From NCBI RefSeq assembly GCF_900215485.1, contig NZ_OCMZ01000001.1:1426001-1490000 (forward strand): a stretch of 64,000 nucleotides of DNA, read 5' to 3'. Of the stretch, positions 1 to 64,000 are shown piece after piece. The stretch's first letter is position 1. Each line of letters opens with the position of its first letter. The DNA is from Nitrosovibrio sp. Nv4. Lineage in GTDB: Bacteria; Pseudomonadota; Gammaproteobacteria; Burkholderiales; Nitrosomonadaceae. Made by a program: the position numbers and the translations under genes. The notes beneath the pieces are model-generated. The model was given only the letters and a program-made list of their open reading frames with translations, was not told the origin of the DNA and searched no databases.

Positions 1-685
1 GGGTATCAAAAGCCATGGCCATCACGTCATCGGTATCGATCCAGTGATAGCGCGCCACGTTCTGTTCATCGGCGTATTGAACCACACGGCCGTGAAATTT
101 AACGTGGTGCAACACCTCCGGACGGGGAAACTCCCAGGGGTTGCCATAACGCAGCCAGTTATCCGGGTGTTCGACTTGCGTTCCATCCTCTATGCGCTGG
201 GCAAACATGCCATACTCATAACGGATGCCGTAGCCGTAACCGGGGAGGTCTAGCGTGGCCATGGAATCGAGAAAACAGGCCGCCAATCGGCCCAGTCCGC
301 CATTTCCCAATGCCGCATCCGGCTCTATTTCACGCACATCGTCCAGATTGATCCCCAATTCGTCCAGTGCCTCACGGAACTGCCTGTCAAAACCGAGGTT
401 ATGCACACTATTCATCAGTGCCCGCCCCATCAGAAATTCCAGTGAAAAGTAGTAAACCCGTTTTACGTCATGAGTGTAATAGCTGCGCATGGTTTCCATC
501 CAGCGATCGATCAGGCGGTTGCGAACCAGATAAGCCGCAGCGAAGAATCTGTCGCGATCCGTGGCGGTAATGGGTCCTTTTCCTACCGAATAGGTCAAAC
601 AGTTGGCAAGAGACTGTTTGATCGATTCGGTATCGAATCCGCCTTTTTCATGTTCAAAAATAGATTTCTTTACAGAATCAGTCAT
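1..685 (-). CDS. glgP: Glycogen/starch phosphorylase, N-terminal part (runs off the window)
   Basis: This is the first ~228 codons of an alpha-glucan phosphorylase, which releases glucose-1-phosphate from glycogen in the cytoplasm. I translated the minus strand from the ATG at 685; the frame stays open to base 1. The family N-terminus is clear: YYFSLEFLMGRAL at about residues 78-90, then EPDAALGNGGLGRLAACFLDS, GYGIRYEYGMF and the NPWE motif. The active-site glycine-rich loop (GNGGLGRLAA) is intact. Full-length enzymes have about 800-850 residues, so roughly a quarter is present; the PLP-binding C-terminal domain lies outside. It shares its strand with the sdh genes but is separated from sdhA by about 208 bp, so it probably has its own promoter. 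Family call is firm; glycogen versus maltodextrin specificity cannot be told from this part. Confidence 0.93.
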   Translation of the reverse strand, partial: MTDSVKKSIFEHEKGGFDTESIKQSLANCLTYSVGKGPITATDRDRFFAAAYLVRNRLIDRWMETMRSYYTHDVKRVYYFSLEFLMGRALMNSVHNLGFDRQFREALDELGINLDDVREIEPDAALGNGGLGRLAACFLDSMATLDLPGYGYGIRYEYGMFAQRIEDGTQVEHPDNWLRYGNPWEFPRPEVLHHVKFHGRVVQYADEQNVARYHWIDTDDVMAMAFDT

Positions 686-893
686 GATTTATCCAATTAA
701 ATTGACGTTAATCATTAACGGCGTCTTGTATCACTATTCACGAACGAGAAATGGCGTGCGCAGATCACTACGATTTTAAATCGACGCCCTCCGGAAACAG
801 GGAATGACGCTGGAATGATCTTCACTATCGAACAGGGTAGGTACCGCACTATGCCAACTGCCGGGTCGTAGCGATTTATAAAACCGATTCTCG

Positions 894-2657
894 TTAATAC
901 GTTCTCGCCTTGGGCGGGAACGATTCCACCGTCAGTGGCTTCAACCTGACCGGCTTATAATCCAGCCGCTGGCCTTCCCTGAAATACAGCGTGTGTTTGA
1001 GCCACCTGTCGTCATCCCGGTTGGGAAAATCATCGCGCGCATGCGCGCCGCGGCTTTCGGTGCGTGCTTCTGCCGAAACCATTGTGGCGACTGCCACTTC
1101 CACCAGATTTTCGAGTTCCAGCGCTTCCACCCGGGCGGTATTGAATACTCTGCTCTTGTCCTTGATCTCAGTGCGCATAGCGCGTTCTGCCACCTCGCCG
1201 ATTTTTTCCACGCCCTGTTTGAGCATGTCGGGGAAACGGAAAACGCCACAATGCGTCTGCATGGTCTTGCGTAGCAGGTCGCCCACTTGCGCTACACTCT
1301 CGCCATCCTTCTGATCATTCAAACGGGAGAGCCGCGCCAGCGCTTTATCCGAGGCGTCGGCAGGCAGGTGTTTGTGATGCCGGTTCTTTTTCAAATCCTC
1401 AATCATCCGATTGCCGGCGGCCCGGCCGAACACGAGAATATCGAGCAGTGAATTGGTGCCCAGGCGGTTACCGCCGTGTACGGACACGCAAGCACACTCG
1501 CCCACGGCGTAGAAGCCTTGCACCACTTCCTCAGGTCCGGTTTTGTAGGGCGCCACCACCTGCCCATAAAAATTGGTGGGAATGCCCCCCATCATGTAAT
1601 GTGCAGTGGGCACTACCGGGATCGGATCATGGATCGGATCCGCATGGGCAAACTTTATGGCGATTTCACGAATGCCTGGCAGCCGCGTCTTGATCACATC
1701 TGCGCCCAGGTGATCGAGCTTCAGCAGCAGATAATCGGCATCCCTGCCACAGCCCCGTCCTTCCTTTAACTCCGTGGTCAGGGCCCGCGATACCACATCC
1801 CGGCTCGCCAGGTCCTTGGCATTCGGCGCATAGCGTTCCATAAAGCGCTCGCCATCCTTATTGAGCAGATAGCCGCCTTCGCCACGCACGGCTTCGCTGA
1901 TTAATACGCCAACGCCATATACACCGGTAGGATGAAATTGCCAGAATTCCATGTCCTCCAGCGGAACCCCGGCACGAGCCGACATTGCGAGGCCGTCGCC
2001 CGTATTGATGAATGCATTGGTGCTGGCACTGAATATGCGCGCGCCACCGCCGGTGGCGAACAGCGTTGCCCTTGCTTGCAGCGCCATGACTTCACCAGTC
2101 TCAATGTCCAGCGCCGTCACGCCGCACACATCGCCTTCTTCATCACGGATCAAGTCCAGTGCCATCCACTCAACAAAAAACTGGGTGTTGGCCTGTACAT
2201 TGCGCTGATACAGCGTATGCAGCATGGCATGTCCCGTTCGGTCAGCCGCCGCGCATGAGCGCGTTGCCTGTGCGCCGCCGAAATTCTGCGATTGTCCGCC
2301 GAAAGGGCGCTGGTAAATTTTCCCATTTTCCAAACGGTCGAACGGCATGCCGTAATGCTCCAGTTCATACACCACTTCACTGGCCTGGCGGCACATGAAT
2401 TCGATGGCGTCCTGATCTCCGAGATAATCAGAGCCTTTCACCGTGTCGTACATGTGCCAGTGCCAGTTATCCTCAGTGACGTTTCCGAGCGCGGCGGCAA
2501 TTCCGCCCTGCGCAGCTACCGTGTGTGAGCGGGTTGGGAATACCTTGGACAATACTGCCACTTTAAGTCCGGCTTCCGACAACTGCAGTGCCGCGCGCAT
2601 TCCCGCGCCGCCGGCACCGACGATTACCGCATCGAATTTTCTCCTGACTATTGCCAC
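894..2657 (-). CDS. sdhA: Succinate dehydrogenase flavoprotein subunit
   Basis: SdhA is the FAD subunit of complex II and oxidises succinate to fumarate on the cytoplasmic face of the inner membrane. The Rossmann motif GAGGAG is at residues 14-19, and the FAD-linking histidine is His45 in SHTVAAQGG, the same position as in E. coli. The substrate-site motifs HPTGVYG and [10 protein letters not shown] and the C-terminal R-x-E-RRE-type capping region follow. I start at the GTG at 2657 (587 residues, close to the usual 588). The open frame extends to a TTG at 2720, but that would add 21 residues absent from the family and overlap sdhD. It follows sdhC and sdhD in one transcription unit. No sdhB lies downstream: about 200 bp later glgP begins. 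The iron-sulfur subunit must therefore be encoded elsewhere. Confidence 0.96.
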
Positions 2658-2697
2658 GCTAATTTCATGCTTAAACTCACAGATCGCATAATTAAGC

Positions 2698-3045
2698 TCA
2701 TAGATTCCATAAGATTTCAACAGACCAGATCGTATAAAATAGCAGGGACAATATGACCAGTACCTGTAAAGTCAGACGAATACTGGTGGTGTGAATATAA
2801 TCCATCAGGATATTGCGCATGCCAACCCACGCATGCCAGAACAGGCTGACCAGAAACAGGAAAGAAGCAATGCGCATCCATTGGTTGCTGAACATCGCTT
2901 TCAGCGCATTGTCATCGTGTGGCGGCGAAATCAGGAGTGCCGTAACCAGGCACAGGATAAAGATCACCATCACAACGGCGGTTACGCGTTGCGCCAGCCA
3001 ATCACGCAGGCCGTAGTGGGCGCCGGTTGTCACGCGTTTTACCAT
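2698..3045 (-). CDS. sdhD: Succinate dehydrogenase membrane anchor, cytochrome b556 small subunit
   Basis: SdhD is one of the two membrane anchors of complex II and shares heme b and the quinone site with SdhC. The 115-residue protein has three predicted membrane helices (about 21-40, 58-77 and 90-112). The motif HAWVGM at 71-76 supplies the candidate heme-ligand His71, followed by the Asp82-Tyr83 pair that in E. coli SdhD lines the quinone site. I use the ATG at 3045; the open frame runs further upstream to 3192, but that would add 49 residues read through sdhC. The start overlaps the end of sdhC by 7 bp, which points to translational coupling. A gap of 40 bp separates it from the GTG of sdhA. 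Confidence 0.92.
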
Positions 3046-3416
3046 ATCGCCACACCGATCAACAACGTGAGAATGATTCCGGCCGCCAGTACGGCCTTGC
3101 TGGTTAAACGCGCTTGGTGCAGGGCCCCGCCATAATGGAGATCCAGGGCGAGAAAACGAATGCCCGCAAGGAGATGATGAAGGAAGAACCAAAGCGATAG
3201 TAATAATCCTGCTTTGAACAGTGGGTTGGCTAGAAGAGATTGAAATTGAGCATAGCCCTGCGGAGAATTCAATACCATATCAAGGGTGCAAAGAACGAGA
3301 GGGATGCCCGGAAAGAACAGCAGCGCGCCACTTACGCGATGGAGGAAGGAAACGACGGCAGGGAGCGGCTGCCTGATTTCCAGCAGATCAAGATACTTTG
3401 GGCGTGTTTTTTGCAA
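3039..3416 (-). CDS. sdhC: Succinate dehydrogenase cytochrome b556 subunit
   Basis: SdhC is the large membrane anchor of complex II, binding heme b and ubiquinone in the inner membrane. The 125-residue sequence has three hydrophobic helices (about 22-45, 67-88 and 106-124). The quinone-site signature SFLHRVSG is at 23-30 and the heme-ligand region HHLLAGIRFL at 80-89. The start is a TTG at 3416, supported by a Shine-Dalgarno-like AGGGAA six bases upstream and by the fit of the first residues to the family; there is no nearby ATG. It is the first gene of sdhC-sdhD-sdhA and is transcribed away from the mdh operon, with which it shares a 366-bp control region. Confidence 0.92.
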   Translation of the reverse strand: MQKTRPKYLDLLEIRQPLPAVVSFLHRVSGALLFFPGIPLVLCTLDMVLNSPQGYAQFQSLLANPLFKAGLLLSLWFFLHHLLAGIRFLALDLHYGGALHQARLTSKAVLAAGIILTLLIGVAIW

Positions 3417-3782
3417 GTCTTATTCCCTGCGGTTGCATTCAGCGGCAGATTAAGTTTAGACCGTTATACTCAGCGATACAACCGAGGGGGCCAAAAGCAC
3501 GCCCCTCTCGATCCGACAGGGTTCCCAAAGAACATTAGATGTCGGTAGTTTGACAGCCAAGGTGAATGTTTTTATAGTCGGGTTCATTTGTTCCTACCGA
3601 CCGTGGCGCCGCAGGGTATGAAATGAAGGGCGGTGTTAAATAGAGTACGGGACATTCGCGTATGGATTGTTGCGAGCCGGCTTCGTTTCGTCCTTCTGGC
3701 TCGGCCTTAGATAAGCTATCGTGCGCATTGGAAGATAATTCAAACGAATTTTCTGTACCGATAATCTCCTTCAGGAGCCAAG
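3417..3782. other. Divergent control region between sdhC and mdh
   Basis: This 366-bp stretch contains no convincing gene. It separates the sdhC operon (minus) from the mdh operon (plus). One strong sigma-70-like promoter is visible for the plus strand (listed separately), leaving a leader of about 200 bases before mdh. On the minus strand a TATAAC-like -10 lies close to sdhC but I cannot pair it with a good -35. The mdh ribosome binding site is CAGGAG, seven bases before the ATG. Confidence 0.7.
3550..3578 (+). promoter_or_regulatory. Sigma-70-type promoter upstream of mdh
   Basis: A perfect -35 hexamer TTGACA (3550-3555) is followed after exactly 17 bp by TATAGT (3573-3578), one mismatch from the -10 consensus. 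It points toward mdh. Transcription would start near 3585, giving a leader of about 200 nucleotides. The boxes are seen directly; activity is inferred. Confidence 0.7.
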
Positions 3783-4778
3783 ATGAATACTCCCGTTCGC
3801 GTCGCGGTCACTGGCGCAGCTGGCCAAATCGGTTACAGTCTGGTATTTCGCATTGCCGCTGGCGATATGCTCGGCAAAGACCAACCCGTCATCCTGCATT
3901 TGCTGGATATCCCTCAATCGGTGCCTTCGCTGAAAGGGGTGGTCATGGAACTGGAAGATTGCGCATTTCCCCTGTTGACGGGTGTAACGGTTACCGATGA
4001 TCCCAAAACTGCTTTTCGCGACGTGAATATCGCCATGCTGGTAGGTGCCAGACCGCGGGGGAAGGGCATGGAGCGCAAGGATCTGCTGGAAGCAAACGGA
4101 GCCATATTTATCAGTCAGGGCAGAGCGCTGGATGAAGTCGCCCGTCGCGACGTGAAAATTCTGGTAGTGGGCAATCCCGCCAATACCAATGCTTACATTG
4201 CCATGAAAAATGCGCCGGGCCTGAAGCCGAGTAATTTCTCGTCCATGATGCGGCTGGACCATAACCGCGCCTTGTCCCAGATTGCCGCGAAACTTGGACA
4301 ACCTGTTGCCGGCATCAGAAAAATGATCGTCTGGGGCAATCATTCCTCTAAACAATATCCCGACTTGAATCACGCCGAGGTCGATGGCGAGAAAGTTGCT
4401 CGTCTCGTCAATGATCCCGCATGGGTAGAAGACTATTTCATTCCTGCCGTACAGAATCGCGGTACCGAGGTCATTGAGGCGCGCGGCCTGTCGAGCGCTG
4501 CAAGCGCTGCCAATGCAGCCATCAGCCATATCCGTGACTGGGTTTCTGGCACGCCGGAAGGTGATTGGGTATCGATGGGCATCCCTTCAGATGGTAGCTA
4601 TGGTATTCCGGAGGGGGTTATTTATGGTTTTCCCGCAATCTGCAAGGAGGGCGCCTACCATATTGTCCGTGATCTGGAGGTCAGTCAATTCAGTAAAGCT
4701 AAAATGCAGGCTACTTACCAGGAGTTGGTGGGTGAGCGGGATTCCGTGAAGCACTTGCTTAATGGAACCGCTGCATAA
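3783..4778 (+). CDS. mdh: Malate dehydrogenase (NAD-dependent)
   Basis: This cytoplasmic TCA cycle enzyme interconverts malate and oxaloacetate. The 331-residue protein has the nucleotide-binding motif TGAAGQIGY at 10-18, the substrate-binding arginines in [11 protein letters not shown], the cofactor-site NPANTN, and the catalytic Asp-His arrangement (LDHNRA and WGNHSS). These are typical of the longer cytosolic/LDH-like MDH type common in betaproteobacteria. The start has a good CAGGAG ribosome site. Its 3' end overlaps or abuts prpB, and prpB overlaps prpC, so mdh-prpB-prpC looks like one operon. Oxaloacetate from this enzyme is the co-substrate of the methylcitrate synthase encoded two genes downstream, which makes the pairing metabolically sensible. 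Confidence 0.96.
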
Positions 4779-4794
4779 GCCCTGCGCTGTTCCT

Positions 4795-5685
4795 ATGATC
4801 AATTCCGCTGGTTCCCGTTTTCGCGCCGCGCTTGCCGAGGAGAGGCCTTTGCAGGTGGCGGGCTGCATCAATGCGTATGCTGCGCGCCTGGCAGACCGAA
4901 CCGGCTTCAAAGCTATCTATCTTTCCGGTGGCGGTGTGGCGGCGGCATCGCTGGGTGTACCCGACCTTGCCATTTCGACGCTGGACGACGTGCTGACCGA
5001 TGTGCGCCGCATCACGGACATTACCGATCTGCCGCTACTGGTGGATGCGGATACTGGTTTCGGCGGTGCCCTCAATGTCGCCCGCACCGTGAAGTCAATG
5101 ATTAAAGCCGGCGCAGCGGCATTGCACATCGAAGATCAGGTTGAGGCCAAGCGTTGCGGCCAGCTTCCCGGCAAGATGATTGTGAGCAAGGCGGAAATGA
5201 TTGATCGCATCAAGGCTGCGGTAGACGCCAGAACCGATCCCGAGTTTGTCATCATGGCGCGCACTGACGCGCTGGCAGTGGAAGGACTGCAATCTGCCAC
5301 AGATCGGGTATGCGCTTATGTGGAAGCAGGTGCGGACATGATCTTTCCAGAAGCGGTGACCGAACTGGGCACCTACCGAATGTTCGCCGCTGCCGTGCGA
5401 GTACCCATCCTCGCTAATATCACCGAGTTTGGCGTAACTCCTCTTTATACAGTCGAGGAATTGGCCAAGGCGGATGTTTCCCTGGTGCTTTATCCGCTCT
5501 CCGCATTTCGAGCCATGAGTGCCGCCGCTCTGAATGTTTACCGAGCGATACGCAACGAAGGCTCCCAGAAAAGTATGACCGCTACTATGCAGACTCGCGC
5601 CGAGCTATACGACTTTCTCGATTACCATGCATATGAGGAAAAACTGGACATCCTGTTTTCCAAATCCAGAAAACCTGAAAAATGA
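4795..5685 (+). CDS. prpB: 2-methylisocitrate lyase
   Basis: PrpB splits 2-methylisocitrate into pyruvate and succinate, the last step of the methylcitrate cycle. The signature KRCGQLPGK starts at about residue 119, with Cys121 as the catalytic cysteine of the isocitrate lyase/PEP mutase superfamily. The metal-binding DADTGFG (84-90) and the HIEDQ motif are present. I start at the ATG at 4795 (296 residues, the normal size). An in-frame ATG at 4762, inside the end of mdh, would add 11 residues that the family lacks. The stop overlaps the prpC start (ATGA), so the two are probably translationally coupled. Confidence 0.94.
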
Positions 5686-6839
5686 GTAAGACTACCGAAA
5701 GCGCTCCCTCCAGAGGCAAGAAATCCGTGGTTTTGTCGGGTGTGATGGCGGGCAATACCGCTATCTGCAGCGTCGGCAGAACTGGCAACGATCTGCATTA
5801 TCGCGGCTACGACATTCTGGACATTGCCGATACTTGCGAATTCGAAGAAATCGCTTATCTGCTGGTACATGAGAAACTGCCCACCTTGGACGAATTGGCT
5901 GCGTATAAAGAGAAACTCAAAAGTCTGCGCGATCTGCCTGCCAGGGTTAAAACCATTCTCGAAGCGATTCCGGCAACTGCTCATCCGATGGATGTGATGC
6001 GTACCGGCGTTTCTGCATTGGGCACGGTATTGCCGGAGGCGGAGAAACATACCGTTGAAGGCGCGCGGGATCTGGCGGACCGGCTTCTGGCCTGCCTCGG
6101 CTCCGTTTTGCTTTACTGGTACCACTACTCCCATAATAATCATCGTATAGAGCTGACAGCTGACGAGGATTCCATAGGCGAACATTTCCTGCATCTGCTG
6201 CACGGAAAGCCGCCATCTCAGTCGTGGGCGAAGGCCATGCATACTTCGCTGGCGCTGTACGCCGAGCACGAGTTCAACGCTTCCACTTTTGCGGCTCGCG
6301 TCATTGCCGGTACCGGGTCCGATTTCTACTCGGCAATCACCGGTGCTATTGGTGCGCTGCGCGGCCCAAAGCATGGTGGCGCCAATGAGGCTGCATTCGA
6401 TATCCAGACGCGTTATAACAGCCCGGATGAGGCCGAGGCGGACATCCGCCGCCGTGTCGCTAATAAGGAAATCATCATCGGATTCGGCCACCCCGTATAC
6501 ACCACCGGCGATCCGCGTAACAGGATCATTCGGGAGGTAGCGAGGAAACTTTCAGTGGAAGCTGGCGATACGGAAATGTTCAGTATTGCGGAGAGGTTGG
6601 AAACGGTAATGTGGGACATCAAGAAGATGTTTCCCAACCTCGACTGGTTCTCCGCTGTGGGCTATCACATGATGGGCGTACCAACAGCCATGTTTACACC
6701 GCTTTTTGCGATTGCACGTACTGCCGGATGGGCTGCGCACATCATTGAGCAGCGGGTGGATAACAAGATTATCCGGCCATCGGCAAATTACATCGGGCCG
6801 GAGGAGCGGGAGTTTATTGAGATTTCGGCGCGGAGATAA
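5682..6839 (+). CDS. prpC: 2-methylcitrate synthase
   Basis: PrpC condenses propionyl-CoA with oxaloacetate to give 2-methylcitrate. The 385-residue protein belongs to the citrate synthase fold. Catalytic histidines are visible in GPKHGGANE (His231) and GFGHPVY (His270), and the catalytic aspartate region is NLDWFSA near 321. Length and the PKHGGANE context fit methylcitrate synthase rather than the hexameric GltA type. Enzymes of this class often also accept acetyl-CoA, so some citrate synthase activity is possible. It overlaps prpB by 4 bp and ends the mdh-prpB-prpC unit; prpD is about 700 bp further on, after a small lipoprotein gene. Confidence 0.94.
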
Positions 6840-6969
6840 TCGAGCAGATTAAGAAGAAACAACAAAGATGGGGTTAATCATCATTACTCGGTGATCCAAA
6901 TAATAATCGCGTCTGACCCCATATTTTTCGTAATTTTACCGTTCGTGACTTACATGCAAGAGCTCAAAC

Positions 6970-7341
6970 ATGTTGATGCGCATTACTTTCCTCGTTGTTA
7001 TCGTCGCCTTTGCGGGCTGCACCCACTTCTCACCTACAAACCCACCTGCTGTGGGAAGAACGTCCAGTACTGATTCGCCAATCGCATATCACTGCAAAAG
7101 TGGCCGTACGGTGGATGCGTCCTATCACTCCCATACCACAGCCAACGTGCTGTACGAGGGCAGGATGCAGGAGATGAAGGTGGCTGTTTCGGGCAGCGGT
7201 GCGCGCTACGTCGGCGGTGGACTGGAATGGTGGACGAAGGGTAGGGGGCAGGGCTCGGAAGGCACGCTTTTCCGTCATGCGGATGACGGTACGACGGGAG
7301 AAATAATCGAGATGTGCGTTCAGGTGACGAGTACGAGGTAA
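6970..7341 (+). CDS. MliC-family lipoprotein (C-type lysozyme inhibitor)
   Basis: This 123-residue protein has a short lipoprotein signal with lipobox AFAGC (cysteine about residue 17), so it should be membrane-anchored facing the periplasm. The rest matches the MliC/PliC domain: YHCKSGRTVDASY near the start, the SGSGARYVGG loop and the WWTKG motif, with two cysteines placed to form a disulfide. Known family members bind and inhibit C-type lysozymes. I start at the first ATG at 6970, preceded by an AAGAG-like site; the ATG at 6976 is also possible. It interrupts the prp genes and seems to be an independent unit. Confidence 0.75.
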   Translation: MLMRITFLVVIVAFAGCTHFSPTNPPAVGRTSSTDSPIAYHCKSGRTVDASYHSHTTANVLYEGRMQEMKVAVSGSGARYVGGGLEWWTKGRGQGSEGTLFRHADDGTTGEIIEMCVQVTSTR

Positions 7342-7357
7342 GGGTTTGGCGTAGATA

Positions 7358-7378
7358 ATGGCGGCTACCTTCCGCCAT
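7358..7378 (+). terminator. Hairpin after the MliC lipoprotein gene
   Basis: ATGGCGG and CCGCCAT form a perfect 7-bp stem with a 7-base loop, 16 bp past the stop codon. There is no following T-run, so it may be a weak terminator or an mRNA-end-protecting stem. Confidence 0.35.
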
Positions 7379-7461
7379 CAACCGCTCAGAATACGGAACT
7401 GCTTGCCAATTGCCCCATTTGCTACGTGTCTGCGATCAGATAGTTTGGAGGAGATCGCCAG

Positions 7462-7481
7462 TTTCCCGCTTTCGCGGGAAA
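7462..7481 (+). other. Perfect 8-bp hairpin upstream of prpD
   Basis: TTTCCCGC and GCGGGAAA pair perfectly around a four-base loop, 43 bp before the prpD start. It lies upstream of the TATAAT box. It could be a terminator for incoming transcripts or an operator; the sequence alone cannot decide. Confidence 0.4.
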
Positions 7482-7510
7482 GACATGCTCTGGGGGTTAA
7501 TGGCTGGCTC

Positions 7511-7516
7511 TATAAT
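7511..7516 (+). promoter_or_regulatory. Consensus -10 box just before prpD
   Basis: A perfect TATAAT lies nine bases before the prpD ATG (7525). Transcription from it would begin at or within a few bases of the start codon, suggesting a leaderless or nearly leaderless message. No matching -35 hexamer is evident, and there is no Shine-Dalgarno sequence before prpD. Confidence 0.4.
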
Positions 7517-7524
7517 ACGCAACC

Positions 7525-8976
7525 ATGTCATCCCACATCTCCAATATTCGTCCCCAACCCGATCAAGTGCTGATGGATATCGCAGATTACGTTGTTGACC
7601 ACGATATTGAAAGTACCCTCGCTTACGACACCGCGCGTAACTGTCTGATGGATTCCCTGGGCTGTGCAATGGAAGCGCTTGCTTACCCGGCTTGCACGAA
7701 GTTGCTGGGGCCGCTCGTTCCTGGCTCTATGGTGCCGGATGGGGCAAAAATTCCCGGCACCCGATTCCAGCTTGACCCGGTACAGGCGGCGTTCAATATC
7801 GGTACGATGATCCGCTGGCTTGATTTCAACGACACCTGGTTGGCCGCCGAATGGGGGCATCCTTCGGATAATCTGGGCGGCATACTTGCGGTGGCCGATT
7901 GGTGCTCGCGTAATGCCGTCATTGGAGGGGCGAAATCATTCACGATGCGTGACATACTGACGGCAATGATAAAGGCCCATGAAATTCAGGGCTGCCTCGC
8001 ATTGGAGAACAGTTTCAACAAGGTGGGGCTGGATCATGTCGTGCTGGTGAAGGTGGCATCGGTTGCGGTTGTGACACATTTGCTTGGGGGGAGCCGCGAC
8101 CAGATCGTCGATGCCCTTTCGCAGGCCTGGGTGGACGGACAATCGCTACGCGCCTACCGTCACGCCCCCAACACCGGGTCGCGTAAATCCTGGGCGGCGG
8201 GGGATGCCACCAGCCGCGCGGTATGGCTTGCGTTAATAACGCTTAAAGGAGAAACAGGCTATCCTTCGGCGCTCACCGCAAAAACCTGGGGGTTCTACGA
8301 CGTTCTGTTCAAGGGACAGCCGTTTCGGTTTCAGAGGCCGATTCAGCAATGGGATTCGTACGTGATGGAAAACGTATTATTCAAGATTTCCTTTCCCGCC
8401 GAATTCCATTCACAAACCGCGGCAGAATGCGCGATGCAACTGCATCCCCGAGTAAAGGAGCGGTTCAGTGATATCAGTAAAATTACCATTCGCACGCATG
8501 AGGCCGCCATTCGCATCATCGACAAAAAGGGGCCGCTTAATAACCCCGCCGACCGGGATCATTGCATTCAATACATCGTCGCGGTGCCGCTTATTTTTGG
8601 ACGACTCACCGCTGCCGATTATGAAGACGCCATTGCCGCCGATCCACGCATCGACGAGCTTCGCGAGAAGATTACATGTATCGAGGACCCCCAATTCACC
8701 AAGGCTTATTACGATCCCCAGAGGCGCTCCATCGCCAACGGAGTCACTGTGGAATTCAAGGACGGCATAAAACTGGACGAAGTCGTGGTGGAATATCCCA
8801 TCGGGCACAGGTCCCGCCGCAACGAGGGCATTCCATTACTGGAAGAAAAATTCAGAATCAGCCTCGCCCGCCGATTTACCCCAACGCAACAAAAGGCAAT
8901 CATTGATCGCTGCCTCGATCAGGCGAAGCTGGAAGCAACACCGGTGAGTGAGTTTGTTGATATGTTTGTGGTTTAA
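7525..8976 (+). CDS. prpD: 2-methylcitrate dehydratase, MmgE/PrpD family
   Basis: PrpD removes water from 2-methylcitrate to give 2-methyl-cis-aconitate. The 483-residue length equals that of E. coli PrpD. Family motifs include [15 protein letters not shown] near residue 40, the [20 protein letters not shown] segment (about 97-116), [28 protein letters not shown] and a C-terminal [16 protein letters not shown]. With prpB and prpC upstream and an aconitase downstream, the methylcitrate cycle is covered: acnA can hydrate the product to methylisocitrate. It lacks an obvious ribosome site and has its own -10 box, so it may not be co-transcribed with prpBC. Confidence 0.93.
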
Positions 8977-8994
8977 GAAGGTTTTTTCCCTTCT
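8976..8994. terminator. Short hairpin between convergent prpD and membrane-protein gene
   Basis: AGAAGG and CCTTCT pair around a T-rich loop directly at the prpD stop codon, in the 42-bp gap between two convergent genes. The stem is only 6 bp, so terminator function is uncertain. Confidence 0.3.
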
Positions 8995-9018
8995 GAAAGG
9001 CAATATGTAGGCTCAATA

Positions 9019-10488
9019 TCATCCAGGCTCATGCTCGATTTCGGCCAGATTTCTGCAATCTTCGGGCGGAGCGGGGCCGATATCCAGCAATATTTTAAGA
9101 GTGGTAAGCCGCAACTTCCACGACTCGCTTGCCGCGGGGTCAATCGATAACCCTGCTACCAGCTGTTCAATACCGTCGACCTTTGCGGAATCACAAATGG
9201 ACAAAAAACGCCGTAACTCGTCACTGCTGCCAATACCGGTGCGGCGGACGAAATCGGGATAATCTTCCCGCAAGTGAGTCGCGAGCCAGGCCTGGTCTAT
9301 CCATTGCTTCAACTGGCCGTAGCTGAAGCAGGTACGCACGGCCAGATCTACAGCGTCGGCATTGCTAAGATTTTCGATGTTATCGAAACCCTCCCGTTCC
9401 AGCCTCAACTCATGGGAATAGCTCATCCCAGCCAGCATGGAAAGCGGAAGCGCCCGGTAACTGCTTTCCGGAACAATATTCCTCATTATCTTGAGTGCAA
9501 CACGCTCGATCACCAGCGATGCCCGTTTTGGGTAGAAGCCAAAGAAAAAGGAAACAACGGGAAGGAGGCTCAAACCTGCCGGTATTGTTGACTCTGTTTC
9601 GCTAGAGTTGTCGTCGGAATCTGCCTTTGAATCCTCGTTAGCTGTTTTAGCTGTTGAAGCCACAGTGTCGGATGAAGACTCGGCAGTGGCAGAAGATTCA
9701 GCGGAATCATTTTCACGTGCAGCAGTTGCGGACGAAGCGGCAGATGCAGGTGTGAGCTCCCCAGGAAGGATAAAGTCGAAAGCGAAGGAGAGCACCAGTG
9801 CCAGTATGCTCGCCACAATCATGCGGATGGCGCCGTCGACGAAAGTGAGAGAAGTCAGGTCCATCGTGAAGTACGCGCGTACAACCGAGCCGATGAAATA
9901 GACGTAGGCACCCAGAAAACCGAATTGGAAAGCAATCTGGTTTCGGATGAAATGGGAATAATATGCCTCCGGATTTTTTTCGTATAATTCGGCGAAAGGT
10001 CCCATTGTCAGCATATTTGCGCCAAGGCTGAAATCGGCGCCAACTCCGTCCGGTGATGAGACCGGTTTGAACAGCAGCAGGATAGAAACACCGAGCATCA
10101 CGACAGTCGTCGTCAACCAGACACTGCCCCGATACGTGCCGAAGGAAGCGCGCCGCCCCATTCTCCTGCGGATTTCGCCGCGTCGCTCAGGCGGGACTTC
10201 ATGCTGCAACCGGCGTTCCTTTCGGTTCGCCATGGTTAATGTGTAGCTTAGCGCAAGCGATGGCACGACCAGCACCACCAGCAATGCCATGACAAGATTA
10301 TATTGAAAGAACACTGGGTCAAACCAGTGCGCAACGGCCCGGAAGTCATTGTACTCAGTCCCATCCGCGCGCAAGGGAGGGCCAAAGGCTGACTCCAGCC
10401 CAAGGCTGATAATAAGGAGCGAGGGCAGCAGAAATATCAGCCAGTCATACCACGGCATGTGCCATTGCTTGCCATCGTTCTGATCCAT
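9019..10488 (-). CDS. Polytopic membrane protein of unknown function with acidic Ser-rich linker
   Basis: I do not recognise a characterised family. The 489-residue protein has about six membrane helices (roughly 15-35, 60-85, 120-140, 185-205, 220-245 and 303-320). Between helices five and six sits a low-complexity segment of about 55 residues made almost only of Ser, Ala, Thr, Glu and Asp. The C-terminal ~160 residues are soluble and helical. They contain a LSNADAVDL...TCFSYGQLKQWIDQAWL stretch that resembles helix-hairpin-helix-like tails seen on other bacterial membrane proteins. I start at the ATG at 10488, five bases after GAAGGAG; the GTG at 10494 would overlap that site. It begins 12 bp after the stop of the lipase-like gene, so the two form an operon. 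Confidence 0.75.
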   Translation of the reverse strand: MDQNDGKQWHMPWYDWLIFLLPSLLIISLGLESAFGPPLRADGTEYNDFRAVAHWFDPVFFQYNLVMALLVVLVVPSLALSYTLTMANRKERRLQHEVPPERRGEIRRRMGRRASFGTYRGSVWLTTTVVMLGVSILLLFKPVSSPDGVGADFSLGANMLTMGPFAELYEKNPEAYYSHFIRNQIAFQFGFLGAYVYFIGSVVRAYFTMDLTSLTFVDGAIRMIVASILALVLSFAFDFILPGELTPASAASSATAARENDSAESSATAESSSDTVASTAKTANEDSKADSDDNSSETESTIPAGLSLLPVVSFFFGFYPKRASLVIERVALKIMRNIVPESSYRALPLSMLAGMSYSHELRLEREGFDNIENLSNADAVDLAVRTCFSYGQLKQWIDQAWLATHLREDYPDFVRRTGIGSSDELRRFLSICDSAKVDGIEQLVAGLSIDPAASESWKLRLTTLKILLDIGPAPPEDCRNLAEIEHEPG

Positions 10489-10500
10489 TGCCACTCCTTC

Positions 10501-11229
10501 TCAGTCTGTTTTGCTCTCTGCCGCAGCCATAGCCTCGGCAGCGATCCGAGCCCAGAAACGGAGGTGATTGAAAGGTCGCGCTGCTTGAGCATCCGGCAAG
10601 CCAAGACTCCATCCCAGAAGTTCCAGGTGATCGGCGTGGACGGCTCCGCGAAAACCTCCCCAGTGGGTGGAGCTGACCGGCACCATTCCGTCATTGTCTT
10701 CCGGGAAGACATGCCCGTATGGACGGAGCCAGAACGGCAACTCATCAGCGGGACGAAAACTGCCGTAGGAGGAATAATCCACATCTTCGCGGTCTGGAAT
10801 GGGCATCTCTGCGAGCGCTTCGGGAGTCAGTTCCCGCAGACCAGGGTTCCCGATGTGTCGCACACAGGCTGGAATCGGACCTTCGGCTTGGAGAAACCAT
10901 CGCGCCAACGGCGAGCCGCGATGCGGCGTGGAAACAGTAAGGAGGCTTTTTACGCGGTGGTCCGGATCAAGGTGGGTGATCAGATACCTTGCGTCCAGCC
11001 CTCCCATGCTATGACCAACCAAAGCAAAGGCACGAGAGTCGCTGCTGAAAAGCTTCCGAGCGAGTACCTCCGCACGCTCGGCTATAGTGCCGGCGGGAGG
11101 CACCTCGGGTATGAGAGGGACGATACGCATTCGCCGCAGGGTCTCTTTCACCCCGCGAAAATACTCGATAGGTCCTAGGTGTGAGAAACCAAGAAAACCA
11201 TGCAACAGGGCCAGCGCGGGTGGAGGCAT
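10501..11229 (-). CDS. Lipase-like alpha/beta hydrolase
   Basis: This 242-residue protein is an alpha/beta hydrolase of the triacylglycerol lipase/acetyltransferase type. Visible elements are the oxyanion segment LLHGFLGFS near the N-terminus, the nucleophile elbow GHSMGG (about residues 73-78), a likely acid in PEDNDGMVP and the catalytic histidine in HADHLELLG. No signal peptide is evident, so it is probably cytoplasmic or peripheral. I start at the ATG at 11229. An upstream ATG at 11265 with AAGGG close by would add 12 residues and cannot be excluded. It is immediately upstream of the unknown membrane protein gene, suggesting a shared lipid- or envelope-related role, which is inference only. 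Confidence 0.82.
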   Translation of the reverse strand: MPPPALALLHGFLGFSHLGPIEYFRGVKETLRRMRIVPLIPEVPPAGTIAERAEVLARKLFSSDSRAFALVGHSMGGLDARYLITHLDPDHRVKSLLTVSTPHRGSPLARWFLQAEGPIPACVRHIGNPGLRELTPEALAEMPIPDREDVDYSSYGSFRPADELPFWLRPYGHVFPEDNDGMVPVSSTHWGGFRGAVHADHLELLGWSLGLPDAQAARPFNHLRFWARIAAEAMAAAESKTD

Positions 11230-11649
11230 AAACAATGCTCTATTAAAGTATCCGCCATACCGCATTCACCCTTGCGCCAATATAGTTGCGGCATACCGCA
11301 TCCTATTGGGGAGGGTTGGCACAGCGGATCGTTAGCCATCTATTTCATATTAGCTGGTTTTTGGCACCCCGCAGAGTGAGGGCGCAAGTAACTGATAGCC
11401 GATGAGGCGAAAGGCCGCTTTCACCGAAGGTTTTCGATGATAAACTTGAAGTCATGCATACTTGCGACTGGCTAAGCGGGGAGCGGGGCTTGATAAACGG
11501 CACTCGATAAGCGCGGTAATTGGGTATATCCTTAAGCGAGTTATTTTCCATGCGAAAAGAGAAGAATGCTGTTTAGGCGAAATATTATTAAACAGTACTT
11601 AAGTAAACCGATCCGCGCGCGATGTTAATCCCGTCAAATTGAAGTTCAA
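11230..11649. other. Divergent intergenic region, no gene seen
   Basis: About 420 bp separate the lipase-like gene (minus) from the SDR gene (plus). The only open frame, on the minus strand at 11345-11551, has no ribosome site and an unconvincing composition. I see no structured RNA and no clear promoter boxes. The region must hold the promoters for both flanking genes. Confidence 0.55.
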
Positions 11650-12414
11650 ATGAAAATGGCTTATGACATAAATGGCAAGATAGCGCTTGTCACAGGCGCG
11701 AATCGGGGAATAGGCCGAGCGATAGTCGATGCATTTCTGCATCACGGAGCAACAAAAGTTTACGCGGCCGTGCGCAACCTGGATTCTGCCGATCCCCTGA
11801 TCGAGCAATATGGCGATATGGTGGAACCTGTTCAATTGGATTTGGCCAAGCCGGAGACTATCGTCGCAATGGCGGTCAGAACCGACGATGCCCAGGTGAT
11901 AGTCAACAATGCAGCTGTCTATAAGGCTGCCACTCCATTGGACAGCGACGCAATAGATGCGCTTGAGCTTGCAATGAAGATCAATGTGTTTGGCCTTGTC
12001 CGCATGGCGCAGGCATTTGCCCCCGTTCTCAGGGAGAACGGGGGAGGAGCGTTCGTCCAACTCAACTCCATTGCATCACTGAAGTGCTCTTCCAATTTTG
12101 CGACGCACTCCGCTTCCAAAGCAGCCACTTACTCCATCACACAGGCACTGCGTGAATTGCTGGGCCAACAAGGCACAGCGGTACTCAGCGTGCACCCCGG
12201 CCTCATTGCGACTGATATGGCGAGTGATGCTGGCCTGGCCGGCGCTGCGGAACCCCCCTCGCTTGTTGCGGAGGGTATCGTCGCCGCGTTGAAATCGGGG
12301 GATTTTCACCTTTTTCCCGACACAATGGCCCAACGTATCGGGCGTGCCTACGAGAGCTTCTCCAAAAGCATAATCGAAGTCGATATTGAAGAATATAAAA
12401 CGGACAGACACTAG
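11650..12414 (+). CDS. Short-chain dehydrogenase/reductase-like protein with His in place of the catalytic Tyr
   Basis: This 254-residue protein has the SDR fold: cofactor motif TGANRGIG (about residues 15-22), the NNAA motif near 89-92, the active-site serine in NSIAS, and a C-terminal PG motif in HPGLIATDM. In classical SDRs the serine is followed by Y-x3-K. Here the codons read F-A-T-H-S-A-S-K, so the tyrosine position is histidine (CAC instead of TAC) while the lysine is kept. The enzyme may be inactive, use another mechanism, or reflect a sequence error. The preference for NADP(H) cannot be settled. It stands alone, with acnA downstream on the same strand after a 160-bp gap containing a hairpin. 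Confidence 0.85.
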   Translation: MKMAYDINGKIALVTGANRGIGRAIVDAFLHHGATKVYAAVRNLDSADPLIEQYGDMVEPVQLDLAKPETIVAMAVRTDDAQVIVNNAAVYKAATPLDSDAIDALELAMKINVFGLVRMAQAFAPVLRENGGGAFVQLNSIASLKCSSNFATHSASKAATYSITQALRELLGQQGTAVLSVHPGLIATDMASDAGLAGAAEPPSLVAEGIVAALKSGDFHLFPDTMAQRIGRAYESFSKSIIEVDIEEYKTDRH

Positions 12415-12438
12415 TTATTACTGATGTGAAAATAGTTT

Positions 12439-12475
12439 AAGCGGCCTGAGCGATATTGCGTCATTCGCGCCGCTT
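12439..12475 (+). terminator. Hairpin between SDR gene and acnA
   Basis: AAGCGGC and GCCGCTT form a 7-bp stem with a loop of about 23 bases, starting 25 bp after the SDR stop. A T-run is lacking, so it is only a possible terminator. Confidence 0.3.
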
Positions 12476-12574
12476 TGCCGTGTGCAGAATGTAGACGCTG
12501 ATCCGTTCGACTGGGGAGCGGATTTCGGCAAACCCGGGACTTACTGGATTCAGCATTTTTCAAGGAGTACATCC

Positions 12575-15433
12575 ATGACTCACAACCTGTTCAATACATT
12601 GAAGGAACTTTCCCTTTCCACGAACAGGAACGCAAAGTTTTATTCTTTGCCTGCCCTTGAAGCGTCGGGCGTGGGCGGAATTTCGCGACTTCCGGTTTCT
12701 ATTCGTATTGTGCTGGAATCGGTTCTGCGCAATTGCGATGGTAAGAAAGTCACCGAGACTCATGTAAAGCGACTGGCGAACTGGGAACCCAATGCCGCGA
12801 GGACGGATGAGATTCCCTTTGTGGTATCGCGGATTGTATTGCAGGATTTCACCGGCGTACCACTCCTGGTCGATCTGGCCGCGATGCGCGGTGTGGCAAA
12901 AAAGATGGGCAAGGATCCCAAGCTCGTCGAACCACTCGTCCCGGTTGATCTGGTGGTTGATCACTCCGTACAGGTCGACCATTACGGCAACGACCAGGCG
13001 CTAAATCTCAACATGGAAATCGAATTTCGCCGTAACAATGAGCGTTATCAGTTCATAAAATGGGGAATGCAGGCGTTTGACACGTTCAAGGTAGTGCCCC
13101 CCGGAATCGGCATTGTGCATCAGGTCAACCTGGAATACCTCGCCCGAGGGGTATACGAGAAAGATGGCGTGTTGTATCCGGATACGCTGGTTGGCACCGA
13201 CTCGCATACCACGATGATCAATGGCATCGGCGTAGTGGGCTGGGGCGTTGGGGGTATCGAGGCGGAGGCTGGAATGCTGGGGCAGCCGGTTTACTTTCTG
13301 ACTCCCGATGTTGTCGGCGTAAATCTGACGGGCCGGTTGCGTAACGGTGTTACCGCCACGGATCTGGTGCTGACTGTCACCGAGATGCTGCGTAAAGCCA
13401 GTGTGGTGGGCAACTTCGTGGAATTTTTCGGCGAAGGTACCGCATCGCTAACGGTGCCTGACCGCGCCACTATCGCCAATATGTCGCCCGAATATGGAGC
13501 CACCATCGGTTTCTTCCCCGTCGATGACGCTACCATCGAGTATTTCAAGGAAACGGGCCGAACCGACGAGGAAGTCGCTGCGTTTCAATCCTACTTCAAG
13601 GCCCAGGAACTTTACGGCATTCCGCGTAAGGGCGACATTGATTACTCACGTGAATTGGAGCTTGATCTGAGCACTGTCTCTTCCTCACTGGCGGGGCCAC
13701 GGCGTCCTCAGGACCGCATCGAGATGGATAACATTAAATCGAGGTTTACCGAACTCTTCGCCGCACCCGTTGCTCAAAGCGGTTACGGTAGAGATGCCGC
13801 GAATCTCACCCTTCGCTATCCGGTGCGCAGTTGCGACGAACGCCACGACGGCAGGAGCGTCCCTGCCGGCTCAAGCCAGCAGACGGCTGCCCCTAAGGTT
13901 GCCCATGCCGCTGCTGTGAGGCCGGGCACGGAAAGGCATATTACGGAGATGGTCAACAATCGCCCGATAATTGACGGAGTCGAAGCACCGGCGTGCATAC
14001 CCAACGGTCCAATCGATCTGGGCCACGGCGATGTGGTAATTGCTGCCATTACATCCTGCACAAATACCTCCAACCCGAGCGTGTTGCTCGCTGCGGGACT
14101 GCTGGCAAAGAAGGCGGTAGAAAAAGGGTTGTCCGTGAAACGCCATATCAAGACTTCGCTCGCACCTGGCTCGCGGGTAGTCACGGAATACCTTAGCGCT
14201 ACCGGCCTGCTGGGTTACCTGGAAAAACTCGGCTTTAACCTGGCGGGCTATGGCTGTACTACTTGTATCGGGAATTCGGGACCGCTATCCGAGCCCATTG
14301 AGGAAGCAATAGTGACCAGTGATCTGGTTTGTGCGGCCGTACTCTCCGGCAATCGCAATTTTGAAGCAAGAATTCACCCCAGCATTCGCGCGAATTTCCT
14401 GGCTTCTCCGCCGCTGGTGGTGGCATATGCCATTGCAGGAACCATGCTCAGGGATTTGACGACCGAGCCGGTGGGTATCGCGGAGGACGGTACACCCGTC
14501 CGGCTGGCAGATATCTGGCCGAGCGAGGACGAGATTCATGGGCTGATGAAATACGCCGCGAATGCGGAAACATTCCGCCGGCTCTACAGCAATCTGACCA
14601 AGGATCATCCGTTGTGGAACGACGTGTCATCGGTTTCGGGTAAGGTATATGACTGGCCAAAGTCAACCTATATAGCCGAGCCGCCATTCTTCCAGGACTT
14701 TTCCATGGAACCGGGGCGGCCCGTCGGAATACGCAATGCGCGCGTTCTCGGCATATTCGGCGATTCCGTGACTACCGATCACATCAGTCCTGCCGGTTCC
14801 ATCAAGGATACATCGCCCGCGGGAAAATACCTGCTTGCAAATGGGGTGTCCAAACCGGATTTCAATAGTTACGGAGCGCGCCGAGGTAACCACGATGTGA
14901 TGATGCGCGGTACCTTCGCCAATGTACGAATCAAAAATCTGATGATACCCGGTAGCGAAGGGGGCATCACCGTGCATCAGCCAGATGGCAAGCAAATGAG
15001 CATTTATGACGCTGCCATGCAATATATCGCAGATGGCATACCGACAGTCGTATTCGGGGGAGAAGAGTACGGCGCTGGATCAAGCCGTGACTGGGCTGCG
15101 AAAGGAACACAGTTACTTGGAGTCAAGGCAGTCATTGCCAGGAGCTTCGAACGCATACACCGCAGCAACCTGGTTGGCATGGGTGTATTGCCGCTGCAAT
15201 TCAAAGGGAACGACAGTACGGAATCACTGGACATCCACGGCGATGAACAGTTTGACCTCCTGGGCATGGACGACATTCGCCCTCAGCAGGATGTGACACT
15301 TGTCATACGCAGGGGAGACGGTTCAAGCAGCCAGATCGATTTGCGATGCAGGATTGATACTGCCATTGAGGTAGACTATTATCTGGACGGCGGTATATTG
15401 CCTTATGTGCTAAGAGAACTCATGACAGGATGA
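12575..15433 (+). CDS. acnA: Aconitate hydratase A
   Basis: AcnA isomerises citrate and isocitrate through cis-aconitate using a [4Fe-4S] cluster, and in the methylcitrate cycle can hydrate methylaconitate. The three cluster cysteines are Cys495 (SCTNTSNPS) and Cys561/Cys564 ([10 protein letters not shown]). The N-terminal NLFNTLKEL and [20 protein letters not shown] are typical of betaproteobacterial AcnA, and the C-terminal swivelling domain has [16 protein letters not shown] start at the ATG at 12575 after CAAGGAG; an upstream in-frame start at 12482 would add 31 unrelated residues. The 952-residue product is longer than the ~890 of E. coli AcnA, partly owing to an insert of low similarity between about residues 410 and 460, just before the domain with Cys495. 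Confidence 0.95.
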
Positions 15434-15468
15434 ATGAAGAGGGTTGCATTTTGAGTGGCATACGACAA

Positions 15469-15528
15469 GCCGGACTATTCAACTCAACCAGGGTTGGGGA
15501 GGGGCTGGTTTTCGCTGAGTAGTCCGGG
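15469..15528. terminator. Inverted repeat between convergent acnA and crp-type gene
   Basis: CCGGACTATTCA (from 15470) and TGAGTAGTCCGG (ending 15526) can pair with one or two mismatches, in the 102-bp gap between two convergent genes. A bidirectional terminator is the simplest reading. Confidence 0.4.
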
Positions 15529-15535
15529 GCTCTCC

Positions 15536-16312
15536 TCAATTTACAGACCACAACTCTTCGTCAGCATTCCGCTCCGCGAGGCTCTGAGCAGGATGGGAAG
15601 CGGAGTAATTCGATAGCAGGCGATCGTATTCATTATTCACTACCGCATAACATTCACACACGGAATTTTCGAGTTCTTCACGGTCCATTACGGTGATATG
15701 TCCACGACTGTATTGGATCGCTCCGATCGTTTGCAGTTTAAGAGCAGCCTGCGTCACACTTTCCCTGCGCACACCCAACATTATCGCAATCTGCTCGTGT
15801 GTCATTTGCAAGTCATCGCCTGCCAATCGATCCAGGCTCATTAAAAGGAAACGGCCTAGCTGCTGCTCTATATTATGGTGCCGATTGCATACCGCGTTCT
15901 GCGCTGTTTGCGTCATTAGCGCTTGAGTGAAGCGCAACACCAGATGCTGTAATTTTCCTCGGGAATCAAATTCTTTTTTCAGCGCGTTTGTTTTTATACG
16001 GTAACCATTGCCCGCACTTTGCACCACGACTCCTGTTGGCGTGCTGCCGCTGCCTAACAGGGACGAGATACCGGTGAGTCCCTCGTTACCTATTATTGAA
16101 AGCTGTACCGATGCGCCATTCTCCACGCCGTATAAAGGCGCAACAGTGCTTGTAGTGGGAAAATATGCGTGGGTAATGGAGGAACCAGGTTCATGAATTA
16201 TCTGTCCCAATGGCAGTGGTATAAACTCAAGGTATGCGAACAGCCGCCCATAATCTTCCGCCGGAAGCGCGCCAAGAATTTTGTTTTGCTTCGGACTGTG
16301 CTGTGCAAACAT
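15536..16312 (-). CDS. Crp/Fnr-family transcriptional regulator
   Basis: This 258-residue protein has an N-terminal cyclic-nucleotide-binding-like beta-barrel (about 15-125), a dimerisation helix and a C-terminal winged helix-turn-helix (about 165-220). The recognition part is MTHEQIAIMLGVRRESVTQAALKL. The barrel has the PLPLGQIIHEPGSSITHAYFP and ENGASVQLSIIGNEGLTG patterns of a group common in alpha- and betaproteobacteria, and lacks the N-terminal cysteine cluster of oxygen-sensing FNR. The ligand is unknown. The ATG at 16312 is preceded by AAGGAG at 10 bases. It is transcribed toward acnA and away from the Trp-Gly lipoprotein gene; targets cannot be read from the sequence. Confidence 0.88.
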   Translation of the reverse strand: MFAQHSPKQNKILGALPAEDYGRLFAYLEFIPLPLGQIIHEPGSSITHAYFPTTSTVAPLYGVENGASVQLSIIGNEGLTGISSLLGSGSTPTGVVVQSAGNGYRIKTNALKKEFDSRGKLQHLVLRFTQALMTQTAQNAVCNRHHNIEQQLGRFLLMSLDRLAGDDLQMTHEQIAIMLGVRRESVTQAALKLQTIGAIQYSRGHITVMDREELENSVCECYAVVNNEYDRLLSNYSASHPAQSLAERNADEELWSVN

Positions 16313-16771
16313 AATGAAGTATCTCCTTTATGTTGGGCTATGTTGCAAAAGTATACCGTTCGCTCATGACGTTATTGCTACAGATCCCCAAGGTGACGCT
16401 ATTCAGTCAGAGTGATCATCTCATTTTCAGCAGACTGAAACTGAATTGCCAGCCTTGAAATAAACTATAAGCATTAATCATGCCACTATTTATTAAATGG
16501 TTATAAACAGTGACTTGCGCGGAGTCCGGCAATTAAATGGAATTTAACCCTGTCATCTTGTTGCTACCCGGCAACATGATAGCGATAGTTGAATATAAGT
16601 CCTTGAGAATTAGTCCTTTTTGCCTGTCGTCATATGGAGACGAGAATAATACATAATATAATCAATATATTACATGAGTAAAAAAGGCGCATCTGGCAGT
16701 GCTCAGGTGGCGATAGTCTCTGACGGTTCGGTATGAGCCTGACTCATTTTTAGCATTTTCGGAAATCGGTA
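16313..16771. other. 459-bp divergent region, AT-rich, no gene seen
   Basis: This region separates the Crp/Fnr gene from the Cys/Trp-rich lipoprotein gene. Its right part (about 16600-16690) is strongly AT-rich and probably contains promoters. The longest small frames are about 20 codons and unconvincing. I see no structured RNA motif I can name. Confidence 0.5.
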
Positions 16772-17407
16772 ATGAAGGTCCTTACGTTTAAAAAAAAGAT
16801 AAGCAGGATTTCAGTTCAGCGCATGATCATCCTGATCATTTCGATAGGTGGTCTGTCTGGTTGCGCCTTCTTCGCCCCTCGCTATCAGATCACCCATCGT
16901 TATGAGCCTCCCACCGATCCTGCAGCCGGCATTTGCCTGGAAAAGTGCACCCAAAGGCTGGAATCCTGCCAGCAAAGTTGCACCTCCACCTATCAGGCAT
17001 GCCTGAAACGCATAGAGCCGCTTGTGGAAGAGAGATACAAGAACGCTATGCAGCGGTATGAAAATGAACTCGACACTTACCGCCGACAGATGAATTCGAG
17101 ATACCTGGGTTGGGGACGCGCTACGCTGGGTTGGGGACGCTCCGCCTGGGGTTGGGGCGGTTATCCGTGGGGATGGGGCGGCTCACCGTGGGGATGGGGA
17201 GGACCTCATTATGGCCTGGGTTATTCCTATCCCTTTTATTATGAACCTGCACCTCCCGCCAGACCGAGTCGAACCAGGGAGTTTGACCGGTTGCGCTATG
17301 AGCAATGCGAGGTCGAATGCGGGTGTCAGTCGGTTCAGGATGCCTGTTTCTTGAGCTGTGGCGGCAGGAAAACTGTGGAGGAACGTTGCATTGCGAACTG
17401 CCCCTGA
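16772..17407 (+). CDS. Cysteine-rich lipoprotein with Gly-Trp-Gly repeats, unknown function
   Basis: I do not recognise this family. The 211-residue product has a basic N-terminus and a membrane segment ending in lipobox LSGC (cysteine 31), so it should be a periplasm-facing lipoprotein. Three parts follow. An N-terminal Cys-rich segment (about 52-76) carries regularly spaced cysteines (CLEKC, CQQSC, C) and ends in a short coiled helix. A central run of Gly-Trp-Gly motifs (about 111-145) has the repeating pattern WGWGG-x-P. A C-terminal segment carries seven more cysteines in CEVECGCQSVQDACFLSC and ERCIANC. The two Cys blocks look like related helical hairpins linked by disulfides. It stands alone, with the Crp/Fnr gene divergent to it. 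Confidence 0.75.
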   Translation: MKVLTFKKKISRISVQRMIILIISIGGLSGCAFFAPRYQITHRYEPPTDPAAGICLEKCTQRLESCQQSCTSTYQACLKRIEPLVEERYKNAMQRYENELDTYRRQMNSRYLGWGRATLGWGRSAWGWGGYPWGWGGSPWGWGGPHYGLGYSYPFYYEPAPPARPSRTREFDRLRYEQCEVECGCQSVQDACFLSCGGRKTVEERCIANCP

Positions 17408-17587
17408 CATAATTGTGGATGGGTCCACCATTATCCAGTGTCCTAGCTACGATGCGGTGATTGCGGTATTAATGAGCCAGACAAAGCGTGAGGCGTAGAG
17501 TTGTAGGTCGCTCCCCTACATTTCATATCTCGAATTTCAGGAAAAAACGCCCACGATCCCGGTACATGAAGATTTCATGCCAGTATC

Positions 17588-18427
17588 CTATACTCTGGTT
17601 GCAGGTACTTCCAGATTATCGATCAGCCGGGTTTTACCCAGCCAGGCCGCTCCCAGTATAACCAGGTTCTCATCGCCGGCCTGTGCTGGCATCAATGTAT
17701 CGCGTTGCTGTATTGCGATGTAATCGACTTTCCATTCATGATCGCAAAGGATTCTTTTTGCATTTTCCTCCAGCTCATGAAAATTTCTATCGCCGTTCGC
17801 TATTCCCTGCTTCACTTGGGATAATACCTGGTGCAATCGTGTTGCTTCGGCGCGTTCCCCGTCTGACAGATAGCGATTACGAGAACTCAATGCCAGCTGA
17901 TCAGATGTGCGTACGATTTCCCCTCCGACAATTTCCACTGGCAGATTCAACTGTCGCACCATTTCACGCATCATATGCAATTGCTGATAGTCCTTCTTGC
18001 CGAATACCGCTGCCTGGGGTTGTACAATATTGAAAAGTTTCAATACTGCTGTTGCCACCCCGCGAAAAAATCCTGGACGAAATTCTCCCTCCAGCGTATC
18101 GGCTACCGGAGGCGGCTCCAGCATAAACTCTTGTGCGACTGGATAAAGAGTCTTTTCCTCGGGTGCGAATACCACATCGACACCCCTGTTTTCCAATTGC
18201 TCACAGTCATCCGTCAGATCGCGTGGATACTGGTCGAAATCCTCGGTTGGTGCAAACTGCAGGCGGTTGACAAAAATACTTGCCACGACGCATCCCGCTT
18301 TACGCAGAGCGATGTCTACCAGCGACAAGTGGCCTTCGTGCAATCCCCCCATAGTCGGAACAAACGCAATGGAGGGCTCATGCTTTAGGCGCAAACGCAA
18401 GGATGAGATGTCGGTAATGACCTCCAT
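17588..18427 (-). CDS. panC: Pantothenate synthetase (pantoate--beta-alanine ligase)
   Basis: PanC joins pantoate and beta-alanine with ATP to make pantothenate (vitamin B5), in the cytoplasm. The nucleotidyl-transferase HxGH motif is HEGH at residues 30-33 within [13 protein letters not shown], and the second signature LSSRNRYLS is present near residue 183. The length of 279 is normal. It is the last gene of the pcnB-folK-kinase-panB-panC set and starts 14 bp after panB. That adjacency fits the pathway: PanB makes ketopantoate, the precursor of pantoate. Confidence 0.96.
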
Positions 18428-18441
18428 AATGGGTCAGCCGA

Positions 18442-19233
18442 CTAGAATGCATGCTCCGGGCCTGGAAATTGTCCGGCTTTGACCGCCTTGACATAATTTT
18501 CCACTGCCTCATGGATGCTGCCCGCGCCGGTCATGAAATTCTTCATGAATCTGGCCTTTTTGCCGGAATAAATACCCAGCATGTCATAAAGTACCAGCAC
18601 TTGCGCCGAGCAGTCCATACCGGCGCCGATACCGATAGTTGGAATAGAAAGTTTTTTGGTAACCTGTTTAGCGAGCTTTGCGGGGACAACTTCCATCAGG
18701 AGCATCCCGGCACCGGCCTTTTCCAGGGAAACCGCATCTTCCAGCAACTGCTCTGCCTGGTAGTCGGTCTTGCCTTGCACTTTATAGCCGCCCAATTGAT
18801 GTACCGATTGGGGCATTAAACCGATATGGGCGCAAACAGGGATACCGCGCCGCGTCAGGAATTCAACCGTTTCTGCCATGACAGACCCGCCTTCGAGCTT
18901 GACCATATTGGCTCCCGCGGCCATTAGCTCGGCAGCATTCTCAAAGGTGTCCTCCGGGCTTACCTGAGACGTACCGAAAGGCATGTCAGCCATAATGAAT
19001 GCCTTGCTCGAACCCCGGGCCACGCAACGGGTATGATAGATCATGTCATCCAGCGTAACGGGAAGGGTGCTTTCTTCTCCCTGGAGCACATTACCCAGCG
19101 AATCGCCCACAAGCAGAATATCGACGCCGGCATCTTCCAGCAATGCCGCGAAACTTGCATCGTAACAAGTGAGTATGGCGATCTTCTCCCCATCATCCCG
19201 CATTTTTTGTAAAGCGTCGTGTGTGATGCGCAT
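18442..19233 (-). CDS. panB: 3-methyl-2-oxobutanoate hydroxymethyltransferase
   Basis: PanB transfers a hydroxymethyl group from methylene-tetrahydrofolate to 2-oxoisovalerate, giving ketopantoate. The 263-residue TIM-barrel enzyme shows the family motifs TCYDASFA (22-29), [12 protein letters not shown] (41-52), ADMPFG (82-87), VKLEGG (111-116), AHIGLMPQS and the IGIGAG segment near residue 200. It is directly followed by panC and probably co-transcribed with it. A 192-bp gap separates it from the kinase gene upstream, which may contain a promoter. Confidence 0.96.
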
Positions 19234-19425
19234 GGCTGAACTCCCGGTTTAATGCGTCAAAAAAATTGCTGCCTTAAAATGACTGGATTGTCAGCGCTGT
19301 CGAGCATCGCATGCGAACGAATAACAGTGCGCTTTCTCATGCCTTGCCGGCGCCGATTCAATCATTTTTAATATCCCTTCTGCCTGGTACGTTAAAACTG
19401 CCGTGTAAAAAATTCCTCGTCCGAA

Positions 19426-20067
19426 TCAGATCCCCCGATTGAAATATTCCCGCGGGCCGCGCATCTGCTCTACCTGCCTCAACAATAGATCAAAATCCTC
19501 CTGGCTATCAACAAAATTCAGATTTTCACTGTTGATTATCATGAGTGGCGCATCTTCGTAGTGATGAAAGAACCGGGTGTAACTGTCGGTCAAGCGCCAA
19601 AGGTATTCTGCAGAAATACTTTTCTCAAAAGGGGTGCCGCGCCGTTTCACTCGTTCTATCAATGTGGCGGGAGAAGCCTGCAAATAAATCACCAGATCGG
19701 GTAGTGCCGCTTTAGGTTGCAGGTGATGATAAATTTTCCGGTACAGATCATATTCAGCATCGCTCAGCGTGAGTCTGGCGAAGAGCGGATCCTTGTCGAG
19801 CAGGAAGTCGGCCACTGTCGTTTTGCTGAACATATCAATTTGCGTCAGGCCCTGTAGCTGGTCAGCGCGCTGGAACAGAAAAAACAATTGTGTTGGCAGC
19901 GCATAGCGCGGGATATCATCGTAGAATCTTCCGAGGAATGGGTTTTCGTCGGGTTTCTCGAGCAGGAGTTCGCTATCCAGGTGACCCGCGATGCGCCGCG
20001 CCAGACTCGTTTTGCCTACGCCTATCGGACCTTCCACCACGATGTAGCGATATTCTTCCAGTTTCAC
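19426..20067 (-). CDS. Deoxynucleoside kinase (deoxyadenosine/deoxyguanosine kinase family)
   Basis: This 213-residue P-loop kinase phosphorylates deoxynucleosides in salvage. The Walker A motif is GPIGVGKTS at 13-21. The substrate-site E-x-P pattern (LLLEKPDENPFL), the FFLFQRADQL helix and the lid-type RVKRRGTPFEK are typical of the bacterial dNK/dGK family found beside folK and panB in betaproteobacteria. The start is a GTG overlapping the folK stop (GTGA), so translation is probably coupled. The exact base preference cannot be read from the sequence. Confidence 0.9.
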   Translation of the reverse strand: MKLEEYRYIVVEGPIGVGKTSLARRIAGHLDSELLLEKPDENPFLGRFYDDIPRYALPTQLFFLFQRADQLQGLTQIDMFSKTTVADFLLDKDPLFARLTLSDAEYDLYRKIYHHLQPKAALPDLVIYLQASPATLIERVKRRGTPFEKSISAEYLWRLTDSYTRFFHHYEDAPLMIINSENLNFVDSQEDFDLLLRQVEQMRGPREYFNRGI

Positions 20068-20582
20068 TTATTTTTTTCTCGTTCAACTTGCTGTCCTTCA
20101 CAGGTGGCCAGCAACTCAGCGATAGCGCCCAGTCCGGGTATGCGGAAGTCCGGCGCAATTTCCGATAGCGGTTGCAATACGAATGCTCGCTGATGCATGC
20201 GTGGATGCGGCAGGATCAGGCAGTCTCCGTTACACCGCAGGTCACCATACGTCAGTATGTCCAGATCCAGGGTTCTCGGCGCATTGACATAGTCACGCAC
20301 GCGTCCGTGACCATGTTCAATGTCCAGCAAGGCTTTGAGCAGGTCATATGGCGGGAGAGCGGTTTCGATCCGCGCCACTGCATTAATGAAATCAGGCTGA
20401 TCGATCCGTCCCAGCGGCGCGCTGCGATAGAGTGAGGAATACGCCAGCAGACGGCTTGAGGGAAGGCCGGCCAGTTCGTCAAATGCGCGCCTTACCTGGG
20501 ATACCGGATCATTCAGATTGCTGCCTAGGCCGATGTATGCCTGAGAAACAGTCTGATCGTCCGAGGTTCGATTCAATGACAC
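20064..20582 (-). CDS. folK: 6-hydroxymethyl-7,8-dihydropterin pyrophosphokinase (HPPK)
   Basis: FolK transfers pyrophosphate from ATP to hydroxymethyl-dihydropterin in folate synthesis. YIGLGSNL at residues 16-23 and the signature APRTLDLDIL (with the magnesium-binding DLD) are clear, as are the IDQPDFINAV and HPRMHQRAFVL segments. I start at the GTG at 20582, four bases past the pcnB stop, giving 172 residues. The open frame continues upstream inside pcnB, but those residues do not belong to the family. It sits in the common pcnB-folK order and overlaps the kinase gene downstream. Confidence 0.93.
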   Translation of the reverse strand: MSLNRTSDDQTVSQAYIGLGSNLNDPVSQVRRAFDELAGLPSSRLLAYSSLYRSAPLGRIDQPDFINAVARIETALPPYDLLKALLDIEHGHGRVRDYVNAPRTLDLDILTYGDLRCNGDCLILPHPRMHQRAFVLQPLSEIAPDFRIPGLGAIAELLATCEGQQVEREKNK

Positions 20583-20586
20583 TGAT

Positions 20587-21993
20587 CTATTCCGGCTCGT
20601 CCGTAACGGCATTGCTGGTGCTCTCCGTATCGGTAGCGGCCGTTCTGCGGCGGCCACGGCTTCTTCTACGCTTCTTTTGAGTTTCATCTTTGAGCAGCAT
20701 GTCTTCACGTTCCCGGGTGCTCGCGTGCTGGAACGCTTCCCACCACTTGCCCAGCTCCTCGTCAACCTCGCCGCTTTCACAGCGTAGTAACATGAAGTCA
20801 TACGCGGCGCGAAAGCGCGGGTGTTCCAGCAGGCGAAAGGGTCTGCGTCCGGATCGACCGGTAAAACGCGGCTGCATCGCCCAGATTTCCTTCATGACAG
20901 CATCGTACCGGCGCGGGATCGCAAGATTGCCATTTTGTATCGCCAGCACATCATCCATCGCCTGATGCAAAGCGGGAATCAATTTCTCTCCTGCGGTTTG
21001 ACGGACATTCCACGCCGCGATCACCTCATGCCATAAAAGGGCCGCAAACAGGAAACCAGGCGATACAGGCTTTTCCTGGCGCACGCGCTCATCCGTATTT
21101 TTGAGTGCGAGTGTTATAAAGCGCTCACCCAGCGGTTGCTCGAGTATAACGTCCAGCATCGGCAGCAAGCCGTGATGCAATCCGCGACTGCGCAAATCAA
21201 TCACACACGCTAGCGCGTGACCCGACAACAGCAGCTTCAGCATTTCATCAAATAACCGTGACGGCGGCACGTTCCGCAATAGCGGAGCAAGGTCGCCAAT
21301 AGGCGCGGCGGATTCCGGGTCGATCTGCATATCGAGCTTGGCGGCAAGCCGAACTACGCGAAGCATCCGTATCGGATCTTCACGATACCGTCGTACCGGA
21401 TCGCCGATGACCCGCAAGCGCCGTGCCTTGATGTCCTCGTAGCCGTTCAGATAATCCCAGATTTCTTCATGGACAGGATCGAAGAATAATGCGTTGACAG
21501 TGAAATCGCGTCGCCTGGCGTCCTCTTCCTGGCTGCCGAATATATTATCTCGCAGCAGGCGCCCATGCTCGTCGGCATGCGTGTCCGCCGCAATTCCGTC
21601 ATCCTCGCCGACGGACGTGCTCCCGCGGAAAGTGGAAACTTCCACCGTCTCGGCTCCGCACATCACGTGCACCAGTCGAAAACGACGGCCGATAATGCGC
21701 GAGCGGCGGAAAATGGCGCGCACCTCCTCCGGCGTGGCATTCGTGGCGACATCAAAATCTTTTGGCTCCAATTCCAGCAGCAGGTCGCGCGCCGCACCGC
21801 CCACTATGAAAGCGGAATATCCCGCTTCTTGCAAGGCCGAAGTTACTTTCAGCGCACAGGTGTTGATGTGGTCGCGTGTAATGCCATGTTGCTCACGCCG
21901 GATGACATGTGGCACAGCAGAAGAAGAGCGTGTCGAGGAGGTGGAAGCAGGCGCGCTGCGGTTGAAGACGCGGTGGAGAAGTTTACGAATCAT
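20587..21993 (-). CDS. pcnB: Polynucleotide adenylyltransferase (poly(A) polymerase I)
   Basis: PcnB adds 3' poly(A) tails that mark RNA for decay. The nucleotidyltransferase core shows GGAARDLLL followed by the catalytic DFD in PKDFDVATNATPEEV, then the RRRDFTVNALFFDP and GDPVRRYREDPIRMLR motifs. The C-terminal tail is basic and ends with a RRRSRGRRRTA cluster suited to RNA binding. I start at the ATG at 21993 (MIRKLLHRVF), which matches family N-termini; the frame extends to an ATG at 22038. Neither has a good ribosome site. In E. coli pcnB starts at a non-AUG codon, so start choice is uncertain. It heads the pcnB-folK-kinase-panB-panC run. Confidence 0.93.
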   Translation of the reverse strand: MIRKLLHRVFNRSAPASTSSTRSSSAVPHVIRREQHGITRDHINTCALKVTSALQEAGYSAFIVGGAARDLLLELEPKDFDVATNATPEEVRAIFRRSRIIGRRFRLVHVMCGAETVEVSTFRGSTSVGEDDGIAADTHADEHGRLLRDNIFGSQEEDARRRDFTVNALFFDPVHEEIWDYLNGYEDIKARRLRVIGDPVRRYREDPIRMLRVVRLAAKLDMQIDPESAAPIGDLAPLLRNVPPSRLFDEMLKLLLSGHALACVIDLRSRGLHHGLLPMLDVILEQPLGERFITLALKNTDERVRQEKPVSPGFLFAALLWHEVIAAWNVRQTAGEKLIPALHQAMDDVLAIQNGNLAIPRRYDAVMKEIWAMQPRFTGRSGRRPFRLLEHPRFRAAYDFMLLRCESGEVDEELGKWWEAFQHASTREREDMLLKDETQKKRRRSRGRRRTAATDTESTSNAVTDEPE

Positions 21994-22158
21994 TACAGAA
22001 TTAGGTGAATAAGTTAAATCCCAAGCGGGCGAACTCATCCAAGGTGAAGGTCAAGTGAGACAATGCCCAAACTGCGGCTGATTGCGCTCCAAAAAAATGA
22101 GCTGAAAAACAAGCTGAGAAATGAGCGTCAGCCAGAGCATCAGCCATCGTATTCGGAA

Positions 22159-22944
22159 TTATACACGCGGCATGGTTTCCGGAGCGAAATGGCGCGCGAG
22201 TCCGACAACGAATTCGGTCATATTACACTGATAAAGCGCTTCGAGATTGTCCCGGTTGAGTACTTCCTTCGCGCTACCCGTGAGGATGCGGCCATTGTCG
22301 AACAGCATAAGCACATGATCGCAGAAGCGGTTTGCCCAGCCGACATCGTGAAGCACCATCACAAGCGCCTTACCTTGCCTGGCCAACGTACTAAATAGCG
22401 TCATGGCGCTCAATTGATGGCGCAGATCGAGATGTTGCAGCGGCTCATCGAGCAAGTAGCATTGTGGGGACTGCGCAAGTAATAAGGCAATACGCGCGCG
22501 CTGACGCTCGCCACCGGAAAGTGTCGCAAGCGAGCGATGGGCGAGGTCGGTCAATTCCATTCGCTCAATGGCCTGAGTAGCGATTTCATGGTCGATGGTC
22601 TGCCAGCCAAACATGTTTTTGACATAGGGATAGCGCCCCAGCAATACATATTCATGTACGCTGCCCCAGAATTCGCCCGGTTCTTCCTGCAACATAATAC
22701 CGAGATTGCGGGCGAGTTCGCGCCGGGGCCAGGCTTGCGGTGGTTTCCCAGCCACGGTTATCCGCGCTTCATTCCCATCATCCGGTGGACGCAAGCCACC
22801 CAGCGCGTGTATCAAAGTAGTCTTGCCGCAACCGTTTTGGCCAAGTATGGCCCAGCATTCGCCTGGATTGACGGCTAAATTCAAGTTGCGGCATAACATC
22901 TTGCCAGGATATTGCAGCGTCAGATTTCTGGTTTGCAGGATCAT
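22159..22944 (-). CDS. ABC transporter ATP-binding protein, FecE/BtuD-like
   Basis: This 261-residue ATPase has Walker A GQNGCGKTT (about 35-43), a Q-loop in LQEEPGEFWG, signature LSGGERQR, Walker B CYLLDEP and the switch histidine in LHDVGWA. The pattern DEPLQHLDLRHQ and the overall length fit the iron-siderophore, hemin and cobalamin importer class. No permease or binding protein gene is next to it, so its partners must be encoded elsewhere. It lies 37 bp downstream of recG on the same strand and could be read through from ridA-recG. The transported substrate is unknown. Confidence 0.88.
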   Translation of the reverse strand: MILQTRNLTLQYPGKMLCRNLNLAVNPGECWAILGQNGCGKTTLIHALGGLRPPDDGNEARITVAGKPPQAWPRRELARNLGIMLQEEPGEFWGSVHEYVLLGRYPYVKNMFGWQTIDHEIATQAIERMELTDLAHRSLATLSGGERQRARIALLLAQSPQCYLLDEPLQHLDLRHQLSAMTLFSTLARQGKALVMVLHDVGWANRFCDHVLMLFDNGRILTGSAKEVLNRDNLEALYQCNMTEFVVGLARHFAPETMPRV

Positions 22945-22981
22945 TCATCAGTTTGAAAATCAAGGTGTAATGTTGCAGTTC

Positions 22982-25096
22982 TTATGCTCTAAGATATTCA
23001 CTTTTTCTTCCAAGCCACCGCTGAAGATGGCGTTTCGCAGCTTCCGGATAGTCGCGCAGCATTTCCTCTGCAACGATGCGGGCCGCATCGAGTAAATCCC
23101 CGTCTTGTTCCAGATCGGCAAAGCGCAGCATGGGGACGCCGCTTTGGCGGGCGCCCAGGAATTCCCCGGGGCCACGGAGACGTAAATCCTGCCGCGCGAT
23201 TTCAAAACCGTCGGTTTGTTCGAAAATGATTTTGAGCCGCTCTCGAGCAATTGCCGAGAGGGGTTTCTGATACAGCAATATGCATATACTGCCCGTTGCG
23301 CCTCGCCCTACCCGGCCTCGCAGCTGATGCAGCTGCGCCAGTCCCATGCGTTCGGCATGCTCAATCACCATCAGCGAGGCGTTGGGCACATCCACGCCTA
23401 CCTCGATAACCGTGGTCGCGACGAGCAATTGAATCTCGCCTCGCGCGAACGATTCCATTACTGCCAATTTTTCCTGGGACGGAAGGCGTCCATGCACGAG
23501 GCCGATTTTCAATTCCGGGAAAGTCAGGCTCAATATTTCATAAGTCTCCAAGGCCGTTTTGAGTTGCAAAGCCTCCGATTCTTCAATCAGCGGACAGACC
23601 CAGTAGGCCTGTTTCCCGGTACGGCAAGCCTCACGCACGCGTGCGGTCACTTCGTCGCGGCGACTATCCTCAACCAGCTTGGTCACAATACGGGTTCTGC
23701 CGGGCGGCAACCCATCTATTACCGACACATCCAGATCGGCATAGTAGCTCATCGAAAGTGTTCGGGGAATGGGTGTGGCGCTCATCATCAGTTGATGGGG
23801 CATTGAGCTGGCTCCAGCACCTTTCTCTCTCAATGCCAATCGCTGCTGCACTCCAAAGCGGTGCTGCTCGTCGATGATCACAAGGCCCAGCCGGTTGAAT
23901 TCCACGTGCTCCTGAAATAACGCGTGGGTACCGATCGCAAACATGGCGCTCCCCTGGGCGATATTGGCGAGCATGGTTTTCCGCTGCTTTTTTTTCTGAT
24001 TGCCGGATAACCAGCCGATTGTCACGCCCAGCGGCGCCAACAGCGGGCCGAGCCACGTGGAAAGCTTCTGATAATGCTGCTCGGCAAGGATTTCGGTCGG
24101 GGCCATCAATGCCGCCTGGCAATTATTTTCAATTGCCTGTAACACGGCCAATGCGGCAACAACAGTTTTGCCGCTGCCCACGTCTCCTTGCAACAGCCGC
24201 TGCATTGGATGGGCCGCAGCCAGATCGTGGCTGATTTCAGAAAAAGCTTTCTTTTGTTCGCTGGTGAGTTCGAAGGGCAGTGATTCCAGCAGCGCTTTGG
24301 TCAACCGGTTTTTTGCGGGCAGAGCAGGCGCGCTGCCGCTGCGGCGCTGCCGATAATGCAAGCGCATGGAAAGCTGTTGCGCCAGCAATTCGTCGAATTT
24401 GATCCGGCGCCAGGCAGGATGAGTGCGTTCCTGCAATAGAGCGGACGACGCATCCGGTGGTGGCTGATGTAGAAATATTATGCTGTCCCTGAAACTTCGG
24501 AGGCGGTTGCGGCTTAATACCGCATCAGGCAGCGTTTCCGAGAGATGGCTTTGCTCATCGCCACTATCCGGCGTCTGCCGCAGCGCTTGCTGAACCAGCT
24601 TGCGCATCGTTTCTGACGAGAGCCCGGCAGTGACCGGGTAAATCGGAGTCAGCGCGTCGGACAACGGTTCATGTTCCCGCACGATACGGCATTTTGGATG
24701 CACCATTTCAACGCCAAAAAAACCTGGGCGCGCTTCCCCCAGCAGTCGCACCCGCGTACCAGTCGAATATGCTTTCACCTGGCTGCCATAAAAATTGAGG
24801 AAGCGCATGAACAGTATGCCGCTGGCGTCTTCCACCTGGCATACCAGTTGGCGCCGTGGGCGATACATGATTTCATTACGGGTTATGACGCCTTCAACCT
24901 GAACTGTCTTGCCCGCAGGCACATCACGGATAGGATAGAGATGAGTTTCATCTTCATAACGCAGCGGCAAATGCAGCACCAGATCGAATTCGTCGGTGAT
25001 GCCCAGCCTGTCGAGTTTTTCCTGTGTTGTTTTGCTGGCGGGGCGAATGACGGCGGGAGACGGCATGGCGCGTGAAAGTGCAAGCCGTTCGGTCAC
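22982..25096 (-). CDS. recG: ATP-dependent DNA helicase RecG
   Basis: RecG remodels stalled replication forks and Holliday junctions. The 704-residue protein has the N-terminal wedge/OB domain (about 45-190), then helicase motifs: Walker A GDVGSGKT near residue 300, motif II with [16 protein letters not shown], and the C-terminal QLRGRVGRG and [15 protein letters not shown] motifs. The start is a GTG overlapping the ridA stop (GTGA), which suggests coupling. The length is normal for betaproteobacteria. Confidence in identity is very high. Confidence 0.97.
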
Positions 25097-25482
25097 CCCG
25101 GCAATACCAGCACCGCGTCCATCTCCACCTGTGCTCCACGCGGCAGTGCCGCCACGCCTATCGCAGCTCGCGCTGGGTAGGGCGCATCGATATAGCCAGC
25201 CATGATTTCGTTTACTTTCTGGAAATGGGCAAGGTCGATCAAATAGACATTCAATTTGACGATATCGCTGAGGCTGCCGCCGCTGGCCGCTGCCACCGCC
25301 TTCAAGTTTAAAAATACCCGGTGAATCTGTTCCTCGATGCCTTCCACCATCTCCATGGTGGAGGGGTCCAGGCCGATTTGTCCGGAAACATAAACGGTAT
25401 CTCCCCCACTCACGCGTATCGCCTGGGAATAGGTGCCGATTGCCTGGGGTGCATCGTTGGTTTGTATCGTCTTTTTATTCAT
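25093..25482 (-). CDS. ridA: RidA-family reactive enamine/imine deaminase
   Basis: RidA hydrolyses reactive 2-aminoacrylate-type enamines/imines, protecting PLP enzymes. The 129-residue sequence has the family core: [45 protein letters not shown] and the catalytic-arginine segment YPARAAIGV, followed by [10 protein letters not shown] start at the ATG at 25482 behind AAGGAAAA; the frame reaches 25581 but adds a non-family extension. It overlaps recG by 4 bp. A terminator-like structure lies upstream, at about 25671-25699. Confidence 0.94.
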
Positions 25483-27078
<1,596 letters not shown>

Positions 27079-27117
27079 GGAACTTCAGAACAGCAAAGCC
27101 CGGGAATTATCACAAAT

Positions 27118-27139
27118 CCCTGAATGCATAATTTCAGGG
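27118..27139. terminator. Hairpin between convergent murA and FGE-fold gene
   Basis: CCCTGAA and TTCAGGG form a perfect 7-bp stem with an 8-base loop, overlapping the stop codon of the minus-strand gene. Probably a shared terminator for the two convergent genes. Confidence 0.45.
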
Positions 27140-28093
27140 CAATGTCATGGCGAGCCGAAATCCCAGGTAACGCATGCGTTTGTTCGTATTAAACCAGTTT
27201 CGCGTCGTCGTGCGCATATCCTGCGGCCTGTGATTCCAGGAGCCGCCAAAAAACAGGCGCTTCGCGCAATTGCCTTGCCAACAGGTGTCGGTCCATTGCC
27301 ATACGTTGCCCATCATATCGTAAAGGCCGAATGCATTGGGTTTGAAACTGCCCACGGGCGCGGTTCTTCTGTTGTCCCACTCGCTTCCGCAGCCATCGCA
27401 ATTGGCATTATTGCGCCCGACATCATTTCCCCAATAATATGCAGTGGTGGAGCCTGCCAACGCGGCGGTTTTCCATTCCTCTTCAGTCGGCAGGCGGTAG
27501 CGTTTGCCGGTTTTATCCGATAACCATCGAATATAGGCTTGCGCATCGTCCCAACTCACATTAACCACGGGTCTGCTGCCGCGGCCCCACCCGTTATCCG
27601 ATGGGACATAAGCGCCACAGCCGCCGCCGGACACGCAGGCATCCCACTCATTGAAGGTAACGGTATATTTGCCGATGGCGAATTTATGACCGGGAATGGA
27701 TACCATTTCCGGGCACTCGGCGCAGGCTTTGTTCCCTTCATTTTCTTGCCGATCTTTTTTGTCAAGTTGGGCTAACAGTTGTGTTCCGTTTTCGGGAAAC
27801 AGGCCGTCTGCTATCCCGATTTCCTTTCCCAATACTTCTTCTCTTTTCTCTTTATCATCGTTCTCACCGGTTTTCTCGGACACGTCCAGATTCGCGAGCA
27901 GTACAGCTGCTTCCACAGATGATCCGAATTTGCTGCTGGAATTCTCGCTGACCGACGTTGTTGCCTGCAAGGCACTGTCAGTGCGTCCGGCGACAGAACT
28001 GGCCACGAATGCACTTACTTCGGCAGATACCAAAAAGATTGCAGATGCCACAAATATCAAGACGAGCTGAGAGCGAGGATAAACTGATTTCAT
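27134..28093 (-). CDS. Exported formylglycine-generating-enzyme-fold (SUMF1-like) protein
   Basis: The 319-residue product has a Sec-type signal (about 1-28), a variable linker of ~90 residues and a C-terminal FGE-sulfatase domain (about 125-319). Domain markers are FAIGKYTVTFNEWDACV, RPVVNVSWDDAQAYIRWLS, RLPTEEEWKTAALAG, NAFGLYDMMGNVWQWT and the terminal FGGSW...LGFRLA. True formylglycine-generating enzymes carry a catalytic cysteine pair in the last part, after GGS. Here that stretch (GGSWNHRPQDMRTTTRNW) has no cysteine, so sulfatase activation is unlikely and the domain is probably a structural or binding relative. The function is unknown. It stands alone between murA and the FAD monooxygenase gene. 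Confidence 0.82.
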   Translation of the reverse strand: MKSVYPRSQLVLIFVASAIFLVSAEVSAFVASSVAGRTDSALQATTSVSENSSSKFGSSVEAAVLLANLDVSEKTGENDDKEKREEVLGKEIGIADGLFPENGTQLLAQLDKKDRQENEGNKACAECPEMVSIPGHKFAIGKYTVTFNEWDACVSGGGCGAYVPSDNGWGRGSRPVVNVSWDDAQAYIRWLSDKTGKRYRLPTEEEWKTAALAGSTTAYYWGNDVGRNNANCDGCGSEWDNRRTAPVGSFKPNAFGLYDMMGNVWQWTDTCWQGNCAKRLFFGGSWNHRPQDMRTTTRNWFNTNKRMRYLGFRLAMTLP

Positions 28094-28279
28094 GAATTTT
28101 CTGAAAGCGGATGAGAAAGATTTGTTTTAACACAAAATTTACAGACTATTGTATAGAAAAGCCACCGACCTCGAAAACCATTGGAGCGGAGACTCATCAC
28201 AATACCCTTATATTGTTAAATTCCATTTTCCAGCGTAGCCTCTCCCTGTTCCTGGTCTTCGCTTCATTCGTCAGAAAAA

Positions 28280-29503
28280 ATGGACGCCATATCAGTGCGG
28301 TGCTGCATTGCTGGAGGAGGTCCTGCGGGCATGATGCTGGGCCTGCTGTTGGCCCGCGCCGGTGTCGAGGTGCTGGTTCTGGAAAAGCATGCGGATTTTT
28401 TGCGTGATTTTCGAGGGGACACGATTCATCCTTCTACACTGGAAGTCATGCATGAACTGGGATTACTCGAACCGCTATTAAAATTGCCGCACCAAAAAGC
28501 ACGGCGGATCACCGGACAGTTCGGCGATCTGGCGCTTACCATCGCTGACTTCACCTATCTGAAAACCCTTTGTCCATTTATCGTCTTTATGCCGCAGTGG
28601 GATTTCCTGAATCTCCTGGCCAATCGTGCGACGCATTATCCAACGTTCAAACTGCGGATGAATGCCGACGTTACCGGGCTTATCGAGGAGGCGGGGCAAG
28701 TCGTTGGGCTACAGGCGGCAACGCCGGAAGGCCCGTTAACCGTGCGCGCAAGCCTGATCGTAGGAGCGGATGGCCGCCGCTCCATTGTACGTAGGCGCAC
28801 CGGTTTACAGGGAATGGAGCTCGGTGCGCCAATGGATGTATTATGGTTCCGGCTGTCTCGATGCCCGGATGATCCTGAAGACCCCGTCGGACGTTTCGAT
28901 ACCGGCAGGATTTTCATCATGCTGAACCGGGGCGCCTACTGGCAGTGCGGTTTCGTAATCCCGAAAGGGTCGCACGCGCAAGTTCAGGAGCGGGGATTGC
29001 CATCATTGCGCAATAACATTGCGGAATTGGTCCCCTTCGCAGCCGACCGTGTTGGCGAACTGCAAGATTGGGAGGCAATCAAACTGCTTACTGTTCAGGT
29101 TGACAGGTTGCGCCGGTGGTATCGGCCGGGTATTCTCTGCATAGGCGATGCAGCGCATGCGATGTCGCCTGTCGGCGGCGTCGGAATCAACCTCGCGATT
29201 CAGGACGCAATCGCCGCGTCGAATTTGCTCGCTGGGCCGTTGCGCGAAAACCGGATGACCACCAAAGATCTCGATCGGGTTCAGTTGCGTCGCGAATGGC
29301 CGACACGGATGACACAACGGTTGCAGCGCTTGCTTCAGAATCAGGTCATTGGCCGGGTGCTGCGTGGAAATGATCCTCTCTCGCCCCCCATTTTTCTCCG
29401 TCTCCTCGCTCGTTTTCCCTTCTTGAGGTGGATTCCCGCCAGGCTGATCGGGATCGGATTTCGTCCGGAGCATGTGAATACGCCCGATGTATGGGGTGAC
29501 TAA
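28280..29503 (+). CDS. FAD-dependent monooxygenase/oxidoreductase (PHBH fold)
   Basis: The 407-residue flavoprotein has the N-terminal dinucleotide motif AGGGPAGMMLGLLLARAG (GGGPAG at 12-17), the DG motif in VGADGRRSIVRR, and the GD motif in CIGDAAHAMSPVGGVGINLAIQDA. These three together define group A flavin monooxygenases such as p-hydroxybenzoate hydroxylase and UbiH. The substrate is not evident. Early segments like RGDTIHPSTLEVMHELGL are shared with aromatic-ring hydroxylases. The gene is alone on the plus strand; a small exported-protein gene follows after about 200 bp. Confidence 0.88.
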   Translation: MDAISVRCCIAGGGPAGMMLGLLLARAGVEVLVLEKHADFLRDFRGDTIHPSTLEVMHELGLLEPLLKLPHQKARRITGQFGDLALTIADFTYLKTLCPFIVFMPQWDFLNLLANRATHYPTFKLRMNADVTGLIEEAGQVVGLQAATPEGPLTVRASLIVGADGRRSIVRRRTGLQGMELGAPMDVLWFRLSRCPDDPEDPVGRFDTGRIFIMLNRGAYWQCGFVIPKGSHAQVQERGLPSLRNNIAELVPFAADRVGELQDWEAIKLLTVQVDRLRRWYRPGILCIGDAAHAMSPVGGVGINLAIQDAIAASNLLAGPLRENRMTTKDLDRVQLRREWPTRMTQRLQRLLQNQVIGRVLRGNDPLSPPIFLRLLARFPFLRWIPARLIGIGFRPEHVNTPDVWGD

Positions 29504-29708
29504 GGATATGACTCAGGTAAGCGGTAACCGAGCGCGGTTGCCGCTTTCGTATTACGAGCCTCTGCGGATCAAAACACACCGTGGATTCGACAATTTTAGT
29601 GTCGTGGCCAGCGATAATCCGCGTGTTAGCGTACTGAATCTCCTGCCGACTGGAATATCATTCCAATTGCGGCAATTTGCTGTATTTTCATAGAGGAGGA
29701 TGGCAACC

Positions 29709-30017
29709 ATGAAATTTTCTTCAACATTGGCAGCGGGATTACTCGGGCTGACTAGCATATTGATCTTCAGCGCAGCTGGCACGAGAATGGTTCACGCGGG
29801 CGAACGCGATATGCCGGCTGAGATAGCGCCCGCGGATTCCCCTGCCGTGAGGGATAAAGAGAACCAGAATGGGGCTGAAAAGGAAAAGCAGCCGAAAAAT
29901 AACCGTTCGTCCAGCACCAGGCGCGACAATTCCAGATACAGCACGGACGGTATCGAAAGATATGATGAAGATGAAGAATACAGCGGCACAGGCCCCAAGC
30001 GCGAGGGCCGCTACTAG
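29709..30017 (+). CDS. Small exported charged protein, unknown function
   Basis: A 102-residue protein with a clear signal peptide (about 1-32, ending near MVHAG) and a highly charged, probably disordered mature part rich in Glu, Lys, Asn, Asp and Arg. I choose the ATG at 29709 because GAGGAGG lies seven bases upstream; the ATG at 29700 would sit on top of that site. No family is recognised. A set of 19-bp tandem repeats follows the gene. Confidence 0.65.
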   Translation: MKFSSTLAAGLLGLTSILIFSAAGTRMVHAGERDMPAEIAPADSPAVRDKENQNGAEKEKQPKNNRSSSTRRDNSRYSTDGIERYDEDEEYSGTGPKREGRY

Positions 30018-30066
30018 GCAAACAGGGACCTCGACCTGTCGGCGGCTGAAATCCGGGCTCTGTGTT

Positions 30067-30118
30067 AGCGCGTTACGTCAAGGGTGGCGCGTTACGTCAA
30101 GGGTAGCGCGTTACGTCA
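30067..30118. repeat. Tandem repeat, 19-bp unit, about 2.7 copies
   Basis: The unit is (A/G)GCGCGTTACGTCAAGGGT at 30067-30085 and 30086-30104, with a third partial copy at 30105-30118 that runs into the ettA stop codon. Copies differ only at the first base. The array lies between the convergent exported-protein gene and ettA. Confidence 0.8.
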
Positions 30119-31780
30119 CCGGTTGATCGGCTTATATCTGATCCGTTTTGGTTTGGCGCCTTCCTCACCCAGGCGCTTACGCTTGTCGGCCTCGTATTCC
30201 TGGTAGTTGCCGTCGAAGAACGCGACCTGAGAATTGCCCTCGAAGGACAGGATGTGCGTGGCAATACGGTCGAGGAACCAGCGGTCGTGCGAGATGACCA
30301 GCACGCACCCCGCAAACTCCAGCAACGCGTCTTCCAGTGCGCGCAAGGTTTCCACATCGAGATCGTTGGAAGGTTCGTCCAGCAGGAGCACATTGCCCCC
30401 GGAAATAAGCATTTTGGCCAGATGTAGCCTTCCACGCTCACCGCCCGAAAGGTTGCCGACTATTTTCTGCTGATCGGCGCCCTTGAAGTTGAAACGGCCA
30501 AGGTAAGCGCGCGCGGGCGTTTCATATTTTCCAACGTTCAGGATGTCATGGCCGCCTGAAATGGTATCGAACACGCTTTTGCTGCCTTCGAGCGCATCGC
30601 GCGATTGGTCCACATGCGCTATTTTTACGGTTGAGCCGATTTCTATATCCCCGGAATCCGGGTGTTCCTTACCCGTGATCATGCGGAACAGGGTTGATTT
30701 TCCCGCCCCGTTGGGACCGATGATGCCGACGATCGCCCCGGGCGGAACCTTGAAGCTCAGATCGTCGATCAGCAGGCGATCGCCATAGGCCTTGGACACG
30801 TTCTTGAACTCGATGACTTCATTACCGAGCCTGTCGGCAACGGGGATGAATATCTCCTGCGTTTCGTTGCGTTTCTGGTACTCCTGGGAGTTGAGTTCAT
30901 CGAAACGGGCAATTCGCGCCTTGGATTTCGCCTGGCGTCCCTTGGGGTTCTGGCGTACCCAATCGAGCTCTTTTTTTAGCGCTTTCTGACGCGCGGATTC
31001 GGCCGATTCTTCCTGCTTCAGCCGGGTTTCCTTCTGTTCCAGCCAGGAACTGTAGTTGCCCTTCCAGGGAATGCCGTGACCACGGTCAAGCTCCAGTATC
31101 CACTCCGCGGCGTTGTCGAGAAAATAGCGGTCATGCGTCACTGCCACGACCGTGCCGGGGAACCGGGTGAGAAATTGCTCCAGCCATTCCACTGACTCGG
31201 CATCCAGGTGATTGGTGGGTTCGTCCAGCAACAGCATGTCCGGCTTTGACAGCAGAAGTTTGCACAGTGCCACGCGGCGTTTTTCTCCGCCGGAAAGATT
31301 CCCGATAACGGCGTCCCATTCGGGCAAACGTAGCGCATCGGCGGCAATTTCCATCTGTTGATCGACATTGGCACCGCTGGCGGCAAGGATGGCTTCCAGC
31401 CGGACCTGCTCGGATGCCAGCGCGTCGAAATCGGCATCCGGTTCGGCATAAGCGGCATACACCTCTTCCAGTTTCTGTTGCGCACTGAACACTTCGCCCA
31501 GTCCTTCCTGCACAGCATCGCGCACGGTCTGCACGGGATTGAGCTGCGGCTCCTGCGGAAGATAGCCGATATTGAGGTTGGGCATCGCCGTAACCTCACC
31601 TTCGATATCCTTGTCCACCCCCGCCATGATTTTCAGCACAGTGGACTTGCCCGAACCATTGAGGCCAAGCAGACCTATCTTTGCGCCTGGGAAGAAGCTG
31701 ATGGAAATATCCTTGAGAATCGTGCGTCTGGGCGGAACGACTTTGCCGACGCGATTCATGGTGATTACGTATTGAGCCAT
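30116..31780 (-). CDS. ettA: Energy-dependent translational throttle protein
   Basis: EttA is an ABC-F ATPase that binds the ribosomal E site and gates early elongation according to energy state. The 554-residue protein contains two ABC domains and no membrane segment: Walker A GLNGSGKST (39-47) with signature LSGGEKRR, and GPNGAGKST with signature LSGGERGR in the second half. Both are followed by LLLDEPTNHLD or LLLDEPSNDLD. The arm insertion in domain 1 and the interdomain linker WVRQNPKGRQAKSKARIARF identify EttA among ABC-F proteins. The length equals the E. coli protein within a residue or two. Confidence 0.96.
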   Translation of the reverse strand: MAQYVITMNRVGKVVPPRRTILKDISISFFPGAKIGLLGLNGSGKSTVLKIMAGVDKDIEGEVTAMPNLNIGYLPQEPQLNPVQTVRDAVQEGLGEVFSAQQKLEEVYAAYAEPDADFDALASEQVRLEAILAASGANVDQQMEIAADALRLPEWDAVIGNLSGGEKRRVALCKLLLSKPDMLLLDEPTNHLDAESVEWLEQFLTRFPGTVVAVTHDRYFLDNAAEWILELDRGHGIPWKGNYSSWLEQKETRLKQEESAESARQKALKKELDWVRQNPKGRQAKSKARIARFDELNSQEYQKRNETQEIFIPVADRLGNEVIEFKNVSKAYGDRLLIDDLSFKVPPGAIVGIIGPNGAGKSTLFRMITGKEHPDSGDIEIGSTVKIAHVDQSRDALEGSKSVFDTISGGHDILNVGKYETPARAYLGRFNFKGADQQKIVGNLSGGERGRLHLAKMLISGGNVLLLDEPSNDLDVETLRALEDALLEFAGCVLVISHDRWFLDRIATHILSFEGNSQVAFFDGNYQEYEADKRKRLGEEGAKPKRIRYKPINR

Positions 31781-31935
31781 AGATAAGTGTCAACGTTAGT
31801 AAAATTTTTCAAGTTTAACCTATGGAGAGGCTCTGCCGGGATTAAACAAATAGTTAAAAGAACGCCGGAGTCCTCCAGGTACCAGCCTTATCGCTTGTAT
31901 CTTTCAGGCTTCGATTCTTCTGATGCCGTTCGAAA

Positions 31936-32775
31936 TTATCCGCATTTGATAGTTGCTAATTCTCCTGCTGCTCGTTCCAGCGAGCGTGCTCGGCTTTGGA
32001 CTTCGGTCACACCATTCAAGAGGTGATCCGGTATATCGAACCCTTTCTTTCCCACCAGCGCGTAATAGAACAACTGACGTCCATCAATGGATATACGATG
32101 CCGGTATCGTTCCAGGTGATGAACCTCTAGCGCATCGCTTACCAGTAGCGATTTAATCAAGCGGGAGAATCCGGAAGTATCGCTCTCAAGTAGAAATGAC
32201 TCTTTGATATTAAAGGCAATCCATCCTGACGGTGCAACAAGATTAAATGCATTGGCAAAGGCTTTTGCCGGAATATCGCCAAAACCAAGTGCGGCGACAC
32301 AAGTAAGGCAATCGATTTGCCACGCAGCCAGTTCTCGCTGCATGGAAGTTTCGAGATTAGAGAAATCACAGACATAATACGCATCGTATACGCTTGGCCT
32401 GTCACGTTCACAGGCAATATAGGCTTCTTCCGAGATATCAGCCCCGATAACGCGCGCTACTCCCATATTGCACAGCTGCTCTCCAAACATGCCGTTTCCG
32501 GCTCCAAAATCGAGCGCCCGCAATTCTGTCATTTCGACGCGGTTGTCCTCCAGAACTTTGGCCAGGATATCGCCGATTTTCTGCGGCGAATTGCACTTGA
32601 GACGATGATAAAAAAGCTGTTCATACAAACCGGGACGTTTGTAAATTTCACCATATTCATGAAAACGGAATTTGATGTCCTGTCCGTTTTCGAGGACAGA
32701 AAAAAAAACCTCGTCTTCACCAAGCTGATGAGATTCTCCGATAGGAAACTTTATACTGTATTGCTGATGCTTCAT
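31936..32775 (-). CDS. SAM-dependent methyltransferase, class I
   Basis: The 279-residue protein has a class I methyltransferase core: motif I ALDFGAGNGMFGEQL (about 87-101), motif II around VIGADISEEAYIA, and VAALGFGDIP near motif IV. The N-terminal ~75 residues precede the fold and may bind substrate; the FRFHEYGEIYKRPGLYEQLFYHRL pattern recalls small-molecule methyltransferases. The substrate is unknown. I start at the ATG at 32775 behind GAGAGGAG; the open frame continues upstream to 32958 without a better site. No neighbouring gene hints at a pathway. Confidence 0.8.
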   Translation of the reverse strand: MKHQQYSIKFPIGESHQLGEDEVFFSVLENGQDIKFRFHEYGEIYKRPGLYEQLFYHRLKCNSPQKIGDILAKVLEDNRVEMTELRALDFGAGNGMFGEQLCNMGVARVIGADISEEAYIACERDRPSVYDAYYVCDFSNLETSMQRELAAWQIDCLTCVAALGFGDIPAKAFANAFNLVAPSGWIAFNIKESFLLESDTSGFSRLIKSLLVSDALEVHHLERYRHRISIDGRQLFYYALVGKKGFDIPDHLLNGVTEVQSRARSLERAAGELATIKCG

Positions 32776-33142
32776 TTTTTCTCCTCTCCATTGAAAAAAG
32801 CCTGACATGGTTAGAAGGAGGAAGGCGTCACCGTCGGCCAACCCCCCTAATTCCAGGTTGTGGTAGTCCTGTATGCCGCGCCATGCATTGCGTTTGACGT
32901 TGGAATGAAAAGTCTGTCCTGCTAAAATCCGCGGAAACCACGCGGATTCCTGATTCAAAGCCTTGTTGTCATTGAGCCGCTCTTTTTCAACCTCCCCATT
33001 TTCCGGTAGAGACTGTTGAGCTATGCGGGTTGATTGCGGCTTAATTTGAAACGCATGCCGGATCAGACGTGGTACTACCTGTCAGCCGAGAAAGGTGAAA
33101 ACGGTTCAGCTGGAAATAAGCCTGACCTTTTTACCATGCGTT
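32776..33142. other. 367-bp region between methyltransferase and GST pseudogene
   Basis: No gene is supported. The methyltransferase frame stays open upstream to 32958, but the residues do not continue the domain. I see no repeat or RNA structure I can name. Confidence 0.45.
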
Positions 33143-33560
33143 TTAGTGCGACCCAGTGCACTTGGTGCGAATGAGTCGTTCAGTGCTATCTTTGGTATCG
33201 TAAATATTGATTGACAGCTGATCCTCCGCCGCTCTACTTATGCGCGTGGATCGCTTCGTTGCTGCTTTCACGGCCTGACAAGCTTTCATGCTCTCGACAG
33301 CGCATGAAATGGGGGAAAGCGATCCTGTCATGCGGAGTTCCGCGTGCCCTTTATACCAAGGATAATAGCGATGTCCGCAATGGTATATTCGCCGGAGGCA
33401 AGTCATTTACATTTCGTTCTGCCTATCTCCAGTACCGGCTACAGGCGCGGCGACTCCTTATTATACCGTCTTTGCCTGTCGATTGAAGAGTTTGCTGGCC
33501 GACCTGGGCCGATTCACGACGGAAGACCGCCACTGCAGCGTGTCGTGGCGCCTAGCGTTT
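33143..33560 (-). pseudogene. Decayed partial copy of the neighbouring glutathione S-transferase gene
   Basis: On the minus strand this stretch resembles the C-terminal half of the intact GST at 33714-34451. The last readable frame gives YPWYKGHAE and YDTKDSTERL, matching YPWCKGHAD and YDIKDNTERL of the intact protein. Upstream, matching DNA (for example the segments around ACGACACG, CAATCGACAGGCAAAG and CGAATATACCATTGCGGACATCGC) continues in other frames, broken by several indels and stops. The N-terminal thioredoxin-like half is missing. It is best explained by a tandem duplication followed by decay. Confidence 0.8.
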
Positions 33561-33657
33561 ATCCTTTGATCATCCACGTTTGCTAATGGCCGCTCTGTTT
33601 CGTTCAAAGCAATTAGCCTCCTGCAAGGCGCGCCTTACACCTTACATTAAGCCAGCT

Positions 33658-33691
33658 GACTTACGCGTGCAGCAGACTTACGCGTGCAGCA
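33658..33691. repeat. Perfect direct repeat, 17-bp unit, two copies
   Basis: GACTTACGCGTGCAGCA occurs twice head to tail (33658-33674 and 33675-33691), just downstream of the intact GST gene and next to its decayed copy. It may be a trace of replication slippage or of the duplication event. Confidence 0.8.
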
Positions 33692-33713
33692 GACAGCTAT
33701 CCTTGCCCGATCC

Positions 33714-34451
33714 TTACCTCCGTAATTTAGCCATAATGCCCGTAGCCCGGGTGAGTCGCTCGGTGTTATCCTTAATGTCATACATGTCGATGGGCGGCCT
33801 GCCTTCTGCGGCCTTCTCCATGCGCGCACGAATTTCCGCCGCCATTTCGTTGTTGCGTTGCACGGCCGGGCGTGCTTCCATGGCCTCGAACCAGCGCATG
33901 AAATTGGGGAACGCCGTTTTGTCGATGCCGTGATCCGCATGCCCTTTACACCATGGATAGGTTGCGATATCGGCGATTGTATATTCGTCGCAGCCAAGCC
34001 AGGCGCTTTCACCTAATCGATTCTCCAGTACGTGGTACAGGCGCAGCACCTCGTTATTGTATCTATCCCGCGCGTACTGATTGTCGCTGGCCTGTCTGTT
34101 GAAGTGATTGGCCTGGCCGAACATGGGGCCAATATGGGCCACCTGGAAAAATAGCCATTGGAACGTGTCGTAACGCTTGCGCGTATTCCGTGGTAGAAAC
34201 CTCCCGGTTTTTTCCGCGAGATACGCGAGAATGGCGCCGGATTCCATCATGGAGTACGGGCCATCTCCTGGTCCTTCCGTATCCACGATTGCGGGAATCT
34301 TGTTATTGGGATTGAGCTTCAGGTGTTCAGGCTTGAACTGTTCGCCAATACTGATATTGACGTCGATGTGCTTCCATTCGATTCCGGTTTCCTCAAGCAT
34401 GATCATTACCTTCTGGCCATTAGGCGTTGGGCTCGAATGCAGTTCAATCAT
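33714..34451 (-). CDS. Glutathione S-transferase (YfcG/YghU-like)
   Basis: The 245-residue cytoplasmic protein has an N-terminal thioredoxin-like domain (about 1-85) with SPTPNGQKVMIMLEE, the cis-proline motif NNKIPAIVD and the glutathione-binding MESGAILAYLAEK. An all-helical C-terminal domain (about 95-230) carries the N-capping motif TIADIATYPW. The Asn-Gly pair near the N-terminus fits the Nu-class disulfide-bond reductase members YfcG/YghU rather than Tyr/Ser-type GSTs. A ribosome site (AAGGAGGAG) precedes the ATG. A degenerate partial copy lies immediately downstream. Confidence 0.9.
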   Translation of the reverse strand: MIELHSSPTPNGQKVMIMLEETGIEWKHIDVNISIGEQFKPEHLKLNPNNKIPAIVDTEGPGDGPYSMMESGAILAYLAEKTGRFLPRNTRKRYDTFQWLFFQVAHIGPMFGQANHFNRQASDNQYARDRYNNEVLRLYHVLENRLGESAWLGCDEYTIADIATYPWCKGHADHGIDKTAFPNFMRWFEAMEARPAVQRNNEMAAEIRARMEKAAEGRPPIDMYDIKDNTERLTRATGIMAKLRR

Positions 34452-34809
34452 GGCTCCTCCTTTATGTCATTGTATTGATCGTTTTACTCGCATCGTTGAA
34501 TTTTGTCTCTATGGAATTTTATGCAGGATGACTGGAGCGAGCGCAACCCATCCCATCATCGGGTTATTTACCTCTCGCGAAAACTGTCATTAGCCAAATT
34601 GCCTCAATATCCTCCATGTTTGACACGTCATATCGTGTGCGAGTTTGTATGAGTTACGCTAAACTTTACCATCCTGCATTAACAACAGGCGGGAATGGTT
34701 CAAAGGATTCATTTATTGCTATTACCCGTATTACTTTCCGCGACTGAATGCTTAAGCAATAATTACACAAAGTTATAGTCCACTTTTCCATTAATCCCGG
34801 AATTCGCCC
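34452..34809. other. 358-bp divergent region between GST and djlA
   Basis: No gene is supported. It must contain promoters for the GST (minus) and djlA (plus). I see no clear operator, RNA structure or repeat. Confidence 0.5.
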
Positions 34810-35583
34810 TTGTTCAAAATAATTGGAGTTTTATTAGGCTACTACCTCTTCGGTATTTTCGGAGCATTTCTCGGTTATATCGTCGGAAGCTTTATTGACC
34901 GTTATCGGGCTTATGGTGCGGGTGCAATCAATCCGCTCACGAGCGCCCATCGCCAAAAAGTTTTTCTCGAAACCGTTTTCATCTCAATGGGGAAACTTGC
35001 GAAAGCAGATGGGCATATTTCCCAGGATGAGATTACCCATGTTGAAGACTTCATGCAAAAGCTGGGAATGTCCTCTGAGCACCGGCAACTCGCAATTGCC
35101 CTGTTCAAGCAAGGATCCGCGCCGGACTTTGATATCAAGCCCAAGCTGAACGAATTCATGTCTGTTTGTGGACATACGCACAGTCTCAAGCAGATGCTGC
35201 TGATTTACCTCATCGTCATGGCGTTGGCCGATGGACGCCTGGATGCGGCGGAGGAGGGCCTGCTGCGTGACGTTGCCCTCCATTTGGGCTATGACCAGCT
35301 TGCTTTCAGGCAATTGCTGGACATGGTATTAAATCAGTCGCATTTTGCGGGAGGCCAGGCAACCTCGCCCACTGCTTTGGACGATGCTTATAAAGCCTTG
35401 GGCGTGACCAGGGAAAGTAGCGATCAGGAAATAAAACGTGCATATCGCAAACTGATGAGCCAGTATCATCCCGACAAGCTGATGGGCCAGGGGCTACCCG
35501 AAGATATGATTGCCATGGCCACCGCGCAGGCTCAGGAAGTGCAGACTGCGTATGATTTGATCAAAAAGAGCCGCAATATGTAA
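34810..35583 (+). CDS. djlA: DjlA-type co-chaperone (TerB-like plus C-terminal J domain)
   Basis: The 257-residue protein matches DjlA layout. An N-terminal glycine-zipper-like membrane segment (about 1-28, GYYLFGIFGAFLGYIVGS) anchors it. A TerB-like helical domain (about 50-165) includes GKLAKADGHISQDE and ALADGRLDAAEE. A C-terminal J domain (about 192-257) carries YHPDKL, the HPD motif that stimulates DnaK. DjlA is an inner-membrane DnaK partner linked to envelope stress signalling in E. coli. The start is a TTG; it lies before MFKIIG and gives the whole anchor, but has only a weak ribosome site. Confidence 0.9.
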   Translation: MFKIIGVLLGYYLFGIFGAFLGYIVGSFIDRYRAYGAGAINPLTSAHRQKVFLETVFISMGKLAKADGHISQDEITHVEDFMQKLGMSSEHRQLAIALFKQGSAPDFDIKPKLNEFMSVCGHTHSLKQMLLIYLIVMALADGRLDAAEEGLLRDVALHLGYDQLAFRQLLDMVLNQSHFAGGQATSPTALDDAYKALGVTRESSDQEIKRAYRKLMSQYHPDKLMGQGLPEDMIAMATAQAQEVQTAYDLIKKSRNM

Positions 35584-35752
35584 GTTTGTAATGATTGCGA
35601 TCCCCAGATATGGGTCCCAATAAAACGGAGGTTGGGCATCCGCAATAAAGACTGTTATTAAGGGAAAAATAGACCGCCAGAAGAGGCACTTGATCCCTTG
35701 CGAAAATGCAGTAGATTCAAGACGTATTCAGATGATCCGCAGTATGTATGGG

Positions 35753-36550
35753 TCAGACTTCACGCCCGAATATCCCTCCAAGGATTTTTCTGTCGATATG
35801 GTTATTGAGATAGGCTGCCCCAAACCCCCCGAAGAGTTCCTTCTTCGTAACACCCAGCTCTGATTCTTTAGCCGCCAGTATTTCACGAGTAGAAGGACGC
35901 TCGCACATTGCATCGTAAAACGTCTGTAATGCAGGATCGTCTCGAAACAGATGCATCTCGGGTATTTCGAACAGTTCGGAAAACATCTGGCTAAGCTCGA
36001 GCGTGTAGAACAACTGGAAATCCGGCAAAAAAGGCTCTTTGCCAAGCAGGAATGGCCCCATTTTCGAGCCATTAACCAATCTGGGTAGCCACATTTTGCT
36101 TAACAGAACAGAGCAAAGATTATAGATATGCCCTTCTTTTTCGATTTTGAGTTTCCATGCTTTTGGAAAATATGCGCTGACAACAAACCAGTTGAAGAAT
36201 GGACCCGCAATGGAGAAAGTGATGAAGTCATTCTTGGCATCGACCTCTGCACAGAGCATCGGATCATCAACAGGATAAAACTTTCGTGCTTCTGGGTAGA
36301 TTCTCGCGAGATATCGACAGATCGCGTGACTTTCTGAAATATCAACACCATTGACATCCCTGAGAGTAGGAATTTTCCCAAGAGGATTTCGTTCCATATG
36401 CTCTGGCGTGAGCGTGCCCCCCTGAAACGGAGACACTCGTTCATAACGATAAGGTAGACCGGTTTCCGAGAGCATGTGGGCAACCTGACTCATATAAGGT
36501 GAGAGCCAGAATCCGTACAGCGTACGTTCGATATTTGATTGGTCGGACAT
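35753..36550 (-). CDS. Glutathione S-transferase family protein
   Basis: The 265-residue protein has a thioredoxin-like N-terminal domain (about 8-85), with LYGFWLSPYMSQVAHMLSETGLPYRY, the cis-proline motif NPLGKIPTLRD and ESHAICRYLARIYP. A helical C-terminal domain follows, longer than usual and ending in a segment of about 35 residues beyond the normal fold. The catalytic residue is probably the serine/tyrosine near SPYMS. I start at the ATG at 36550 behind AAGGAA. It is downstream of the HxlR regulator on the same strand with a 167-bp gap; such pairs often respond to electrophiles, which is inference here. It is not a close copy of the GST at 33.7 kb. Confidence 0.85.
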   Translation of the reverse strand: MSDQSNIERTLYGFWLSPYMSQVAHMLSETGLPYRYERVSPFQGGTLTPEHMERNPLGKIPTLRDVNGVDISESHAICRYLARIYPEARKFYPVDDPMLCAEVDAKNDFITFSIAGPFFNWFVVSAYFPKAWKLKIEKEGHIYNLCSVLLSKMWLPRLVNGSKMGPFLLGKEPFLPDFQLFYTLELSQMFSELFEIPEMHLFRDDPALQTFYDAMCERPSTREILAAKESELGVTKKELFGGFGAAYLNNHIDRKILGGIFGREV

Positions 36551-36717
36551 GGAGAATTCCTTTTGCATTGCGGTTTTAATGTTAAGTAGGTGCCTTATTA
36601 GGGGCATGGTACTGATGTGCCCGGTAGTAATGCCAAGAGCATTCCAGTAAAGTTCAGTTAAAAATTAACTTTCATTTCTCTCACAGCCTTGATTTCCTTT
36701 TGCATCATCTAATCCCG

Positions 36718-37152
36718 CTATTCTTTATTCGCTTCATTCTCTTTACGTAGAGATAATCGTATTTCCCCCATAAATTCCAATGGGTCCTGCTCAAATCGTT
36801 GAACCAGATTCTCGTGTACATCACTTTCAGGAACATATTTTGCACCCCAACGTACCAACTCCATGATTGGAGGCGCCAGATCCACGCATTTTTCAGTAGG
36901 CATATAAATAATCTTGCGCGCATTAGCCGGATCGCGGCGTCGCAAAAGAAGGTGGCATTCCTCCAGTTTTTTCAGGCGATCAGAAAGGATATTGGTAGCG
37001 ATTTTTTCCGGGGAATTTTGAAAATCCCCGAAGTATCGCTTACGGAAGAAAATGAGATCACGAACGACAAGCAGCGTCCATTTGTCGCCCAATATGTCCA
37101 GAGCGCAACTGACTGGACAGGAGGAACGGCTGATCTGGCTTGATTTCGTCAT
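36718..37152 (-). CDS. HxlR-family transcriptional regulator
   Basis: This 144-residue winged-helix protein has the family hallmark near its N-terminus: CPVSCALDILGDKWTLLVVRDL (about 12-33, given here in part), followed by KRYFGDFQNSPEKIATNILSDRLKKLEE (recognition region) and the wing with YMPTEKC. Members often sense aldehydes, quinones or reactive chlorine through cysteines; Cys12 and Cys16 are in the usual place. I start at the ATG at 37152; the open frame to 37191 adds 13 residues. It is followed by a GST gene, its likely target. Confidence 0.88.
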   Translation of the reverse strand: MTKSSQISRSSCPVSCALDILGDKWTLLVVRDLIFFRKRYFGDFQNSPEKIATNILSDRLKKLEECHLLLRRRDPANARKIIYMPTEKCVDLAPPIMELVRWGAKYVPESDVHENLVQRFEQDPLEFMGEIRLSLRKENEANKE

Positions 37153-37288
37153 AACTTCGCGCTGGCCTGCAGATTGACTTGCTTTTTGCAACCAAGAATT
37201 ATACTTGCATTCTGCAATTAATGTAGGTCCATGAGTGTAATAAAGTAAAGAAGCACTTTTCCTGCGTTCGGGTGTTCTCGATGCCGCA

Positions 37289-37861
37289 TTATCCTTGGCG
37301 CCTCGAAGCCCGCCAAACCTGTACCCGCTCGGATTTCATAAGTTTGTAACCAAGCAGGCTAAGCAGCAGCAGTGCGATCAACGGACCTATCGCAGCACGA
37401 AAAATATTCGCGTAGTTGATCATCTGTACGCGCAACGAATACTCATAATGTACCGGAGGGACCGCCTCGCCGGTAATAAATACCGTGTATAACCCCTTAT
37501 CCAGACTGGTCTCTCCCCTCATTACCCCATCGGGATGATAACTCGGACGCAGGTATGCCACCGTCTCATCATCAACCTCGCTGGTTCCCCGTACTACTCG
37601 TATCCCTACGGGAATGTCGCGCAACGCCTGATCCGCAAGGTCTATTACCAATAAAGTATTCCCTTCTCTGGGTATTTCTGTGCAGTATTGACTGCTGGGT
37701 TCATGTTGAGGCTGGTAGGCACTCAAATGCACCATGCTCTCATCATCAAGCCTTCGAGTGCATGTATCTTCCTCCATCGACACCTTACCATGCGCTCCAG
37801 CCATGCCACAGTAAAGCGCTGCAACGACAATAATAGTGGACCGCATCACTTGCTTGATCAT
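37289..37861 (-). CDS. Membrane-anchored periplasmic protein resembling AmoD/PmoD, downstream of amoC
   Basis: The 190-residue protein has a signal peptide (about 1-23, cleavage after AGA), a periplasmic domain of ~125 residues and one C-terminal membrane helix (about 154-174) followed by a short basic tail. The mature N-terminal part holds Cys34, Met43, His45 and Cys60, residue types suited to copper binding. This layout and the position directly after amoC resemble AmoD/PmoD, a protein encoded with ammonia or methane monooxygenase genes. I cannot confirm homology by eye, so that name is an inference. The ATG at 37861 has GAGGAG eight bases upstream. The gap to amoC (150 bp) contains a strong 10-bp hairpin. 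Confidence 0.7.
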   Translation of the reverse strand: MIKQVMRSTIIVVAALYCGMAGAHGKVSMEEDTCTRRLDDESMVHLSAYQPQHEPSSQYCTEIPREGNTLLVIDLADQALRDIPVGIRVVRGTSEVDDETVAYLRPSYHPDGVMRGETSLDKGLYTVFITGEAVPPVHYEYSLRVQMINYANIFRAAIGPLIALLLLSLLGYKLMKSERVQVWRASRRQG

Positions 37862-37935
37862 TTGATTGCTCCTCGATGTATGGTTCAACTGATCTTCGTT
37901 ATCCTCTGCATGCTGTTTTACTATGGCTTATTGCA

Positions 37936-37973
37936 AATCGCCCCGTCCTCTGTAATGCGGGAGCGGGGCGATT
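37936..37973 (-). terminator. Strong hairpin between amoC and the AmoD-like gene
   Basis: AATCGCCCCG (37936-37945) and CGGGGCGATT (37964-37973) form a perfect 10-bp GC-rich stem with an 18-base loop, 39 bp past the amoC stop. There is no long T-run, so it may be a partial terminator or an RNA-stabilising structure that keeps amoC message more abundant than the downstream gene. Confidence 0.6.
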
Positions 37974-38011
37974 CAGGCTTCAGGCCACTGCTCGGATTCC
38001 TCAGCTAGCCC

Positions 38012-38830
<819 letters not shown>

Positions 38831-38941
38831 TCAATACTCCTTTAGATTAATTACCCGCAACTGCCTGAGCGGATTTGACTTGGTTCTCCATAAATATCAA
38901 AATGGTGAATAAGTCGTTACATCATTCATCCTTGCAAAATA

Positions 38942-38960
38942 CTTTGCCTGTCAGGCAAAG
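38942..38960 (-). other. Perfect palindrome at the end of the amoC fragment
   Basis: CTTTGCCTG and CAGGCAAAG mirror each other around one base (38951). As RNA this gives a 7-bp stem with a 5-base loop, followed on the minus strand by TATTTTG. It overlaps the stop codon of the short amoC-like frame and may act as a weak terminator upstream of amoC. Confidence 0.45.
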
Positions 38961-39106
38961 GTTTGAAGCCCATTCCAGAGTAGTGCTATTCCCAGAAGAC
39001 CCAGCACGCCAAACTTGTACATCTTTGATTCGTGTAATGATGGCATGCTGGAAGCACCAACACCTGCTTGCGGATAGCTCCGCAACCTTCGATGTCTTGT
39101 TGCCAT
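38951..39106 (-). pseudogene. Truncated amoC-like N-terminus (51 codons)
   Basis: This short frame encodes 51 residues that parallel the first 51 residues of the amoC product: both start MAT, and SLHESKMYKFGVLGLLGIALLW...TFA lines up with [23 protein letters not shown]...TFA. It stops by TGA exactly where the first periplasmic loop would begin. The upstream DNA also matches: AAAGGAGTACTGAA before its ATG compares with AAAGGAGTATTGAA before amoC. It is either a duplicated and truncated amoC, or a retained one-helix peptide, since its ribosome site and reading frame are intact. Confidence 0.65.
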
Positions 39107-39184
39107 TTCAGTACTCCTTTTAGTTAACTGACTACCACTTCTTCCTGTAGGGAGCCTCTTGCTAACGCAATTACCAGGTATTAT

Positions 39185-39201
39185 GCTTGCAATAAGCAAG
39201 T
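39185..39201. promoter_or_regulatory. Candidate LysR-type operator in the amoC/lysR divergent region
   Basis: CTTGC-AATAA-GCAAG (39186-39200) is a perfect interrupted palindrome lying between the divergent amoC-fragment and LysR genes. It fits the T-N11-A shape of LysR binding sites. A CATAAT-like -10 for the minus strand overlaps it. Function is inferred from position. Confidence 0.35.
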
Positions 39202-39291
39202 GGTCAGAGTATAGACCTGGAGCCGGATAGGCGTGTAGTCTGCTAAATCAGTTATCAGAGTTCTATTTTTGAAACGATGGATGGCCCCCTT

Positions 39292-40197
39292 ATGCAAGAC
39301 CTGAATGACCTCTATTACTACGTCCAGGCCGTGGATCATGGCGGCTTTGCTCCGGCAGGCCGGGCCCTGGGCATGCCGAAATCGAAGCTTAGCCGCCGCA
39401 TCGCCAAGCTGGAAGAGCGCTTGGGTGTGCGGCTGATCCAGCGCTCGACACGTCACTTTGCAGTTACCGACGCCGGCGAGACTTATTACACGCATTGCAA
39501 GGCGATGCTGGTGGAAGCTGAGGGGGCCCAGGAAGCAATAGACACCTTAAAGGCCGAACCCCGGGGTGTAATCCGGATGACATGCCCCATACCGCTGGTG
39601 AATGCTTATGTGGGAGTGATGCTGGCTGATTTCATGGTGCGCTATCCGTGCGTCACAGTGCAGATGGAGGCGACCAACCGACGTGTCGATCTGATCAGCG
39701 AGTCACTGGACATCGCCCTTCGTGTGCGGCCACCGCCCCTGCAGGACAGTGATCTGGTCATGCGCATCCTGGCTGATCGAAGCCAATGTTTGGTGGCCAG
39801 CCCCGCGCTTGTCCAGCAACTCGGCTTTCCTGCCGCACCAGCCGCTTTGGGCAATTGGCCGAGCCTGGGCCTGGGGACTGCACAACAAATCCATAGCTGG
39901 GCGCTGCATGGGCCGAATGGCGCACAAGCCACACTTCATCACACGCCGCGCTTCGTGACGACGGACATGATCGCGCTAAGAGATGCCGCCGAGGCCGGTG
40001 TCGGTGTAGTGCAGCTGCCGATGGTCATGGCACGGGACCAGCTGACGGCTGGTTCATTGGTTAGACTGGTGCCAGACTGGGCGCCGTGTCGGGAAATCAT
40101 TCATGCGGTGTTTCCGTCCCGGCGCGGTCTTCTGCCATCTGTGCGGGCGTTAATTGATTTTCTCGCGCAGCGTTTCGAGATGCTGCATGAGGACTAG
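39292..40197 (+). CDS. LysR-family transcriptional regulator
   Basis: The 301-residue regulator has an N-terminal winged helix-turn-helix (about 1-60: DLYYYVQAVDHGGFAPAGRALGMPKSKLSRRIAKLEERLGVRL, cited in part) and a substrate-binding domain with two alpha/beta lobes (about 85-295). The start MQDLNDLYYYV at 39292 matches many family members; an ATG at 39277 would add five residues. It is divergent from the amoC fragment and amoC, so it may control that locus, as LysR proteins commonly regulate the divergent neighbour. The inducer is unknown. DNA-binding residues are intact. Confidence 0.9.
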   Translation: MQDLNDLYYYVQAVDHGGFAPAGRALGMPKSKLSRRIAKLEERLGVRLIQRSTRHFAVTDAGETYYTHCKAMLVEAEGAQEAIDTLKAEPRGVIRMTCPIPLVNAYVGVMLADFMVRYPCVTVQMEATNRRVDLISESLDIALRVRPPPLQDSDLVMRILADRSQCLVASPALVQQLGFPAAPAALGNWPSLGLGTAQQIHSWALHGPNGAQATLHHTPRFVTTDMIALRDAAEAGVGVVQLPMVMARDQLTAGSLVRLVPDWAPCREIIHAVFPSRRGLLPSVRALIDFLAQRFEMLHED

Positions 40198-40622
40198 GCT
40201 AGCTTAAAAGCGCTGTCGGGGACTCCAGATCGGGTAAGGATATAAGCTCCGTGCTGCGGCGAATGTAATAATCCAGAATGCCTTGGTGATCCAAGGTTCG
40301 CCTCCCGGTTTTTGAATTGCATAAGGGATCCTTTTCGCCACAATAAAACGAACAATGAACGCATTGTTTTTGCCGATTCACATTGCTGCATAAGGGTAGG
40401 GCGAAACAGAGAGTATATTCATGAAAATGGCTATCACAAGTATTCGCCCAACGACCAGAACCTGGACTTGCAAATGGACGCTCTAAACAGGGCAGAGTGT
40501 GACGGATATTCAACACGATCAAGGGGTCAGCGGGGCCACTATCAAACGTGAAGGGCTATCCCCAGGCAATTGCCGCGGTAGGGAAAGTGACGTGCGGACA
40601 TGTGGAAGCTGGACGCAAGCCG
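40198..40622. other. 425-bp intergenic region, no gene supported
   Basis: The region lies between convergent genes. Short frames on both strands (for example 40199-40522 minus) have no ribosome site and no recognisable motif. Parts may be remnants of a lost gene, but I cannot name it. No tRNA or clear terminator was seen. Confidence 0.45.
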
Positions 40623-41789
40623 TCAAAGTGTCAGAGGCTCAACGTATCCAGTCATTTCATAATAGCCGCGGCCAGCGGGTTTACCATCGCGGGTAATGGT
40701 AACGGCGCCTTCCCAATAGACCGAGCCCGTCGATTGCCGCGAGTCGAGTTCCTGGTCGTCTTGCAGAGGGGTGAGCAGCCATTCGGTCGAGCCGGTCCGA
40801 ATGCGCATTTCCACAGGATAAGTAGCATTCGTACGAGGCGAACGCCAATTACGCTGGGGTTCGAAAGTTACCTGCTCCGGCTCGAATTTGGTGAAGCGGC
40901 CGGACGGGTCGCGGATTCCGGCATACGCCCACACTTTGCTGCCATCTTTGCTGCGGATTCGAAACGCCATCAGGGAAGATCCGTCGTCGAGATTTGCGCC
41001 GACCCAATCCCATCCTTCAGCCGCGGGATCGAGATAGGCGGTCGACCACTCGTGGTCGAGCCAGGCAATGCCATTGACAGCAATTTCCTTGCCATCGCGG
41101 GTGACGGTTCCCGTAACTTGCAGCTGCGGCTCGCTGTAGTAATAGCTTGCTTGTTCCGGTCGCGGTCCTTTTCGCGAAAAACCATTGAGGTCTTGCAGCA
41201 TCGGCGCCTGCGTGGGTATTAGTGACAATTGCAGCATAAAGTTATCCGCTGTTATGCTTGTCTCATACCGCCCGTTTTCCTCTCGCACGAAGTACCAATC
41301 GTTCAGCTTTACATTCGTGTTGCCTTCTTTTGTATAGGCCAGACCGAAACCTTCGCGCGCGCTTTTTTGATCGTGAAGAAGCTTACCTGCCGCGGGGTCG
41401 GACAATGCCGCGTGCGCAATGATGAGTTGCTGGGGGGCAAAGCGGCTCGGATTGGATCGATCGTGTTGGGTCGCTACGCGAAAAAAAGTGACCTGGAAGC
41501 CGAGCGACTTTTTTTCCGGGGTTTCCAACCAGCCTGTCGCATACCACCATTCGTTGCGGAAGTCAGGATGAGCGCCAAAGTCGTGGGGAAAGGCAAGCGG
41601 TACGCCCTGAATCACGGGGGAAAGCTGAGGTGACGCAGCGAAACCGATAGCAGCACCGAACCAGGTAATGATGAAAAACGCAGCAAGAAAACTGGCCCGC
41701 TGAAATGATATTCTCGCGGCCCTGGATACCGAGTGCTGCTGTCTGTTGGAATGATCGACATAGGCAGGGTTGCATTTAAAAGGTTGCAT
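40623..41789 (-). CDS. Exported AttH/CrtC-like lipocalin-family protein
   Basis: The 388-residue product has an N-terminal basic stretch and hydrophobic segment (about 25-50, ending FAASPQ) that should export it. The remainder is the hydroxyneurosporene-synthase/AttH domain: HPDFRNEWWYATGWL near the start, LGFQVTFFR, the central WLDHEWST and DGSSLMAFRIR, and the C-terminal GRGYYEMTGY. The family includes carotenoid 1,2-hydratase and the Agrobacterium AttH protein. It starts at the ATG at 41789, overlapping the permease stop by one base (TAATG). It is the last gene of an ATPase-permease-AttH operon, so its activity is probably linked to the exported or extracted substrate. No carotenoid genes are nearby. 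Confidence 0.85.
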   Translation of the reverse strand: MQPFKCNPAYVDHSNRQQHSVSRAARISFQRASFLAAFFIITWFGAAIGFAASPQLSPVIQGVPLAFPHDFGAHPDFRNEWWYATGWLETPEKKSLGFQVTFFRVATQHDRSNPSRFAPQQLIIAHAALSDPAAGKLLHDQKSAREGFGLAYTKEGNTNVKLNDWYFVREENGRYETSITADNFMLQLSLIPTQAPMLQDLNGFSRKGPRPEQASYYYSEPQLQVTGTVTRDGKEIAVNGIAWLDHEWSTAYLDPAAEGWDWVGANLDDGSSLMAFRIRSKDGSKVWAYAGIRDPSGRFTKFEPEQVTFEPQRNWRSPRTNATYPVEMRIRTGSTEWLLTPLQDDQELDSRQSTGSVYWEGAVTITRDGKPAGRGYYEMTGYVEPLTL

Positions 41790-44374
41790 TACCAATCCTC
41801 CCGTACTGCACGTATTGCATTGCCCGACACCGCATGGCGTCCCGATGCGAGCGCGGTCATGGCGGCCGATGCCATCAGTACCAGTGCCACTCCCAGCAGC
41901 CCTTTCCACGGGAGGCTCAGCTGCATTGTCCAGTGGAACGACTGGGGATTCACGATGAAGACGAGAATCAGGCTGATACACCAGCCGAGCACGAAACCGA
42001 GCACAGCCCCGAGCGCGGTCAACAGGCAGCCTTCCACGGCAAGCATACCGAGGATCTGCCGGCGCGTCATACCGATGTGACGTAACATTCCGAATTCTTT
42101 GGTGCGTGCGAAAGCTTGTGCTGAAAAGCTTGCCGCCACGCCAAGCAGCCCGATGATAACTGCAACGCCTTCCAGCAGGTAGGTTACCGCAAAGCTGCGG
42201 TCGAAAATATTCAGGCTTAATGCGCGTATCTGACCGGGTTCGGAGAACTCCAGCGCGTCGCCGAACGGCAGGCGTCTCATGGACGCAATCACTTGCTCAG
42301 GGGTTATGCCGTTTTCCAGCCAGAGCGCGGCATCGTTCACCAATCGATCCCCCGTCAGTCTTTGATAATCCGCCAGTTGCATCTGTACCGCGCCGAATTG
42401 CCGCCCGTAGTCGCGCCACACGCCCGCGATGACGAAGCCGGGCGCCGGGTTGGCTATTGGCAACGTAACCTGCTTGCCCGGCGTGTAACCATATAAATCA
42501 ACCATCGCTTCAGATACCCAGATTGGTATCGCATCTTTCGGAAGCAGGGCGGGTGCAATTGCCTCACCGGTCATCGGTAGGGTATTTCCCGGATCGGTCA
42601 TGTCGATGGGGCGCGCAATCAGCGCGATGCTGGGCCGGCCAGGGTCGAGCGTCAACTTCGATGAGCGGAAAAAATCAGCGCGAGCGATCCCGGGTATGGC
42701 AGCGAGCGCTTTTATTTCATCCGGCGTCAGCCCTCTCGTGTCCCCGCTCATGGCGGTCCGCAAATATATGTCGGCGGGCAGAATATGTTTCAGCCAGTCG
42801 TCGACCGACACCCGAAAACTTGCCACCATGATCGCCATCGCGACCATCAAGGTGAAGCTCGCAAGCACCCCGCCCAAAGCGATAGCTGCCTGATTGGGCG
42901 CATTGGCCAGCCGTGCCAATGCCAATGTCGTCAGTGCCGGCGTGGCCCCGGCGGTTCCGGACGTACGGTTGCCCACCGCAGAAGACACGGCAGAGAAAAC
43001 CAATGCTGCAAACCGTGGCATGAGGACGATGCCACCAGTCAGTAATTGTGCTACAGCGAGATAGCCAAAGACCGGCAAATCGAAAATCGGCGGCAACTGC
43101 GTAAACAGGGCACCCGAGGCCAGACAAAGCAAGCCGGGCCAGGGCGTGGCCAGTTTCGAGAGTGCGATATCTTCGCTTCCGGATTTGAGTGCCTGCGCGG
43201 GCTTCGCGGTTGCCGCTTCCCAGGCTGGCGCAGCGCTGCCCAACAAGGTAATGCCTAATCCCAGAATGAAAAAGACCGCCGCTGCCAGCGGGTCAAAATA
43301 CACGGTCGGTTTTACTCCCGTAAAAAATCCACCGCCAAGGTCTCCACCAAAATAATGCAGTGCGGTGGCGGCGGTTGCATAGCCAAGGGCAAGCCCGGCC
43401 AGCGAGCCGACAGCGCCGAGGGCGCCTCCCTCGAATAAAACCTGCGTCAGCAGTTGCCGGCGCGTTAGTCCGAGTACCCGCAACAACGCGAATTGATGAC
43501 GCCGCCGGACGACCGATAGCGCCTGCGTTGAGAATACCAGGAACGTGCCGGTGAATAGCGCTACCATGGCGAGCATGTTCAGGTTGACGCGATAGGCGCG
43601 CGACATGTTGGCAACACGGGTTTCCTGATCAGCAGTTTCCGTGATCTGATATTGGCCGCGTGGTTCCAGCTGCTGTTCCAGTGCTGTCTTGAACGCCACC
43701 CGATCGATACCCGGCGCCAACTTCAACTCGATACGCGACAATTGGCCAATTCGGCGGAAGCGCCATTGCGCCGCGCCAATGTCCATCACTCCGATACGCT
43801 GTCCTGTGCGGGCCCGTGTCAGGCTGCCCGCAATCCTTAGCGTGATCGTTTGAGTTCCTACGCGGAGTGGCAAGGGATCGCCTTGCTTTACCCCCAGCCA
43901 TTCCATCGCCGCGGGGGAGAGAAAAATGGCGTCATCAGCCAGGATATCGAATAGCTTGTCCTCACCCGGAATCCCTATCAGGTCCGGCGCCATGAGCGAG
44001 GCGCGAAAAATATCCAGTCCGAGAATTTTTAATGTGCCATCTTTTCGTTCCTGCGAACTGCCTGGAATAGCAACATCCAGTTCCAATACCGGATTGGCAA
44101 GTTCAACATTGTCGCGTTGCACCAGGACCGGATAGATTGACTCGTCGAAGGTGGCTTGCGGGCTCCGCACTTCCAGGTCGGACTGACCCGAAAGACTTCG
44201 GGCAGCAGCGGAAAATTCACTGAATGCGGCGGCGTTGATCAGATGAATCGCAAACCCAAGCGCCACTCCGAGCGCAATTGCAATGACGGCGACCGCGGCC
44301 TGTACTCTGTGAGACTGCCATTCGCCCGACAACAGCCAGCGGGACAGCGTCCCCTTGTTCGGCGACTTTGTCAT
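41789..44374 (-). CDS. ABC transporter permease, FtsX/MacB type
   Basis: This 861-residue protein has two FtsX-type halves: an N-terminal membrane helix (about 25-45) with a large periplasmic domain, a three-to-four-helix block at about 260-410, a second single helix near 510-530 with another periplasmic domain, and a C-terminal three-helix block at about 720-845. The RRRHQFALLRVLGLTRRQL and RTKEFGMLRHIGMTRRQILG segments are typical cytoplasmic FtsX coupling loops. Transporters of this class do not import small molecules but move or act on envelope substrates such as lipids or lipoproteins. It overlaps the ATPase gene by 4 bp (ATGA). Confidence 0.9.
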   Translation of the reverse strand: MTKSPNKGTLSRWLLSGEWQSHRVQAAVAVIAIALGVALGFAIHLINAAAFSEFSAAARSLSGQSDLEVRSPQATFDESIYPVLVQRDNVELANPVLELDVAIPGSSQERKDGTLKILGLDIFRASLMAPDLIGIPGEDKLFDILADDAIFLSPAAMEWLGVKQGDPLPLRVGTQTITLRIAGSLTRARTGQRIGVMDIGAAQWRFRRIGQLSRIELKLAPGIDRVAFKTALEQQLEPRGQYQITETADQETRVANMSRAYRVNLNMLAMVALFTGTFLVFSTQALSVVRRRHQFALLRVLGLTRRQLLTQVLFEGGALGAVGSLAGLALGYATAATALHYFGGDLGGGFFTGVKPTVYFDPLAAAVFFILGLGITLLGSAAPAWEAATAKPAQALKSGSEDIALSKLATPWPGLLCLASGALFTQLPPIFDLPVFGYLAVAQLLTGGIVLMPRFAALVFSAVSSAVGNRTSGTAGATPALTTLALARLANAPNQAAIALGGVLASFTLMVAMAIMVASFRVSVDDWLKHILPADIYLRTAMSGDTRGLTPDEIKALAAIPGIARADFFRSSKLTLDPGRPSIALIARPIDMTDPGNTLPMTGEAIAPALLPKDAIPIWVSEAMVDLYGYTPGKQVTLPIANPAPGFVIAGVWRDYGRQFGAVQMQLADYQRLTGDRLVNDAALWLENGITPEQVIASMRRLPFGDALEFSEPGQIRALSLNIFDRSFAVTYLLEGVAVIIGLLGVAASFSAQAFARTKEFGMLRHIGMTRRQILGMLAVEGCLLTALGAVLGFVLGWCISLILVFIVNPQSFHWTMQLSLPWKGLLGVALVLMASAAMTALASGRHAVSGNAIRAVREDW

Positions 44375-45081
44375 CCACTGTGATGCGAATCTGCTGAAAC
44401 CGCCGGAGCTGCCGCATTCGCCACTTTTGCCGGGGCCACGGGGTGCAGGCCGTCCTTCGTCAGCGCCAGTACCCGATCCGCCGTGGCGGCGGCAGCGTGC
44501 GAATGGGTGACAATAATGCCGGATGCGCCATTTGCCTTGATCTCCCTGCGCATCAGCATGAGGATATCGCGCGCGGTGTCGGGGTCGAGGTTGCCGGTCG
44601 GTTCATCGGCGAGTACCAGTTTCGGGCGATGTACCAGCGCCCTGGCAATGGCGATGCGCTGAAGCTCTCCGCCGGACAGTTGATGGGGGAAGTGGTGTCC
44701 TCTGCCGCCCAGACCAACCGCGTCCAGCATCGGTTCAGCGCGCTCTATCGATGCGCCGTTAAGCAGCAAGGGCAGCGCAATGTTCTGGCTGAGCGTCAAG
44801 TGTGGCAGGATGTGAAATGCCTGAAAAATGAAGCCGAATTCCTTGCGTCGCAAACGCGTTGCCGCATCGTCATCCAATGACGACATGGCCACTCCATTAA
44901 TCAATATCTCGCCCGTGTCCGGAACATCCAAACCGGCGATCAGATTCAACAGTGTCGATTTGCCGACCCCGGACTCGCCCATGATCGCCACGTACTCCCC
45001 CGCGCCGAGAGTGTAAGACAAATTGGCCAATACCTGTCGTCCGCTCGCGTAGGCTTTGCCAATATGGCGCAGTTCCAGCAT
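44371..45081 (-). CDS. ABC transporter ATP-binding protein, LolD/MacB-like
   Basis: The 236-residue ATPase has Walker A GESGVGKST (35-43), signature LSGGELQR, Walker B LVLADEPTGNLD and the H-loop VTHSHAAA. DEPTGNLD is the standard Walker B of the LolD/FtsE/MacB class that partners with FtsX-type permeases, and the next gene encodes exactly such a permease. It opens the three-gene exporter operon. The substrate is unknown; lipoprotein or lipid extraction is a reasonable guess. Confidence 0.92.
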   Translation of the reverse strand: MLELRHIGKAYASGRQVLANLSYTLGAGEYVAIMGESGVGKSTLLNLIAGLDVPDTGEILINGVAMSSLDDDAATRLRRKEFGFIFQAFHILPHLTLSQNIALPLLLNGASIERAEPMLDAVGLGGRGHHFPHQLSGGELQRIAIARALVHRPKLVLADEPTGNLDPDTARDILMLMRREIKANGASGIIVTHSHAAAATADRVLALTKDGLHPVAPAKVANAAAPAVSADSHHSG

Positions 45082-45345
45082 GACTGATTAAACTCCAACC
45101 GGCGCGCAGCGTGATATGGGGCTGTATTTCACAAGGATTGCTTCGTCCGCCCGGCTTGGCCGGCGGTAAAAGGCAATAACAGGACAGCGCATGCGGTTAT
45201 CCGGAAAAAATATTATTATTGTAACTGGGTTAGCGCTTGAGGGCAGCCCCAAATGGGTGGTAATGCGGTGTGAGGGTGATTTGTGAGCGCCGGAACGCGA
45301 GATTGATTTGAATTCGAGACGAAAGGAAGAGGGAAAGGAGAGACA

Positions 45346-45573
45346 ATGCGTCATTTAAACGCGATTAAGTCCTCAATACAGGATCGAAATACGCGATTAG
45401 TCGCAATCTGGGTTGCCGTTGTAGTAGGTGCATGCCTTGATGCTATAAATCAGGGTATCCCGTTGCTGCTGGGAGAGCCCATGACATTTGGACGCTGGAT
45501 TTCGTTTTTTATTACTCCAGTGGTTCCGTTCCTGGTCAGCTGTCACGGCCAGGGGATGAGGAAAAAGGGATGA
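45346..45573 (+). CDS. Small two-helix membrane protein, NrtS-like
   Basis: The 75-residue protein has two membrane helices (about 18-38 and 47-64). The signature DAINQGIPLLLGE between them and ITPVVPFLVSCHG in helix two resemble NrtS, a small nitrate/nitrite transporter family with a conserved NQG. A good AAGGAGAG site precedes the ATG. In a nitrite-producing ammonia oxidiser a nitrite-handling membrane protein would make sense, but both the family assignment and the substrate are inferences from a short sequence. Confidence 0.6.
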   Translation: MRHLNAIKSSIQDRNTRLVAIWVAVVVGACLDAINQGIPLLLGEPMTFGRWISFFITPVVPFLVSCHGQGMRKKG

Positions 45574-45648
45574 TTATTTCCCCACGGCATCCGCATTGCA
45601 GTGTAATACCAGTGATGCATGTATTGCGGTAGGAAGTAACGCAAAAAA

Positions 45649-46149
45649 CTACTCGTAACGTATGAACTCCTCCGCGGGCGAGTCAGCGCCGTATCGCCTG
45701 ATCAGTCTTTCAATCTCCGCGAGCAGGGCGTCGTCTTCGTCGTCCTCCAGAACGCCATCGCCGACCAGTCTTGCAGACAGGCCGGAGACAATCGCCTCTT
45801 TTATCGTTTCCAGCGTGGGCGGGTTTTCCCGATTCTCGTCATTCATCACAACGTCAATCAAACGGGAAAGTGATTCACTCGCACTGCTCTGCGCAAAGTC
45901 GATGGCAAGCGCATCTTCGCCAAACTCCTCGATCAGCGCGTCCAGTTCGTCAAGCAGCGACACGTCGATATCGAAATGATGCAACCGCTCCGCCTCGTTC
46001 AATGAAGCGGGCAGCAAGCCGGTGATAAAGGCGCGCACCGACGCTAGGGTTACAGGTTGCTCCGCATCCGGATCGTTGACCTGGCTTTCGATAAGCGCTG
46101 AAAGGTTGGGGCTGACGCGAGTGGCCACATCAATAGGATAACGGATCAT
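45649..46149 (-). CDS. Acidic protein of unknown function
   Basis: I do not recognise this 166-residue family. The protein is very acidic, has no membrane segment or signal and looks all-helical. It has an internal duplication: two blocks of about 70 residues, each with the pattern of a TL-(E/A)-x-(I/V)-(K/R)-x-(A/F)-I-(V/T)-G-L segment followed by LLDELDALIEEFGEDALAIDF or LLAEIERLIRRYGADSPAEEF. I start at the ATG at 46149, with AGGAAC upstream; the open frame to 46239 adds 30 unconvincing residues. The neighbours give no functional hint. Confidence 0.7.
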   Translation of the reverse strand: MIRYPIDVATRVSPNLSALIESQVNDPDAEQPVTLASVRAFITGLLPASLNEAERLHHFDIDVSLLDELDALIEEFGEDALAIDFAQSSASESLSRLIDVVMNDENRENPPTLETIKEAIVSGLSARLVGDGVLEDDEDDALLAEIERLIRRYGADSPAEEFIRYE

Positions 46150-46357
46150 GATTTTGTTCCTGGTATTAGGTACTCTGGCGGCTGATGATGCATACAGTCT
46201 GCGTTGCATTCTCCTTTCATCCGTTGCCGGAGCGCACAATCGTTTGGTACGACGGCATGTTCTTCAGTTTAGGTCTCATGACAAAAAAGTCAATGTTCGA
46301 TTCAGGAGCGAGAACCGTTGGATCCGAGACCTGCGGCTGAGCTGGATGGGGACAGTT

Positions 46358-46521
46358 AGCAGCCTGTCGGACTTAAAGGAAATCGGCTGCAAAAGCGTCT
46401 GGCTGGTCCATATTTCGCCGCTTTTTCGGCCAATAGAACAACTATTGGCCTTCAAAATCCTCAAAATCTGTCCTCACCCAGTCACTTTTTCGCTTCGATT
46501 CTTCAAGTCCGACAGGTTGCT
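46358..46521. mobile_element. 164-bp MITE-like element with inverted ends and central hairpin
   Basis: The ends AGCAGCCTGTCGGACTT (46358-46374) and AAGTCCGACAGGTTGCT (46505-46521) are inverted repeats matching at 16 of 17 positions. In the middle, GGCCAATAG (46428-46436) and CTATTGGCC (46442-46450) form a perfect 9-bp hairpin. No protein is encoded. The right end overlaps the stop codon of the phosphoribosyltransferase gene. This size and structure fit a non-autonomous miniature transposable element. Confidence 0.65.
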
Positions 46522-47149
46522 AGCCCGAAGCGGAGAGGATGGCGATAACCTCTTCGTCCGTTACTTGCGGGAAATCCACGTAAAACTGTGCGACCGCGTG
46601 GAAATTGATGGGTGCCGAAAGGCATACCACCCGATCCGCGTTGCCGCGCACCTTTTCCAGCGTGTCGGGCGGCGCCACGGGCACCGCGCAGATCAGCTCT
46701 GCAGGCTTCTTTGCCCTGAGCGCATGCAATGCCGCGAGCATGGTCGAGCCGGTAGCCAGTCCGTCATCGATCACAATGACCACGCGTCCCGAGGGATCGA
46801 TCGGTTCCCGCACAGGAGTGTATTGTGCCCGGCGCCGCCGTATTGTTTCCAGTTGGGCGGCGACTTCGTTCCTGATGTATTTCTCACTCGCGCCCACGTC
46901 GCCGGCATAATCCGCAAGGTAGGTCCATCCGCTTTCATCGACTGCGCCAATGGCGAATTCGGGATTACCGGGTGCGCCCACCTTATGCACAAGCACCACA
47001 TCCAGTTCGCCGTCCAGTTCATCGGCGACGACTTTCGCCATCGGCACCGCACCCCTTGGAATCGCCAGAATCAACGGATGCTTGCCTTGGTATTCAGAAA
47101 GAGCAGCGACAAGCTGTTTCGCTGCTGCAATGCGATTTTCAAAAATCAT
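46520..47149 (-). CDS. Phosphoribosyltransferase family protein
   Basis: The 209-residue protein is a type I phosphoribosyltransferase. The PRPP-binding loop VVIVIDDGLATGST is at 123-136, preceded by the flexible-loop region and by the N-terminal LILAIPRGAVPMAKVVADEL. Such stand-alone proteins are common in stress-related gene islands beside universal stress proteins. The substrate base is unknown. The stop codon TAG (46520-46522) overlaps the right end of a MITE-like element, so the very C-terminus may have been set by that insertion, though the protein ends at about the usual place. Confidence 0.85.
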   Translation of the reverse strand: MIFENRIAAAKQLVAALSEYQGKHPLILAIPRGAVPMAKVVADELDGELDVVLVHKVGAPGNPEFAIGAVDESGWTYLADYAGDVGASEKYIRNEVAAQLETIRRRRAQYTPVREPIDPSGRVVIVIDDGLATGSTMLAALHALRAKKPAELICAVPVAPPDTLEKVRGNADRVVCLSAPINFHAVAQFYVDFPQVTDEEVIAILSASG

Positions 47150-47294
47150 GGCTATCTCCAGTCATGCCCATCTTGCATTCCTGCGCAATAGGGCAAAGTT
47201 TAAAGGCAGTCTTGTCAAACCTGACCATGTTGTTTTTCGTTGCGCTCCTCGGGCCGGTCGTTGAAGCGATATGGGAGCGATTTGAATAATCAGT

Positions 47295-49049
47295 TCATTG
47301 CGGAACCGGCGCCTTTGCTGGTTGCCGCATTGTTCGATTGAGAAGTACTTGAAGCTCGCTGAGCGGACGAGTGTTAAGTACGTTTTGTTTTTCCAGCCAG
47401 CCACGCCGGGCTTGCCCAACCCCGAAACGCAGGTTGTCGAAGTCAAAAGTACTATGCGCGTCCGAATTGATGCTGACCAGCACGCCCTCTTCCTTGGCCA
47501 TCTGGCAATAAATGTCGAACAAATCCATGCGGTCCGGCTGAGCATTAAGTTCCAGGAAACAGCCGCGGCGTCCGGCTTCTCGGATAATACGCGGCATGTC
47601 GACGTCGTATGGGTCGCGCTGCTGGATGAGCCGGCCCCCAGGATGCGCAAGCATAGTGAAATGGGGGTGTTCCATGGCGCGCAGGATACGTTCGGTCTGT
47701 CTCGCTCGCGAAAGCCCGAATTCGCTGTGGATCGCGCCCAGAACAAGGTCGAGTTGTCCCAGGACATGGTCCGGCAGGTCGAGGTTGCCATCTTCCAGGA
47801 TGTCCACCTCTATTCCCTTGAGCAAGGTGATCCCCTCCAGTTCTTCGTTAAGTGCATCGATTTCTTCGCATTGGCGTGCCAGTCGCAGCGGATCGAGGCC
47901 GCGTGCGAAGGCAAGGCGGCGTGAGTGGTCCGTGATGGCAAGGTATTCCCAGCCGCGCGACTTCCCAGCAAGCGCCATTTCACGGAGGGTGTTGTGGCCA
48001 TCGGTTGCTTTGGTGTGGGCATGGAGGTCGCCTCGAAGATCGCCGGATTCAACCAGATGTGGTAGTCGTCCAGCCTGCGCCTTCGCAATCTCGCCCCGAT
48101 TTTCACGCAGTTCCGGCGGGATATAAGATAGCCCGACAGCACGGTAAACAGACTCCTCGCTGTCTCCCGCGATGCGGTTCTTACCCTGGTATACGCCATA
48201 TTCGTTGATTTTCAGCCCTCGTTTCTGAGCGATATACCGAACGGCAATGTTGTGCGCCTTGGAGCCGGTAAAGTAGTGCAGGGCGGCGCCATAACTTTCC
48301 CTGGGTACGACCCGCAGGTCGACCTGCATGCCGCACTTGAGAATAACGCTGGCTCGTGTGCCGCCCGCCGCCAGCGTTTCGGCAACCTCGTCATAAGCAA
48401 TAAAATACTGCATGACAGTGCTGCCAGGCGTTGCCGCGACCACAATATCGAGATCGCCGACGGTTTCGCGCATGCGTCTGTAACTGCCTGCGACAGTTAC
48501 CTTCATTACGCCAGGCACCGCCGCCAGGTACGATCGTAACGCTTCGGCATATTGCGCTGCGACCGCCAGCTTGAAGCGCCTTATCTGATTGACATGTGCT
48601 TCAACCGCCTGGAGGATGTTGAGTTCAGTCTTTTCGCCGAAGCCCGGCAGGACGCGAATGCGGCCATCGCGCGCAGCGCAGTAGAGTTGCTCGACAGTCT
48701 GAACATCCAGATCGTGATAGAGATGCCTGACCCGCTTGGGGCCGAGGCCGGGGACTTTCAGAAGCTCGGTAACGGCGGGGGAAAGCTCCGCGTGCAGCCG
48801 ATCCAATAAGCTGCAATGATCGGTGGTCACAATTTCCTTTATCTTGGCGGAAAGGTCGTGACCAATGCCAGGGAGTTGCGTCAGGTCCTCGTCCTTTTCC
48901 GCCAGCACATATGCTTCTGTAGAAAGCTCGCCAATCGTGCGCGCAGCATTACGATAAGCGCGTATGCGAAACGGGTTCGCTCCCTCGATCTCAAGCAGAT
49001 CGGCAATCTCCTCGAAGATGGCGGCGATGTCAGCATTATGGCTCGGCAT
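47295..49049 (-). CDS. polX: DNA polymerase/3'-5' exonuclease PolX
   Basis: PolX fills short gaps in base excision repair and carries a PHP-type exonuclease. Of 584 residues, the N-terminal 8-kDa-like and fingers region has two helix-hairpin-helix motifs (LPGIGHDLSAKI and VPGLGPKRVRHL). The palm has the catalytic GSYRRMRETVGDLDIVV and a third carboxylate in QVDLRVVP. The C-terminal PHP domain (about 335-570) has DLHAHTKATDGHNTL, AITDHS, GIEVDIL and SDAHST with metal-binding His and Asp residues. I start at the ATG at 49049; the open frame to 49118 adds 23 residues. It is divergent from the archease-rtcB operon. Confidence 0.95.
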   Translation of the reverse strand: MPSHNADIAAIFEEIADLLEIEGANPFRIRAYRNAARTIGELSTEAYVLAEKDEDLTQLPGIGHDLSAKIKEIVTTDHCSLLDRLHAELSPAVTELLKVPGLGPKRVRHLYHDLDVQTVEQLYCAARDGRIRVLPGFGEKTELNILQAVEAHVNQIRRFKLAVAAQYAEALRSYLAAVPGVMKVTVAGSYRRMRETVGDLDIVVAATPGSTVMQYFIAYDEVAETLAAGGTRASVILKCGMQVDLRVVPRESYGAALHYFTGSKAHNIAVRYIAQKRGLKINEYGVYQGKNRIAGDSEESVYRAVGLSYIPPELRENRGEIAKAQAGRLPHLVESGDLRGDLHAHTKATDGHNTLREMALAGKSRGWEYLAITDHSRRLAFARGLDPLRLARQCEEIDALNEELEGITLLKGIEVDILEDGNLDLPDHVLGQLDLVLGAIHSEFGLSRARQTERILRAMEHPHFTMLAHPGGRLIQQRDPYDVDMPRIIREAGRRGCFLELNAQPDRMDLFDIYCQMAKEEGVLVSINSDAHSTFDFDNLRFGVGQARRGWLEKQNVLNTRPLSELQVLLNRTMRQPAKAPVPQ

Positions 49050-49294
49050 GCGAGATTTTCCCCGGTTTGATCTTTTCAGCCCGGCTGGCTGGGTACAGAA
49101 AGCGCCTTCCTGATTCAAAGTGTAGTATATCCAGAGACTCCAGGCAGGGCCGGAAATAGCAGAGGCCTATCCGAATTGCACTTGACACCGCTAACAGGTT
49201 CTCCTATAGCTACTATATGGAGTGTGGTTTTTGGATTGAGGGTAGATACGGCAGACCGAGATTAAATGACGGGATTACGACCAAGGGATTAACC

Positions 49295-49711
49295 ATGCTA
49301 GCCCAGTCCCCACCTTATTTCGAACACGATGCAGATATCGGTATCATCGGGCGCGGCGCCACTGTTGAGCAGGCATTTGAGGCAGCAGCACAAGCGGTAT
49401 TTGGCATTGTCACGCAACTGGATACGGTGCAGCCAAAGACTGCGGTGACAATGGAGTTCGAAGAAGCGGACTTTGAGTTGGCCCTTGTAACGTGGCTGAA
49501 TCTGTTGTTGGGCAAGGCGCGTGAACTTGGCATGGTTTTTAGCCGCTTCCATATGCAACACCACGGTAATCATTGGCGTGCCGAAGTGCTCGGGGAAAAA
49601 TGGCATCCGGGCCTGGAGCGCGGCGTCGAAGTAAAAGGCGCAACCCTCACCATGCTTTCGGTGAAACAAGCCGGCACAATGTGGGAAGCGCGCTGCATAG
49701 TGGACGTGTGA
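49295..49711 (+). CDS. Archease, RtcB activator
   Basis: Archease speeds guanylation and turnover of the RNA ligase RtcB. The 138-residue protein has the metal-binding N-terminus FEHDADIGI (His11, Asp12, Asp14), the helix EQAFEAAAQAVFGIVT, the central LALVTWLNLLLGKAR and the closing VKGATLTMLSV...CIVDV with a terminal Asp. I start at the ATG at 49295 with AAGGGA upstream; the frame to 49217 adds a non-family extension. It ends 1 bp before rtcB, so the two are co-transcribed and the pairing supports both calls. Confidence 0.92.
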   Translation: MLAQSPPYFEHDADIGIIGRGATVEQAFEAAAQAVFGIVTQLDTVQPKTAVTMEFEEADFELALVTWLNLLLGKARELGMVFSRFHMQHHGNHWRAEVLGEKWHPGLERGVEVKGATLTMLSVKQAGTMWEARCIVDV

Positions 49712-49712
49712 G

Positions 49713-51140
49713 ATGAACATACAACTGTTACGCCAACTGCAACCCTACCTTTGGAGCCTGCCGCGCAAATCCGGCGAGGAACGTGCAGAAGTGTTGCTTT
49801 ATGGCACAGAGCCCTTGCTTGTCAGCATGGACGATAAGGTACTGGAGCAAGCCGCCAATGTTGCTTCTCTGCCAGGTCTGGTCGGTGCCTCGATGACCAT
49901 GCCGGACGCACACTGGGGCTATGGTTTTCCCATAGGTGGTGTCGCGGCGTTCGACGCTGAACAGGGTGGCGTGATTTCTGCCGGCGGCGTGGGTTTCGAT
50001 ATTTCCTGCGGTATACGTTGCCTGCGCAGCAATCTCAATTTGAACGATGCTGTGCCATACTTTCCCAAACTTGCGAATATTCTGTTCCATGTCATACCCG
50101 CTGGCGTTGGCGAAGAGGGCGAAATCAAGCTGAATCCCGAGCAGCTCGACCAGGTGATGCACAACGGCGCACACTGGGCTGTACAACACGGATATGGCAA
50201 TGCCGCGGACCTGGAATATATTGAAGAGCATGGCCGTGTCACCGGCGCTGTGCCCGATAACGTCTCTGAGCTGGCCAAAAAGCGCCAGCGTGGGGAGATG
50301 GGCACGCTCGGTTCCGGCAATCATTACCTTGAAATCCAGGTGGTGGATCGCATTTTCGACACGGCTGCCGCACTGGCTTTCGGACTGCATGAAGGACAGG
50401 TCCTGATTTCCATACATTGCGGTTCGCGCGGGCTCGGGCATCAAATCGGAACGGATTATCTGCTCCTGCTGGCGAAAGCTGCCAGCCGCACCGGCATCCG
50501 TTTACCTGACCGCGAACTGGCTTGTGCGCCGATCAAATCACCGGAAGGCCAGCAATATATTGGCGCGATGAACGCCGCAATCAACTGCGCACTTGCCAAT
50601 CGGCAAATCCTGACGCATCTGGCGCGCACTGCCTTCACTGAAATTTATCCTCATGCCGAGCTTGAAACCTTGTTTGATGTCTCGCACAACACGTGCAAGG
50701 CGGAAATGCATGAAATCGACGGAAAGCCCAGATTGCTCCATGTACACCGAAAGGGTGCAACGCGCGCATTTGCCCCGGGTCATCCGGCATTACCCGAACG
50801 CTATCGTGCGGTAGGCCAACCGGTCGTCATCGGCGGGAGCATGGGGACCGGCTCATACATTCTTGCCGGCGCCAGCGGAAACCCGGCGTTCGCCTCCGCA
50901 AGCCATGGTGCAGGCCGCGCCATGAGCCGCCACCAGGCACTGGCGCGCTGGAAAGGCCGCGCACTGGTGGATGAGCTGGCTCAACAAGGCATACTGATTC
51001 GGACACGATCGATGCGGGGAGTGGCGGAAGAAGCGCCAGGCGCTTACAAGGATGTTGATCTGGTTGCGGAGGCGACGGAACAAGCGGGACTCGCACACAG
51101 GGTCGCTTTCCTTAGACCCAAAGTGTGCGTCAAGGGATAA
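49713..51140 (+). CDS. rtcB: RNA-splicing ligase RtcB
   Basis: RtcB joins RNA 2',3'-cyclic phosphate (or 3'-phosphate) ends to 5'-hydroxyl ends using GTP and manganese, repairing cleaved RNA. The 475-residue protein shows the manganese-ligand cysteine Cys99 in FDISCGIR, GSGNHYLE, the histidine motif HCGSRGLGHQ, DVSHNTCK, and the catalytic guanylate-accepting histidine His398 in SHGAGR. It follows archease by one base. In E. coli rtcB is paired with rtcA under RtcR; here no RtcA or RtcR is seen, and the partner genes are archease and a universal stress protein instead. Confidence 0.97.
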   Translation: MNIQLLRQLQPYLWSLPRKSGEERAEVLLYGTEPLLVSMDDKVLEQAANVASLPGLVGASMTMPDAHWGYGFPIGGVAAFDAEQGGVISAGGVGFDISCGIRCLRSNLNLNDAVPYFPKLANILFHVIPAGVGEEGEIKLNPEQLDQVMHNGAHWAVQHGYGNAADLEYIEEHGRVTGAVPDNVSELAKKRQRGEMGTLGSGNHYLEIQVVDRIFDTAAALAFGLHEGQVLISIHCGSRGLGHQIGTDYLLLLAKAASRTGIRLPDRELACAPIKSPEGQQYIGAMNAAINCALANRQILTHLARTAFTEIYPHAELETLFDVSHNTCKAEMHEIDGKPRLLHVHRKGATRAFAPGHPALPERYRAVGQPVVIGGSMGTGSYILAGASGNPAFASASHGAGRAMSRHQALARWKGRALVDELAQQGILIRTRSMRGVAEEAPGAYKDVDLVAEATEQAGLAHRVAFLRPKVCVKG

Positions 51141-51157
51141 CTTTACAAAGGTGTACT

Positions 51158-51598
51158 ATGTATCGTCGTATTCTGGTTCCTGTTGATGGCAGTCCAACGT
51201 CCGAACGTGCGCTACAGGAAGCGCTTCAGCTTGCCCGGCAGCACAGCTCGCAGCTGGAGCTGGTGCATGTATTGGGGGACATTCGTCTCATGGATGCCAA
51301 CAGTTATATCAATTACGCCGAAATGAAGGAAACAATAACGAGTACGGGAAAAAAAATACTGGCACAAGCACAAATGGCGGTGCAGCAAGCAGGCGTGGCG
51401 GCGGACGTGCAACTGCTGGAAGCAGGCGGCGCGCGTATCGCCAGCACAATCTTGGAGGAAGCCAGGCGTTGGCCAGCCGACCTGATCGTCATCGGCACCC
51501 ACGGCCGCACCGGTTTCAGCCGCGTTCTTTTTGGCAGCGTCGCCGAAGGAGTAGTGCGAACAGCGCATATCCCCGTGCTGTTGATTCGAGGCGCGTAG
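51158..51598 (+). CDS. Universal stress protein, UspA family
   Basis: The 146-residue single-domain protein has the UspA fold. YRRILVPVDGSPTSERAL is at the N-terminus with the ATP-site Asp, and the C-terminal nucleotide-binding motif G-x2-G-x-(T)-G-x9-GS is present as GTHGRTGFSRVLFGSVAEGV. It is therefore of the ATP-binding type. I start at the ATG at 51158 behind AAAGG; the frame upstream to 51125 reads into rtcB. The 17-bp gap to rtcB suggests co-transcription with archease-rtcB. Confidence 0.93.
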   Translation: MYRRILVPVDGSPTSERALQEALQLARQHSSQLELVHVLGDIRLMDANSYINYAEMKETITSTGKKILAQAQMAVQQAGVAADVQLLEAGGARIASTILEEARRWPADLIVIGTHGRTGFSRVLFGSVAEGVVRTAHIPVLLIRGA

Positions 51599-51698
51599 AT
51601 CAGACTCGGGCAACGCGGAGTCGCACATGTTCTGTTGGAAAACAGGCCGGCCCGCCCCCGCCTGGTCTCACAACATGAATCATTGAGAGGACAAAATC

Positions 51699-52286
51699 AT
51701 GAAATTGCAACTGCAAATCACCACACGCGATATTCCCCATTCTGAAGCACTGGAAAGCCATATCCGGAAAAAAGCGGAAAAGCTCGAGACATTTTATCCA
51801 AATATCATAGGGTGCCGGGTGGTAATCGAGGTTCCGCACAAACATAAACAACAGGGACGCATGTTTAATGTGCGCCTCGACATTACGGTGCCAGGGAAGG
51901 AACTCGTGGTGAACCGTGAGCCGGACGAAGATGTGTACGTTGCGCTGCGCGATGCCTTTGGCGCCGCCAAGCGTCAGCTGGAGGACTACGGACGGCGCCA
52001 GCGTGGGGAAATCAAGGCGCATCCGCCTGTCCTGCACGGCAGGGTGGTACGTTTGATGCCAGAGGAAGGTTACGGTTTTGTCGCGACGCCCGACGGGCAA
52101 GAACTGTACTTTCATCGTGAAAATCTCGCCAACAATAATTTTGAGCAATTGGAAGAAGGCAGCGAGGTGCAGTTTCTTGAAGATATCGGCAGCGAGGGCT
52201 TTCAGGCGAAACGCGTGAGTACCGGCAAGCACCATGTAGAAGAACCGGAAGAGGCAGAGCCGCGCTTGACAGGTCCGGCTCGCTAG
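51699..52286 (+). CDS. Ribosome hibernation factor (HPF/RaiA) fused to a cold-shock domain
   Basis: The 195-residue protein combines two RNA-related domains. Residues about 1-105 form the S30AE/HPF domain (LQITTRDIPHSEALESHIRKKAEKLE and EPDEDVYVALRDAFGAAKRQLEDY), which in known proteins binds the 30S subunit and silences ribosomes. Residues about 110-175 form a cold-shock OB fold (GRVVRLMPEEGYGFVATPDGQ and LYFHRENL), with the RNP-type aromatic motifs GYGFV and LYFHR intact. Classical long HPF has a different dimerisation domain at the C-terminus. The link suggests a factor that binds both ribosomes and single-stranded RNA or DNA under stress. It follows the Usp gene after 100 bp. Confidence 0.9.
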   Translation: MKLQLQITTRDIPHSEALESHIRKKAEKLETFYPNIIGCRVVIEVPHKHKQQGRMFNVRLDITVPGKELVVNREPDEDVYVALRDAFGAAKRQLEDYGRRQRGEIKAHPPVLHGRVVRLMPEEGYGFVATPDGQELYFHRENLANNNFEQLEEGSEVQFLEDIGSEGFQAKRVSTGKHHVEEPEEAEPRLTGPAR

Positions 52287-52323
52287 AGAATGTAGAACTG
52301 TAAGGGGTGATGCGGAGATTGCA

Positions 52324-52899
52324 ATGAAGGTTGATCTTGTTGGCGGTGACGCCGTTATCATAGTCGACGTACAAAACGATTTTCTGCCGGGTGGCAGCGT
52401 TCCCGTGCCCCTTGGAAATGAGGTCATTCCCGGCCTCAACCGTTATATTGCAGCATTTCTTTTTCGCCAGTTGCCCATTTTCGCTACCCGCGACTGGCAT
52501 CCTCCCGATCACTGCTCCTTTCAGCAGCAAGGAGGACCCTGGCCTGCGCATTGTGTCGCGCAAACGGAGGGCGCGGCATTCCCCGCGGATCTGGAAATTC
52601 CCTGCGATACACATATCATTTCCAAGGCTACTTCCAGAGAGAAGGACGCCTACTCTGGTTTCTCGGAGACCGAGTTGAACGCTTTGCTGCAATCGTCCGG
52701 TATTTCTCGCTTGTTCATCGGTGGTCTTGCCACTGAATATTGCGTCCTCAATACCGTCAGGGATGCCTTGGCATATCGGTACACTACTTTTGTCCTGAGG
52801 GATGCGGTGCGAGGAATAGATGTCGACTCAAGCAGGTCGGCGCTAGAGGAAATGGCGCGCCTTGGCGCGAATCTCATCGACTTTGAAGTGCTCGCGTGA
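52324..52899 (+). CDS. pncA: Nicotinamidase
   Basis: PncA hydrolyses nicotinamide to nicotinate, opening NAD salvage. The catalytic triad is visible: Asp15 (VIIVDVQNDF), Lys101 (SKATSREKD) and Cys140 (GGLATEYCV). The metal-binding set Asp57, His59 and His63 sits in TRDWHPPDHCSF. The 191-residue length is normal. Its stop overlaps the GTG of pncB (GTGA), and PncB uses the product, so the two genes form a compact NAD-salvage operon within the stress block. Confidence 0.95.
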   Translation: MKVDLVGGDAVIIVDVQNDFLPGGSVPVPLGNEVIPGLNRYIAAFLFRQLPIFATRDWHPPDHCSFQQQGGPWPAHCVAQTEGAAFPADLEIPCDTHIISKATSREKDAYSGFSETELNALLQSSGISRLFIGGLATEYCVLNTVRDALAYRYTTFVLRDAVRGIDVDSSRSALEEMARLGANLIDFEVLA

Positions 52900-54260
52900 A
52901 CCCGCTTTCCAGTCCATTGTTGACTGATCATTATCAGTTGATGATGCTGGAGAGCTACCTTGAGCAGGACATGCAGGAAACCGCCGTGTTTGAGCTTTTT
53001 GTTCGTAAGCTGCCGCCGGGGCGAAATTTCCTGATTGCGGCCGGACTGGATCAGGCCCTCGATTTCCTGGAAAACCTGAAGTTTTCACCGGAGGAGCTGA
53101 CGTGGCTTGCTCCGCGTTTCGGGCATTCCCTGATTGCCTACCTTGAGCAATTTCGTTTTACCGGTGACATTCATGCAATGCCGGAAGGTACTCTTTTTTT
53201 TCCGGATGAGCCTATACTGCGTGTCACCGCGCCACTGCCGCAAGCGCAACTGGTCGAATCGCGCATCATGAACCTGATGCACTTCGAAACTTTGATAGCC
53301 TCCAAGGCTGCTCGATGCGTCTTGGCGGCACCCGACAAGTTGCTGGTGGATTTTGGCGTGCGCCGTGCACATGGGGCGGAGGCTGGGCTGCTTGCGGCGC
53401 GGGCGAGCTATCTCGCGGGATTTTCCGGCACTGCCACCGTTCTGGCTGGGGCAATGTATCACATTCCCCTGTTTGGCACCGTTGCCCATTCATACATCCA
53501 GGTACACGAGGATGAAGCAACGGCTTTTGAACACTTTGCACGCAGCCATCCGGACAACGTAATTTTGCTGATCGATACCTATGACACAGAAGCCGGTGCA
53601 GCCAAAGTCGTCGTCCTGGCCCATAAGCTTTCGCATGATGGTATCAGCGTAAAGGGCGTGCGACTGGACAGCGGCGATCTCGGAATGCATGCCCGGTGCG
53701 TGCGGCAGATACTCAATGAAGGGGATCTGGAAAAAGCGACCATTTTCGCGAGTGGGAATCTGGACGAATACCGGCTGCACAAGCTGTTGTCGTCCGGCGC
53801 GCCTATAGATGGCTTTGGTGTAGGGACTGCGCTGGATGTATCAAGCGACGCGCCTTCGCTCGATTGTGCCTACAAGCTACAGGAGTACGCCGGTAAGCCG
53901 CGGCGCAAACGCTCGGAGGGGAAAGCCACCTGGCCTGGACGGAAGCAGGTGTATCGCAAATATGCTGGCTCTGATGGCTGCATGGCTGGCGACGTTGTGG
54001 CGCTCGCGGAAGATGGTTTTCAAGAGGGAGAACCGCTTATCGTGCCCGTAATGCAGGCCGGCAGACGTATTGACGAAAATATTCCCCTGGATGAAATGCG
54101 TCGTCGGACATTGGCGAGCTATGCCAGGTTACCGGAGCCTCTGGCAACGCTTGAAGTGGCGCCAGCTTACCCGGTTGAAATTTCCACATCATTGCGAGCG
54201 TTAGCGAAGCAACTGGATGAGGGTTCAGGCGCGTCTGCGCGCCGAGACCGAACGTCATAG
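52896..54260 (+). CDS. pncB: Nicotinate phosphoribosyltransferase
   Basis: PncB converts nicotinate and PRPP to nicotinate mononucleotide. The 454-residue protein has the NAPRTase core: N-terminal LLTDHYQLMM, the FGVRRAHGAEAGLLAARASYLAGFSGT segment (cited in part) with the active-site histidine region, LIDTYDTEAGA, VRLDSGDLGMHA and GFGVGTALDVSSDAPSLD. The start is a GTG overlapping the pncA stop. It completes the two-step salvage route begun by pncA. A convergent dnaJ-type gene follows after a 166-bp gap holding a large inverted repeat. Confidence 0.94.
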   Translation: MNPLSSPLLTDHYQLMMLESYLEQDMQETAVFELFVRKLPPGRNFLIAAGLDQALDFLENLKFSPEELTWLAPRFGHSLIAYLEQFRFTGDIHAMPEGTLFFPDEPILRVTAPLPQAQLVESRIMNLMHFETLIASKAARCVLAAPDKLLVDFGVRRAHGAEAGLLAARASYLAGFSGTATVLAGAMYHIPLFGTVAHSYIQVHEDEATAFEHFARSHPDNVILLIDTYDTEAGAAKVVVLAHKLSHDGISVKGVRLDSGDLGMHARCVRQILNEGDLEKATIFASGNLDEYRLHKLLSSGAPIDGFGVGTALDVSSDAPSLDCAYKLQEYAGKPRRKRSEGKATWPGRKQVYRKYAGSDGCMAGDVVALAEDGFQEGEPLIVPVMQAGRRIDENIPLDEMRRRTLASYARLPEPLATLEVAPAYPVEISTSLRALAKQLDEGSGASARRDRTS

Positions 54261-54330
54261 CTTGACGAACTCAACGCTCCGCGCTCCCAGGGGACTGTAC
54301 AGCGAGCTCCATGGAGGCAATTTTTAGTGG

Positions 54331-54429
54331 TAGGGCAATAATGGACTCCTCCTTCTGTTGACTCTGGATAGAAACCACAGTCTGCACACTTCGATGCCGC
54401 AGGAGGGAAGAGTCCATTTCATTGCCCTA
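54331..54429. repeat. Long imperfect inverted repeat between convergent genes
   Basis: TAGGGCAATAATGGACTCCTCC (54331-54352, given in part) is mirrored by GGAGGGAAGAGTCCATTTCATTGCCCTA ending at 54429, with small bulges. Transcribed from either side it would fold into a long hairpin with a loop of about 50 bases. It touches the end of the dnaJ-type gene. It may be a bidirectional terminator or a small palindromic element. Confidence 0.55.
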
Positions 54430-55512
54430 TGTTTTGATAGCGCGCAGCCGCTCATACAATTCCCGCTCTTCACGAGTAAGATGCTCCGGCACCTCCAATC
54501 GAATACGAAGATACATGTCTCCGTGCCGGTCGCTGCCAAACTCCGGCAAGCCTTTTCCCTCCAGGCGCAATATCGCGTCGGGCTGAGTACCCGCAGGCAC
54601 GGTCACGCTGGCGGAGCCGTTCAATGTGGGTACCTCCAGTGCAGTACCGAGTATCGCGTCAGTGATCGGTATGCTTACAGTTCGCAACAGGTCGGCGCCA
54701 GCTCGCTCGAAGCGCGGGTCGCGTATCGAACGCACCACCACAAACAGATCACCGGAAATTCCACCCGGTGCGGGACTCGGCATTCCTTTTCCGGTAATCC
54801 TTAGCGCCATGCCTTCCTCGACACCCACCGGGATTTTTACGGTAAGCGTTTCCTCGTGCTCCACCGTTCCACTGCCATTACATTCAGGACAGGGATGTTC
54901 ATTGATTACGCCCCGCCCATGGCATGCTGGGCATGGAGTAATCTGCTGAATCAGTACATGCTCCTGTTCCTTGCGCCGGCTGTACGCAACGCGTCCTGTT
55001 CCGCCGCAGGTTTCGCACTTGCGGGGTGCAACGCCACCTTCTCCTCCAGTGCCATGACAGGCTTTGCAGATTACCGGCCGAGTAAAGCGAACCTTTTCCT
55101 CACCCCCACTGGCTACCCGTTCGAGCGTAACGTACAAATCCACCTCGATATTCGCCCCACGCAGCGGCCCTTTGCGACGATGCCGAAAAAAACTGTCAAA
55201 TGGACTCTCAACACCAAAATCAAAATTGAGCCCGCCAAAAATATCTGCAAAATTGATACCGTTGAACAAGTCTTCCCGGCTGAAATCCGCCACGCCTGCG
55301 AACCCGCGCGCATCATACTCGGCCCGCTTCTTGGGGTCGGACAATACCGCATAAGCCTCGGCAATTTCCTTGAAGCGTTCCTCGGCACCCGGTTCCTTAT
55401 TGCGGTCCGGATGGTATTTCAAGGCGAGGTTGCGGAAGGCATCCTTGATCACCTTCTGGTCGGCGTCCCTGGCAATGCCTAGCAAATCGTAGTAGTCACG
55501 CTGGGCAGGAAT
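54427..55512 (-). CDS. DnaJ-family co-chaperone with zinc-finger domain, apparent ATT start
   Basis: The protein (about 361 residues) has a J domain (about 6-70, with YHPDRN containing HPD), a short Gly/Phe-rich region, a zinc-finger domain with four C-x2-C-x-G-x-G units ([32 protein letters not shown]) and C-terminal substrate-binding domains. It should deliver clients to the nearby DnaK-type protein. No ATG, GTG or suitable TTG begins the complete J domain. The family N-terminus [12 protein letters not shown] is encoded as ATT-CCT-GCC-CAG-CGT, with AAGGTGA six bases upstream and an in-frame stop just before. I therefore place the start at ATT (55512). The next candidate, TTG at 55485, would cut off the first helix residues. 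Confidence 0.85.
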
Positions 55513-55730
55513 AATAGTTCACCTTGAATTTATTTATTCAGCGAGAAATACTGGGATTTATTTTATTTGTTCTGCGAGAAGATATCGTGAATGAACTTCG
55601 TCATCGCGGACATGATCCGGAACCAGTCTCAGTGACCTAATGAACCGCATCATTCCAGGCTTGACCCTGAATCCAGCCCCAGCCAACTCGCCCTTATCAG
55701 GAACCGGATCTGATCCAGATATAAAAAGGA

Positions 55731-58154
55731 TTAATCCGGGGTTTTCTCTTCGCCCAGTTTTTTTTCAAGTTGCAGCACGAATGATTTACTGATTTCCGTC
55801 AGCTCGCTCAGTCGCGCCGCAACCCTTTGATTGAGGCTGCCTTGGGGATATTCTCCGCTGTCGCCAAGCTCCCCGGCCGGCAAATTGGTCAGGATGCCAA
55901 TAGCTTGATCGACATTCTCGATGGGGTATATATGGAACTGCCCGGCCTTGGCAGCCGTCACCACATCCTGGCGCAGCATCAGATGCTTGACGTTCGCCGA
56001 GGGGATCAGCACACCCTGTTCACCGCTTAATCCTCGTGCCGTGCAGATATCAAAGAACCCCTCTATTTTTTCGTTGACGGCGCCGATTGCCTGCGCCTGC
56101 CCAAGCTGATTTACCGACCCGGTCACGGCGAATGCCTGATTGATCGGCGCATGCGCCAGATTGGAAAGCAGTGCGCACAATTCAGCCATGGATGCGCTAT
56201 CGCCTTCGACCATGCCATATGACTGCTCGAACACCAGGCTGGCGGAGAGCGCAAGCGGCTGGTTCCTGGCATAGCGCGCCGCCAGAAAAGAGGAGAGGAT
56301 CAGTACACCCTTGGAGTGGATGGCGCCCGAGAGCTTCACTTCCCGTTCGATATTGATCAGTTCACCGTCGCCAAAGCGGGTGGTGGCGGTAATGCGGGTC
56401 GGCTGGGCAAAGGCAAAATCACCCAGTACCATCACCGAGAGACCATTGACCTGGCCTGCTACCGCACCCTGTGTGTCAATCATCAGGGTGCCACGCAGGA
56501 TTTCTTCATGCAGACGGTCTTTCAGGCGATCCTGCCGGCGGATCTGCGTATCAATAGCCTGCTGCACGTCACTGGCGACAACCACCTCATGACCGGCTTC
56601 CCGGGCCCAGTGATCAGCTTCGCGTAGTAAATCAGCTACGCTGCGCATGTGTGTGGAAAGCCTTTCCGCATCGCCAGCCAGGCGCGCGCTATGCTCGATG
56701 ACTCTTGCCACTCCGCTGCGGTCGAAAGGCAACAACGCTTCCTTGCGAGTCAGCGTGGATATCATGCGTGCATATATCAAAAGCGTATCTGCACTGCGCT
56801 CGATGCGCTCCTCGAAGTCCGCAGCCACCTTGAACAGTTCGCTGAATTCCGGATCGTATTCCTGCAGCAGGTAATAGAACAGACGATCGCCGAACAGAAC
56901 TATCTTGGCATCGAGCGGGATAGGTTCCGGCTCCAGCGAAACGGTGCTGATCAGGCTGTACATCTGCCCCAGGGATTCAATGTGGATCTCGTGCGATTGC
57001 AGTGCCCGTTTAAGACCTTCCCAGGCGAATGGCTGCACCAGCACTTTGCGAATGTCCAGCAGCAGATAGCCGCCGTTCGCCCGGTGCAGTGCGCCGGGCT
57101 TGATCAAGGTAAAATCCGTGACGAGCGCACCAAGCTGGGCAATATGCTCCACTCGTCCAATAAGATTGCTGTAGGTCGGATTATCCTCGCTGATGACGGG
57201 CGCCCCAGCTTTTTTACCGTTCGTTGCCAGTACATTTACCTGATAGTTGTGGAACGTCTGGCGGGTGACGATAGTCATGCCGGAAATATTGGCGGACTCT
57301 TCCTGTTTGCGGAAATCGTCCACATGCTCCACCATATCCTGTTGTACCGCATCGAGATATTTCAGCACCTCGGGCAGATCGGCATAAATGGCGCGCAATT
57401 CATCTATCATATGCTCGACCGCAGATAGCGCAATTTCACGGTTGAGTTGCTTGACCCGTTCACTGCGTTCTCTCCGCCATTGCGGCACGCGGCTCAGGAT
57501 CTTTTCCAGACGTTCCTGCAACTCGGCAATGGCGGTTTCTATCCGCTTTCTTTCTTCTTCCGGCAGTTTTTCGTATTCGTCCGGCGGGATTACCTCCTTG
57601 TTGCGAGTCGGGGCAAAAGCAAATCCTTCAGGTGTACGCAGCAGAGTGACCTCCTGCTTCTCGGCGTCATCACCCAATCCCTTGAAAATATCCTCCTGCC
57701 GCTTGTGAAACTCCTCCTGGATTGCCGCCGTCTTGGCACGGTACTCATCGCTTTCAAACAGTGCGGGGATTGCACTGCGCATATAATCCACCAGCTTCTC
57801 CATGTGCTGGCGCAACTCCTCTCCCCTGCCGGATGGCATTCGGAGCGCGTGGGGTTTGTGCGGCTGGGTAAAGTTATTGATATAACACCAGTCGTCTGGT
57901 TCTCGCTCGTTGCTCGCTTTTTTTTCGAGGAACTGCCGCACCGAGCTCTTTTTTCCCATGCCCGATGGCCCGAGCACGAAAAGATTGTAACCTTCATGAC
58001 GAATGCTTGCACCGAAGTGCACTGCATCCATGGCGCGTACCTGCCCGATGATTTCCGTCAGATCCTCCAGATCTGCCGTGGTTTGAAATCCAAACTGATC
58101 GGGGTCGCACGAGCTGCGCAGCAGTTGATGGTCCAGTGGAGAAAGAGCTGTCAT
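55731..58154 (-). CDS. Lon-family ATP-dependent protease (AAA plus Lon protease domain)
   Basis: This 807-residue protein is a Lon relative without the classical N-terminal Lon domain. Walker A is LGPSGMGKKSSV near residue 60, followed by a long coiled-coil insertion (about 120-260, rich in Glu, Lys and Arg). The second AAA part has GGYLLLDIRKVL (Walker B-like). The C-terminal protease domain has catalytic Ser653 in EGDSAS and Lys696 in NEKIEGFF, 43 residues apart as in Lon. It probably degrades misfolded proteins. It lies between the dnaJ-type and dnaK-type genes, 57 bp downstream of the latter, suggesting a joint protein-quality-control unit. Confidence 0.92.
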   Translation of the reverse strand: MTALSPLDHQLLRSSCDPDQFGFQTTADLEDLTEIIGQVRAMDAVHFGASIRHEGYNLFVLGPSGMGKKSSVRQFLEKKASNEREPDDWCYINNFTQPHKPHALRMPSGRGEELRQHMEKLVDYMRSAIPALFESDEYRAKTAAIQEEFHKRQEDIFKGLGDDAEKQEVTLLRTPEGFAFAPTRNKEVIPPDEYEKLPEEERKRIETAIAELQERLEKILSRVPQWRRERSERVKQLNREIALSAVEHMIDELRAIYADLPEVLKYLDAVQQDMVEHVDDFRKQEESANISGMTIVTRQTFHNYQVNVLATNGKKAGAPVISEDNPTYSNLIGRVEHIAQLGALVTDFTLIKPGALHRANGGYLLLDIRKVLVQPFAWEGLKRALQSHEIHIESLGQMYSLISTVSLEPEPIPLDAKIVLFGDRLFYYLLQEYDPEFSELFKVAADFEERIERSADTLLIYARMISTLTRKEALLPFDRSGVARVIEHSARLAGDAERLSTHMRSVADLLREADHWAREAGHEVVVASDVQQAIDTQIRRQDRLKDRLHEEILRGTLMIDTQGAVAGQVNGLSVMVLGDFAFAQPTRITATTRFGDGELINIEREVKLSGAIHSKGVLILSSFLAARYARNQPLALSASLVFEQSYGMVEGDSASMAELCALLSNLAHAPINQAFAVTGSVNQLGQAQAIGAVNEKIEGFFDICTARGLSGEQGVLIPSANVKHLMLRQDVVTAAKAGQFHIYPIENVDQAIGILTNLPAGELGDSGEYPQGSLNQRVAARLSELTEISKSFVLQLEKKLGEEKTPD

Positions 58155-58211
58155 TTTTTCCGGGGTAACGGCAACGCCGTCTTATTAGTTATGCTGTACA
58201 GGATAAGGAGT

Positions 58212-60113
58212 TTATCTGTTTTCGTTATCACGATACTCGGCATCCACAACCTTGCCGCGCGGACCAGATCCGCTCGGCCGCGGTTCACCTGTTGCTGTGT
58301 CGACATTGGGAGGCGGTTCCGGTCCTTCCCAGCGGGTTTCCGCATAGGGCGCCCCTTTCTGGGCCTGGCCGGATTGCGCATAGAGTGTCGCCCCTGCCTC
58401 CTTCAGCACCTTTTTTAATGCCTCGGCTCTCTCGGTGGCAAGGGAAACATCTTTTCTGACCAATGCTTCCTTTGTTTCGCGCAACGCCGATTCAATCCTT
58501 CTTTTCAGCTCATCGGTGAGCTTGTCGGTAAAGTTGGCGAGCATTTTCTCAGCCTCGTAACATGTTGCATCGGCGGCATTGAGCTTTTCCGCATCGTCGC
58601 GCCGTTTCTTGTCAGCCTCGGCATAATGCGCCGCGTCGTCCACCATGCGTTTCTTGTCATCTTCGGAAAGCCTGGTAGAACCGGATATGCTGATGGATTG
58701 CGACTTGCCGCTTGCCACATCACGTGCGGAAACACCGAGAATGCCATTGGAATCAATGTCGAATGTCACCTCGATCTTGGGAACGCCGCGGGGCGCCGGG
58801 GGCAGGCCATCCAGATTGAATTCGCCCAGACTGACATTGTCTGCCGCCATTGGGCGCTCGCCCTGGAAGACATGTACGGTGACACTGGTCTGCATATCGG
58901 CTGCGGTGGTAAAGGTTTCAGTGCGTTTAACCGGGATGGGGGTATTACGGCCAATCAGGGAAGTTGCGATTCCGCCCAATGTCTCCACCCCCAGCGTAAG
59001 CGGGGTAACATCCACCAGCACGATTCCGCTTACCTCTCCCGCCAGCACCCCGGCTTGAATTGCGGCGCCGGCGGCTACGCATTCCATGGGGTCTACCCCC
59101 ATCTCCGCCTTGCGCCCAAAGAGCTCCTCGAAGTAGGCATGCACGACCGGCATGCGTGTCGGCCCGCCAACGAATACAAGGCGGTCCACATCTCGAGGAG
59201 CGATGCCAGCGTCATGCAGTGCCTGCTCAACCGGGCCGCGGCAGCGCTCGATCACCGGGCGCACCAGACGTTCCAGTTCGGTGCGGTTCAGATCCAGTTC
59301 AAGATGACGCGGCTCGCCGCTTACGGCGGCAAGATAGGGCAGGCTGATGTGGGTAGTGATGTTGGCGGTGAGTTCGATCTTTGCTGCTTCCGCCGCTTCC
59401 AGCAGGCGTGCCGCCGCCTTGGCGTCATTACGCACATCCACGCCTACAGCCATATGGAAGCGCTCCACCAGATGTTCAAATATACGCTGGTTCATGTCGG
59501 TGCCGCCAAGCTGCGTATCGCCGCTGGTGGCCTTGACCTCGAACACACCCTTGCCAAATTCCATGATAGTAACGTCCAGCGTGCCGCCGCCCAGATCGAT
59601 CACTGCGATGCGCAATTCCTGGCCCAGCCGGTCCAGCCCGTAAGCCAGAGAAGCAGCCGTCGGTTCGTTGACGAGGCGTACAACCTCAAGCCCGGCAATG
59701 CGGCACGCGTCCTTGGTTGCGGCGCGCTGATTGTCGTCGAAATAAGCAGGCACCGTCACCACGACTTTTGCCACGGCTTCACCCAGAAAGGCTTCGGCAT
59801 CGCGCTTGATCTTCTGCAACAGAAAAGCGGAGAGCTGTTCCGGCGAGTATTCGCGTTCTCTTAGACGGATGATTTCCCGTTTGCCCATCCTGCGCTTGAA
59901 AGCGCTGGCGGTTCCTTCCGGATTTGCCGCAGCCTGGCGCCGCGCCGGCTCGCCTACCAGAATCTGTCCGTCGGCGGTAAGTGCGACGTAGCTGGGGAAC
60001 GCTTTGCCACCGATGCTGATACCCTCGGCGCTGGGAATAATAACCGGCCGTCCGCCGCGTAGAACCGCGGCTGCAGAGTTGGAAGTGCCGAGGTCGATAC
60101 CGATGATAGCCAT
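58212..60113 (-). CDS. DnaK-family Hsp70 chaperone (accessory copy)
   Basis: The 633-residue protein has an Hsp70 ATPase domain (about 1-375): IGIDLGTSNSAAAV, VVTVPAYFDDNQRAATKDA, RLVNEPTAASLAYG, AVIDLGGGTLDVTI and VFVGGPTRMPVV. A substrate-binding domain follows (VDVTPLTLGVET, FDIDSNGILGVSA), then a helical lid and a Pro/Gly-rich tail. The N-terminus MAIIGIDLGTSNS and the short disordered tail without EEVD-like end set it apart from the main DnaK, which is normally next to grpE and dnaJ; neither grpE nor classical dnaJ is here. GGGAGG precedes the ATG. It heads the dnaK-lon-dnaJ group on the minus strand. Confidence 0.93.
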   Translation of the reverse strand: MAIIGIDLGTSNSAAAVLRGGRPVIIPSAEGISIGGKAFPSYVALTADGQILVGEPARRQAAANPEGTASAFKRRMGKREIIRLREREYSPEQLSAFLLQKIKRDAEAFLGEAVAKVVVTVPAYFDDNQRAATKDACRIAGLEVVRLVNEPTAASLAYGLDRLGQELRIAVIDLGGGTLDVTIMEFGKGVFEVKATSGDTQLGGTDMNQRIFEHLVERFHMAVGVDVRNDAKAAARLLEAAEAAKIELTANITTHISLPYLAAVSGEPRHLELDLNRTELERLVRPVIERCRGPVEQALHDAGIAPRDVDRLVFVGGPTRMPVVHAYFEELFGRKAEMGVDPMECVAAGAAIQAGVLAGEVSGIVLVDVTPLTLGVETLGGIATSLIGRNTPIPVKRTETFTTAADMQTSVTVHVFQGERPMAADNVSLGEFNLDGLPPAPRGVPKIEVTFDIDSNGILGVSARDVASGKSQSISISGSTRLSEDDKKRMVDDAAHYAEADKKRRDDAEKLNAADATCYEAEKMLANFTDKLTDELKRRIESALRETKEALVRKDVSLATERAEALKKVLKEAGATLYAQSGQAQKGAPYAETRWEGPEPPPNVDTATGEPRPSGSGPRGKVVDAEYRDNENR

Positions 60114-60187
60114 ATACCTCCCGAAATTTTTGATTCGCTACATAAAATAAACGAGTGCGAATATGAAAGCTCTTGCTACATGATAGT

Positions 60188-60910
60188 TCATGCAACGGCT
60201 TTCTGAAGTGTTTCAAGTACCACGCTGCGCAATTCACGCCATTGAGGACCGCCCTCAAGAACATGTTTCTGGTTGATTTCCAGCTCTATTCCTACATAGG
60301 TATCTGCAGAAAATCGGCGGCGCAGGTAGGTGACAAAACCGTCAGCCCTGCCAGCATAGGGATAGTTGCGGCGTACCGTCAGGTTGGCTGCGCGCGCCTT
60401 GAGGTTTGCCTGCCACCGCATGCACAAATCCCGCTCCAGAGGTCGAGATGGATCGTAAAGCAGACCGATATCGGCATTGCGGATTTGTCCATTGAGTTCC
60501 GGCGTGAAACTGTGTGATGAGATATGGATGATTTTTTCGCCGCGTCCAATCGCCTCGGCAATACTGGCCTCGGCTACAGTGCGATAAGGCATGTAGTGAC
60601 GCGCCAGAATCTCGCTGCGGACCTCGACCGGCGCAGATTGAATGGCTTTGGAATAAAGCTGCGGATGGCGAAGGGAGCGGTTGAGATCGATTAGGAGACG
60701 GCTTGTAGTACCGGCAAACAAAGGAGCGTCAAGCGCCTTTGCAAGCTCCTTCGCCATGCGCAGGGTGCCCCGGTCATAGCCGCGATGACTGCGCAGCAAA
60801 GACTCGAAGCCGCCAAAGAATTGCTGGTAGCATTGCGGAATTCGATTACCGCCATGTTCGCAGGTAATCAAAAAATTGAATATATCAGTCAAGGCTACCT
60901 TATCACTCAA
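60188..60910 (-). CDS. N-formylglutamate amidohydrolase-family enzyme
   Basis: The 240-residue protein belongs to the FGase family of zinc amidohydrolases. Motifs are TCEHGGNRIP (with metal-site Glu and His), SHRGYDRGT, LIDLNRS, the metal-binding HISSHSFTPEL, and RNYPYAGRADGF. Characterised members release formate from N-formylglutamate in histidine breakdown, but no hut genes are present here. Related stand-alone proteins occur next to GCS2 amidoligases, as in this case, so it may instead hydrolyse an amide made by that enzyme. The start appears to be TTG at 60910, with GGGAGG boxes directly before and 12 bases upstream. It follows the GCS2 gene by 58 bp. Confidence 0.88.
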   Translation of the reverse strand: MSDKVALTDIFNFLITCEHGGNRIPQCYQQFFGGFESLLRSHRGYDRGTLRMAKELAKALDAPLFAGTTSRLLIDLNRSLRHPQLYSKAIQSAPVEVRSEILARHYMPYRTVAEASIAEAIGRGEKIIHISSHSFTPELNGQIRNADIGLLYDPSRPLERDLCMRWQANLKARAANLTVRRNYPYAGRADGFVTYLRRRFSADTYVGIELEINQKHVLEGGPQWRELRSVVLETLQKAVA

Positions 60911-60968
60911 CCTCCCTTATGACCTCCCTTATATGAACAGCCGGTTTGACAACAAACCGATAAATACG

Positions 60969-62210
60969 CTAACTCATCCCCAAAAACATCCGCCCTTCTT
61001 CCAGGCACTCGCACAGTTCCCGATAGACGGCCATCAGCCGCGTCCTGCTGTAGTCGGAGCCCAGGGCGAGCAGAATGCGGCGAGCCAGTGGACCGTGCTC
61101 CAGAATGGTTTGGAGTCCGTTCTGCCAGGTTTTTCGCTGTTCAGGCTGGCTCCCCGTCATTGGCGCGATGAGATGCTGCCACAGCTCGCGGGCCTCGCAA
61201 CGCTGAGCGGGAAAGCCCAAAAGCCGCAGATATACGGGATCCGTTATCACCGCTCGCTCGGCATCGCGTATGCAAGCCCGCATGATCTTGATCAGTGCGT
61301 CCGTATCGAGGACCTGCTGTTTCGCAAGTGGCGCACAGGTTTCATTGTAGAGAGTTCGCACAACATCAACTGCGGCAGCGGCAATGGCGAGGTTAGCCTC
61401 CGGGCATTCCTGTGTGTCCACCACCCGTATTTCAATGGCGTTGCGGTCGAAACGGGGAACTGCGCCGCGCGCATTGAGCCATTCATGCTCCAGAATTCCT
61501 TCTTCATCAAACACCGCAATGTCCTCGTACATCGGCGCCAGAATTTCTGCCTCGTACGCGGCGCGGCTAGTCGCCGTTTCCGGGATTACCCGGCCTATCG
61601 TCGAGGGTATCCTTATTTGATGCGTGCAGTAGTTTTCCATGCGAAAATCGAGAAACCCGGCGTTGCCGCCATCCGCGATCGGCGAACTGGCAGACAGCGC
61701 CGGGAGGATAGGCAGCAGCAGCCGGACGGCGGCGTGAAGACGCGCAAATTCGTGGTCATCGGCAAACGGCAGGTTGAGATGCATGCTCTGGAGATTGGCC
61801 CAGCCATGCCGTTTGCAGTTGAAGATCCGGTCATAGGCACGATAGATATCGGCGTTGTCATGTGGCCACAGCCGTGTCTCAGTGCCAGGGTTCATCCACG
61901 GATGCATGCCCCCAGGCATGAGCCTGGCCCCCATGGGTTCGAGCAGGCGATTGATTCGCTGAACCTCGCCCTGAAAGGCCGCCGGGAGGGATTCCATTTC
62001 GGGGACGGGATTTACATTTTTGAGTTCGAGCAGGTGCAGCACCAGTTCATTGGACCATGCCAGCGCACCGTGCCTCACCTCGGAAGCACGCGTTCCCGAA
62101 AGCTTCTGCAGCAACTCGTCGGCCACTGGCAAGACCGAAAGGGTCTGGCAATCGACGATCATATACTCCAGCTCGATACCGTAGCCGGAGAATGCCCGTA
62201 AGGCCCTCAT
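60969..62210 (-). CDS. GCS2-type carboxylate-amine ligase (glutamate-cysteine ligase-like)
   Basis: The 413-residue protein belongs to the glutamate-cysteine ligase 2 superfamily, which activates a carboxylate with ATP and couples it to an amine. The N-terminal YGIELEYMIVD and LLELKNVNP carry the metal- and ATP-binding glutamates. GMHPW, the MHLNLPFAD segment, SASSPIADG and RIPSTIGR follow, and RFDRNAIEIRVVDTQECP forms the last core strand. True plant/bacterial GshA enzymes are similar, but this version with neighbours C39-like peptidase and N-formylglutamate amidohydrolase matches a distinct conserved cluster. The real substrates are unknown. It overlaps the peptidase gene by 4 bp (ATGA). 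Confidence 0.87.
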   Translation of the reverse strand: MRALRAFSGYGIELEYMIVDCQTLSVLPVADELLQKLSGTRASEVRHGALAWSNELVLHLLELKNVNPVPEMESLPAAFQGEVQRINRLLEPMGARLMPGGMHPWMNPGTETRLWPHDNADIYRAYDRIFNCKRHGWANLQSMHLNLPFADDHEFARLHAAVRLLLPILPALSASSPIADGGNAGFLDFRMENYCTHQIRIPSTIGRVIPETATSRAAYEAEILAPMYEDIAVFDEEGILEHEWLNARGAVPRFDRNAIEIRVVDTQECPEANLAIAAAAVDVVRTLYNETCAPLAKQQVLDTDALIKIMRACIRDAERAVITDPVYLRLLGFPAQRCEARELWQHLIAPMTGSQPEQRKTWQNGLQTILEHGPLARRILLALGSDYSRTRLMAVYRELCECLEEGRMFLGMS

Positions 62211-62932
62211 CGCCCCTCGGCCTGCTCGGCAGGCTGCCGATATGAGTGGATGACCAGCAAATTGGCGTCCTGCGTAACGATGCCTAGCATTACCGCGCCC
62301 AGAACCCGATCGATATTACTCCAGTACTCCTGGGACGGCCCATAGGGATCGGCTACCAGCACCGTACGCTTGTCGCGGTTGTAGCCGGCCATGACAACGA
62401 AATGTCCCGCCGGATAGCCCCGCACATCGTCCGGTATGTCATGCGGTCCGTATTCCCGCGCGGCGCGATAAAGAAAGGTGGAGCTCAATCCCGTCAGGAT
62501 GGGCAGACCGCGACGCAAGAGGCCGTGAATGAGTGACTGAGAGAGGTCGGTCAGGCGCAGCCGTCCGCCCAGGCGCAGAAATTCCAGATAGCCGTCGGTG
62601 GCGTGCCGCAGCCTGAGATCCTCTTTTACCTCGCGCTGCTGCCGGAGCCGATCGGCGATATTCACTCCGGCGACAAACCAGGTGGGATCGAATACAGTAA
62701 GGTTATATGTATAAATTGTCGCCTGAAAGCCATTGCGCAGAGCATCGCAAGCCAGAAAAACAGCAAAGGTGCCACTGCCGCTTTCCAGTTTACGGGTGCG
62801 GGCAATGACGCTCTCCAGCCGCTCGGTTTTTCCCCAATAGTTGTAAATGGTATGCAGGCAGGTGGGTCCGCATGTCGTTTCATCCGGCTGCGGCAGTGTT
62901 GTGACCGGCAAGCGTAATGTGGTCCGGAGCAT
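62207..62932 (-). CDS. Peptidase C39-like papain-fold protein
   Basis: The 241-residue protein has a papain-like layout: catalytic Cys21 in DETTCGPTCL, His177 in GYPAGHFVVMAGY and Asp195 in LVADPYG. This is the Cys-His-Asp order of C39 double-glycine leader peptidases and their relatives. No signal peptide or transporter domain is attached, so it should act in the cytoplasm. It opens a three-gene run with the GCS2 ligase (4-bp overlap) and N-formylglutamate amidohydrolase-like enzyme. It could process a peptide, act as an amidase, or work in reverse as a transpeptidase; the sequence does not tell. Confidence 0.82.
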   Translation of the reverse strand: MLRTTLRLPVTTLPQPDETTCGPTCLHTIYNYWGKTERLESVIARTRKLESGSGTFAVFLACDALRNGFQATIYTYNLTVFDPTWFVAGVNIADRLRQQREVKEDLRLRHATDGYLEFLRLGGRLRLTDLSQSLIHGLLRRGLPILTGLSSTFLYRAAREYGPHDIPDDVRGYPAGHFVVMAGYNRDKRTVLVADPYGPSQEYWSNIDRVLGAVMLGIVTQDANLLVIHSYRQPAEQAEGR

Positions 62933-63019
62933 GGCAATAAATCCGAGTACTGCTTGGGAATTAGCGCGCTCAAGCGTAGCAATCAGATAAGATTAAGCAA
63001 AGTAAAGGTTATCACGGCG

Positions 63020-63112
63020 ATGACCGAAAAGGAATCCGGTTTCCTTGAGAACGGGCCCATCGCAATTTCTCCGCCGCGGGAGTTGAGTGCGGATCAGGTC
63101 TATCAGGTCTAA
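63020..63112 (+). CDS. Possible 30-residue peptide divergent from the C39/GCS2 cluster
   Basis: An ATG-started frame of 30 codons lies in the 236-bp gap before the C39-like gene, on the opposite strand. The product would begin MTEKESGFLENG and end SADQVYQV; it is acidic and soluble. AAAGG lies 12 bases upstream, too far for a strong site. It is listed only because small peptides near peptidase-ligase clusters can be substrates. It has no double-glycine motif and may not be expressed. Confidence 0.15.
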   Translation: MTEKESGFLENGPIAISPPRELSADQVYQV

Positions 63113-63168
63113 TATGAATGCAATTTCGTTCCGGTTTATTCCCGAATCAACGTTCGAACAAATTGTTT

Positions 63169-64000
63169 TTATGGCGCGACCAACAGCTGTTTCAGTTTCT
63201 TCCAGGCCTGCTCATCGGCAGCGATACCCGCTTTCTCGTTGACGAACTCTACCGTAACGGTGCGCTCCTGCGCGGATAGCGCTTCCTGTTTTTCCTGCAA
63301 TAATTCCAGCACGGCGAGATCGGCTTCAGATGCATCGTTCGATTGACTCTGTCGCTGCGTGATGCGTGTGCGCAGTGTCGCTGTGCTGGATTTCATTGAC
63401 GCGATGGCAAACGGCACCGCCAATTCATGTGCGAGCTGACGAAAATGTTCACGCTCATTCCGTTTGAGAAAAGCAGCGTCCACAATCACCGGCATCCCAG
63501 CGGTGAGCAGGCCCCGCGCCAGTTCGAGGAGTCGTGCGTACGTTCGCCGTGTCGCTTCCGCGTCGTAAATGCTGCTCGCATGCATGCTGCTATCCGCCAG
63601 CGGAGCCAGTCCGAATAAACGTTTGCGTTCCACATCGGAGCGGATGCGGATTGCCTGAAGCTGCTCCAGCGCTGCCTGCGCAAAGGTCGTCTTGCCCGAC
63701 CCCGGCAAGCCGTGAGTGATGACCAGCCCAGGCTGGTAATACCCGATGCGTTCCACAGCCAGAGCAAGAAAACTGCGGCACCTTGCCATAGCCTCGGCCT
63801 TGGCGCGTTTGGACAGGCCCGTCTGTCCGACGCGGATAGCATTGACCATGGCGCGAACCACGGCGCGGTAGACGACATAGAAGCGCAACATGGATACGCC
63901 GATGTAATCACCGGTGATCTCCAGATAGCCATTCAAAAAACGGTATGCCAGGTCAGCGCGCTTGTAATGCAGCAGATCCATGACGGTAAAGGCAACTTCG
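63169..64000 (-). CDS. ATP-binding protein of the aminoglycoside-phosphotransferase/P-loop kinase type, partial
   Basis: The C-terminal ~277 codons of a larger gene; the frame is open through base 64000 (EVAFTVMDLLHYK and onward), so the ATG at 63981 is probably internal. The visible start matches the end of a phosphotransferase-like domain (MDLLHYKRADLAYRFLNGYLE). A P-loop kinase domain follows: Walker A THGLPGSGKTT near the middle, IRSDVERKRLFGL, and VIVDAAFLKRNEREHF. Proteins of this two-domain layout are annotated as bifunctional aminoglycoside phosphotransferase/ATP-binding protein; the true substrate is unknown. It is 237 bp upstream of the C39-like gene on the same strand. Confidence 0.82.
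   Translation of the reverse strand, partial: EVAFTVMDLLHYKRADLAYRFLNGYLEITGDYIGVSMLRFYVVYRAVVRAMVNAIRVGQTGLSKRAKAEAMARCRSFLALAVERIGYYQPGLVITHGLPGSGKTTFAQAALEQLQAIRIRSDVERKRLFGLAPLADSSMHASSIYDAEATRRTYARLLELARGLLTAGMPVIVDAAFLKRNEREHFRQLAHELAVPFAIASMKSSTATLRTRITQRQSQSNDASEADLAVLELLQEKQEALSAQERTVTVEFVNEKAGIAADEQAWKKLKQLLVAP

Follow-up and report, generated by a model that had tools for sequence, protein, structure and literature searches.

The window analysed here is a stretch of 64,000 nucleotides from the ammonia-oxidising bacterium Nitrosovibrio sp. Nv4 (contig NZ_OCMZ01000001.1, positions 1,426,001 to 1,490,000). According to the ORF calls, genes for a C39-like, a GCS2 and an FGase protein are arranged head to tail on its minus strand:

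62207..62932, minus strand: C39-like papain-fold cysteine peptidase or amidase, 241 aa, ATG start, PF13529
60969..62210, minus strand: GCS2-type carboxylate-amine ligase, glutamine-synthetase-like fold, 413 aa, ATG start, PF04107
60188..60910, minus strand: FGase (N-formylglutamate amidohydrolase) relative, 240 aa, TTG start, PF05013

The C39 and GCS2 genes overlap by 4 bp (ATGA) and a gap of 58 bp separates GCS2 from FGase, a packing that the original prediction had described and that the ORF calls bear out. Pfam assigned PF13529 (Peptidase_C39_2) to the C39 protein with 43 bits (cut-off 24), PF04107 (GCS2) to the ligase with 89 bits (cut-off 21) and PF05013 to the FGase relative with 83.9 bits (cut-off 28.9). 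A promoter and terminator scan gave counts as predicted by chance. A role as a defence system was considered and rejected; PADLOC returned a single weak match, between the C39 protein and PDC-M27C (E 0.0066).

Named genomes were scanned with an alignment of 20 GCS2 proteins; at least 560 relatives were confirmed, and the best 80 were kept. Close relatives are over-represented among these loci because they are the best 80 of at least 560; many of the GCS2 records are metagenome bins, and some loci lie on the same contigs as genomes of our samples (L126 and G009, with identical GCS2; L178 and G062; L184 and G210). The phyla represented among the named records include Pseudomonadota, Thermodesulfobacteriota, Myxococcota, Planctomycetota, Acidobacteriota, Spirochaetota, Bacteroidota and others.

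The GCS2 residues E13, E15, N54, E55, H135, E260 and R262 are kept in all 80 named homologues (best 80 of at least 560). The solved structures nearest to the AlphaFold model of this ligase (pLDDT 92.9) are those of YbdK (1r8g, 1tt4) and plant glutamate-cysteine ligase (2gwc); GshA comes next, and the fold matches to Dop and PafA are weaker. All nine NCBIfam matches of the protein lie far under their cut-offs, among them a glutamate-cysteine ligase model (gshA_cyano, 25.8 bits against 249.05) and the YbdK family of similar fold (TIGR02050, 58.5 bits against 176.4); the PDB sequence match to plant glutamate-cysteine ligase is weak (E 0.006). For the FGase relative, E18, H19, D46, H129, E209 and E211 are present in 66/66 homologues from those of the best 80 of at least 560 loci that have the gene, and H133 in 65/66. 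The solved protein 2odf is a sequence relative of this enzyme (E 4.6e-24), and NCBIfam models gave no match to it at E 0.01.

In the C39 protein, Gln15, Cys21, His177 and Asp195 are identical in 75/75 homologues, namely those of the best 80 of at least 560 loci with a C39 gene. The papain-like catalytic set Gln-Cys-His-Asp is conserved, with Gln15 being presumably the oxyanion-hole residue, and the earlier claim of an intact Cys21/His177/Asp195 triad holds throughout these homologues. Only C39-type domain matches were found over the 241 aa, with no fusion to an ABC transporter as expected of a bacteriocin-leader peptidase. The nearest solved folds to its AlphaFold model (pLDDT 88.9) are PeiR, Xylellain, C39 peptidases and the phytochelatin synthase Alr0975, all with query-side TM-scores of at most 0.52, and therefore no single function follows from the fold. 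The fold match of the model is broad and does not point to gamma-glutamyl peptides in particular, which was weighed against the explanation preferred below. The modelled likeness to phytochelatin synthase, among others, was counted in favour of the gamma-glutamyl peptide reading given below.

Among 23 genomes of the genus (G000–G022; G002 is only 80% complete), C39, GCS2 and FGase are intact in eight (G000, G001, G003, G007, G008, G009, G014 and G020). The original prediction had asked whether the gene order is conserved in relatives, and the order C39-GCS2-FGase is indeed found in these eight genomes. Pairwise dN/dS values within Nitrosospira, for pairs with pS below 0.55, range from 0.06 to 0.15 for C39, from 0.17 to 0.24 for GCS2 and from 0.14 to 0.30 for FGase; the near-identical C39 pair of G016 and G022 gave 0.51, but with a dS of 0.011 there are too few changes to tell. 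The repeated order and the low dN/dS confirm that the three-gene cluster is real and not a chance arrangement.

Outside the genus, a fourth gene appears. In G038, which shares the order of the host, the genes run C39, RLAN-RimK ATP-grasp, GCS2, FGase. Across 369 sampled genomes of the class, RLAN was found in 81 and the GCS2 subfamily of the cluster in 17, all at 378 bits or more; this count includes the window genome (G000) and may be low because at most four first-look candidates were scored per genome. All 17 genomes with this GCS2 hold RLAN, compared with 81/369 overall (hypergeometric P 1.5e-12, kinship ignored; 14 families). RLAN adjoins GCS2 in 15 of the 17, and in 13 the four genes are contiguous. 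Elsewhere, G154 keeps the four-gene order spread over two contig ends, G155 has C39-RLAN on one contig and GCS2-FGase on another, and G256 has RLAN-GCS2, with C39 and FGase absent from the locus.

The named loci gave a similar picture. Among the best 80 of at least 560, RLAN-RimK lies beside GCS2 in 79, the sole exception without RLAN being Nitrosospira multiformis Nl12, a member of the same genus as the window. The complete arrangement C39-RLAN-GCS2-FGase is present in 61 of these 80 loci, while 13 are without FGase, four without C39, one consists of RLAN-GCS2 and one is without RLAN. Of the five loci without C39 in this set of the best 80 of at least 560, four are cut off within RLAN by the end of the contig. 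GCS2 is followed by FGase in 66 of the best 80 of at least 560 loci, and FGase was not found in the other 14; in 12 of these 14, including 11 of the 13 that are missing FGase alone, the contig continues for 0.9 kb or more past GCS2. This absence from 14 of the best 80 of at least 560 loci was counted against the overall explanation preferred below.

These data show the gene content, order and spread of a four-gene module. The three genes of the window follow its order on the same strand, and it is nearly certain that they represent three of the four parts of this conserved C39 - RLAN-RimK - GCS2 - FGase amidoligase module. Thus, the original three-gene unit stands insofar as the three genes are conserved together, but the unit found elsewhere has four parts including RLAN-RimK. 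The amidoligase survey of Iyer et al. 2009 (Mol Biosyst 5:1636) reportedly described a neighbourhood of RLAN/RimK, GCS2, papain-like and FGase genes and predicted peptide synthesis. Compared with that neighbourhood, the enzyme set is the same, as is the order in most related genomes, whereas in the window's genus RLAN-RimK is located outside the cluster. With at least 560 GCS2 relatives and this survey, the kind of module is less novel than originally implied. In the open-access literature, we found no product assigned to the four-gene module among papers on the enzyme combination, no paper on RLAN or PF14401, and nothing relevant to the cluster among papers naming Nitrosospira; PMC4431377, in the part available, cites the 2009 survey.

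Within the window, no RLAN-RimK gene lies between C39 and GCS2, and the ATGA overlap of these two genes means that no RLAN remnant is left there in the window genome. The host genome (98.78% complete) contains one match to RLAN (PF14401), on a contig other than that of the window:

C2:688529-690040: RLAN-RimK ATP-grasp gene, 503 aa, PF14401

The earlier statement that no RimK-like ATP-grasp ligase occurs in the window is therefore correct for the surroundings of the cluster, but such a ligase is present unlinked in the genome. It matches ATP-grasps of the RimK, MptN, LysX and glutathione synthetase types; among NCBIfam models, the RimK family, MptN and LysX score best and CofF ranks lower, all of them below their cut-offs, and the cut-off of the S6 ligase model is likewise not reached.

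A quick tree with SH-aLRT support and no bootstrap was built from 122 RLAN proteins. In it, 11 of 12 Nitrosospira sequences, including a copy from the host genome, fall within the operon clade, sister to the operon copy of Candidatus Nitrotoga fabula (SH-aLRT 99). The twelfth, from G018, sits on a GNAT-linked branch and is directly preceded by a GNAT gene, and the RLANs of G008, G016 and G022, which lie outside the tree, have these operon-clade Nitrosospira copies as their nearest relatives. Judging by this tree position, the unlinked RLAN-RimK is the operon's gene, which was not lost. Replacement of the operon gene by a foreign ATP-grasp in Nitrosospira was rejected; the RLAN tree contradicts it, and it is true only of G018. 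As a further observation, a GCS2 tree of the same quick kind (105 rows, SH-aLRT, no bootstrap) places Nitrosospira together with Nitrotoga and Nitrosomonas (97), with Nitrosospira not forming one resolved clade, and agrees with the RLAN placement near Nitrotoga. The same membrane-protein gene adjoins RLAN in 9/10 other type A loci compared within the genus, and the tenth (G004) has cytochrome and glutathione-transferase-like neighbours, as do other loci of the genus. This common site fits one move, so RLAN-RimK would have left the operon once, rather than having been gained twice. With an operon-clade RLAN-RimK still in the genome, ligation probably proceeds in two steps.

The genus further shows how the parts are kept and lost. 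The three-gene set is partly decayed in three of the 23 genomes: G016 and G022 have retained C39 and RLAN, but GCS2 only as fragments and FGase not at all, and G017 has FGase and a broken GCS2 with neither C39 nor RLAN. In 12 of the 23, none of C39, GCS2 and FGase was found. Type A RLAN is present in 14/23 genomes, and RLAN was not found in eight; in four genomes (G004, G006, G010, G011) type A RLAN is the only one of the four genes, and G018 has another RLAN type. The lone RLANs show dN/dS values of 0.09–0.20 against 0.07–0.22 for the others, indicating similar constraint, and purifying selection is shown to act on all four genes, RLAN-RimK included. Since it is kept under constraint alone in four genomes, RLAN-RimK can serve without C39, GCS2 and FGase, and the connection between it and the Nitrosospira cluster is one that we infer. 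Both these lone copies and the partial sets of G016, G022 and G017 were counted against the explanation preferred below. These losses also underlie an alternative reading, in which the three genes act without RLAN-RimK in Nitrosospira, making and degrading a gamma-glutamyl amide, while RLAN-RimK has another role. The unlinked position in the genus and the four lone copies speak for it. However, intact three genes never occur without RLAN among the 23 genomes, all eight genomes with the intact set keeping type A RLAN compared with 14/23 overall (P 0.006, kinship ignored), and RLAN adjoins GCS2 in 79 of the best 80 of at least 560 loci, so that we consider this reading improbable. With its unlinked ligase and the other three genes lost or broken in many species, Nitrosospira represents a natural experiment.

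A related system was found at RLAN loci that have no GCS2. From the 64 class genomes with such loci, 20 were picked by hand (19 high-scoring and one low-scoring). Every one of the 20 has a GNAT acyltransferase gene that adjoins RLAN or is at most about 1.2 kb away from it; in three, this gene is on the opposite strand. The GNAT ORF includes a C39-like domain in 18/20 loci, with L208 and L216 showing the GNAT part only, and Pfam identified GNAT plus DUF3335 in all three GNAT-linked proteins submitted. An alignment of this C39-like domain with that of the cluster spans 165 columns, among them the Cys, His and Asp motifs, with a probability of 91% and an E of 1e-6. None of GCS2, FGase and type A C39 was found in the 20 stretches. 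A published classification citing the 2009 survey describes, in the part available, DUF3335 proteins as often GNAT-fused (PMC10318531). The GNAT-DUF3335 and RLAN-RimK pair thus resembles the cluster in its homologous RLAN-RimK and related C39-like domain, but differs in that, across the 20 loci read, GNAT replaces GCS2 and FGase. With GNAT in the place of GCS2, RLAN-RimK and the papain-like domain are constant, and either GNAT or GCS2 with FGase is variable. This exchange is in keeping with a variable acyl cap and suggests an N-terminal cap that is acetyl in the GNAT flavour and gamma-glutamyl in the GCS2 flavour, a specific chemical guess that is open to test.

Altogether, our best explanation is that of a split module building and trimming a short gamma-glutamyl-capped peptide, to which we give an even chance of being correct. 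Speaking for it are the adjacency and co-occurrence of RLAN and GCS2 in the two samples, the RLAN and GCS2 trees, the fold of GCS2, the ATP-grasp matches of RLAN-RimK and the GNAT exchange. The chemistry that we propose, with GCS2 and RLAN-RimK building such a peptide and C39 and FGase hydrolysing it, has a chance somewhat short of even. In this scheme, GCS2 would join the gamma-carboxyl of glutamate, or of a similar acid, to an amine, and RLAN-RimK would add an amino acid onto a carboxylate; working as a pair of ligases in the way of GshA and GshB, they might yield another product, a short peptide with a gamma-glutamyl cap. The C39-like enzyme would cut or remodel this peptide, and FGase may remove or recycle its acyl-glutamate end. 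The original idea that the ligase makes what the hydrolases trim remains the natural reading. As in GshA plus GshB, a ligase of the GCL/GshA fold is paired with an ATP-grasp ligase, but the host encodes GshA and GshB separately, and two hydrolases are linked in the cluster. Synthesis of NAGGN by Ngg and AsnO, as far as described in the available part of PMC8070244, offers a likeness as a precedent only: an enzyme that is both acetyltransferase and peptide-bond-forming acetylates one glutamine and joins a second, which gives an N-capped dipeptide, and a peptidase is linked; the enzymes differ from those of the cluster. The order of the module, kept across many phyla and in a host with its own glutathione genes, indicates a common metabolite or modification. 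More tentatively, many bacteria including nitrifiers could make a gamma-glutamyl-capped peptide parallel to glutathione, using GCS2 and RLAN-RimK as a ligase pair similar to GshA/GshB together with dedicated hydrolases, with the GNAT systems as a sister using an acetyl cap and with a second ligase that Nitrosospira moved and reused.

The main rival to the split peptide module is protein tagging, a possible but doubtful reading in which RLAN-RimK adds amino acids to a protein C-terminus, GCS2 attaches a residue by a gamma link, and C39 and FGase remove what was added, in the manner of RimK and the protease RimB on ribosomal protein RpsF. Combination of a GCS2 ligase with FGase is typical of small-molecule chemistry, which argues against tagging, as do the scores of RLAN-RimK under the RimK family and S6 ligase cut-offs and the lack of a conserved linked target gene in the flanks of the best 80 of at least 560 loci. 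On the other hand, RLAN-RimK belongs among the RimK-like ATP-grasps, the GCS2 fold is, more distantly, also that of PafA and Dop, and neither a transporter nor a precursor peptide is linked. Moreover, the available part of PMC12239564 documents the ligase-protease pair RimK/RimB of Pseudomonas, where a RimK-like ATP-grasp ligase is similarly countered by a peptidase; in that system, as there described, RimB is retropepsin-like and GCS2 and FGase are absent, and the RLAN-RimK of the cluster misses the RimK cut-off.

The remaining readings appear far less probable. Ribosomal peptide formation, with C39 trimming a leader and the ligases modifying the core, could draw on C39 peptidases being leader proteases (Pfam and fold matches) and on ATP-grasp ligases modifying such peptides (PMC8939145, in the part available), but small ORFs 5' of C39 are common to 4/75 loci at most and other flanking ORF families to 7/80 at most (both from the best 80 of at least 560), and the C39 protein is not part of an ABC transporter. 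Lacking a conserved flanking ORF family, a ribosomal peptide or export locus was rejected and is regarded as very unlikely. The Pfam match of FGase would allow N-formylglutamate deformylation in histidine degradation, with unrelated neighbours. However, HutH (PF00221) had no match in the host genome, in agreement with the earlier remark on missing histidine-degradation genes, FGase has no NCBIfam match and it follows GCS2 in 66 of the best 80 of at least 560 loci. The missing HutH pathway makes histidine breakdown a poor reading, which we rejected and give practically no chance. Finally, membership in the GCS2 family and the plant GCL fold might suggest an ordinary glutamate-cysteine ligase supplying glutathione, but the host genome encodes a separate full-length GshA (548 aa, PF04262, 478 bits) and GshB (PF02955, 250.5 bits), and the GCS2 protein scores far under the NCBIfam cut-offs with its weak PDB match. 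The presence of its own GshA and GshB makes glutathione supply a poor reading of the cluster; it was rejected as highly unlikely, as the original prediction had anticipated for a plain glutathione route. In addition to these enzymes, the host genome encodes a further, YbdK-like GCS2 protein.

The cluster retains the same genomic site across the genus. Next to it, and elsewhere in the genome, the following genes were considered:

Window 63169-64000 (whole gene L006:7170-8798, in a longer fetched stretch), upstream of the cluster: protein of 542 aa whose C-terminal AAA_33 domain is kinase-like.
Window 54427-60113, cluster's strand (minus), after the cluster: genes for a DnaJ-like protein (assigned by eye), a Lon-like AAA protease (807 aa) and an HSP70 (633 aa).
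L005:8071-9186 (a separate fetched stretch): second GCS2 gene of the genome, 371 aa, 181.5 bits.
L004:6955-8430 (a further stretch), same strand as the unlinked RLAN-RimK gene and 99 bp upstream of it: protein of 491 aa.

A homologue of the 542-aa AAA_33 protein was found close to the cluster or its remnants in all of the genus loci fetched (11/11), and the cluster site is therefore kept within Nitrosospira. In two of these genomes (G007 and G008), the homologue lies about 3.2 kb from the cluster, and none was found at the locus of G038, a genome of the same order carrying the four-gene operon. On the other side, G020 was the only one of the compared loci with the HSP70 and Lon-like genes adjoining the cluster. 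The second GCS2 gene and the genome's GshA gene are about 2 kb apart.

The 491-aa protein gave nothing above the cut-off in Pfam. Its gene adjoins RLAN-RimK in 9/10 other genus loci of type A, the operon-clade RLAN, that were compared; the protein could be a new partner.

The operon is split a second time, as a separate case, in G155 from the class sample, where C39-RLAN and GCS2-FGase occupy different contigs, each half well within its own (L114 and L115; G155:C17 and C18).

RLAN-RimK loci without GCS2 (L206-L225, n = 20) contain a GNAT gene; in 18 of the 20, the GNAT ORF also encodes a C39-like domain. These GNAT-linked loci represent a sister system, for which we know of no product. The Nitrosospira genome G018 (L054 and L226; G018:C30) carries an RLAN of this GNAT-linked type instead of the operon type.
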